Assembly: GCF_003473485.1 (NCBI RefSeq)
Contig: NC_053042.1
Span: 54,337,762 to 54,401,761, forward strand
Origin: Medicago truncatula
Taxonomy: Eukaryota; Streptophyta; Magnoliopsida; Fabales; Fabaceae
Direction: 5' to 3'
Length of the DNA stretch: 64,000 nucleotides
Shown: positions 1 to 64,000 of the stretch, one piece after another
Position numbering within the stretch: the first letter of the stretch is position 1
How the letters are laid out: every line of letters begins with the position of its first letter
The notes under the pieces: model-generated
The model's database searches: none
What the model was told of the DNA's origin: nothing
Seen by the model: the letters and a program-made list of their open reading frames with translations, nothing else
Made by a program: the position numbers and the translations under genes

Positions 1-494
1 AAGAAAATAACAAAAACAATATTCCGAGCATGAAAAAATCTGAATATATTATGCACGGAAATTTTGCTGGACAGCTTTAATAGTACTTAAGATGAACATT
101 AATGATCTGTATAAACTGTTACATTCAACTTGCAAACACTGCCCAACGAAACCACTTATGAAAAATGATAATATTTGTACAAAGTTGTTTCAGTTATAAT
201 TGTGCATCATGGTACTGCCTATCCAATATGTATCTTTCAGATTACAACTGCTGATCAGTAAACAAGTCAGCACCTTCTGCCCACATGAAATCTGCAGACT
301 TTATTGCCTTTCTATGATTTTGATTTGATATTTTGAGTATGTAAACATTCCTTGATACATTTTGCATAGTGTTACAAATTCTAACTGAACAAAACACATC
401 ACTCAATTTCAGGGCACTGGAAAACATAACTGTATAAAAGAACGTGTAAGTGTGTAACAGTTGCATAGCATATACTGAACTAGTTCTGCACTTC

Positions 495-713
495 CTATGT
501 TAACCAAACAATCAGCATAAGAGGATAGACTAAGACCAACATAAGCGTGGAAGAGAATTTGATTTTGTTGAGGTTGCAGTCAGCAGCACTATGATGACTC
601 GGAGGCTGGTGGTTTTTATTTGCAGCACCGGCTGCATAAACAGGTATAACTGCTCCTCCTCCATGTGATTGGCCACCATGACCGCCTCCTCCATGAATAC
701 CACCTCCTTCCAT
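495..713 (-). CDS. Small Gly/His-rich membrane-anchored protein
   Basis: A 72-residue open frame read from the Met that begins MEGGGIHGGGGHGG. A Gly/His-rich N-terminal third is followed by the short segment GAVIPVYAAGAANKNH, then a single hydrophobic stretch at the extreme C-terminus (about residues 54-71, SSTLMLVLVYPLMLIVWL). That layout suggests a tail-anchored or GPI-like small membrane protein. Small glycine-rich proteins of this kind are common in legumes and often lack an assigned role. An upstream in-frame Met at 773 would add 20 ordinary residues; the 713 start is preferred because composition changes sharply there. No intron is needed. No function is assigned, and expression is unproven. 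Confidence 0.5.
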   Translation of the reverse strand: MEGGGIHGGGGHGGQSHGGGAVIPVYAAGAANKNHQPPSHHSAADCNLNKIKFSSTLMLVLVYPLMLIVWLT

Positions 714-3230
714 TTTACTTACATATATTGCCTTATCTTCTAACTTGCTCTTCTGCACAAATTCTATCAACAAAACTCTTATTAAGGTATTTACTCACGG
801 ACTTCTGTTTCTTAAACATGCTTAAGAAAGAAACTAACAATGCTTTTTCCTCAAGTATTTCGCTTGTAAATAAAACATCATGCATTGTTAAAAAAATGTG
901 CAGTTCAGAAGAAATCACGTGGTTAATTACTTATTACAAATACTCATGCACATCCATCCCTGTCCACTTATAAGCACTATAACTATACTCCCTTCTTATG
1001 TTGAAGTATGAACTGTAAAATGGATCATTTCATATAGGAATCTCAAATCACTCTTAAAAAGTATCATTAAATCTCTTTCACCTTACAAATTTTCAGTTAT
1101 TAAAGGGTTGTGCAATGAGATTTGAACTAGTCGTACAAAAGCATATTGGTGCTGAAAATGACTACATAATTAGGTAATGGATTCCTACCAGTATCTTTTA
1201 AACCCACTCTTTGTTCTAAGCAATCCACATCAAAATTCAAATTTCTTGTCATGCAAAGGAATCTTTCTACCTTATAGCATCTGAATATTTTACTAGTGGG
1301 AGACAAAGAGTTTAAAGGAAGATAACAATCAATGTGCTTAAAGTTTGCCTCTTCCATTTTAAATCAAACTAGGTATCTTGTTCCTGTTGATACCTGAATA
1401 CAATTTCTTTCACCTATGATCAAGATCAAAGAATCTATAAGCACTCACCCTCATTCTATATTCCAGAGAATCAGGAAAAGGGGCCTGTAATAGAATTGAA
1501 ATAATGTTATAGGGTTTAATAAAAAAGGTCTCTGATCGCGATTTGAACTGCAACATCAACTTTTTTAATATCTCTACGACCACCACGCAACTGCAATCAT
1601 CAAGGATTGTGATGCAACTGGTATACCTCAATTTAAACCATCACCTATACTTAGCCACCAGAAATCTGATACAGAAGTAACATGTTTTTTCTTTTTCAAA
1701 TGGAACTTCAAAAAATCTCCAAAGATATATATGTGTTTCAAAACAATCAGTTTATGCATGTGCAGTCTATATCAAACTGTTTCATTCATTTCTTGCAATC
1801 TAGACATCCTACTGTTTTGTTCTTAATCCTAGGTTTACTTTGAGATGGAGATGATTGTTAGCAGACAAACAGCATGCAACCCACAAATGTGGTGACACAA
1901 TAATTCACTAGGAAACCTTTTGTATGTGTTTAAAATAGAAAGAACAAAAGAAGCTAGAAATATGATATGTTATATGTAGTACCTGCAGGCAAGATGTTCT
2001 TGGTAGTATTTGAAGAAGCAAGGTTGATGAGATGGACAAAAACTAGAAGAGAAAAGGCTGCAATCATTCTGAAACTCATTTTCTTGTTAGCTAGCTTTTC
2101 ACTTTTTTCTCTAACAAATACTGAATTGATTGAACTGGTTGTAAAGCCAGGTTAAAATGATTGTGAGGTAGGTTTAGAAAGGAAAGTATGGTCTTATCTT
2201 TAGCAAAAAGTGCAGTGACTAGCTGTTTTGTGAGTGGTCCAAATATATAACCTCAACTATCTTGGCACTACTAATCACTTTTTCATCATTAGTTATTCCA
2301 AAGTTGAAGTATACATTTGTCATGTTTTTATGTGTCCATCCCAAGTATTGTTTATTTACTCACAAAACTAATTCTACATGACATACATGCTTAACCGATT
2401 GATTAATGTTCAGTTCTGAGATCTGCATATCATTTCTTGTTTGTGTTTGAATTATATAATATTAGATCTGCTTTCAGATTCAAGATACAAAAAATCTTCT
2501 CTATGTCACATTCATTTATATGATTCAATAATGACACCGAATTGCTAGAAAGACACATTGGCGTTCTCACATATTATAGGATGGTTATATTATTCAATGA
2601 TTTGTGGGATCAATAGAACTCTTTTTTTACTCAATAATTCACTAAACATTATTTAGTTACACGTACACATTTGATTCAATCACATGTGGTTAGTGACAAC
2701 TATTTTATAATTTAGTTTACTAATCAGCCGAGCTAATTACATGTACTGTACTTTAACCACTTTATCAATTAAGTGGTTAAGTTAATTTACTTGACACAGT
2801 TTTTATAACTGTGCAAAAATAAAATAAAAATCAATAAACATAAATTTGAAGTTAGAAGAACATGAAGCTGGCCTCCATGATGAGTATCTGTTATTTGAAC
2901 CATCATGTGGAGACATGTGATGTGAGGAAGGAGCTGTAGGTTGTTAAGTGATTGGTGCGTGTGAATGGGGGCATCTAACAGTTCCTCTATGAGAACTGCA
3001 TGACACATTTTTTTTTCTTCATTAGATTTAATAAATTAAACCTTACCATTATTTTAACCATAGATTTAATTTTGATACATTTTTAGTGTAAGTTCGTGGC
3101 TATATTAGTTTTCAATATTTGAATCATTTGATCTTCCTACTTGAAGATAAAATTCATTTAATGCCGTTTAATCCGTAAATGAGTGGTCTGTCGTTTTTAT
3201 TAAACAAAGTCATAATTGAGTTGATTGTGT
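714..3230. other. Intergenic, no supported gene
   Basis: AT-rich DNA in which I see no convincing exon. A plus-strand frame at 1967-2155 ends in a hydrophobic run (KAAIILKLIFLLASFSLFSL) that could imitate a secretory signal. It lacks any further domain or clear gene context and is not called. A minus-strand frame at 2787-3008 is likewise unsupported. Confidence 0.4.
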
Positions 3231-3234
3231 CCTT

Positions 3235-4690
3235 AATAAAGATTGAAGATGGAAACAAACTTTGGTTTTGGAAATAACAAAGATAAAAAAAAAAAAAAAA
3301 AAAAGTTATTTTGTTTATTTTTTCACTTGGTAGTTTTTTATATTATTAACAAACATAGCGACTCAAATCAAACTATATGATATTAGAACAGCTAAATTGA
3401 CGTTGAGTTACAACTTACAAATATAAAACAAAAATGAACCTAACTCGGTTTCCTTTCACTATTGGCAATCCCGTTCAAACCATTTTTCCTCAACTCATCA
3501 AATAGATTGAATTCCTAAATGTAAGCATTATTATATCTGTTTAGGTCAAATCGATTCTTATATTTTGGTCTAAATTGAAACTTATGGTTACATAGTCACA
3601 CAAACCATATATTACCTATCGATTCAATAGCCAATAAATTTGTTAAAAAGGACTAGCAAAGTTTCTTACAAAGATTGGAAGGAAATACGAGAGTAAATAT
3701 GTAATTATTTGTAAGTTTAGTCAATTATCCTCTGAAATTAACAAAACTTCAATTACCTTCATGAAATTGCATAATGTTAATCAATTTACACCCTCTGTCC
3801 AATTCTTCTGTTAGTTAACGTTTTGCAAATACCCTCTGAAGTTTTGCACTTATGTGTAAAATGCCCCCAAACTTGAAAATGTATATGTTTTTTTTCTTAT
3901 CCTTGACTCAAAAGATATTAAAGCAAACAATTAACAGTTAATTTTAATACTATAAACTATACAATATTACAATTAACATTTGGATATTTTATTACAATCT
4001 AATATTTTAGATAACATAAAGCAAAACAATATACTAGTTCATAACCACTATGTAATACTTTATTAGATATGGAAATCCAAACTCAATAATACTTCGTTTG
4101 TGAATACAATGAGCACGTGACAATCAACATAAGCATTACCCTATGGAGCCTAACACTATTTGACAATATTGATGTGTTTTGACACCTATGTTGGGAGTCA
4201 TAAGCTAGAATTCCAAAAAGAATTTCAATTCAACATTGTTTTGATAGAAAAAGAAGCAGTTCAAAATACTCATTAGAGCTATTCCTGTTATTCCTATTGT
4301 ATCATCAAAGAATGCGTCTTAAATAACTTAAATATTAAAGCTAACTGTTAATTGTTTACCTTTAATATCTTTTGAGTGAAGTATAAGAAAAAAAATATAA
4401 ATTTTCAAGTTCGAGGGCATTTTGCATATAAGTGCAAAACGTCATGTTGATTAACAGAAAAACTTGACGGAGGGGGTGAATTGATTAATGTTGTGCAATT
4501 TTAGGGGGTTAATTGAAGTTTTGTTAATTTCAGAAGGATAATTGACAAAACTTACAATTTCAGAGCGTAATTGCCTATTTACTCAAATATGATATGATTA
4601 GAGTATTTTAGATCCGCAAGAACCAAACATTCTAAATGAAACTAATGTTTCATTCATTGAATTTACCAAGAATGCCTTGCACCCATATTA
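3235..4690. repeat. Decayed third copy of the RPA3-upstream module
   Basis: DNA at 3235-3690 and again from 4585 to about 4690 resembles 8690-9760 and, less closely, 20290-20420. Shared landmarks are the phrase ACATAGCGACTCAAATCAA (3353 and 8738), and AATTTGTTAAAAAGGACT followed by TTCTTACAAAGATTGGAAGG (3636 and 9648). The copy is split by the foldback element at 3691-4584. No RPA3 or ferredoxin gene follows it, so it is either a truncated duplication or the older source of the module. Confidence 0.55.
3691..4584. mobile_element. Foldback / inverted-repeat DNA element, 894 bp
   Basis: The two ends are inverted copies for about 250 bp. The left end begins GAGTAAATATGTAATTA, and the right end, reverse-complemented, begins GAGTAAATAGGCAATTA. 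Flanks AAATACGA and AAATATGA form an 8-bp target duplication with one difference. There is no coding capacity. It sits inside the decayed module copy, so it inserted after that copy formed. An 8-bp duplication would fit a hAT-type insertion, but the termini do not prove the superfamily. Confidence 0.65.
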
Positions 4691-6150
4691 ATATTTTACA
4701 TGGAACTAAACTATGACCTTTACTAAACTAGGCAACCCTTTATATGACACAAGGGTCAAGGAGTTCTACATTGCCGCACCAGTTAGGTTTGTAGTGATGC
4801 CTCACTTTCTTATTCATTTTTAACAGTTAGATTTGCCAATCTCTTTTACTTGATGGCCAACCTTGATCTTTGTCATCCACTATACAGGGGACCGTACGAA
4901 ACATGGTTGTGGGTTGCTTCTGATAGTTCCTTGCTGGCTGTGAATGATGTCATTGAAGAACAAATATGGTCGTAAGAAACAAACCATTCACAAACAAAAC
5001 CTAGAGTATCTATTAGTATGCATGTCTTTGGTATACATAAACTTAAGGGTTGTTTGGATTGACTTATTTGAGCTTATCTACTAACATATGTTTTGTGAGA
5101 CTGTTTGGGAGAACTTATGAAAACAACTTACGACAAATTTTTCACAAGCTTTTTTCGGCAAGTTCTCCAATATAGTACGGCAAAACACTATCGGGAAAAG
5201 TTGTTGCTATGAAGTTCATACATACCTTGACAACCACACAACCTTCCTAGCTTTTCCCTCTGAATCAATTCTAGCACAACAGCAAAGAGAAAGGCCAACA
5301 ATAATTAATACAAGAAAACAGTGAAAGAAAACTAAGCAGTTAATGTTAAATGATGACGATTTGAATCCACAACTTGAAACCTCAGGCTCCCATTAAGATA
5401 ATCAAATTATATAAATGAAAGTTGGTGTGCCTCCGGAATCGGTAGAACCTGAGTTTCTTTTGTGAAGAAGAGGGGAAATACAAGTAAACTATGAATATTA
5501 AGATAGAATCATCAGCTCCAACAGAAGTTAAGAAAAGGTCTGATAACTCAACAAATCATCTGCTATGAAGGTAACACATGTATTTTTTTCACTCTCTTCC
5601 TAAACAAAACCCAATACCTTAGTAAAACCTTGCAGAGGAAAGACAGGGAGAAGGTTCGTTACTGTGAATGTAGAGTTATGCATTTAAAATCAAGCGGTTA
5701 TTGAAAAGAGCTTTCGAGATTTTGGTTTTATTCTCATACAATCTCTCTCTGTACATACGTGAGTGTGTTTTTGGCCACTGTTCAGTGTCAAAACTTGCTC
5801 TAGTCTTTTTACTCATAATTGCTGATATATGTCACTTCACTTGCTCATAACATCAGTTTTGCACTTCCACCTCTCACATTCTATTATTTATCATTTAGGT
5901 TTTTCCTTGCATCATCTAACTTATGATAAGCATAAAGTTCAAGACAAATTCATCCAATTCATTAGAGCCAAACATCCAACAATGGTCAGTAGATTATAGA
6001 TACACTCATTCAACAATATAGACAAGCTATGTGGCTAAGACATCACACAAAATATTCACACGTTCTACTATTATTAACTGACAAGGATTTTAAAGCAACA
6101 TACATGAAGAAACGTAAATTCAAACAAGTAATGTGGAAGAGAAACTCACT
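4691..6150. other. Intergenic, repeat debris
   Basis: No gene recognised. Near 5046 the phrase GGGTTGTTTGGATTGACTTA resembles the ends of common plant hAT-like MITEs, but I could not find its partner end. The remainder is AT-rich with no long frame. Confidence 0.35.
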
Positions 6151-6151
6151 T

Positions 6152-7288
6152 TCAATGAGTCGGAACTAAACTTTCAACGTAATTTTTGGCATTTGACCAA
6201 TAAATTTCATTAGTAATCCCAATTTCAACTACTTTATTGTCTATGCAGTTATAGAAACATGCCTTGTTGCCTTTTGCCAATACCAGTGTATCACCATTCT
6301 TAGAGAGATACAATGGCAACAATCCCAACCAATTAAACCCCTTTCTTATAGATAAATTGTTATAACTAATTTTAAATAATTGAATCCAAGACTCTTGAAC
6401 TCCAAAATCCTTCATTTGCCACATAACAAAATGAGTTCCCTCAAAATCATGAAAAATACAAAGATTGTCCCTTAAAACCTTAAGTGTTGGCTGATAACGT
6501 GGAAGCTTGTGAAAACCCCGAGGCAGCAACAGTTGAGTGTATGTCTCGGTGGAGAGATCAAGTGAAAGAATCATTGGTTGCTCAATAGTAATACTACTAC
6601 TATTCCAAATAACAAAATCATCTGAATAGTACCACTCAAATATACACCAGTGTTAGTATGACTACAGTTAAACTTGTAAAGCACCGGAAAACATCGAATA
6701 TTTCTCCAACATTTATCCCCCAAGCTGAAAACTTTGGCAACACTTCGTGCATTACCATGCTCCACCTCTATATGATACTTTACCACCTTGTAAGATTCAT
6801 TTGATTCATCAAAACCAAAAGAGAACTGTTTTAAATGATGACAACTCATAGGGACATAAAAAAATTCGGATTTTGTCCTAGTGGCTGGATTCCAAAGACA
6901 TAGCTGTGAAGCTTTCCAATCAATCAAACAAAGTAATCCATTGCATGAACCAGCAACCCACCACCTGCCGTCATTCTCAACCAATCGACAGAAAGGATCA
7001 TAATGAATGGTGGTTGATGAATTATCCTCAAGTAAACGAGAAATATTTGTAAAGGTTACAACACGATTGGAATAAGGTTGTGAAATTGCGGTGATGTGTG
7101 AGTTTCTTTTAGATTTCTTGAGATGCATTTGAACGAAGTAAGGATCAGAGATGAGAGTTTTGAAAGAGATGTTGACGCACATATCGCATAAGAGATATAA
7201 CGGGAAGCCAGGATAGTATTTCCAGTATCAGTTCATTGGGGAGGACAGCCGCCCGCAACTGAGGTCGCTTCTTCATAGCTTCCTCCAT
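6152..7288 (-). pseudogene. F-box protein gene with F-box-associated domain, broken
   Basis: From Met 7288 the minus strand encodes a typical F-box start (LPNELILEILSWLPVISLMR). The frame then shifts near 7185 into MCVNISFKTLISDPYFVQ, where the family usually reads R-C-V-C-K-x-W-K-x-L-I-S-D-P. The F-box-associated region follows: WWVAGSCNGLLCL, LWNPATRTKSEF, FGFDESNESYKVVKY. A second shift lies near 6625. After it the normal C-terminal part resumes (DLSTETYTQLLLPRGFHKLP, ending SNAKNYVESLVPTH), with a natural stop at 6152. Intact relatives are SCF E3 ligase substrate adaptors of about 370-400 residues. Overall length is close to normal with two shifts, so it is either a young pseudogene or carries sequencing errors; RNA reads would decide. 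Confidence 0.8.
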
Positions 7289-7544
7289 TGTCGCTCAAAT
7301 TGAACCAAAACGAAGAATTTGTACATTTATATAGGCGCTTTTTTTTTTTTTTTATTTAATTATTTATTTACCTATTTTACTCTTTCTATTCTTTTTTAAG
7401 TGCCGTGTTGGAATAGCAACACCAGTTTAAAAGTTCAATCTGTAGTCAAACGAAATGATATTTAAAACGGAACGGATGAAGTACTTGGTCATTAAACACA
7501 TTTTTGACATGATACCACTTTTTCTGACAAAACTAGGATCGTAT

Positions 7545-8312
7545 TCTGGCCAATCAAGCATAGAATCTTGCATGAACCAACAACTCACCCATAACACTAT
7601 TAACAATAATAGTAATAATAATTTTTTAACATAAACAAAATTCCATTAAACAACCAAATCGGCTGAAACAGAAGAAGCAATACAATACGAGAGGAAGATA
7701 AAACAAATTTAACTAAAATGAACCATCATATTAGTACTACGATTAGCAACTCAATGAAAAATAATTAAAATGGGAGCTAAGATGATTACAATGAGCAATC
7801 ACCATACCAAAGTAAGATTGTTTATTTGCAATGTTCTGAAAACCACGGTCCACATTAATAGAGTCACCTTCAAATTATCACCTCAAAAAGTCCCATATCT
7901 AGAGCAAACTGAATTGCTGAATTGCTAGCCTTGCAACCAAAGCCTCACCGATATCAGAATCTAGAAGGGATTCAACACACCAAGTGTCCACTGCTGCAAC
8001 ATATCCATCTGAATCTCAAGTAACAACACCAATACCCCATATATTGGTAATAGGGTCAGCAACATCAACATTGAAATGAGGGTCATCCTCTAGAGTCTAA
8101 TCCTTACAAACAATATCCTCCACAAGAAATTGTTTTTCATAAAAACAAGACTTGTTACGAGCAAGCCACATACTATAACATAAAGAAATAACATATAAGA
8201 TGACATCTAATGGTGAATGACAAATGACTTGTTCAAACCAAGGATCATATTGAATGGTGGCGGTCGACGAATTCTAGAGTAAACGTAAAATGGAGAAGGC
8301 TATAACACACCA
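7545..8312 (-). pseudogene. Second F-box fragment, split by a LINE remnant
   Basis: Two short stretches match the F-box gene on its left. The first, at about 7545-7590 (CCAATCAAGC...TTGCATGAACCAACAACTCACC), corresponds to 6915-6964. The second, at about 8238-8310 (AAGGATCATATTGAATGGTGG and onward), corresponds to 6986-7065. Between them lies about 640 bp of unrelated DNA with RNase H-like coding. This is a paralogous F-box relic interrupted by a retroelement-derived insertion. Confidence 0.55.
7600..8230 (-). pseudogene. LINE-derived RNase H (RVT_3-like) remnant
   Basis: On the minus strand around 8095-7900 a frame reads PHFNVDVADPITNIWGIGVV, then DSDGYVAAVDTWCVES, then DIGEALVARLAIQ. This is the signature of the plant RNase H-like domain carried by LINE-derived genes: N-V-D near the start, then G-x-G-V-V-x-D-S-x-G, then A-E/G-A-x-A-x-x-A-I-Q. 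It contains an in-frame stop after GVV and drifts out of frame after AIQ, so it is not functional. It interrupts an F-box fragment. Confidence 0.55.
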
Positions 8313-9437
8313 ATCAATACTCTTGGAACAATATCATAACCCTTAATGCACACCGGTAAATTAGTTTTACATCATACACAACTTTGTTTTCAACCATTGG
8401 ATCAACAGGTCACATTATATCACATTTGATTCAATTGCAAGACTTATCAATCCAATGGTGGAACACAAGTTTATGCATGAAGCAAAACTTGTCTCACTTA
8501 TGCACCAAAAACTTAATCTATACGAAAATCTATATGATTGTATAAAACTTTTTTTTTAACCTTTTCGTTCCCCGGACAAAGATGCTATAATAATTGAGTT
8601 CAATCAAAAGGTTAAAGATTGGAATAATGATGCTTAAAGGCTAAAGCCAATTAAATGTCCTAACTTGGTGAATAACAAATATAAAAAACGTTATTTTCTT
8701 ATTTTCTTTCACATTAGTAGTTATTCTATATTAATAAACATAGCGACTCAAATCAACTAAATGATATAAGAACAGCTAGATTAAGACTGAGTTAATGAAT
8801 CTAGCTCATTCTCTTTCAGTTACTGCTTCAAACCAGAACTCAAAGAGGCAGGACATGGATAACATCGTTTTCAATTTAACATCGTTTTCAATTTCAATTT
8901 TCATATATCTTTTTGCTTTCTTCAATTGAAAACAGCAAATTGATGAAAAACCAAAAGAGAGAGGAAAACCTTATCGTTGACAAATTGATGAACTGTTAAG
9001 CTAAAACCAAGACATGAACTGTTAACCTTGTCGTTTTCAATTTACTGGAGCTGCTGCGGATCGAACGCGACAGAGGGTTGAAATGGGTACCGAGAAGGAG
9101 GTTGTTGGTTGGTGACTGGAGATGGATCGATCATGCGGCTCAGATCGGCGACGGAGGAATGCATCTCAGTTTGTTTTGGACCAAGTTCGCAAGAGAGGTT
9201 GTGTGCCTTCTAGTTCCTTAAACGCAAGTTCAGTTCTGGTTTTGGTACAGAAGCAAATGGTTCAAGTTCAGTTATGGTTTTTTTAAACAGTTCGGTTCGG
9301 AACTCTCATGCACCAGTTCGATTTAATATTGGTTCAGTTCATTTCAGCAATTCGGTTTGGTTCAACAGTGTTTTTGCCCATCCCTAAGCTTACAGATTCG
9401 CACACATAACTAGTTGTTTTTAGACACCTTTCATTGT

Positions 9438-9760
9438 TTAACCAAAGAAGAGAGTCTCATTTCTTTCTCTTCTCTTTCTCATCCCAAAGATACAGTCAAC
9501 TTTGGGTAACCATAATTTGTTATTTTTGTTAAAATCAAATTTGACTGGATAAAAAAAATGCGTGGATGGCTCAAATCCTCCCAAGCTCCCCGTGCAGTAA
9601 ATTTTAAAACAGACGACATAGACCACATATTCATTCAAGAGCCAAGAAATTTGTTAAAAAGGACTTGCGAAGTTTCTTACAAAGATTGGAAGGGAAGATT
9701 ATTAAAATATTTTAGACGCAAAAGAACCAGATGTTTATGAAACCAAATTTTCACCCGTGC
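9438..9760. repeat. Upstream module of copy A
   Basis: This is the part of the duplicated module that is most alike between copies. CCAAAGATACAGT (9485 and 20073) is followed about 170 bp later by TTCTTACAAAGATTGGAAGG and its relative TTCTTACAAAAATCTGAAGG. A 60-codon plus-strand frame (9558-9737) and its counterpart at 20188-20412 share only patches of sequence, so I read this as conserved non-coding DNA or a dead exon rather than a gene. Confidence 0.45.
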
Positions 9761-10012
9761 TAATCAAGGCGATGGAGATGATGAGATTGACACATATAAA
9801 ACAAACTGTAGCATGGAAATATAAGTTAAGGGGATTTCAAAAACATGAAACAGTTCAGGCACAACATATGTCTACATATCGAATCCTCAGGTAATAAACA
9901 TATACATTATATATATAGCTCCAATCAAAAATGTAAAAAAGTAAGACGTTCTTTAGCATAAAGGCTGCAACTCAATACCATCCACTAGCTAATCCAACAA
10001 TCTTCAAGCTCC

Positions 10013-10614
10013 CTAAAGAAACAGACTTCTGAATTCACCATTTGCTAGTTGGCATAACTGATTGTAAGAGTTGACATCTACAAAGAAATACAAATACAAA
10101 TCAAAATCAACATAAGTAGGTAAACATCAGAACAATGGAAATTTAAAAGACCAAAAAGTAGTGTCTGATTCTAATTTGGCTGTTTATGTTGTAAACAAAA
10201 TGATTGACAAACAACATTTACTATGTGACAATTTTCTTCTTTTTCAAAATTTAAAAGTAATATACTTTATCGAGAACAAAAACACAAATCAACAAAACTA
10301 CCATAACGAAAACAGGTAAGAAAATTATATAGATAAACACAATAATGCTTCATACCAAATGTGGCACCAAAGTCAGTCAATATTTCAGCACGAATAGAGT
10401 TGTTACTTTCAGCAATGCCAATAACCTCAACATAATTCATGACAGGGACTTGTGATGATAGCCCTTTTACAATTATCTGAGATTCATCAGTGGACTTGCC
10501 CGTGATTGTCGCACCATCAGAATGATTCACCTGAACCACTGCTCTTACTTTCTTTCCAATGAAATCGGGAAGAACTTGGGCATTGACAAATGCAGCAGGA
10601 TTTGAAGTGTCCAT
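10013..10614 (-). CDS. RPA3A: Replication protein A 14-kDa subunit-like (RPA3), copy A
   Basis: Two coding exons, 10614-10356 and 10077-10013, joined by a GT-AG intron (donor G|GTATGA, acceptor GTAG|ATGTC), give exactly 107 residues. The protein begins MDTSNPAAFVNAQVLPDFIG and ends NQLCQLANGEFRSLFL. It is a single OB fold (about residues 8-87) and matches plant RPA3/RPA14 in length and in motifs such as GKSTDESQIIVKG and YVEVIGIAE. RPA3 is the smallest subunit of the heterotrimer that coats single-stranded DNA in replication and repair in the nucleus. A 5'UTR intron is indicated: leader donor near 10993 (ACG|GTAATT) and acceptor CAG|ATCATGG just before the start codon. Copy B (20659-21190) differs at five residues, so both copies look functional. 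Confidence 0.92.
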
Positions 10615-11036
10615 GATCTGAAGAGTAGAAATAAAAAACCAAAAATATCAAAAAGATTCAAGCTTTATAGACTTATACTCGAACAAGAATTAAGCAGCTG
10701 AAATTTCTGATTTCTTGATTATGATCAAGAACTTAACAAAAATTTATAGTTTTAACTTGATACCCAGATCGTAATTCTATGTTAAAGGGGGGGAAATAAC
10801 GATTTGCCAGACAAAGTCTTTGAGGACTTTCAACAAACACGATAAGTACATAGAAAAAAGGGGGGAATCTGGTTGATATTGTGTATGTATAATGAATGAA
10901 TAATTTCAAACATAAGACATGGATTGATGAATCGCAGAAGAAGAACTGAGAAAATTACCGTATTTTTTTTTTCGATCAAGAGAGAGAATTACCGTATAAT
11001 ATTGTTGTTGCGGAGGCTTGAAAATTGAAACCCTAA

Positions 11037-11408
11037 GGGGTGTTTGTTTCCTGGTTTAAAAAATTATTCCCAGGAACATGGAGGTTGGAATTATAGATTC
11101 CTATGTTTGTTACAAAGTTAAAAAAATAACTTCCGGGAATAAAGAATTTCTAGGAAAAAAATAACTTCCACTTACCCATGATTTTATTCCCAAAGAAAGT
11201 GGACGGGAATAAAAGATTCTCATGTAAATGGTACTAAAATGGAAATAACTACCCATATACCCACTATCACAAACAATTCCCATGAATCTGACAATTATTT
11301 ACCAAACACCGTTTTCTAAAAATACTCAGGAATAAGATGCCCATTATTAATTCCCAAGAAAGATTAATCCCAGGAATGAAATTTTAAACCGTCAAACAAA
11401 CGCCCCCT
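11037..11408. mobile_element. Tourist-like MITE (PIF/Harbinger type), 372 bp
   Basis: Inverted ends begin GGGGTGTTTGTTTCCTGG on the left and, reverse-complemented, AGGGGGCGTTTGTTTGACGG on the right. They are flanked by TAA on both sides (11034-11036 and 11409-11411). Copy B shows the uninterrupted site (ACCCTAAGAATGAATG near 21801), so the insertion and its 3-bp TAA target duplication are confirmed within the window. It lies in the upstream region of RPA3 copy A. Confidence 0.85.
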
Positions 11409-11411
11409 TAA

Positions 11412-12285
11412 GAAAAAATGAACGGAAGAGAAACCCTTTAAAAAGTATATTTTGTATATGGAGAGCGGAAAAGACGAAAAATAATAAAAGCGGGATCCGA
11501 AATTTTGTTCTTTAAGGCGGGAAAAATATATTCCTGAATTTACCATTTTCTCCATGTTTTAATGTATTTTTGTATATATGAAGAGTGGAGTATTTATTAT
11601 TTTAGTTTTAGTCCCTCTAATTATAGTGTTTTTTAGTCTTAGTTTACGTGGGAAAATTAGGTTCAGTCTTGCAAATTTAAAATCTGTTATTTTTATAAAC
11701 TGGTCAATTTCTTAAAATAACATTTTATAAACAAGACATAAAACTTAAATAAAACTAAAAAAAACTTATAGAAAATAAAACAAAACAAAATTTTATAATT
11801 TTAGAGACTAAAATCATTTTTAAACCACAAATTTATAAGTAGAAATCAAACTTAATAAATTTATAAGTTTATAACGCACAAAGTAACCACTTGTGCTTGA
11901 TGAGGCAATAAACAAAAAATATTTAAATCTACTTTAATAAATAAATGTTTTAGTTAATTGTAATTTATTTTTAATGAAATTGAGAAATAATTGTAATTAA
12001 AGGATACTTTAAGAATAATTGTAATTTATGTGCAATGTTTTTTTGACATAGACAATTGTTTTAACGCTCAGATAATACAAGCAATTTATTTTATTTTATT
12101 TTGACAGCATAATTATATATATTCAATATTTTAAAAATCACACTCGGATATATTGCAATTGCCATTTTGGTTGAACGGGTTGAAGCATAGTTGGCTCAAC
12201 AAATATTTATTTTTATTTCCTTTTTTTAATAATATTTGGCATTGATTGAGAAGATAATTCTGTCAAATCCCAGCTCAATACTCCA
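11412..12285. other. AT-rich intergenic, no gene seen
   Basis: Very AT-rich, with poly-A/T runs and no recognised protein or paired repeat ends. The first 100 bp still resemble the region upstream of RPA3 copy B (GCGGGA...TTCTTTA...GGCGGGAAA), then similarity fades. Confidence 0.4.
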
Positions 12286-12880
12286 CAAAAATGCATCTAA
12301 CAAAGCTTTTGCTTCTCCCATTCGGACTGACATCAAAGGTTCCAGCCATAGAGTGTTCACTCCGACAAACAAATCATCTCGTCCCTAATACATATTCCAA
12401 TACCAACTCATTATGATGAGAGAAAAAAAATGCTGGTAGGACGACACCATTGAATCAAACTGCTTTGCTTGAGCTGCTACCCTTGGGATCACGCTCGACC
12501 TCTACAAACCACATCAGCTGAACTTTCGACTTTATTTTCCCAAATTGTCAGGTTCCTACTCTTCCACAAGCTCCACATCGTGACAGCAAATATGCCACGG
12601 CAGTTGCTCCAAAACTTGAAACACACTTCCTAAACCACAGGTACTACTTCACTGATTGATTAAGCAGTTCAGCCATTCCCAAATGAGGCAACGTCTCTTG
12701 TCCCGCACCACCAAGGACACAGATCAGGAACGTGCGGGCCCTTATCTTGTAAACGCACACGAATAGGAACACAGTCACGCACCACACGACACATAAAAGA
12801 GTGAAATTTTGGAGGCACAGCCAGTTTCCACAGCAACTTCCAATAACCTGGCACCTTATACGCAGTCGTATCCATCATTT
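12286..12880 (-). pseudogene. LINE-derived zf-RVT remnant
   Basis: The minus-strand frame 12878-12669 reads YWKLLWKLAVPPKFHSFMCR, then VVRDCVPIRVRLQDKG, then CPWWCGTRDVASF. This is the zinc-binding reverse-transcriptase-associated domain (zf-RVT) of plant LINEs: W-K-L-L-W-K-L-x-V-P-P-K, then R-V-R-L-Q-D-K-G, then the Cys pair. Downstream on the same strand the coding traces continue in several frames with stops. It is dead and belongs to an old LINE insertion that is specific to copy A. Confidence 0.65.
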
Positions 12881-12889
12881 TCTTCCTAA

Positions 12890-13640
12890 TAAATGGTTAT
12901 TATGTCACGAAGTCCGGTTTCAACTTTTCTAAGCGACTATAAGAAATGTTGGTATATATTCCTTGAACCACTAAAGCAATGCAGCTCATGAACAAGACAG
13001 AATAAGTAGAGCCTGTCTTTCGAAAAAAAATAAGTACCAGAAGTGGAAAAATATATTAGCAGTACAGTATACTAGTGGCAGCCTGGTAGGTCCCCTTTTG
13101 TGCAATCCTTACATGCTAAAGGCTGCAGGCCAGTTGAAATGATCACTTTTCTTGATAGAAGCAGAACATGTTTTGCTTAAATGAAAATGAGATATAAATG
13201 CTCATCTTTCTCAACTTTCTTGATGCTCTCCATTTAAGGAATGCGGATTCCCTACCGTCAGGGGATGTGTTCACGCATTCATGACATTGGTGGCTGTCTG
13301 ATCGGACAGCCCATAAAAATGTTTTCATAAATCCAATACCGGGCTTAAATCTGATACGTTTGATCTTGATCAAGCGGACACCGATATACAACTGTGTGAA
13401 TTTGCGTATACATTGGGTGCGGGGGAACCGGGTCCCAATTTAAATCAGCTTGGTCTTGTTGGACCAAAATCAACCTTAATGCATCCACTTTTTTTAATGG
13501 AATCCGGCGGTTCTAAGTTTTAACAACATATAAAAGAAGAGGCAGACCAAGTTACACGCCAAACTTTAATTCCCACAGCAGCATACATATCATTAATAAC
13601 TGGCAACTACATGAGAAGAAATCTTCAAATTCATCAAAAT
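12890..13640. other. Intergenic, partly shared between the two blocks
   Basis: No gene seen. From about 13080 onward it aligns by eye with 23090-23460 of copy B (for example AAGACCAAGTTACAC near 13545 and 23446), which supports one duplication event covering genes and spacer together. Confidence 0.45.
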
Positions 13641-13643
13641 ACA

Positions 13644-13737
13644 CTACCAGTAATAGTAATTATAGAAAACAAACCGATGTCCTATAAACGCTACCAGTAA
13701 TAGTAATTATAGAAAACAAACCGATGTCCTATAACAC
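13644..13737. repeat. 47-bp tandem duplication downstream of ferredoxin A
   Basis: CTACCAGTAATAGTAATTAT and the next 27 bases occur at 13644 and again at 13691 with almost no difference. Copy B has a single related stretch near 23523, so the duplication happened after the block duplicated. It lies in the likely 3'UTR or just past it. Confidence 0.75.
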
Positions 13738-13864
13738 GTTTCCTTTCCTTATTTCCTAAAATGATTCAATAAGTTACACAAACACCAACCTAGTTTCACA
13801 ATAATCAGCTACATGACACATGGTCAAAACATGCACGGAAAAACTAACAAAAAGCATATATCAC

Positions 13865-14335
13865 TTAGTAGAGTTCTTCCTCCTTGTGTGTGTAAATCAC
13901 AGTATCTGATTTTGGGTATGAGACACAAGTGAGAAGATAACCCTTCTCGATTTGCTGCTCATCGAGGAAAGATTGATCAGACTGATCGACAGAACCCGTA
14001 ACCACTTGGCCAGCACAAGTAGAACATGCACCCGCTCTGCATGAATAAGGTAGCTCCACTCCAGCATCTTCGGCTGAATCCAGAATGTAAGAGTCATCAG
14101 GGGCATCAAATTCGTTCTCTGTTCCATCTGGTCCAATCAGTTTCACTTTGTATACTGCCATTGCAGATACTCTAAATGAGGAAGATTTTAGTCCAAATGT
14201 TTTGGACACATTCTTCACAGATCTCAAACTTGATGGACTCTTCCTCAGAGCACAAGATGTCCGAGACGGCGCTGTTCCGTACAATGAAGCTGTTGTAAGT
14301 CTCACAGCGGACATATTCACAGCTGACATTTTCAT
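13865..14335 (-). CDS. FD3: Root-type [2Fe-2S] ferredoxin, plastid, copy A
   Basis: The 156-residue intronless frame has a Ser/Thr/Arg-rich plastid transit peptide (about residues 1-59, with [14 protein letters not shown] before the cut). The mature protein then begins [17 protein letters not shown]. The cluster ligands are Cys99, Cys104, Cys107 and Cys137 (C-x4-C-x2-C-x29-C). The C-terminus HKEEELY resembles the non-photosynthetic Fd3 group rather than leaf ferredoxins. Fd3-type proteins take electrons from NADPH via root FNR and feed nitrite reductase, sulfite reductase and glutamate synthase. The 5' leader is interrupted by a long intron (acceptor TTCAG|GTATGAAAATG just before the start). 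The second ATG two codons later is the one that matches copy B. Confidence 0.95.
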
Positions 14336-14340
14336 ACCTG

Positions 14341-16154
14341 AATAAAAATAAATATAAATAAAGTGCTATAAGAATTAACCATATAAAAAACAACAATGAC
14401 CATGTTTGAAAAAGATTATTTTTGAGAAATAGTCACTTCTTTTCTCCCCTTAGAGTTCTTACAAGAAATTTTCTATCACAAAGTTTTTTTTTTTGGAATG
14501 GCAAAATATAATATATATATATATATATATATATAACCTCCAAAACGCATGAACATCCTTGAGCACAAGGAGTACTTAAGTGCACATGAAGTGCTAAGAA
14601 CAGACGAATAAAAACCAAATACACAGAGGAAAAAGAAGCAAAAAAGAAAGAAATCATGTGTACCAGAGGCAATTTAAAGAATCAAGGTTACTCAATTATT
14701 ATGCACAGACTTAAAAGTGGCCCATCATCATAATGATATTTATTTCAAACACACAATGTATACTAGAACAATGACATATGCTCAAGGTTAAATTACACAT
14801 TACTCCTAAGCAAATTCGTACCCTCAAGTTTTCTTTGCATCACTTAACCTACTTAGCTTTAAGTATTAACTTTTTTGTCAACTTCTACGGAATTGTAAAA
14901 CTTTCTCAACCTACCACCTTAAAGTGTTTTTATAAGGAGGCTAAATGTTCCGGTAATTCATTTTGTTTTTCCCTTTTATCCACTTTAGGAATTAGGATGA
15001 CTCCGGTTGTCAGAAGTTGTATCTTATTAACAATCACTGGAATCAGATAGGTACCAAATACAGTATGAAAATACAGAATAACTAAGGTATAGAGTTATAT
15101 CATTGTAGAGCCAAAAAAAGCACCAGCAGCATCAGTAAAATACAATGTAGGATGAACATCATCACCCTTCTACCCCAGTCAAAAAAAGTATAGGATGAGA
15201 GAATGGAATAACATAGGTTATAAACTTGGTGGCAGAAAGGTGAGAGAGCCATCAAGTTCCTCACCAGTGTACCATTGGATCTATTAAAATAATTAAAGGG
15301 TTCAGATATATTAAAAAATTAAGAGTAGCACATAAGTCTTCCCTCACCCAATCCCTCCTTGTTTAACTCTTTCCCTGCTAAACCTTCCTTGTTATGATGT
15401 CTTCACCTTCAATTTACGCCACTGACTTATCTTGTTTTCTACTCAAGTGTAAAATCAATTATTGTTCAGCACAACCAGAAAAGTTGCGACCCATGATAAT
15501 AATAACATAAAAAAAGGATAGTCCAGTGCACCAAAAGTCCCGCATATGCAGGGTCCAGGGATAACAATAACATCAGTAATAACAAATAATGGGTGAACAG
15601 GAATTCACGACAACAATTTATGCAACCAAATAAAATCCAAAACCTATAGTTCAACAAAAACCAATAACCCGAACTAAGGATCTGTTAGTCCACATAAAAT
15701 TGGAATCTGTAATTAAGAAGATTGTATCATTTGAGAGCAAACCAATTAGTTCAAGTGAGGAAAATTATACTATGCTAAAAAGACTAATGAATGTTACTTA
15801 TGAATTGCAAAATGATTCAGTCACTATGATATTGATTTTCCCTCAAAAAAAAAAACTAAGATATTGATTTCTATCTTTCTCAATCATATGAATATTGGGA
15901 TATGATTGATGATTCCACAGAATTAGTGATAATAATAATAATAATAATAAATTAATGGAGATGCAAAACAACAACAACAACAACAGGGTGTGGATCAAAA
16001 TCAAACAATTGAAAAACATGATTTGAAATTCGTGATCTATAATATTAGGGATCAAAAAAATAATATGAGTATGATGATTACGATTAACCTGAAAGCATAT
16101 GAAAGATTTGCGAAAAGGAGGAAATTAGTTAGGGGGTAAAGAAAGACGCTTACA
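14341..16154 (-). promoter_or_regulatory. 5'UTR intron of ferredoxin copy A
   Basis: The minus strand reads a GA-rich leader ending CTCAAACT|GTAAGCG near 16154. About 1.8 kb of intron follows, then the acceptor TTTTTATTCAG next to the start codon. Copy B has the same architecture with about 1 kb. Inside are an (AT)n tract near 14508-14534 and AAT/AAC simple repeats near 15930-15985, but no gene. Leader introns in plant housekeeping genes often raise expression; that is an inference here. Confidence 0.6.
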
Positions 16155-16322
16155 GTTTGAGAGAGAAGGAAGTGCTACCCAGGAGAGTTTGAGAGAGAGA
16201 GAGAGAGTGAAAGTGACCTTTAGATTGTCCGGTGGGACACAACACGAATGTGACTTCGTTCACTATTGTCTTCCACTTTCATTTGTCCTTTCTAGAGTTC
16301 AATCCAATCAAATTTTAACAAC

Positions 16323-17294
16323 CATAGTTTTAAAACTCGGCTCGAACATCAACTTGGTGGGGTATTGGATTAATGGGTCAATAGTCGAACCACTAAGTCA
16401 TTGATCGAACGGCATGACTGAATCGGAACCACTCGGATGACTTGGTTAGATAACTCGGTCCTTAGATTAAATTTATATAGTTATTTAACCGGATTAAATC
16501 GGATGACTCGGTCGTATTCCTATCTTTTTGTTATTTTTATTTGATATATTTTATGAATAATCAATAAAGTAATAATTTTATAAGATATAGATGTTTAATA
16601 TTTTTTTTAAGAAAGGTGTACAAGAGTAGTAATATTTAAAAATAAAAGCCTTTAAGCAAAATTGAAAAGGTAAGCACCAATAATTGTACAAAGATAGATA
16701 GTTGATAGTTCCCAATGTTTACTTTTACGATAAAAAAAATTAAAAAAATTCTGCTAGGTCTTAATGTCATATAAAGTTGAAAACATAACCAATTTTTTTG
16801 ATGTTGCAGACCTGTATAGTGTCGCCTCCTACCTCCCTTACCCTCATCTTCTATTCTCTTTATAAGTCAAAATCTACATCCATCCAAACCAGTAGATCTA
16901 AACTTTAAAAAGCACATATCAGATCTAAAATTTCCTTCATGGTAAATCACGAGTTGATTAATTTCAATCATGTTCTTGCCTTCTTTATATTCTTCCCTTC
17001 CGTCGCCGGATTTATGTTATGTGATTTTTTTCCAGTATCTAAGAATCTTCTTCCCTTCTGTCGGTCTGTTCTATGATTTTTTATTTTTTTTTTAGTTTTT
17101 CTGATTTTTTATTGACCCGGTCCGGTTCATCAAACCTGCCGAGTCACCGGTTTTCACCGGTTTTTAGCGAGTCATACCGGTTTTGACTGGTTCAACTACA
17201 TCTCCGATCCAATAAGCAGACCGAACCGGTCACATCCCCGGTTCACGGTTCGATCGGTCGAACCGGCCGGGCCGGTCCGAGTTTTAAAACTATG
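16323..17294. mobile_element. Non-autonomous DNA element with CATAG termini, 972 bp
   Basis: Both ends read CATAGTTTTAAAACTCGG on their respective strands and continue as GC-richer subterminal repeats (GGTTCGA and CCGGTTC words). The flanks are TTAACAAC on each side (16315-16322 and 17295-17302), an exact 8-bp target duplication, which suits a hAT-type transposase. It has no coding capacity. It marks the right edge of recognisable copy A, just upstream of the ferredoxin leader. Confidence 0.8.
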
Positions 17295-17401
17295 TTAACA
17301 ACTATATTTGGTGGATTCTACCCTCACATGTGTATCATTTAATTTTGGACAATGTTAACATGGGGCATTGGTTAAGCAAGTAATGTAATTATTACTTAAT
17401 A

Positions 17402-17532
17402 ATATTCCCTCAGTTTTTAAATATAAGTAAAATTGATTTTTTAGGTTCATTTAACGATGTATGTGGCCCATGTTATAAATCACATACATTATTAAATGAA
17501 TGAATCTAAAAAATTAATTTTGTTTGGGAGTA
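17402..17532. mobile_element. Decayed Stowaway-like MITE
   Basis: TTCCCTCAGTTTTTAAATATAAG at the left pairs loosely with an inverted right end (AATTTTGTTTGGGAGTAA), and the inner arms pair around a centre near 17465 (AGGTTCATTTAACGATGTATG and its inverse). The pattern matches the CTCCCTCCGTCCC family found intact at 26163 but is worn. Confidence 0.5.
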
Positions 17533-18139
17533 AGTAACAGTTTATATTTTCAAACAAAAATTTTATTTATAGATTCTACCCTGGAGCACCCTTTAAATTA
17601 TACCATTAAATTTATTTAAAAGAATTTAAGGGTTAAGATTTGATGGAAATAAAAAAGCAACACATATGTGTTCTTCCACCCAATCAGTTTGGCCATGTTT
17701 CCTTGGAGAAGTGAGGCGTTTGGATTGTTACGTCAATGTAATTCAGTAGGTTGAAATTGAAAATCAGATTTAATAGCAAGAATTTAACTTGAAAACCTAG
17801 AAGTTTCTTCACTTTATTAATTTTTTCAAGTCAGAATTTCGTTTTGTGAAGCTTTAATTGAAATTCAACCTAAATAAAATTTGGATCTTTTTTAATTTTA
17901 AGTTTAATAATGAAAATTAAGTAGTGAAAGAAGGAGGTTTTGCTGGGACACAGAAAAAGAGCAAAGATTAGGTGGGAGAATTAAATTGTTTTAATAGATC
18001 CAATGGTGTAAACTGGGTGGTCCACCGGTGAGGGACTTAATTGCTCCCTCGCCTTAGAATCCACCACTATATTTTGGTTATTCCTAAAAAACTATATTTT
18101 TGTTTTTTGTTTTTTTAATACAAGAGGACCTTAGTTCAA

Positions 18140-18665
18140 AAGAAAGGAAACTTAACGCTTACTTAATTAAGCGAGGTGTTGCAACACTAACATAATTAGC
18201 TAAAAAACATGATCTCATCTGAATAGGACATTGTTCATAAGTAATCAAAGAAGAGCCACCGTCACACACCAAGTTAGCCAGTACATCTGCACAAGAATTT
18301 GCTTTTCTAAAAGTATAACATAATTTGCTTTTCTATGTTGGTGTTGCAACACCAACATAATTAGCTCAAAAACATGATCTCATCTGAATAGGACATTGTT
18401 CATAAATAATCAAAGAAGAGCCACCGTCACACACCAAGTTAGCCAGTACATCTGCACAAGAATTTGCTTTTCTAAAAGTATGACAAATGCGAACCTCCCA
18501 ATTCAATTCTAACAAGTTTCTAATATTTGTCAACAAACTCAACCTCGTTGTTTATCGACCTTTACCACCATCCACAAGGTTGGAAACAACTGCTTTGGAA
18601 TCAACATGAAGCTCCACTTTATGAAAATCACGTTCTTGAGCTTCTAATATTTTTGTTGTTTTAGA
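18140..18665 (-). pseudogene. LINE-derived RNase H remnant with internal duplication
   Basis: The minus strand from 18665 shows the C-terminal half of an RNase H-like domain: HKVELHVDSKAVVSNLVDGG, later LLELNWEVRICHTF, then KANSCADVLANLVCDGG. The Asp-Ser and the late A-D-x-L-A-N match the RVT_3 family. The last 140 bp of coding occur twice, starting at 18175 and 18340 (period 165 bp) with a handful of differences. A stop interrupts the frame upstream, so it is a fossil LINE piece. Confidence 0.55.
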
Positions 18666-18669
18666 TAAA

Positions 18670-19955
18670 AAAAACAATGTTATTCGAACATCCAAATAAC
18701 AACAACTATTTGATAACTTCTATAAAAATACACAATTCATAACTATCGATGTGACTAGAAGAGAGAGAAATAAGTAATTAAAAAATGAAATAGTATTTAT
18801 ACATATAAATATATGGTGTTGGACAACACAAAAGTTGTCAAGATAACATTTCACCTGGGTTGGTCTGATAATATCGACTTAAGATCTGAGAGTGCTCTTC
18901 TTTAAAATATCAGGTTCGATTCTCCTCGATGTTAGTTTCTCAAAAAAAAAAAAAAAACTCAAAACAATATCATGTCTTATAGTTATTAGATCAGTTTTTC
19001 TCTTTTGTCCGAGTTTAAACTCAACAACTTCAACTCCGTATCATTTAACGCAAACTAATTGAGCTACCCAACCCCAATAATATCATGTCTATCGAGAAGA
19101 TATTTTAACACATTGTTTTCTCTCTATCTCTCTTCCTATCACATCATCAATTTACCACATCTATAACATCGCTCTCTCTTATCTCTATCTCCCTGATGGT
19201 GTATACATCTTTGAGGTGTCTAACAAATATTTTCCCAATAACAATATGCATTCGAACATAACATATTACACTAACACTACCATCAACACCGATTTTTAAG
19301 CCATTTACTGTCATGATAGCCTAAAAGCTCGCAGCATCTTTTGCCTTGATGCCAACTTGTGCTCAACTTGTGTCAAATGAGACTATTATTTGTAATCAAT
19401 ACTAATTAGTAGCTCCATTTATTGATCCAGTCATTTATTAAACCAAGTATCCTTGCTTTGCTTCATGAACCACCAAGCCACTTTTACAGTCCTAATGCTT
19501 TCACATCAGCAACTTTCGGGTTAGAGCAGATAAATCATGTCATTATATGTGCATCCGCAGCCTTCAATATAAATACCAGTGACAGAACTCCTATTATGAT
19601 ATAACTATGCCCAGAATCTATACCCCCTGCTGTACCTTTATGTGTTCCAGTCAGTCACACCACACCACCAGTCCCTAGACATTTTGCTCAACCTCCACCA
19701 AACACATCCAGTCTGGACACACTTTGTGGCCTATAGAAGTTATTTGCTGGATGAGTAACCCAAGCAACCTCCACCATCTCTTCAAACACCAAAGTCACAG
19801 CCATCCGCTTGGTTTCTTTGGATGCCATGCATCGGCTTTCAAAAACGCAGGATCAAAGAAACCAACATAAGGTGGAGAAATATTAGTTATTGGCTTGCTG
19901 TTTTTATTAAACATTGACCCTCTAAATATGAAATGTCTGTGATTTGATTGAGTAT
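18670..19955. other. Intergenic spacer between the two blocks
   Basis: No gene recognised. A poly-A run lies near 18940. Around 19420-19850 short minus- and plus-strand frames carry no motif I can name. Confidence 0.35.
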
Positions 19956-19982
19956 TATTACAAAGTTTTAACTCTTGTTAGA

Positions 19983-20131
19983 ATAACACTACTCTTGTTA
20001 GAAAGAGCACTTTATGATTATACAAAGTTTTATTAAACATTGACCCTCTAGATTCTTTCCCTCTCCTATTCCAAAGATACAGTTAAAACTTTGTATAATC
20101 ATAAAGTGCTCTTTCTAACAAGAGTAGTGTT
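19983..20131. repeat. Near-perfect inverted repeat, about 50-bp arms
   Basis: ATAACACTACTCTTGTTAGA, followed by AAGAGCACTTTATGATTATA and CAAAGTTTT, occupies the left arm (about 19983-20031). It returns in reverse complement at about 20081-20131. The loop holds a second copy of AACATTGACCCTCTA, seen first at 19913. It lies exactly where copy B of the block begins, so it may be a scar of the duplication or a small foldback element. Confidence 0.7.
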
Positions 20132-20658
20132 ATTTGAACAACCATATGAAACAACTTATGTGACAACTTCTTTTCTCTCTCTTTTCATTGGTCAAAAACA
20201 ATGGAGAGAGAAAAAGGAAGAGAGAGTATAAGAGAATAAAAACCAAGGATGGTTCGAACGCTCCCCAGATCCCTCTCGGATTAACTTTAAAACAGGCCAT
20301 AGATAGCAAAATATGTTGTCAAAAAGGATTAGTGGTTTCTTACAAAAATCTGAAGGGAAGGATTTTAGATACGAAAGAACCAGATATTACTGCTTCATTC
20401 ATTCTAATGAAATGAGTATTGCTAAAGGCGATGAAGATTATGAGATAGGCACAGATATAAACAAAACTAGAGATCGCATAGATGTAAGTTAAGGGGACTT
20501 CAAAAACAAGTCTAACACATGTCCACATGTCTGATCCTCAGAATAAACATATACGTAATATAGTTCCTTCATAAAATGCTAAAAAATATGCAGGTTCTTT
20601 AGCATGAACATTGCAACCTAATATCATCCAGTTGCTGACCCAGCAATCTTCAAGATCC

Positions 20659-21190
20659 CTAAAGAAACAGACTTTTGCATTCACCATTTGCTAGTTGGCA
20701 TAACTGATTGTAAGAGTTGACATCTACAAAGAAAGCCAAATCAAAATTAACTTGTAGATTTAAGTTGTGAACAAAATGATTGACAAACGCCATTTAATAT
20801 GCGACAGTTTTCTTCTTTTTCAAAATTTAGAAGTTCCCTAATTAATTGATAACAAAAACAGAATTCAACAAGACTACCATAACAAAAACAAGTAAGAAAA
20901 CTATATAGATAAAAACAATAGTGCTTCTTACCAAATGTGGCACCAAAGTCAGTCAATATTTCAGCATGGATAGAGTTGTTACTTTCAGCAATGCCAATAA
21001 CCTCAACATAATTCATGACAGGGACTTGTGATGATAGCCCTTTTACAATTATCTGAGATTCATCAGTGGACTTGCCCGTGATTGTCGCACCATCAGAATG
21101 ATTCACCTGAACCACTGCTCTTACTCTTTTTCCAATGAAATTGGGAAGAACTTGGGCATTGACAAATGCAGCAGGATTTGAAGTGTCCAT
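20659..21190 (-). CDS. RPA3B: Replication protein A 14-kDa subunit-like (RPA3), copy B
   Basis: Exons 21190-20932 and 20723-20659 join across a GT-AG intron (donor G|GTAAGA, acceptor GTAG|ATGTC) into 107 residues with the same OB fold as copy A. Differences from copy A are Asp17Asn, Lys22Arg, Arg75His, Phe102Cys and Arg103Lys. The last two fall in the C-terminal helix that in RPA3 helps build the trimerisation bundle, so this copy might assemble less well; that is an inference. The leader again has an intron: donor near 21764 (ACG|GTAATT) and acceptor TTTCAG|GCCATGG. All splice sites are intact and there are no stops, so it is probably expressed. Confidence 0.9.
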
Positions 21191-21849
21191 GGCCTGAAAC
21201 AGAGTAGAAATAAAAAACCAAAAATATAAAAAAGATTCAAGCTTTATAGACTTAACTCGAACAATAATTAAGCAACTGAAATTTCTGATTTCTTGGATAT
21301 GATCAAAAACATAAAATCAACAAGATCCTGAGCAAAAATTTATAGTTTTAACTTGAAACCCATATCATAATTCTATGTTAAAGGGAAAAATAACGATTTG
21401 CCAGACAAAGTCAAAAAAGATTTAAGCTTTATAGACTTAACTCAAACAAGAATTAAGCAATTGAAATTTCTGATTTCTGGGTTATGATAAAAAAAAACTT
21501 CAAATCAACAAGATCTTAAAAAAAAAAATCTAGTTTTGACTTAAAACCCAAATCATAATTCTATGTTAAAGGGGGAAAATAAAAATAACAACAGGAAAAA
21601 GAAAAAAAAACTATATGCAAAACAAAGTCTTTGACGACTTTTAACAAACATGATAAGTGCATAAAAAAGGGGAATATGGTGGAAATTGGGTATAAAGAAT
21701 GAATCACTTGAAACAAAAGACATAAATCATTGAATCACAGAAGAAAAGTTGAGAGAGAATTACCGTAAGAAGTTGTTGTTTCGGAGGAATGAAATTGAAA
21801 CCCTAAGAATGAATGAAACGAAGAGAAACCCTAAAATGCGTTTGCGTAA

Positions 21850-23640
21850 TTTGAGTTGAGAGAGAGCTACAACACGGAAAAGGTTATAAATAATAGAAGC
21901 GGGAAAGATACAATCAATTGTGTTCTTTATGGCGGGAAACTAGTATTACTGACTTTACGATTTTCTCCCTGCTGCAAATCTACTTTATTTTGAGCTGTTT
22001 GTTAGGTGTTTATTTTTGAACTGTTTGTTGGCGGGAAAGATAAAATCAATTATCATTACTCGCTACGTCTTAAATTAGGTGTTTATTTTAAGTTTTACAC
22101 GGTTATTAAAAAAATCATTTATGATGTTGATTTTAATGATAATTGTATGTTAATGAAAAAAATAATAAATATTGTATTTATATTGTAAAATGGACGGATA
22201 ATTTAAGAAAAAAATAGTAAAGAGAACACTTATTTTGAAACAGGTAAAGTATAATTAGAAAAATGTGAAAAATAATATATTATAATTTGTGTAGTCAAAA
22301 CTCTTGCAAAAAATGTTATTTTCAATGTTTTTTTATTTATTTATTAACCAATGAAGCACTAATTAGTATGACCCTTTTTTTTTTTTTTTTTTTTTATTTC
22401 TACTAGCGTTGGGACATGTATTAATATATGTCTTTTTTATTTTCTATTGTATGTATATTAGAAAATATTATTATTATTTTTTAAATATTTATAAGATACT
22501 TCACAAATAGTCTTAGATGCATATTTTGAAAAATACGAAGGTTATAAAAAAGGTGAGATAAAGTTGTGAATCTTCAATGAAGCTATATATAATTCAATTT
22601 AAAATGGGGGATATACTTCTTGAATCAGTAAACTTACTTCTTGATGAACCCGACTTAAAAAATCGTGTTTTTTTATGGATGATAATAACGAGAGGGAAGA
22701 AATTAAACCAATCAACATTAGACAAAACTTGTTTTGAATTGGTTTTAGTGTTGTTTAGTTTTTGTTGATATCTCAACATAGGGATACAATTAGATTGTGA
22801 TTTATAAAAACTCAATATTTTGTGATTTTTATAAATCACAAAATTAGATAAAATTTGGACACATTCTTTTGTTTTGAATTTGGATGATTCAATCGATTAA
22901 CATTAGATAAAATTTAAATTTATTTTGAATTTTTTTAGCGCTATTTTTGTTGATATACCCCAACATATGGATAAAATAGTTTATGATTTATAGGAAAACT
23001 CTTTTGTATTTTAATCGCAAGTATATTTTTTTTAAAATTGAGATCCGTGTAAATCACAAGTATATTTTTTAAAAAATTGAGATCCGTGTAATAGTGGTAG
23101 GTTCACTCTTGTGCAATCCTTACATAAGGTTGTAACTCTAAGCCACAGTTGAAATGCTCGCTTTTTTTCATACTTCAATGAAAATTAGATGTAAGAGCTC
23201 ATCTTGATGAAAACGGTGAAAAAAAAAAAAAAAAAACTCACATAAATTAACAATATAAGGATAAAGAAATCAACGATATTCTCACTTTCTTTGCCTTCTT
23301 GACGTTCTCGATTAAATTTATGTCAGATTGGTCGTGTTAGACCAAAATTAATTTTAATGATGTAATAAAAAAAAATCAATATTAATGCACCAACCTTTTG
23401 ATGGAATCCGATGCTTCCAAGTTTTAATAACATATAAAAGAAGAAGACCAAGTTACACACCAAAGTTCAATTGCCACAGCAGCATATACGTGAGAATAAA
23501 TCTTCCACTGCATCAAACTAGGCTACTAGTAATAGTACATTTTAAAAACAAACTTATCTCCTATAAATTGTTTCCTTTCTTTATTTCCTACAATGATCAT
23601 TAAGTTACACAAACAGCAAGAGTTTCACAATAATAAGCTA
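21850..23640. other. Intergenic inside copy B
   Basis: Extremely AT-rich with a long T run at 22376-22396. Two nearly identical words, AAATTGAGATCCGTGTAA, stand at 23035 and 23074. The stretch from about 23090 matches copy A spacer. No gene seen. Confidence 0.4.
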
Positions 23641-23684
23641 CATGACACATAATCAAAGCAAAACTAACAAAAATCATATATCAC

Positions 23685-24149
23685 TTAGCAGAGTTCTTCC
23701 TCCTTGTGTGTGTAGATCACAGTATCTGATTTTGGGTATGAGACACATGTGAGAAGATAACCCTTCTCAATTTGCTGCTTGTCGAGGAAAGATTGATCAG
23801 ACTGATCAACAGAACCCGAAACCACTTGGCCGGCACAGGTAGAACATGCACCAGCTCTGCATGAGTAAGGTAGCTCCACTCCAGCTTCTTCAGCTGAATC
23901 CAGAATGTAATAGTCATCGGGGGCATCAAATTCGTTCTCTGTACCATCTGGTTGAATCAGTTTCACTTTGTATACTGCCATTGCTGAGATTCTAAATGAG
24001 GAAGATTTTAGTCCAAATCTTTTGGACACATTCTTCACAGATCTCAAAGTTGATGGATTCTTCAGAAGAGCACAAGATGTCCTAGAGGAAGCCGTTCCGT
24101 GCAAAGAAGCTGTCGGAAGTCTCATGGTGGACATATTCACCGCTGACAT
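23685..24149 (-). CDS. FD3: Root-type [2Fe-2S] ferredoxin, plastid, copy B
   Basis: The 154-residue intronless frame parallels copy A: transit peptide to about residue 57, mature start [17 protein letters not shown], and cluster ligands Cys97, Cys102, Cys105 and Cys135. The transit peptide differs more than the mature part, as is usual for plastid targeting sequences. The last residue is Cys instead of the Tyr of copy A and the aromatic residue usual in this group. That adds an exposed thiol away from the cluster. The leader intron acceptor (GATTCAG|AATAAAAATG) directly precedes the start. It is likely functional and redundant with copy A. Confidence 0.94.
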
Positions 24150-24157
24150 TTTTATTC

Positions 24158-25130
24158 TGAATCAAAATAAATATGGACAATGTTTTTTACATTAAAGAAA
24201 ACAACTGTGAGCATGTTTAAAAATATATATATATTTTGGCAACTAAAGCTCCAACAATCAATTTTTTATCACAAGTTTTTCTTTTAGTATCAAAATAAGT
24301 AAATTTGGCTGCAACAAAACACATCAATAGAAGTAGAACAGAAAAGAAGGGAAGAAAACAACTATGTAAATCAAAGGAAGTTTAAAGAATCAAGGTTATA
24401 CACAATGACTTAAAATTGGCCAATCATCATAATGACATTATTTATTTCAAACATACACTGTATACTAGAACAATGACATAATAAGGATAAACATTAACTT
24501 TTGTGCAATCAACTTATACAGAATTGTAAAAGTTTCTCAACCTACCACCTTCGAGTGTTTGTTCAGGGAGATCATAGATTTTTCAAATGTTCAAGCAACT
24601 CCTTTTGTTTTTCCCTATTATCCACTTTCGGATAACATAGATATAATAATCTCACTCTCTACTGCAAATCTTTGAAGTATAATATAACAAGGGTATTTAG
24701 GTGCAAAAAATTCCTTTCATGTATATACTGTGCTAAAAAACTAGTGACTGTTCACAGTTGACTTTATGAAGAGCAATGCTATATCTCTAAAAAAAATAAC
24801 ATCAAAAATTTTACAAGAATAAAGAGCAGTGAATGATAATGCATTATTTACCACAATTCAAGGACGTGTGACTGAAAAATTCTTGATTCTATATGATTGA
24901 TGATTTCATTGAATAAAAAATTAATAGAGATGTAAAACATCAATAGAGTGTGGATCAAAGTGAAACAATTGAAAACATAAACTAAGTCAGTGATCTATTA
25001 ACTATTATATTAAGGATCAAAAGAGGGTGCCAGAATAATAAGAAACTATATTTACATACACATCTATTAATTAAATAAAATATCATACGGAAAGATCTGC
25101 AGGGGTAAAGTTGTAAAAAAAAGAAACTTA
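24158..25130 (-). promoter_or_regulatory. 5'UTR intron of ferredoxin copy B
   Basis: Leader exon on the minus strand from about 25230 to 25131, donor CAACT|GTAAGTTTC, acceptor TTGATTCAG at 24158. It is about 970 bp, half the length of the copy A intron, with no gene inside. Confidence 0.6.
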
Positions 25131-25334
25131 CAGTTGAACAAGAATGAAGTGAATGAATGAGAAAGAACTGAAAAGAAGTGGAAAGTTTGAAAGAGCAAGT
25201 ATGAGTTTGGAGATGTGTTTGTTTGTTTATATTGGAGTGGAAAGTGACCTTTAGAGAGTTCGGTGGGACAAATGTGAGTTCGTATAGTTCTTGTTGTATT
25301 ATTGTCTTTCACCTTGACCTGTCCTTTCCAATTT

Positions 25335-26160
25335 CTAGCGTTCAATGAATCACCTTATTAGTGTTTTCATTAAGGTCACGTTAATACTAGGAGTAACTTT
25401 CAATCTAGGGTCAATTTGGTTGAATACTACAAATATTTAAGCATCTCAATGCTTTCTGTTTCTCCGATTGTTATTATAAGCAGAAATCAATCAAATATAT
25501 TATTTATTAAATGAATTTAAAAATTTAATTTCTGCTTATAATAGTGACAAGATGAAGTACACTTTTTTATTTTGCTGCACACACATCTCTATTTATTATT
25601 TTTTTTTTAATTTGAAAGTACTTGAATACCCTCATGATTTATCCGTTCTCCCATTATGTTTCCCTCCCAATCCTATGGTTGCCCCCTATACCTCCACTTT
25701 GAAACACTTTTTCCCCTTCTTCTTTAGACAAGATTTTGAAAGGAACTTGTTATGTTTCAAAAGCTAGTTAACTAAAAAATTGTCTTTCAAAATCCAATTT
25801 TCGAAATGAACATAAAAACTATACAATTTGAAATTAAAAGAGCAATTAAGTTTAAGAGTAGGAGCAGGGGTCATGGGCGATGGCACCAAAGGAGAGAGTG
25901 GTGTTTAGGTTTGGGAAGGAAAGGGGTAATCGAGTAATTCCAGATAAAGAAAAAAAAAGTGGAGGGCATCATTGTCCAGTGATAAGGCTGACAAAATAGA
26001 TCAAAATGTATACAATATTTGTATTGTCTAAATGTGTACTTTTGAAAAAAATTGTAAGCTCAATCGAGTCTAAAAATATACTTTTAAAGGTTTTCTTAGA
26101 AATGTGAACACAAATTATTATTGGAATATTTTCAGTCAAGTCTCATAAAACATCTATATG
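25335..26160. other. Intergenic with a small inverted repeat
   Basis: At 25469-25546, TGTTATTATAAGCAGAAAT pairs with ATTTCTGCTTATAATAGTGA, a worn MITE of about 80 bp. The rest (including a G-rich patch near 25860-25930) shows no gene. Confidence 0.45.
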
Positions 26161-26162
26161 TA

Positions 26163-26401
26163 CTCCCTCCGTCCCGAAATATAAGCAAAAAAAACTCATT
26201 TTCTTTGTCCCAAAATATAAGAAAGAAAAAAAAAACAAACTTTTATTATATTTAATCTTGTTTTTAAAAGAAATCATCTTTTCCAATAAAAACTTTTGCT
26301 TATTCTCATGAAATTAATTGCAAATTACATTTAATTTTCTCTCTCTTTCATTTTTTAAGTGTGATTTTTGTTTTTTTGCTTATAATTTGGGACGGAGGGA
26401 G
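26163..26401. mobile_element. Stowaway MITE (Tc1/Mariner), 239 bp
   Basis: Perfect terminal repeats CTCCCTCCGTCCC and GGGACGGAGGGAG are flanked by TA on both sides (26161-26162 and 26402-26403), the standard target duplication. The arms include AAATATAAGCAAAAAAA and its inverse. It is well preserved, so probably a recent insertion. Confidence 0.9.
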
Positions 26402-26482
26402 TATTGAACTAGTCGGTTGGGCTTTAAACGACTAACTTTGGACTTTCAAAGTACCACTTTACAGCTTACGATAATTAGATTC

Positions 26483-26940
26483 ATTGGATAATAAGGAGAA
26501 GAAAGAGTAAACAAATTGATTTTATATTTGTTACCAAAAAAAAATTGATTTTATATTTTGTAAAATTACCATTAAGTACATAAAATTAAGGTGATTATTA
26601 GCTTAAGAAAGGATAATTATGAGAATTTGTTGGAGTAAAATTTTTATATATTGTTAGTGATCGATAGATATTGTTTCTATTGATTTTTTATTTATGCAAA
26701 TTAGTGAAATTAAGAAATTAAAGTAGATGTGAAAAAAATATTCTTATATTTATGTTATAATACATCGTTTTTTCCTATGTTTAAGGGAATTACATAATAA
26801 GGAGAAGAAAAAGTAAACAAATTGATTTTATATTCTGTAAAATTATTATTAAGCACGTAAAATTAAGGTGATCACGAGTTTAAGAGAGAACAATTATGAG
26901 AATTTGTTAAAATATGACTTTTATATATTGTTAGTAGATT
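26483..26940. repeat. Dispersed direct repeat upstream of the NUP50-like gene
   Basis: About 160 bp starting ATAAGGAGAAGAAAGAGTAA at 26489 recurs, somewhat diverged, from 26795 (ATAAGGAGAAGAAAAAGTAA) through to TTTTATATATTGTTAGT. A shorter copy of TTAGCGTTTTTATTAATCTA stands at 27111 and 27180. No gene is present; the repeats form the distal upstream region of the next gene. Confidence 0.7.
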
Positions 26941-27220
26941 TCTTTTTCTTTTTTTGACAAAAGTTAGTAGATTTCTTAATAAGTGTGATTGTGTGTTTTT
27001 TACTTATAATTTGAGACGAAATGATGTAATAAAGGAAAAAGAACGGTGAAAGTGGAAAATAAAAAAGATGAAAGATAAATAAATATGAAAATTGCATAAA
27101 ACCCAATAGTTAGCGTTTTTATTAATCTATAACGAGGTTAAAAGTGGAAAATTAAAATTGTGAAAGATAAATCCCCTTAGTTAGCGTTTTTATTAATCTA
27201 ATAATAACAATTCCAAAACC

Positions 27221-27228
27221 TATATAAA
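27221..27228 (+). promoter_or_regulatory. TATA box of the NUP50-like gene
   Basis: TATATAAA sits about 30 bp before the probable leader (AGAGTTTCTAGTTCTTCTTC near 27255). The leader ends at AGCTAAAG|GTATATC (27300), and a 5'UTR intron runs to the acceptor TAAACAG at 27539. Confidence 0.55.
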
Positions 27229-27550
27229 CAACGGTAACAAGTATAAGCGTTTTCAGAGTTTCTAGTTCTTCTTCTTCTTCTGCACGCGACATAGCTAAAG
27301 GTATATCTTCTTTTTCAATTTTCCCGCCTTTGATGAATCTGTTGTGAATCGTGAATTACGAATTGGTGTTTAGGGTTTTAAACCTTCTTTAGATACTTTG
27401 ATGAAATTAAACCCTCAATCACACTAATTATTCAAATCTTCACGGTTTAGGGGATTAGGGTTTAAAACCTTTGAATAAATTGCTTTGTTTTTAGGGATTT
27501 TGAGAAATTGACCTTGTTTTGATATAATTCTCTAAACAGAAGTTGCTACG

Positions 27551-30500
27551 ATGAAAAATATAGAGAGCAAAGATAGAGAGTCTCATGAGACGACCAACAT
27601 GTTTGGACATACTGCGAGCACAAACCAGTTTGATTTTCTTGAAAGTAAGTTTGTGCCTTGTCGTTTTCTTTTTTTAGTTTCAACCGTATTCAAATATCCT
27701 CACATTTTGCTTTCTTATTATTTGATCAAAACAATGAATAGGAGTTGCTAAGCAGAAAGAAGAAGAAAGTAAGTTTCTTTCTCTTTTCGGGACCAGCCGG
27801 TCTCTTTTTGAGAAGCCTCCTGTGGAGACCAGCACATCTCTTTTTGAGAAGCCTCATATGAGAACCAGCCCATTTCTTTTTGGGAAGCCTCCTGTGACGA
27901 CAAGCCCGTCTCTTTTTGAGAAGCCTCCTGCAACGACTAACTCGTTTCTTTTTGGGAAGCCTCTTGTGACGACAAGCCCGTCTCTTTTTGAGAAGCCTCC
28001 TGCAACGACCAGCCCGTTTCTTTTTGGGAAGCCTCCTGCGACGACAAGTCCGTCTCTTTTTGAGAAGCCTCCTGCAACAACTAGCTCGTTTCTTTTTGGG
28101 AAGCCTCCTGTGACGACAAGCCCGTCTCTTTTTGAGAAGCCTCCTGCAACGACTAGCCCATTTCCTTTTGGGAAGCCTCCTGTGACAACAAGCCCGTCTC
28201 TTTTTGAGAAGCCTCCTGTGAAGACCAGCCCGTCTCTTTTTGATTTCATGAAGCCTCCTGTGAAGACCAGCCCGTCTCTTTTTGATTTCATTAAGCCTCC
28301 TGTGAGGACCAGCTCGTCTCGTTTTGAGAAGCCCGACTCGTTTCTTTTCGAGAAGCTTCCTGTGCACGAAGTGGAAAGTAAGTTTTTGCCTTGTCTTTTT
28401 TTTTTTAAATTTTTTTTTTTTTTTTTTTTAACTTTCAACCATATTGAAATATTCTAACCCTCTGGTTTCTTATTTGATCAAAATAATGCACAAAAGTTAC
28501 TAAGAAGCAGAAAGTAGAGAGCATAGAGGGAGAGCCTCTTGTGACGACCAACCCGTTACTTGCTGAGAAACCAGAAGTGGAAAGTAGGTTTACTCTCAAT
28601 GTTGTATTATTATGTTCTTTTCGAATTAATTTTCACTTCATCCTTTTGTCATGATTTAGATTTTGACTTTAGAACCATGTCAAGATGCAATTCTTTTTTG
28701 CTTTCCATCCACTTTTTTATTTTATAACTTTCAGCCATGTTAAAATATCCTCACCCTTTGATTTCTTATTTGATCAAAACAATAAATCGAAGTTGCTAAG
28801 GAGCACCATTCAAATAACAAAAAAGAAATTGCTATGATGAAAAACGTAGAGAGCACATATGGAGAGCCTCATGTGACGATCAATGTGTTTGCTGCTAAGA
28901 ATGAAGAAGTAGAAAGTAAGTTTTACTCTCAATGGTGTAATGATATGTTATGTGAATGTGAATCTGGGCTCGTTAGGGTTTAAAAACCTTTAAACTGTTT
29001 TTTTTTTTTTTTTTTTGGATTTTTAAAATTGATTGTGTTTTGATTTTGATATAATTTTCTTGCCTTTGATGAATAAACAGAAGTTGCTGAGATGAAGAAC
29101 GTAGAGCGCACAAATGGAAAGCCTCATGTGACGATCAACTTGTTTCTTGCTAAGAGGCAAAAAGTAGAGATAGAGAGCACTGAGGGAGAGGATCCTCATG
29201 TTACGATCAACGTATTTCCTTCTAAGAATGAAGAAGTAGAAAGTAAGTTTCACTCGATGTTGTAATCATATGTTCTTTGCAGTTGAATTAGTTTGCACTT
29301 CGTCCATATGTCATGATTTAAATTTTGACTTTAGAACCATGTGAAGATACAATTTTTTTTTGCTTCACTGCTTTATGAAAATGCAAGCTCTTAATTGAAT
29401 GTTAATATGCACGTAAGTTGGTTATGTTTATCTTGCTATTGTTGTTTATCCCATTTAATTTTTATTTTTTTTGCTACTTTGTCTGCTATTATGTTTTTTA
29501 GGTTGCTCGATGGATGCATTTGGTCGTTGTCCTTGTCTTTTTCTTTTTTATCTTTCAACCATATTGAAACATCCTCACCCTTTGGTTTCTTATTTGATCA
29601 AAACAATGAACAAAAGTTGCTAAGCAGCAAAAAGTAGAGAGCATAGAGGGAGAGTCTCTTGTGACGACCAAACCGTTTGTTGCTGAGAAACAAGAAGTAG
29701 AAAGTAAGTTTTACTCTTGATGTTGTATTAATATGTTCTTTGCAGTTGAATTAATCTGCACTTCATCCATTTGTCATGATTTAGATTTTGACTTTAGAAG
29801 CATGTGAAAATAGAATTCTTTTTGCTTTACTGCTTTATGAAAATGCAAGCTCTTGATCGAGTGTTAATATGCACATAAGTTGGTTATGTTTATCTTGCTA
29901 TTGTTGTCAGACTTGGAAAATTGAGCCCATTTCATTCTCTATTTTTTTCCTGTTTTGTCTGTCTTCTGTTATGTTTTTTAACATAATAGAACAAACCTTA
30001 TAACCATCTTATTGGGATTTCTGAGCTGATTTATAACATGTTCTTTGCCTTTTCAGTTTGTATATGAAGCTTATAATTATACATTATGCATACACTTGTT
30101 GTCATTCATATAGCATAGTTTACTCTTATGTTGAATGCATACTTTCTGACTGCAATTTTTGTTGTATTGAAATTTGGGGATATAGAAGTTCTTTCTGTAA
30201 TGGAGGATGCCAAAAATGCCCTACAGTCGTCAAAGAAAAGGGCTGCTGAACGGGAGCTCACTCGAGACACTCCTCTTGACGATGAGGAAGATGACACTGA
30301 CCTTGAAGCTGGAACTTTCAAAAAAGCCAGTGACGAGGTTCTGGCAACCAAAAGAATAATCAAAGTATCACGTCGCCAACAGAATAATTCTGATCCTTCT
30401 TCAAACCCTGTCGCTGGAATACGCTTGGCTGCTCCCACTGTACCCACTGCCCAGCCTGGTGAAGGTACTACGATTTACTCTCAATGCTGTAATGTTCTAT

Positions 30501-31119
30501 TGATGTGTTCTTTGCAGTTGAATTAATGCACTTCATCCATTTGTTACGATTTAGATTTTGGCTTTAGAATGCAATTCCTTTTGCTTTCCTATTTTATGAA
30601 GAAAATGCTAGCTACTGATTCAGTGTTAATACGCACATAAGTTGGTTATGTTTATCTTACTATTGCTGTCAGACTTGGAAAATTAATCCCAATTCATTCT
30701 CTATTTTGTTTTTGCTGTTTTGTCGGTCTTCTGTTATGTTTTTTTGGTTGTTTGATGTTTGCCTGTCTTCTATTATGTTTTTTTGGCTGTTCGATTTATG
30801 CATCTGGCTGTTGTGCCTTGTCTTTTTCTTTTTTAGCTTTCAGCCACGTTAAAGTATACTCACCCTTTGGTTTCTTATTTGATCAAAACAATAAACAGAA
30901 GTTGCTAATGCGATGTCTTGGGGTGCCAGCGTACGTCCAGAACATCAGGACAGTCTCTTTAAACAATGGGGTGCCAGCGTACGTCCAGAACATCATGACG
31001 GTCCTTTTAAACAGGGTACGGTGTCTTGGGGTGACAGCGTACATCCAAAACATCATGCCAATACCATTAATGAATGGGGTAGGGTGTATTGGGATGGCAG
31101 CAAACAGCAATCTCATTAA
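27551..31119 (+). CDS. NUP50-like FG-repeat protein made of cassette exons
   Basis: Eight exons (27551-27644, 27742-28377, 28497-28583, 28793-28915, 29081-29242, 29617-29703, 30186-30464, 30899-31119) splice by GT-AG into one frame of 562 codons. Every internal junction is phase 1. Exon 2 holds about 15 repeats of 12 residues alternating SPSLFEKPPATT with SPFLFGKPPVTT; the latter carry FxFG motifs. Exons 3-6 are variants of one cassette (K-x-V-E-S-x-x-G-E-P-x-V-T, then K-x-E-V-E). Exon 7 has the NUP50/NUP2 N-terminal signature: KKRAAERELTRD, DLEAGTFKKASDEVLATKR, then NPVAGIRL where plants usually have NPFAGI. In known NUP50 that segment binds importin-alpha and sits at the N-terminus, with FG repeats and a RanBP1 domain after it. 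Here it is near the C-terminus and no RanBP1 domain is seen. A nuclear-import role is inferred; expression is untested. Confidence 0.72.
27797..28370 (+). repeat. 36-bp coding minisatellite (12-residue repeats)
   Basis: About 15 tandem units of 36 bp, mostly AGCCCGTCTCTTTTTGAGAA followed by GCCTCCTGCAACGACT, alternate two types (LFEKPP and LFGKPP) and so form a 72-bp higher-order unit. Two late units are lengthened by six bases (LFDFMKPP and LFDFIKPP). Frame is kept throughout, which argues for selection on the protein. Confidence 0.9.
28378..30898 (+). repeat. Duplicated intron-exon cassettes
   Basis: The introns share blocks in the same order. One block begins ACTCTCAATGTTGTATTA after each donor (about 28590, 28924, 29250, 29710, 30476). 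Another is GTTGAATTAATCTGCACTTC-like, with a following GATTTAGATTTTGACTTTAG. A third is GGTTTCTTATTTGATCAAAA shortly before the acceptor (27718, 28464, 28760, 29585, 30868). The exons between them are also alike. This is repeated whole-cassette duplication inside one gene. Confidence 0.8.
30909..31101 (+). repeat. C-terminal W-G-x-S-V repeats of the NUP50-like protein
   Basis: The last exon encodes four related units: SWGASVRPEHQDSLFK, QWGASVRPEHHDGPFK, SWGDSVHPKHHANTIN and EWGRVYWDGSKQQSH. The first two are about 48 bp each at DNA level (GGGGTGCCAGCGTACGTCCA repeated). I do not recognise the motif from a named family. Confidence 0.8.
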
Positions 31120-33005
31120 ACAATGGGGTGCCATATGTTGGGATCAGAAATTTTGATTTTTGTTTTTTGAAAGGAAAACTTATAGTATTGATTATTATTA
31201 TTATGGTTCAAAGTATCCCTTTTGAAGATATTGTCAATGATATACAATATATTTCAATATTGGGTCTACCACAGATATCTACAGTCACTACACAATGATC
31301 CCCCACACCCACAGTATTGGGATGTTGAGATAAAAAAGTTAAGTTTTTACGTTTTTTTTTTTGTAAAGAAACATTTACACTGAATATCATTTTATTGTTG
31401 TTTAAACTTAAATTATCCTTTTGAAGTATCCTTTTAAAATGTTTGTCTTTCATTTCAATACAATTCAGTTTTTTTTTTTTTTTTGATACCTTGGTGAGAA
31501 AATGTCAATAGTCATATACTTATATCAACTTGGTCTCAAAATTTGGAACCTTTCTATTACTGCCATGAAAATGAGCTGTAAGGTTAAGTATGAAAAGCAC
31601 CAAAGAAAATAAATAAAAGAAATGTTAACGAGTGCTCCGAACACTCTTCAAGGATTATAAATAGTAAGTATTTATGAAAATGCATGTAATAGATGCATTG
31701 GAAAACAAAATATTTGATTTTTTTTAAAGAATAATTGTTGATTTTAGAATGCTTAAGGAGTATGGGGGAAACTCATTAACCAGACACAATAAATAACAAT
31801 ACTCGGCTGCTTGGTCATTGAATAACACACGGGTCTTTCTACCGAGTGTCTCCGGACACTCTTTAAAGATTTCAAAATAAGAAAGTATTTTTTTTAACTG
31901 TTGAAAAACAAAGAAAGTATTTTTTTTTTTTTAAAAAATCAAATATTTCAATTTTCAATACATTGATTAATGATTACACAAATTGAATGTATAAAAATTT
32001 GTGAGTTAAAGCCCACACTTAATTGTATTTGTTCCACCTCAGCAAAATTTCCAAGGTGTCACTCTTCTTATTCTACATTCTCTTTTCATAGTATACATGA
32101 CTACAATTTGATAACATCACAATTCACTTCTTTCATCGTTAACTATATCTCCTCTAATTCTATAACCGTTTTGCCTTCTCAAATTCTCAATGGCTCACCG
32201 TTCCCTCAAATTAAATAATTATGTCAGTTTTATGTCTGCCATTATAAGCCCATATGACACTATAGTTTCTTTTGTCAATTTAACCTCTCTACTTGGCGGA
32301 AGACTTTACAACAATTGAGAAATGAAACCATAAGGTCCACAACCTACGATTTCTTTTATGCTACAACAACTTTGAATCCATCAACAAATCACATATCTTC
32401 ATTTCACATGCGTGAGATACTTTAAGGCAATCTAAATGAGTTTTTTAGTAGCAAAATTATTAAGAACCTGTTTTCATATATATATTTAACGACGTTCATA
32501 CAAGAACATAAATAAATTGATGCTAATATCATTTGAGGTTGCAATGCCAAAGGATAAAAATGTGTCATTGTATTTCTTCAGAACAATTGTTGAAAGTTAT
32601 CATGGTAACCCAATATAACAACACGCTTTATTTGTTATTTTTTAGCAATCAATAGTTTTTTTTTTTTGGCACAATCGCTTATTTTTTGGTTATAATACTT
32701 AAATAATTGATTAAGAGTCTGTTCTACTATCATTTTTATCTATTTGGTTGATCTATCCATTTTTTATACCGAGGATGATGATGTAGCAAAAGATGGGCTT
32801 CACTTGTGTATCATTAAAGGGAGAATGTCACTACGAGAGATCAATTCAATTGTGAAACAAACCAATTCAACTATTTTATCTCTTTCACATATTTTTATGT
32901 CTAAAAAATTGTATTGCGACATGTCACATTTGAATTGGACAATGTCATGTCCATGTCACACAATTACAATCCACAAAAGACATGCCTTTTATTCCTAAAA
33001 TAGGT
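31120..33005. other. Intergenic, worn MITE pieces
   Basis: No gene seen. Near 31625 GAGTGCTCCGAACACTCTTC and near 31840 GAGTGTCTCCGGACACTCTT look like related ends of a small element whose limits I cannot set. T-rich runs occur at 31345 and 31470. Confidence 0.35.
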
Positions 33006-33015
33006 GTATAAATAC

Positions 33016-35473
33016 GGGAAGCACTTCAGTGCCATAGCAATATGGTGCCATTGTGCCATAGGATCAATCAGATTTTGACACGTGTCAAGGCTTATTAAAA
33101 TAATAAAAAAAACAGAAAAAACAAGTTTAATTGAAATAAAAAGAACGCGATGCAGAAAAAACAAGTTTAAAAACAGAAAATGCGATCCAGCAAACATGTT
33201 CTTTCTCGCTTCCAGCAAACGCGATCCAGAAACCACCACCGGTTTTCTTCGCCGTCCGCCGCCATAACCATCAACCACCGCCCTCCGCCCTCCGCCGCAC
33301 TGTTGAACATCAATTTATCACAGGCCGTCGGCTATTCACATCCCTCCTTCTCAATCTCGTATTCGATTGAATCCATGTTGTTTTGGTGAATAAGATTTTT
33401 GGCTTATCAAGATGATTTTTGGTGTGTCAAGGATTGCAGGAAGGTTGGATCTGTTTGAAGGATTTTGAACAAGAAGACTGGACAACTGCTATTGGGAAGG
33501 AAAGTCTCTAAAGAAGGCTTAGATCTTGTTATGTGTATTCAATTAATTCATTTTTGATTACATGTATATTAGATTAAGTCTCTGTCATGTAATTTGGATC
33601 TCAATGTGTATATGAAATTAAGTTTTATCCATCAATGAAATCATTTTTTTTTCAATTCTTTTTTTTGTTAGTATTATGCTTTCTCATTATTTCTTCATAA
33701 CAATGGTTACTCTTGATTGAAAACAATGGTATTGGTGATGTTTTGAATCAATTGTAGAATAATGGTATACTAATATAACAAGTTTGTGTTTGTGTTTTTT
33801 GCGCGACTGGTTTTGGTCTGCTGTTTGTGCGACTGGTTTTTGGACTTTCAGGAAAACAAAATTGGTTACTCCAAAGTTGGTTAGGAGTTAGGACTCTACG
33901 CTGAAACAACATTGCAAAATTGCACAATTAATTTATGTATATCTTTACAATATATACATAAAAGATTTGAATTGTTAGTGCAAAATTACTAACTAGTTTA
34001 CACTATTTTGCTACATCAGTCCACTTTTATAACTGCATTTTACAATTAATGCTATGACCAAAGCATACACACAATTCACTAAATTGAAACAGAGTACATA
34101 ATATTATTATTTTTTAATCAGTTAATATCATTCACGACGAGATGTACTAAAACGGTACAGCTCGCGGATAAAACAAAGAAAATCGGAACAAATCAAGGTG
34201 CCGCATTTATACGGAACACCTATAGATACTCCCAACAAAAAATAAAACTCCACACTAAGAAGCCCAAAAGCTACACATGATGCTAACATATACAATTAAG
34301 GAACAAAGGTAGAAATGAACAACTAAAAACAGTCCCTAATGGAAACTGTCAAAATGAAAAATTCAACTATTCCCAGCCAAGCATATCCAAGCATCAAAAA
34401 CAGCCCCTGAGAACACACCAACAGAGCTGTGCGAATCCAAACAGCAGGAGACACCAAAATTCTAATCACTCTCAATAGCTGCCAGCCACCATTAAAAAAC
34501 AGTTACCAAATACTCCCCTAACAGAGACTTAATCAGCTCCAAATACAACCCTGTAAATGCAAACTAACTGTACATAATAATTTTCAAAAAATAACCAGCT
34601 TCGTTTCTTTCGATTGAGATCGAAGGTCAAAGTAATGCTCCAATATTTATATCATCAAAAGGTGCCTACATTAATAACAAAAAATAATTAGAATCATGAT
34701 TGTGTGATGAAAAATAATTAGTATAAGAATAGTTCCTTATGAAAAAAAAATATGAAATTACCATCAACATAGTTGTGTAACTAATAAACATATCCTCACG
34801 TACTAGCGGAGGCTCATAAGTTGGAGGCGCGGAACAAGATACTCCATCAACCATATTAGTTGTTAATTCTCTAACCTAAAATGATTATGTAACATTAAAA
34901 TAAGTGAAAGTACATGTAAAACTAAAACAAGTAATCTATGTATCGACTTATATACCTGTGAACTTCTTTGAGGTAGGACACGGCTAGATTGAGCGTGTTT
35001 ACTTGGAGGAGCACTTCTTTTCTTGGGCTGACGCTCAAGGAAACTTTTATGTCGCTTAGTTCCCTTTCAGCTGGGTTGTTTCTTGAATCCCTTTGGTTGT
35101 ATAGCATCAGAACTCACAAATGATGGATGATCATTGTCATTGTCTCTACCTTGTGTTGGACATTCTGTTACTTTCTTGAACATTTCATCTACACTTTTAT
35201 CAACAAACATGAGACTTTCTTCACTATGCGATGCTGCTACAGTTGCCGCTCTAATGAACTTAGAGATGTGTTTGCTGGAAGCGAGAAAGAACATGTTTGC
35301 TGGATCGCGTTTTCTGTTTTTAAACTTGCTTTTTCTGCATCGCGTTCTTTTTATTTCAATTAAACTTGTTTTTTCTATTTTTTTATTATTTTAATAAGCC
35401 TTGACACGTGTCAAAATCTGATTGGTCCTATGGCACAATGGCACCATATTGCTATGGCACTGAAGTGCTTCCC
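33016..35473. mobile_element. Mutator-like element (Pack-MULE type), 2458 bp
   Basis: The ends are inverted repeats of about 240 bp beginning GGGAAGCACTTCAGTGCCAT on both strands. They are flanked by an exact 10-bp duplication GTATAAATAC (33006-33015 and 35474-35483). No transposase is present. Inside, on the minus strand, are two spliced-looking exons of unknown or FAR1-like origin (separate entry). A LINE-tail-like stretch (about 34090-34650) and a T-rich centre fill the rest. Long TIRs, 9-11 bp duplications and foreign exons define Pack-MULEs. Confidence 0.85.
34735..35265 (-). pseudogene. Captured host gene fragment, two exons, inside the MULE
   Basis: The minus strand first reads RAATVAASHSEESLMFVD, then DEMFKKVTECPTQGRDND, then SSDAIQPKGFKKQPS, an in-frame stop, and KGTKRHKSFLERQPKKR. 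That exon ends at a donor SSQ|GTATAT near 34957. After an intron (acceptor near 34877) a second exon reads VRELTTNMVDGVSCSAP, then PPLVREDMFISYTTMLM, with a donor GTAATT. The style (late basic K-G-x-K-R run after an acidic helix) resembles the C-terminal region of FAR1/FHY3-related proteins, but I am not sure. The kept intron means capture was at DNA level, and the internal stop means it is not a working gene. Confidence 0.45.
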
Positions 35474-35483
35474 GTATAAATAC

Positions 35484-36540
35484 TGTACAAAAAGTGTGAA
35501 TGCTTTTACTGGCTACCACCATCGTGCAAATATTCTCTTTGTTTCTACATTCAAATGGAAAGAAATAAACAATCATATGTTTTTTTTCCTAGAAAAAATA
35601 TTGTATATCCTTTGATCATCTAATCTTCGATCATAAGATATGGATACTTGATTTTAATATTTTTTTTACAGCCGGATCAAATTACATCCTTGCTTCTTTT
35701 TTATAAAAGGCTCGTCACAGAAGAAGAAAGCAACGAAAATCCAAGTGAACATACATCCATCTCATAAAAAAAAAATCCCAACGAAAATCCAGTGGGATAA
35801 ACCATTGGTGAAGAAAAATGAGTGCAAAGCATATGATATGGAAACTAATTATATTTAGTTTATTAGTTGTAGTTAAATATGACAAAATCATCAATAAATT
35901 CAATATAGTTCAAAAATTGTAGTGGAATATCAAGATGATCTTTGAAATTATGAAATTTCAAAATGATGATTGATTTTGAAAATACTCCTCCATCACACCA
36001 TTACATCAAAACTTCAGAACAACCACAAAAATTACATACAACTCCAATTTATTTTTTCAACTAAGATCGTTGGAACATTAAAACTATCATGCAACAATGT
36101 TACACCAATAAAATTTACTGCCATATAACTTTGCAGGCATCTCTCCATTGTGTCATAAACAATCTCAAAACAAGCAGTAACTAAACCTTATGCAAAGAAA
36201 AACTAACTTGAGCTTGGAGACAGACAGTTTAACAGTTGTCATAAATATAACTTGCAATCATTATCCGTGGGCATTACACGATGCAATGGTCTCAACTGTG
36301 GTTCCAACTTTTCCTAATATGAGCATCCCATTGTTCAACACATCAGTTCTCAGTCTAAACATGTTCGATCAGAAGAAGCTATTTATAGAGCAGTCTGTAA
36401 CCAGATAATAGGTTCTAGATTAATTTGAAAACAAGAATGCTAATAAAGTAGAGGCACAAGGAGAATCTATTTTACACAAGTTTTTTGTATTGTCTGGAAA
36501 ACCATCAAATTGGGATTGACAAAAATAATCAGATTTAGTC
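35484..36540. other. Intergenic, no gene seen
   Basis: AT-rich DNA between the MULE and the phosphatase gene, with no recognised protein or paired ends. The phosphatase 3'UTR probably occupies its right end. Confidence 0.4.
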
Positions 36541-36546
36541 AATGAA

Positions 36547-38475
36547 TCACTTCTTTGGCTTCGGCGTAGACAATCGATGCGCTGACCATTCTTCAAGTGC
36601 CTTGCGATGGAGAGCATTCATGCGAATGTAGGGCCGTTTTTGCTTTATCAGCTTTTCAGCATTTTTCCAATCATCTGTGACACCTACTGCAACTAACAGT
36701 GCACACATCACAGCAACACTTCTTCCATGACCTTTACACAAGAAAGGGAAAACAAAACAAAATGATGTTGGTTATATCACATTCTTATAGGCAAGCATAA
36801 CAGTTTGGCTTGACAGTAACTAAATAATGTAACATTGACATTATTGCTTGGATTTTATATTGATACAATATTTTATAGGTCTGTTAAACTGTTTACAACT
36901 CTACTCATCAGAAGTTGTGGATATGATGCATTTGCGAGGCAATTTCATGTGTGTACCTTTTAATTTGAAATTTAAATGTAGAGACATTGGACCAATGAGA
37001 GTTTCACTATATTACAATCACACAACTAGTTAATCATAAAACTTGTGTCAGTGCACATGCCTATGCAGGGACCTGGGAATATAATAGTTTCACTTTTCTG
37101 TATGTTTCATTCATCTCTGGATGTTTGCTCTGAATCTAATAATTAAGACAACAACGACAATCATAGTATTTATTACTGCTGCAAATTGTGCAAAATAAAA
37201 TTCAGTGTATCATTTATCATATGATTTGAATAGACTGGGGCATAAATGAAAATGAGTAAAATAGTAAGCATTATAGATGTATATAATCCTACCTAATTGA
37301 CAATATGGGCTTTTCATAATCATGCAACACCCAGTTTTTTCATTGCATGTGTGTTATTCTAGTGAATATTAATATACATAGATTTGCAGCTCAAGTGCTG
37401 ATAATAGTGATGAAAGAGCAATCAGTAAACAGGACGAGGAGTTCTTAAAACTGTCTGTCAACCGAAGATAACGAACACGAAAGTAAGAAGATCACCAAAA
37501 CAAACAGTGTTGTTGATGCCAATAGTGTACAGCAGCCAAAACTAGTAAAATTGTAATAGTCAAGTTCTTTCTTCCAATGGTTATCTCAATTATCTGTTGT
37601 TTCCTTGAAGGACTCACAGTACAAAAGATCTCTAAACACTTAAGACATGTGAGGGTTATTTTCTCTCTTTAGTTGGTTTGCTTACTCTTATTTTAAGAAC
37701 CTGTCCAACATTTCCCTTTATCAGTAATTGGTGTGCATTATCCGAGGGACCTAGTTTGATTCATACAACGACAACAAGAACCACAGACTAAGTGGGGTCA
37801 GCTACATGAATCAAACTACGCTACAGTGTTATATCATATATCTTGATTATGTCGTAGAGATTCGACAATACAACATTCATAGAGTAAAAAAAAAAAAAAA
37901 AAAGTTGAGGGGAAGAGTAATTACTTACCATAAGCACAATGAACAAAAATGGGACGATTAAGATCTCTTTTACGAAGCGCCCATTTAACAGCCAATTCAA
38001 TATCACCAGGTTGAGGAGACCTAGTATCCCAAGTAGGAACACATCTATAAGGCAAACCACCACTCAAATTTTTCAACCTCGGAAACTCACAAGTACAATC
38101 AATAATAGCAGGATCACCAGGCGGCATCTTTTCCGGCGAAGAAGGCCAACCGCCAACATAAAGTCCATCATGAACCTTACTATAAGGTGGTTCACCGCTT
38201 TTTCGTCTTCGAAGCGCAGAGAAGATTCGAACGAAGTAGAGATAAGGGCTGAAGATAATGAGTGAAACAAGTGGGAAGGTTCCGTCGGAGGTTTTTCCGA
38301 GAAGTAAGGGAAGATCGATGGATGGGTGTGATGCGATTGAAACGAGAAATGAGACTAAGGATGAATAGAGGAATGGAATGGATAGAATTAAGAAACCTAG
38401 GTTTTTTAGGTATGCGAAGATTAGTAATAGGGTTGTTGCTTTTAGTGCGATTAACACTGATATACCAACACCCAT
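36547..38475 (-). CDS. Membrane-anchored dual-specificity phosphatase-like protein
   Basis: Exons 38475-37929 and 36731-36547 join (donor TATG|GTAAGT, acceptor AAAG|GTCATGG) into 243 residues. The N-terminus has three to four hydrophobic segments (about residues 5-20, 26-48, 66-84), indicating an integral membrane protein. A soluble domain follows: KVHDGLYVGGWPSS, then IIDCTCEFPRL, then VPTWDTRSP with Asp150 as likely general acid. The P-loop HCAYGHGRS places Cys180 and Arg186 in the C-x5-R motif, and the splice junction falls inside that motif. The domain matches the plant DUSP-related family (Arabidopsis At4g18593 as I remember). The substrate is unknown; protein-tyrosine, lipid or other phosphate esters are possible. 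Both catalytic residues are present, so it is probably active. Nested transposons begin about 150 bp upstream of its start codon. Confidence 0.88.
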
Positions 38476-38654
38476 GATTAGAGAACGAGTTTAGGTTATG
38501 TACAATGATACAGAAACTGCAACATCAACCGTAGGAAGAAGAAGAACCAGAAATCGAGATCGGGGAAATAGTCTCTGTTTGTTATCTGGTTGGTTGACGC
38601 ACGCGGTTATGTACGATCAAACCACTTTGATTGCAAGTCTTTTTTAGTCCCACG

Positions 38655-39569
38655 GACTCTGTTTGGATAACTTAAAACTAACGGAGCGGAAAAGAATGGA
38701 ATGGAGCAGAATGAAATGAAATGGAATAGAGATTACATTCCATCGTTTGGATATTTTACGATGGAACGGAACTAACTTTCCACTCTATTGTTTGAGAAGT
38801 TGACGGAATGGAATGTATATAATTTTTTATTCCAATTTTAACCTTTATTTAAAAAAAACATTAAAAATGCTTCACATCAAAAAATGTATTATACCTAATT
38901 TAATAAAAATGCTTCACATATAAGAATGATGCATCCAAAATATGAACTCGCTGCAAATTAAAACACGGATGTTTTATTATCTACCTCTAATGATGAAACA
39001 CAACCTTGAAGCATAATTTTCTCCAATGGTTCAGATATTATTTAATTAAACAATATAATAATAATGGTTGATGGCTCAATTCATAGAAAGGATTAGAAGA
39101 GCATAGTAAGTAGTAAGTTTGTTATATGACTACTATATGGATTGGATTTTCTTTTCTGCAAATTGTGGAACTTTGTGGTGTCACAACGAGGAACATTAAA
39201 TAACTACTATGCCATGGAAGGCGTGAGGCTTTCTGGAAGAAAAAACTGGAGATAAGTGACCTAAAATACTAATTAGAGAGAGAGTTGTAGGAGAGAAAAA
39301 CAGGAAAAAAAAATTCAAATTGCACACACGCAAGAAGAAAGAAGAAGGTGAAATAGAAAATGCAGGGATAAAATTGTAATAAAATTATTAATGTGTTCCA
39401 TTCCATTGGATACACCCCAAATTGGAAGAATGAGTGGTATTGGATAGAATGGGTTCCATCACACTCCATTCCATTCCATTCCTTTTTTACAAAACCAAAC
39501 AATGGAACATGGTTCCATCCCACTCAATTTCATTCCATTCCATCACTCTCCATCAATCCAAACATAGTC
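38655..39569. mobile_element. GTTTGGAT-ended DNA element, about 915 bp
   Basis: The ends read GACTCTGTTTGGAT on the left and, reverse-complemented, GACTATGTTTGGAT on the right. Subterminal GGAATGGA-type words occur on both sides in opposite orientation. It resembles hAT-like MITEs with G-T-T-T-G-G ends. I found no clear target duplication. It lies in the left end of the outer MULE-like element. Confidence 0.6.
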
Positions 39570-39612
39570 TTAATTCATTTTTTGGTATCGCTTTAATCTC
39601 ATAATTAATAAA

Positions 39613-41187
39613 AGGCTTAATACATGATTTGGTCCCTTAACTTATTTTTGAATTTCATTTTGATCCCTTAACTATAAAATGTCTCAATTTGGCCTTAAAT
39701 CTCTGCCGTTACCTCTTTTGGTCCTCTCTGTTAGTTTTTAACATCAAAACTCTAAGGTGAACCATATTTAAAGGTGGTTCACCATAGACCGTATTAAATT
39801 TTTAATTTTAACCATTTGATTTTTTCTTTAAAAGAGGACTGTTGAATTACATAGGGTCTATTGTACTTTACTGTGAACGACTAACACCTAATATTTTTTT
39901 CACTTTCTTCATCTTCTTCTTCTTTAGACTTTTTCTTAAAAAATCCAGAAATCATCATCAGTAGCAGAAACAACACATCGATAAATTATTTTCATCCCTT
40001 TTTAATTCTTTTCATCATCATCATAAATTTAAAAAAATGCATTTCTTCAAATTCAGCCCATCAACAACACAACAACAACACAATGATTTAAAACAGTAAC
40101 AACAACAACGTAAAAAGAATATATTTGTCTTCCCTTTCTCTCTTCCAAACCATTCAAAGAAATATCAACTAATTTTTTTCATCCTTCTCTTCTTTTCAAT
40201 CAGAAATCACACACGAACCAGAAATCAACACAACCTGAAATTCGAAAACGCAGGAAATTTGAAGAAAAAAAAACAAACATCATTTTTAACTCTTTCCATC
40301 TTGATTAAGAAAACAAAACCCATTTCTCAAAACCCATTTGAAATTCGAAATTGATCATTACTAAGAACTCATTATCAACAACAATGAAATTCTCATTTCT
40401 CTAATTCCATATAAATTCTCAAAATTTCAACAACAAGTTCATTTATTAAAATTCGAAATTCCCATTTCTCATATCCATTTTTCAGAATTTGAAATTCCTG
40501 CAGTATGATGTTTCTGCAGTATGTTCTAGATGAAAAAGTATCAAGATAAATGAAATTGAGTTTGATTTTGGGTATGTTATGCAGTATGATGTTTAAGGGT
40601 TTTTTTCTTCTTCTTTATTTCTATGTTTATGGGCATATGATGTTTCTACATAGAAGTGGAAATTTTGGAAGTTATTTATGAAAAAAATAAGAAGAGGAAA
40701 CCACACAAGAGTAATGATAGAGATTTAAATTTTGTTGATTTTGTTTTTGCATTTGGAGAAGATTGTTAGAAGATCAAGAAGATTGTTGTTGGAGAATATG
40801 AAAATTATTAAAAGAATGGTGTTGATGCATGTGACAGAGATGAAGGGGGTGTAGGTGGGTGATAAATTGATTTTCTTCTTTTGGGTATAATGTTAATTAT
40901 GTAAGTTTTTTTCTGGGTTTTTTTGGATATTCTTTTTATGAATGTTGATGAAGATGGGAGAAGAAGATGAAGAGAAACAAAAAAGATTAGGTGTTGATAG
41001 TTCAGTGTTGTATACAATGAACCTACAATCAAACGGTTGAAAACATATCAAAAAATTTAGACATTAAAAAACTAACGGAGAGGACCATATTAGTAAACGG
41101 AGGAAGACTTATGGGACCAAATTGAGACACTTTATAGTTAAGGGACCAAAATAAAAACTAAAAATAAGTTAAGGGACCAAAGCATGT
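39613..41187. mobile_element. Mutator-like element, 1575 bp
   Basis: It is flanked by an exact 9-bp duplication ATTAATAAA (39604-39612 and 41188-41196). The arms are inverted for more than 200 bp: ACATGATTTGGTCCCTTAAC on the left and ACATGCTTTGGTCCCTTAAC in reverse complement on the right. A second stretch, CACCTAATATTTTTTTCA, likewise has an inverse near 40990. The left end carries eight extra bases. No transposase and no captured exon recognised. Confidence 0.75.
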
Positions 41188-41584
41188 ATTAATAAAAAGT
41201 CTCTTTGATCAATGGGTTAACCTCAAATGTCTTAAATGGACTAACATTATAGATGTTATACCGTAGACCTCGTTAATTTTTTAATCTCAACCGTTTAATC
41301 TATTTGTTGAAACATTACCATTAATAGTGCACTATCATTACCATTATTGGATTTCGGAGGTCTATTGTAAATAATAGTGCACTATCATTACCTGATATTT
41401 TTGTTCATTTCTTCATCTTCTCTCATCACTTTCATCCTCTTCATCAATGTTTATAAAAAATACCCAAAAAAAATCATAACCCAGAGAAATTCATAAACCC
41501 ATAAATTAAATATTGCTAGTTTGAGATTGTTGAGACATTATCCTCCTTCATTATTGTTAATAGAACAAATGTGCAAATAAAATA

Positions 41585-42958
41585 GGTTAAAGTGCATTTT
41601 TCCCCCTTAACTTCCAAAAACTTGCAATTTTGGCCCCCTAAGTATAAAAACTATAATTTTAGTCCCCTAAGATTTAACCCCTTTGCATCTTTGATCCTTT
41701 TGGTCAATTTTGACTTATTCAACGCCTACGTAGCAGGCCACGTGTGTAATTAATTAATTAAAAAATTTAAAAAACCAAAAAATCAATTTTTAAATTAAAT
41801 AAATTAAGAAAAAAATTAAAAATCAGAAGAAAAAAAAATCCCAAAACTCTTCTTCATGTTCATGTCTATCTTCATCTCTTCCAATCAAACCCAAACAAAC
41901 AAAAATTACCAGAACAAAGAAGCATGGTACATAGAAGCATGCTACACCAATTCATTTCATTCTTAGTCATAATAATACCCTAATTTGTTTTCCCGAATAA
42001 AAATCATTCTTTCTTTGTTGTTGTTGATGTGTGAATTAAGGTTTATCACTCTAGTTTTGTGGACGATGAAGGAGTTAACAGAGCTTGTGGATGCCCTCTT
42101 CTTCCTTTAAAAAGCCACATTAAGGGTCCTGCACCTGTTTCAGATCAAGGTTTTTTCTTTTTCTCTTTCAATTCGTTTATTTATTTTTTGGTTTTTTCAG
42201 AATGTGATATATGTTGTTGTTGTGTATTATGAATGGTAGATAGAACTGATATTGTGGATGAAGCAATCACATTCTTCAGAGCCAATGTGTTCTTCAGAAA
42301 CTTTGACATCAAAAGCCCTGCTGATAAGCTTCTAATATACTTGACTTTTTAAATTAACGTTGCTCTCAAGAAGCTTGAAGGTTGTAGAACTTTGGGTGAA
42401 GGAACCAAAGCAATTATTAATTTGGGTCTTGAAAATGTTCATGTTCCTGAGTGTGCTTATGTTTTGTTGCGTGGCTTTTGTTTGAATGATAACATATTGT
42501 ATCACTGCTTGGTTCGGCTCGGCTGACACTAGGAAAATAAACAACAATAATTCCTTGTAGTTTAATTAACGAGTAAATACCCAAGTTCCAGAACTAATTA
42601 GGGTATTATTTGAGGGTTGTTGTTGTTGTTGTTGTGATAGGTTTGTATTTGTTGATGATGTGTTGAATGAATGTGGGTTGCTGTGTTGTGTGTCGTTGGA
42701 GAAGAAGAGAAAATTAATTAGGATTTTTAAATTTTTTTTTAATTTATTTAATTTAAAAATTGACTTTTTGATTTTTTAAATTTTTTAATTAATTAATTAC
42801 ACACATGGCCTGCCATGTAGGCGTTGAATAAATCAAAATTGATCAATAGGACCAAAGATGCAAAGAGGCTAAATCGGGACCAATATTGTAGTTTTTATAG
42901 TTAGAGAGCCAAAATTGCAAGTTTTTGAAAATTAAGAGGGGAAAAGTGCACTTTAGCC
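41585..42958. mobile_element. Pack-MULE carrying ARPC3 exons, 1374 bp
   Basis: Ends GGTTAAAGTGCA and (reverse complement) GGCTAAAGTGCA start inverted arms of about 240 bp. One stretch, CGCCTACGTAGCAGGCCACG, is matched by its inverse near 42810. An exact 9-bp duplication AATAAAATA flanks the element (41576-41584 and 42959-42967). The interior is not transposon DNA but a piece of the ARPC3 gene (next entry). Confidence 0.9.
42041..42451 (+). pseudogene. ARPC3: Captured ARPC3 (Arp2/3 complex subunit 3) fragment
   Basis: Exon pieces 42041-42149 and 42240-42451 flank a 90-bp GT-AG intron. The first reads VYHSSFVDDEGVNRACGCPL, then LPLKSHIKGPAPVSDQ. The second reads [37 protein letters not shown], then a stop where ARPC3 has Tyr, then INVALKKLEGCRTLGEG and TKAIINLGLENV. 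These are the first two-thirds of plant ARPC3 (about 174 residues), a core subunit of the actin-nucleating Arp2/3 complex. The retained intron shows genomic, not mRNA, capture. The stop and the missing C-terminal third make a working subunit impossible. Confidence 0.9.
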
Positions 42959-43500
42959 AATAAAATATGGACAGATCTTAATACGGGTAAGTTATCCTCT
43001 CTAACCCAAATCTCCATTTTTATTGTTGAGACATCATCCTCTCTGATTCCTTATATTCTGTTGGCTTTTCTCCCCCATCTTCACTTAATTTTGTTTGTGA
43101 TTTTTTCCTTGTGAATCCTAATTGTAGTTTTTCTTTAGCGTATGATTATTGTTCAATCGCAAGCAACCTAAAACCCCATAACCACTAGATCTGAACCGAT
43201 TCCAGATCAGAAGCATCATGAGTGACATGAAATATCGATGTCGCCAACAACACCCTTTCCTAGAAAGCAAAAACGTGCATCACTGTGTGTGTATGTGTGT
43301 ATGTTCAGATCAAATCCGAGTTTCCACTGTATTCAAACCACCGTGAATACCAACTTGTGATGATATTCACATGGAGATGGTGATAAATTTATCTGGGTTT
43401 ATTTTTTTTCTTGTGTTTTATTGAACAACAATTTATAAAAAAATAAAAATAAAATTGGGTTTGTTATGTTTGCTGCAATGGTTGGATGAGTGTGAATTTT

Positions 43501-43960
43501 GGGTTTGACTTTGAAGGTGATGTTATTCATAATGATGGACCTGTAGATGATGATGATGATTATGGTGGTGGTGAATGGTGTTACGAAGGAGGGAGTAGAT
43601 CTATTTGAAGAAAAGAGATGAAAGGGTTATATAATGTTAAACTTTAAATATTATGGGTTTGTTTGTTGATCTTGATGAACTTCAAGAAGAAGATGAATGA
43701 AGAAGAAGGAAGAAGATGAATTAAAGTTATGGGTTTGACTTTCAAGGTGATGTTATTCATAATGATGGACCTGTAGATGATGATGATGATTATGGTGGTG
43801 GTGAATGGTGTTACGAAGGAGGGAGTAGATCTATTTGAAGAAAAGAGATGAAAGGGTTATATAATGTTAAACTTTAAATATTTATGGGTTTGTTTGTTGA
43901 TCTTGATGAACTTCGAGAAGAAGATGAATGAAGAAGAAGGAAGAAGATGAATTAAAGTTA
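43501..43960. repeat. 230-bp tandem duplication
   Basis: GGGTTTGACTTTGAAGGTGA at 43501 returns as GGGTTTGACTTTCAAGGTGA at 43731. The whole unit (with ATGATGATGATGATTATGG and GAAGAAGGAAGAAGATG) is copied almost exactly. It lies in the right half of the outer element. Confidence 0.85.
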
Positions 43961-44652
43961 AAGTCAATGTTAAACTGAAACGTGTCCTTACTTCAATGTT
44001 TTTGAATTAATCTAATAGAAAGGACTAAAAACTACAACCGAGATGAAATTAAAGGACTGAAATTTATTATTTATGGGACCAAAGCGATACCAAAAAAATA
44101 ATTAAGGGACCAAAATAGCAATTAAGCTTATTTTTTAGGTATGAAGTGATTGTAAGTTGTAACTTGATAGTATGTCATTTTGTCTGATAAGTTATTATGA
44201 ATGGTGATTCAAAATTTATTACCGTAAATTAAAATAGCAATGGAGTATACATAAATTTTGATTTTAGTGACAGCCCCAAGGTAGGGGTCATTAATGTTTT
44301 TAAAATGGTATCCTTATAATTACCTACGATTTTGTCCATAGGTAAAATGGAAAACATGCAATGACAAACTGACGCATTCAGCTACGAAAATTAACCTTAT
44401 ATTGATGGATTTTAGACATGTCAAATTTTTTGTATTGATACAAAGAAAATGTGTTTAGTCCGAGTATGTGCCCAGGCTTGCTAGGGTAAAACCGCCCCTG
44501 TTCGAAATATTATTGGAAAACTCTTGATAAGGTTTGATGGTTATTCTTTGTACGAGGTGTCTCTCCTCCATCCTTTTTTTTTTTTTTTTGTCATTTTAAG
44601 GTTTTCTTTTAATAAATGAATAGATTCATAAGGGAGTGTTTGGTTGAAAATT

Positions 44653-45462
44653 GTTGTTGACACATATGCATTGACTGAGAAACATGAGTAATTTACTCAA
44701 ATGCTTCTCGGTAGTTAACTGCCGCATAATGGAACCGGCTACAGTTAACTACCGAGGAAAACTGAAAACTTCGGCAGTTAACTGCCGAGAAAACCTCAAA
44801 TCTGTTTTTTTTGTTTTGACAAAAATCATAAATTGTCACTAATAATATTTATTGATTTTGAATGTTTCAATCATTATTTTGTACGTTTCAAACAATTGCA
44901 GTATTATACTTATGCATATATATATATCTTAATAAGAATATCATTTAAATCTTGACCAAAAAATAAAGAGCATTTAAGTCTTCAAAAAATATTTTAATTA
45001 ATATAAAAATTAAGCATTTGAATATTGTTTTGCAAATTACTTAAATAAAAAAAAAAATCTTTGTGCACAATTATTTTAATGTATAAAATATAACAACATA
45101 TTATACCTTAAAAAAAATCGTTGTGCACAATTATTTTAACGATTTTTTTTTATTATTTTTATTTAAGTAATGTGCAAAATAATATTCGAATGTTTAATTT
45201 TTACACTGATTTAAATGTTATTCTTATTAAGATATATACGCATAAGTATAATAATTTATGGTTTTTGTCAAAAAAAAAAAAAAACAGGTTTGAGGTTTCC
45301 TCGGCAGTTAACTGCCGAAGTTTTCAGTTTTTCTCGGTAGTTTACTGCCGAAATTTTCCACGGTAGTTAACTTCAGCCGGTTCCATAATTCGACAGTTAA
45401 CTGTCGAGGGGTATTTCAGTAAATTACTCACATGACACAGTCTTATGCAATGTGTCAACAAC
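44653..45462. mobile_element. Long foldback element with GTTAACTGCC motifs, 810 bp
   Basis: The outer arms begin GTTGTTGACACATATGCA on the left and GTTGTTGACACATTGCAT in reverse complement on the right, and pair nearly to the centre (about 45090). Each arm has several copies of the self-complementary word GGCAGTTAACTGCC or variants (near 44715, 44775, 45305, 45340, 45395). No coding capacity and no clear target duplication. Superfamily unknown. Confidence 0.75.
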
Positions 45463-46025
45463 ATTAAATCTTTCCTCTTTCCTCTTAAATCGTTAAAATA
45501 CATTTAAATCTTTCCTCTTTTTTAACGGTTTAAGAGGAAAGACTTAATGTATTTGTTTGATTTAAGGGAAAAATAAATAAATGCTATGTCCTAAAAAAAG
45601 AAATACTCCATTTTCTTTTGTTTGGTTGAATATAAAGTGACAAGAATAAAAAAAAAAATTGTGAAATGATAAAAATATCCTCAAATAAACAACTTATATC
45701 ATAAAAAAACAAATTTAATTATATTGATAAATCACACGCACTTGATTTTCTTCATTATCATGCGATAAACATGACTCTTGGAATTATACATTTCAATCAC
45801 AAACAACAATATCAACTACTCTCTCGTCGTTTGTGTATGACTCATTTGGATCATGTATGTCGTATAATAGATATTATTTATATACATTATAAATATAAAG
45901 TTGTTGTAAATTCTAGCATATATTATATTTATGTATTGCTGGAGTTAAGATAGAGTTGTTTGTTTGTTCTTTTTATTACATTGATGTATTATCAACGGTA
46001 GTTTTATGAAATTTTGATTAAAATT
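45463..46025. other. Intergenic, small palindrome
   Basis: AAATCTTTCCTCTT words at 45468 and 45505 face an inverted AAGAGGAAAGACTTAATG near 45530, a short hairpin. The remainder is AT-rich without a gene. Confidence 0.4.
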
Positions 46026-47266
46026 ATTTTGATTTAGATTGAAATTTATCACTCTATATACCCAATGGGGTATATAGTATGCCCGTTGGAGTATATAAAA
46101 GTCTTAGAATATCATTATTGTAAATTAATGTAAACTGATTAACATTGATTAGTCATGCATGTATAGGATCAATACTCTGATTGTATATATACAAAACCTA
46201 AAGGAATGGAAAGGCAAGGCCTATTATTCTAACATGGTATCAATAAACATTAGGTATTGATCCAAGAACCCTAGTTTCTTTCCCTACCGCCGCTGACCTC
46301 CTCTTCCTCCCAACCACCCACGCCGGCCGCTCTCTCTCCCCTCTTCTCTTCTAAAAAATTTGATCACCCACCAACATCTCATCATGTCTGGTGTCTCATG
46401 GACCCCCTCTTCCCCGCCTACCCACCCCGCCTTCACCATTTCAAACATCACAAATTTAATCAAAATTACATTTAGTATTGAAAAGGGTCAATATAACACG
46501 TGGTCTGAACTGTTCAAAATCCATGCCCGTGTTCATCAAGTAATTGATCATATCATCCCCACCGAAGTTGTACCCTCTCCTGACCTAAAAACCATTGATC
46601 CTAATCTCTGGGAACGATTAGATGTTGTTGTCCTACAATGGATTTACGGCACTATATCGGATGATATCCTTCACACCATTATAAAACGAGATTCCACTGC
46701 AGAACAAGCATGGAATCGGTTGTTCAATATTTTTTATGATAATAAAAATTCTCGTACTCTCTATCTAGAGCAAGAATTTTCAAATGCCCGTATGGAGCAA
46801 TTTCCTGATGCCTCCACCTACTGTCAACATCTCAAATCTCTCTCTGACCAACTCTTTAATGTTGGTGCTCCCGTGTCCAACGAAAGTCTAGTGCTTCAGC
46901 TCATCTTTGGCCTCACTGATGCTTATGCCACAGTCGGTTCCCAAATTCGTCACGGTGACTCTCTTCCCCCTTTTTACAAAGCTCGCTCCATGATCATCTT
47001 AGAGGAAACCGCCAAAGCCAAGAAGGCAGTCACTACTGTTGATAACTCAGTTTTCTTATCCTCTCATGATGATGCTTTTGCATCGGCTGGTAACAATCGC
47101 AACAACAACAACAAAAGTCGCGGAAGCAACCCTCGCGGTGGTAGAAATAATGGTCGCGGAGGTCGTGGATGGAGCAATGGTAGAGGTGGAGGTCGCTCTC
47201 AGCCGCAACAACCCCTGTGGTTTCCATCTCCCTATCAGCAACAGTCATGGGTGTATCCATGGCAGC

Positions 47267-49371
47267 TGTAACACCCCGTCTTCCCAATATAAAAATTTCA
47301 TAACAAATAATCAGAGTTTTCCACATAAACGGAATGCTACACTTCTTAAAAATCATAAATTGGAATAAATAACAATTTATCCTTCATAATTCAATCAACA
47401 TAAATATTCAAAACTTCGCAGCGGATTTAATTCAACAACATAAATAGTCTTGGCACGAAGGCCTCATCAAAACATCTCATAAAAATCCAATTAACAACTT
47501 AATCATATAAATTCATAATCAAATACGTAAGGAATAGAAAATAGCCACAAAAGTTCCCATCCCGTTACGTATCAGAGCACCTAAAGACACAATGAGAGAT
47601 GGCCACTCACGACAGCAATCAACAGCTACTTATTCTCGATCACCTGCAAGTTACTCATACAAAGAGCAACATTTCGAAGCAGAAGGGGTGAGATTTCAGA
47701 AAACAATAATATTAAGGATATAATTCATCAATTATATTTAACAACATGACAATATCATAAATTCTTCATGGATAATAATATAATCATATAGCACTTTATT
47801 AACACCTCATGTATAGAATCACAACTTAACAACTTGACAACTTAACAACTTTGACTCGACAATGCGACTTCAACTTGACTATGCAACCTAGACCTCTTAA
47901 TCATGTATGTGGTACCAATCCAGGGCATCAAGCCCTCAACGTGTTTAAGTATTAATATACTTCCAGGGCATCAAGCCCTCAACTTAATTGAGCAAAGGCT
48001 CAAGGGCATCAAGCCCCCAACAATGAATGAGTATGCATGGACTCAACAACTTAACATCTTAGAACATCGACCTCTTATATAAATCCAATAATTTGGAACA
48101 ACATCTTTCATCTTAGACCGACTCATGCAGTTTAGTTAATAAACAAACGGCAACATAGGCAGTTCATAAAATAGTTCATGATATAACAATGTCAAATGCA
48201 AATCAACAACATCTCAAACATCATATATAATTCATGTAATGCATATACATTTATATCACATTATTAACAACATCGGATCATATAATTCAGGCTTACTGAA
48301 ACAACAACAGTAAGATAAGCAACTTAGTTTCTTACCCCCATGATCAACTCACGTCAACTCGTGCGACAAAGGTCACATTTATCCTAACAAGGTATTCTGT
48401 CTCACAGGGGCTCGCGAGGCGAGAGCCTCTACTCGCTATGGCGAGCTCATAAAATTGGCATTCGCCTTGGCGAACAAGAAACTGGATGCTCTCGGGAATT
48501 TGACATTTTTCACCCAAAAATCCATTTTTAAACTTTCCCAGGTTCAATCTCAATCTAAAAACTTGCCTAATCATTATTATACATATACAGGCACTCAAAA
48601 TCAGCTAAAACTCGACTTAATAAGTCAAATCACAAATCAGGTTTCCTCACTGGTCATACTCGCTATGGCGAGCTGCAACATGCAACTCGCGAGGCAAATG
48701 AAACTTGCTCGCGAGGCGAGCGATGAAGATCATCACTCGCGAGGGCGAGGATCATCCCTCGGGAGGCAAGCCATGAATGTTGGCTCGACAGAATTGCAGT
48801 TTTCACGAAAATCCACCTAAAGGCATGGTTTTAAGCTTAACATTGATTCCAGATATCAACCTATGAATTGTCTAAGGTCTATAAACAGTTTCTACATCAA
48901 TCTAACAATTTTTCATCAATTAATCATCAATTTCTCCCTTTAACCTAATTCTCAAATTCTCTAAAACCAATCCTACACTTGTTAAATTTAATCATCAGAA
49001 TTACAGACTTAATAAGATTGAATGCTAGTCTCACTCTTACCTTAAGAATTCGAAATCGCAGCCTCTTGTTGGTTCTTCTCTCTTTTCTTGACTTTTCTCC
49101 CTTTTCTCCAAAATTGATCGTACGTTAAAACTTTTCTAAACCTAGCCCTCACCTATTTATATCTCCTCTATCTATTCTATCTTATTTCCTCTTTCTCCCC
49201 CAAAACTCTCTAAAATCTCAAAACAACCCCTCAACTCAATATTTATTTTATTTTCAAATCTTATTTTATTAAACAATAAAATAAGTCACAACACCTCATT
49301 AAATCACACAAATCATATAAATATATTCTAAACTCAACAAAATAATTAAATAAATCAAAGTGGGCGTTACA
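47267..49371. mobile_element. Solo LTR inserted in the Copia gag region, 2105 bp
   Basis: It begins TGTAACACCCCGTCTTCCC and ends GTGGGCGTTACA, that is TG...CA ends with a short TGTAAC/GTTACA inverted repeat. It is flanked by the exact 5-bp duplication GCAGC (47262-47266 and 49372-49376). No internal retroviral coding region is present, so it is a solo LTR left by LTR-LTR recombination, or a non-coding relative. TGTAACACCC ends are common in plant Ty3/Gypsy LTRs, which is the likely family. It contains three copies of GGGCATCAAGCCC (47932, 47970, 48002) and a cluster of CTCGCGAGGCGAG-like words (48405-48770). Confidence 0.8.
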
Positions 49372-51270
49372 GCAGCCATAGGCAACTCCACCATGTCCAT
49401 ACCCGACAACAGGTGCACCACCAAAACAGTCTGGCATACTTGGTCCTAGGCCTCATCAAGCCAATCTTGTCACTGCTCCATCGGCCAGCAAGCACCACAA
49501 TACTATGTCCCGACAGACATTCAGGTTGCTATGCATACTTTCTCTATCCCCCCCCCCCGATGATCGATGGTATATGGACAGCAGAGCAACTTCTCATATG
49601 ACAGGCAATGGAGGTAACCTCACGACTTATTTTAATATGAGTAATAATATTACTATTGGAAATGGTCATCATATTCCTATTGTAGGTTCTGGTCATGCAT
49701 CTTTACCTAATTCCCTAACTTTAAACAACGTTTTACATGCACCAAAACTTATTAAAAACTTTGTTTCTGTCAGAAAGTTTACAATTGATAATGATGTCTC
49801 TGTTGAATTTGATCCCTTTGGTTTTTCTGTGAAGGATTTTCAGACAGGAACACTTTTAATGAGATGTAACAGTTTTGGTGACCTTTACCCTATTCCCACA
49901 AGCCAACACACAGCCGCAGCCCCATCACCACCATCAGCCTTTGCCGCTTCATCTACCGAGTTATGGCATTGTCGTCTAGGACATCCAAGAGCTCCTGTTT
50001 TAAATTCTCTCCATCGAAACAAATTTTTGTTATGTAATAAGTTGCGTGATGATTTCTTTTGTCAATCTTGTCCACTTGGGAAACAAATAAAACTTCCTTT
50101 TTCTAATTCTCTGTCTTTTAGTTGTATGCCTTTTGACATCATTTATAGTGATCTTTGGACCTCTCCGGTGTTAAGTTCCGGAGGGCATCGTTATTATGTG
50201 TTATTTCTTGATGACTTCACCTATTTTTTGTGGACTTTTCCAATCAGTAACAAATCATATGTCTATTCCATTTTTTCACAATTTCGTGCTCATATTCAAA
50301 CACAATTTGAACGCCAAATAAAATGTTTTCAACGTGACAATGGCAAAGAATATTATAACATTCTTTTTCAAAAATCTTGTGAACAAAATGGAATGTCATT
50401 TAGATTTACTTGTCTTGTCCTCACACCTCCCCTCAAAATGGAAAATTTGAAAGAAAAATTCGTACAATAAATAACGTCATCCGCACCTTCCTTGCTCATG
50501 CTTCTATTCCTCCAATATTTTGGCATCATGCTCTTCAAATGGCCACTTACTTACACAACATAATTCCAAATAAGAAACTTAATCTTCAATCACCCACAAA
50601 AATTCTCTACCAAAAAGACCCAGCTTATTCACATCTTCGTGTATTCGATTGTCTTTGCTATCCCCTCATTCCATCCACCACTAGAAATAAACTCCAACCT
50701 CGGTCTACACCATGTGTTTTTCTAGGTTATCCGTCTAATCATAAAGGTTAAAAGTGTTATGAATTGTCGAGTCGTAAAGTCATTATCTCTAGGCACGTTC
50801 TGTTTGAGGAAAATACTTTTCTGTTTTCTACAATGAATGCTCCTACAGTGCCAAACAACAATTTCTTAGATGACGACATACTTCATCTTGCTCACTCACA
50901 ATTATACATTACACCTCAAACGACTCTTTCTTCCCACATAACTACTCCCTACAACCCAAGATATCACTACCTCTCAAACTACACCCATATCCCATATAAA
51001 TTCTCCTTCCCCAACACCAACTTCCGAAACACAAACTTCTCCTACCTCCCCACCTCAATATATAATCACTCATGTTTTCCCACATGCACCCCTTTCTCCT
51101 CAAATGAAAACTCGCTCCCAACATGGTATTTTTAAACCTCGTCAACTTTTCAACCTACACACATCAACCCCTCAATCCATTTCTCCTTTACCCATAAACC
51201 CAATTGATGCATTAAAAGATCGCAATTGGAAGATGGTCATGAAAGACGTACATGATGTTCTTATTAATAA

Positions 51271-51658
51271 GATCAAATGCATCTAAAGGTCCTCTAAGTT
51301 TTTTCGTTTTCCCCAAAGTCGTCCTTTAAGTTTCAAAAGTCCCAACAAGTCCTTTTAGTTTTTGAATCGTTTCAAACAAGTCCTTTTAGAGGATGATGGT
51401 GATGATTTAGATGATAGCAACAAAGAGCATTATCCATCATTTGCTATGCCTAAAAAGATGACTAATTTTAAGTGGGTGTTAGGAGCCAAATTTGGTACCA
51501 AAGATGAGTTCAAGGAAGCAATTACCAACTATGCTATCTACAATATGACTTGTTTGAAACGATTCAAAAACTAAAAGGACTTGTTTGAGACTTTTGAAAC
51601 TTAAAGGACGACTTTGGGAAAAATGAAAAACTTAAAAGACCTTTAGATGCATTTAACC
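51271..51658. mobile_element. Small Mutator-like element with MURA fragment, 388 bp
   Basis: Inverted arms of about 115 bp, AAATGCATCTAAAGGTC at both ends, with terminal GATC versus GGTT. They are flanked by the exact 9-bp duplication TATTAATAA (51262-51270 and 51659-51667). Between the arms lies a piece of Mutator transposase N-terminal domain on the plus strand (about 51390-51570): MTNFKWVLGAKFGTKDEF, then KEAITNYAIYN. This matches the F-x-x-G-x-x-F-x-x-x-x-E-F-K-x-A-I-x-x-Y pattern of DBD_Tnp_Mut. It is a deletion derivative of an autonomous MULE and cannot move itself. It inserted into the Copia fossil. Confidence 0.88.
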
Positions 51659-52459
51659 TATTAATAATAAGACGTGGGACTTAGTTCCTCGTCCCTTTAA
51701 TACTAATGTTATTCGAAGTTTGTGGATTTTCAGGCACAAGAAGAAATCTGATGGTTCATTTGAGCGTTACAAAGCTCGTCTTGTAGGTAATGGTGCAAAT
51801 TAACAGTCTGGTATTGATTGATGTGAAACATTCAGCCCCGTTGTTAAACCTGCCACTATTCACATGGTTCTTAACATTGCTTCATCCAAGTCGTGGTGTC
51901 TTCATCAACTAGATGTCAAGAACGCTTTCTTGCATGGAAATCTTGATGAACGGTATATATGCACCAGCCTCCTGGCTTTTGTGACTCTCAACATCCTGAG
52001 GATGTCTGTCTCCTCAAAAAATCACTTTACTATTTCATCGCATAAGAGCATAGAATTGAAAATGAAGTGAAGTTTGAGTTTGTTCAATTTATCGAAGGAG
52101 TCATATTAATATTTCATTTGTATTTACATGTCTAATAAATCAACAGTAGATAAATGGTAAAAAATGAACAAACTCAACTCAAGGGTCAAGGTGGTGGATC
52201 TCATGTTTTTTGTTCTCTCTTCACCATTTTCACTCAAACAAACAGAAGAAAACTAATCTCTAAGCATATCTCTCACCCATTTCACTCATACCAAACACAA
52301 GGTATAAACATATCTAAAATTTGATTATTACTCACGAATATTTATTAATTTAGGACTAATCAAGGACTAATTATGAAATTTGATTGATAGAAGCAGGGTT
52401 TTCAAATTGGAGGCGCGATAATAGACAGTGGAGTCTCACAACAGCTGTAGAAGCAGAAA

Positions 52460-63555
<11,096 letters not shown>

Positions 63556-64000
63556 GTTAGTCCTGCTTCTCTGTTTTCTATTTTTCATCTTTCCTGTTAG
63601 TAGGTTGTCTGATATTCATCTTCATGCTGTCTATTTCTGCATTAGTTTGGTGGTCAAGTACCCTGTATTTTGTTTAGGCAAGAGATGTTTGGTACCCCTT
63701 GATACTTAAGTGGAAACAAAATAAAAGTTAGAAAACGAATACATAGGATATCACATGGAAATATAAGAAGGTAGCTTTCTACAATTTCTTCAAACTTATA
63801 TTCTTTATAATGTTATCTTGAACGCAATATAGAACTCCATGTGTAAAACCTTGAAAAAAAAAATGGATAGTAATTTGATTCATTGTGTCACTTATTTATG
63901 CATGAAAACCAATACGATTTACCATATTGTTAAAAGGTGAGAAACAGTGTGTTCAAGAAATATAACTCAGCCATAGCATGCAATTTGTTTGTCTTCCTTG

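Follow-up and report, generated by a model that had tools for sequence, protein, structure and literature searches.

The locus and its predicted gene

Here we describe a predicted gene near the middle of a 64-kb stretch of the Medicago truncatula genome, referred to below as the window (C1:54337762-54401761; the genome comprises 430 Mb in 42 contigs). Eight predicted exons join through GT-AG sites into 1689 nt, that is, 562 codons and a stop (Table 1). Every internal junction lies in phase 1, and the six inner exons, all symmetric (1-1) and with lengths that are multiples of three, are each open in the phase-1 frame only. Rebuilding the chain thus bore out what an earlier note on this DNA had proposed on exon number, splice sites, phase and exon length. 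Stops, frameshifts and lost splice sites, the marks of pseudogenes that were checked, do not occur in the predicted chain. When bases were shuffled within each exon, the joint chance that all eight would be open came to ~10^-13.7, which is an overstatement, given the 36-nt repeat that makes up exon 2 and the partial copying among exons 1-6.

The exon carrying the ATG is probably itself a cassette of the kind described below, beginning at 27540 and placed behind a putative non-coding exon that would end near 27300, with the TATA-like TATATAAA at 27221. A similar start context, AAACAG AAGTTGCTAAGATG, is found in two paralogues (L025 and L047). Use of the alternative acceptor of exon 4 would give a product of 551 aa, while in exons 3 and 6 the acceptor AG lies 3 bases further downstream than is usual in the family, with the phase kept. 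Exon 8, searched as DNA, matches nothing in the genome but itself.

Table 1. Features of the predicted gene and its surroundings (window positions)
Feature	Position	Strand	Remarks
TATA-like box TATATAAA	27221..27228	+	sequence match; putative function
Probable non-coding first exon	27250..27300	+	start approximate; no ATG inside; donor GTATAT at 27301; predicted from sequence
Exon 1 (cassette)	27540..27644	+	ATG at 27551; acceptor AAACAG before 27540; donor GTAAGT
Exon 2	27742..28377	+	cassette ends flanking a 36-nt (12-aa) repeat, ~15 units; 5 FxFG units
Exon 3 (cassette)	28497..28583	+
Exon 4 (cassette)	28793..28915	+	alternative in-frame acceptor at 28826
Exon 5 (cassette core twice)	29081..29242	+
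Exon 6 (cassette)	29617..29703	+	near copy of exon 3, introns included
Captured NUP50 segment	30010..30471	+	end of NUP50 5'UTR intron, acceptor, 5'UTR tail, first ~85 codons; left edge uncertain, ~29980-30010; right edge 30469-30473
Exon 7	30186..30464	+	NUP50 importin-alpha-binding-type domain (Pfam PF08911, 50 bits; PDB 3tj3_C and 2c1m_B); donor GTACTA
Conserved 3' intron end and acceptor region	30816..30908	+	one of five window copies; the others start at 27656, 28411, 28707 and 29531
Exon 8	30899..31119	+	begins with the acceptor and initial codons of a cassette; repeats of ~48-60 nt follow; stop TAA

Other elements surround or overlap the gene. Upstream, a stretch of ~240 bp (26162-26404) with inverted ends (CTCCCTCCGTCCC...GGGACGGAGGGAG) resembles what we take to be a Stowaway-type MITE. 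Opposite exon 2 (27726-28438, minus strand), two long frames, of 213 and 194 aa, are open and most likely represent a by-product of its 36-nt repeat period. Farther away on the minus strand, two similar ORF pairs (10267-14335 and 20747-24149), presumably replication-factor-A-like and ferredoxin-like, suggest the tandem duplication of a block, and ORFs at 46360-51135 show likeness to retrotransposon parts, presumably gag and integrase of a Ty1/copia-type element.

A family of phase-1 cassettes

The repeated unit of this gene comprises the intron as well as the exon. Exons 3 and 6 are identical at 78/87 positions, and their flanking introns at 67/75 and 86/95, so that these exons are as diverged as their introns; likeness is lower in the other two exon pairs compared (75% and 79%). 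The proposal that the gene grew by duplicating phase-symmetric exons is supported by these likenesses. Copies of the unit also occur at numerous sites elsewhere in the genome. The window gene has all the elements by which the family is recognized: the shared 3' intron end with its acceptor, the shared 5' intron, and open, phase-1 symmetric exons.

A DNA search with the segment 27200-31300 gave 126 matches in the genome, the window itself counted. The 3' intron end with its acceptor yielded 25 matches at three mismatches or fewer, four of them within the window gene (0 for the reversed control), and by DNA search it occurs at no fewer than 42 places, five of them in the window gene; the intron-end matches sit on contigs C1, C2, C4, C7 and C8. 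Of the 64 acceptor-type matches found across the window and the loci retrieved, 59 distinct exons remained after five had been removed: an exact duplicate, a partial match and three with no donor close by. Thirty-eight of the 59 are open in phase 1, the two remaining frames giving 7 and 5 (one exon may be open in several), and 37/59 have lengths divisible by three; being related copies, the exons are not independent trials. Splice sites were chosen automatically as the first AG and the first donor-like site, a procedure that shortened exon 2 of the window, and the 21 exons that are not open as so cut include degenerate copies and erroneous cuts as well as probable terminal exons.

The cassette peptides (those of the window protein, the NUP50 domain apart, and two from L025) present no Pfam domain above the cut-off, an exon of L033 has no Pfam match, and NCBIfam, a prokaryote-centred library, gave nothing convincing. 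Among the papers listed in literature searches, none describes either the gene or the cassette family, as judged by titles and the openings of abstracts.

Regarding the rate of change, the pairwise NG86 method gives Ka above Ks in 5/6 window cassette pairs, one of which has zero synonymous changes, with a ratio of 0.96 for exons 3 and 6. Under codon models applied to 6 window and 11 family cassettes, omega is ~1.4 (final values 1.39-1.43), and fixing it at 1 costs 0.5 and 0.9 lnL under MG, and 0.7-2.6 lnL under GY (kappa fixed too; two settings). Positive selection, considered as a candidate, was not retained, since the estimate is indistinguishable from 1; selection on the cassettes, whether positive or purifying, is not demonstrable and we claim neither, and neutrality is not rejected. 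As for the description of the gene as fast-changing, the cassette omega is above 1 as an estimate, though not distinguishably so. Two long cassette arrays lie at C1:29.85 and 29.82 Mb (L025 and L047), with relatives at 29.45 and 29.58 Mb; three exon pairs from these arrays have an omega of 0.45, from only eight changes.

Origin of the FxFG repeats

The five FxFG units that the earlier note had pointed out in exon 2 are indeed present. The Pfam Nucleoporin_FG model matches residues 101-186 with 28 bits, below its cut-off of 32.2, and the 36-nt unit matches the core of the cassette model (model positions ~57-99). At the protein level the repeat has two other matches only, both at C1:24.56 Mb and both 55% identical, in which the units read TTNPFLAVKPPV or TANSLLAEKPPV, without FxFG. 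Three window units share 24-30 of 36 bases with three units of C1:24.56 Mb, and 22-25 of 36 with two cassette cores of the window, as compared with a mean of 9 and a maximum of 18 when one exon 2 unit was shuffled against the same two cores. Moreover, FxFG occurs in none of the 38 family exons open in phase 1, and in 2 of the 21 family translations that contain stops. Altogether, the FxFG units most likely grew from the core of the cassette itself and not from NUP50, and the motif would be a derived trait of the window gene.

A captured NUP50 segment

Exon 7 is of a different nature. A profile search found in it the expected NUP2/50 domain (PF08911; residues 413-469 of 562, 50 bits against a cut-off of 22.5), and it resembles the crystallised Nup50 fragments 3tj3_C and 2c1m_B (E 7e-5 and 7e-4). 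Both importin-alpha-binding segments are recognisable (KKRAAERELT ... EAGTFKKASDEVLATKRIIKVSRR), the KR pair included. Two published reports describe the Nup50 N-terminus as binding importin-alpha through two segments and as aiding cargo release (PMC5902713; PMC3946659). Like the NUP50/Nup2 nucleoporins, among them plant Nup50a/b, which combine PF08911 with RanBP1, the window protein has a bipartite segment of importin-alpha-binding type; it also has some FxFG units, which fall short of the Nucleoporin_FG cut-off. It differs from them in that Pfam finds no RanBP1 match in it, the domain starts at residue 413 instead of being N-terminal, and most of its length is cassette sequence, its FxFG units being seemingly of other origin.

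The NUP50 profile matches the genome at three places (C4:3.273 Mb, the window and C7:28.476 Mb), to which a DNA search adds C3:10.957 and C4:4.158 Mb, five places in all. The gene at C4:3.273 Mb is intact, with NUP50 and RanBP1 domains (RanBP1, 68.4 bits). Window positions 30010-30469 are identical to it at 391/465 positions: 147/170 in the intron, 16/16 in the 5'UTR tail and 223/254 in the coding part. Indels amount to 3 and 6 nt in the exon and to 4, 2 and 5 nt in the intron part. As the captured segment includes the NUP50 intron, it is a copy made at the DNA level, and a retrocopy origin is ruled out. On the reverse strand of L001 (~921-1123), upstream of the intact NUP50 coding sequence, the end of the 5'UTR intron is seemingly tandem-duplicated, the second stretch having 71% likeness to the window copy over 211 nt.

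The borders of the segment can be read on both sides. To the left, the cassette intron extends to ~29979 and is followed by ~30 unclear bases, and then by NUP50. At the right border, NUP50 reads GAAGCTACT and the window GAAGGTACT; the homology stops a few bases past the exon 7 donor, where the cassette intron (GATTTACTCTCAATG...) resumes. The presence of cassette intron on both borders means that the segment either replaced a cassette or entered between parts of a cassette intron. It kept the NUP50 acceptor, and it has a GT donor where NUP50 has CT, which would have arisen through one base change.

The other copies qualify this picture. In places, such as AGAATAATCAAAG and part of the 3-nt indel, the window copy differs from C4 and agrees with the C3 and C7 fragments, and the immediate source may thus be a relative of the present C4 gene; since that exon 7 indel is partly common to the two fragments, it need not have originated in the window gene. 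Within the coding part, the C7 (L003) fragment of the NUP50 N-terminus has lost a single base at one place and the C3 (L044) fragment at two, and both have ATAT in place of the acceptor ATAG of the window copy. The fragment of the NUP50 N-terminus at C4:4.158 Mb (L043) is truncated, yet open over its NUP50 part, and lies outside any cassette gene seen; it weakens the contrast between the window copy and the broken ones. From its ATG, exon 7 differs from C4 NUP50 with Ka 0.123 and Ks 0.208 (omega 0.59, bootstrap 0.28-1.49), omega being 0.36 in the domain core and 1.45 in the tail. These values are suggestive only, and selection on the residues is not demonstrable. The claim that the gene is young should be set beside this Ks of ~0.2.

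A second fusion

Cassettes have also met another kind of gene. WD40 exons and PUL-like pieces, which together we take to resemble a PLAA-type gene, are separated at C4:15.19 Mb by cassette introns (4 acceptor and 9 donor matches); one WD40 exon is narrowly above the Pfam cut-off (27.3 against 27) and the next below it (15.2). PF08324 and PF09070 have one genome match each, at C4:34.10 Mb, and none at C4:15.19 Mb. In the 18 kb around the C4:34.10 Mb gene, WD40 is matched at 75% and 78% and PUL more weakly, and no cassette intron is present at E 0.01. The 78% WD40 match extends to residue 23 of 43, the point at which the cassette part starts. It appears from these comparisons that a partial PLAA/WD40-type copy at C4:15.19 Mb likewise contains cassettes.

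Assembly of the gene and competing explanations

We consider it fairly probable that this predicted gene codes for a protein and belongs to a family of genes assembled by duplication of phase-1 exon+intron cassettes, with a captured piece of NUP50. The near-identical introns suggest that exon+intron units would duplicate through unequal exchange, leaving the frame intact. In one cassette the 36-nt core would have expanded and drifted into FxFG-type repeats, as the comparison of sequences indicates. The alignment shows that a piece of ~460 bp from NUP50 was copied into one cassette or in place of it, bringing an acceptor and the importin-alpha-binding segment, with a GT donor now present at its right edge. 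If expressed, the largely low-complexity product could engage importin-alpha as the NUP50 N-terminus does; lacking RanBP1, it would take part in nuclear import as a NUP50-like ligand, either pared down or competing.

The probabilities that we attach to the competing explanations overlap and need not sum to one. The locus might be a recently assembled chimeric pseudogene, in which cassettes and NUP50 piece are segmental duplications in frame by chance and no functional protein is made. We regard this as unlikely, while giving it real weight: constraint on the residues is not shown, the C3 and C7 fragments are broken, 21/59 family exons are not open, and the C4:4.158 Mb fragment is open even without a cassette gene. 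Against it stand the eight open exons, the preference for phase 1 across the family, and an exon 7 with its acceptor kept, its donor present and its indels in frame. What most suggests a coding role is the family-wide frame, together with the contrast between the captured piece and the broken fragments at C3 and C7, a contrast that the open fragment at C4:4.158 Mb softens. Somewhat less probable still is that the cassette gene is expressed with exon 7 unused, the NUP50 piece being an intronic insertion skipped in the mRNA. As its donor GTACTA is unlike the GTAAGT type, exon 7 could be skipped, and skipping a symmetric inner exon would not harm the frame; however, the piece kept both acceptor and open frame, which the C3 and C7 fragments lost.

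The earlier note had seen here a NUP50-related gene rebuilt and enlarged by duplicating its own exons. The NUP50 domain and the FxFG units do occur in one predicted protein, and both the duplication of exons and the domain stand. Nevertheless, the 9 kb around the intact C4 NUP50 gene contain no cassette intron, cassettes occur at many loci and NUP50 matches at only five places, and NUP50 homology ends at both borders of the 460-bp segment. The host is a cassette gene that received one inserted segment from NUP50, and growth from a NUP50 gene is highly improbable.

The cassette-gene reading has known parallels. Exon shuffling and tandem duplication of class 1-1 symmetric exons are established concepts, and the window gene agrees with them in that all its inner exons are 1-1, duplicated with their introns, and in that a foreign exon stands in frame among the cassettes. 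Unlike that class, its cassette has no Pfam domain above the cut-off, and in the closest cassette pair the intron is about as conserved as the exon. Among legume genes, Medicago nodulin-25 (Nms-25), a nodule protein, was reportedly described in 1990 as evolving through exon shuffling.

Significance

It is conceivable, though we hold it doubtful, that the cassette family constitutes a genome-wide exon-exchange system that acquires parts of ordinary genes, such as NUP50 in the window gene and a PLAA/WD40-type gene at C4:15.19 Mb, which compatible introns of the same phase would make possible. In the window gene, both nucleoporin-like halves would then have arisen independently, the FxFG units from a non-FG repeat and the importin-alpha ligand by capture, giving a new modulator of nuclear transport.

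The locus could be seen as a multi-exon gene caught in the course of its assembly and readable within one genome, where one can trace the likely donor gene and the borders of the insertion, the acceptor that was kept and the donor site that was gained, the sequence from which the FxFG repeats probably came, and the stock of sister cassettes. Intron-mediated exon shuffling in plants and the rise of FG-like repeats thereby become directly testable. If translated, the gene would yield an importin-alpha ligand devoid of the Ran-binding part, and a possible competitor of NUP50.
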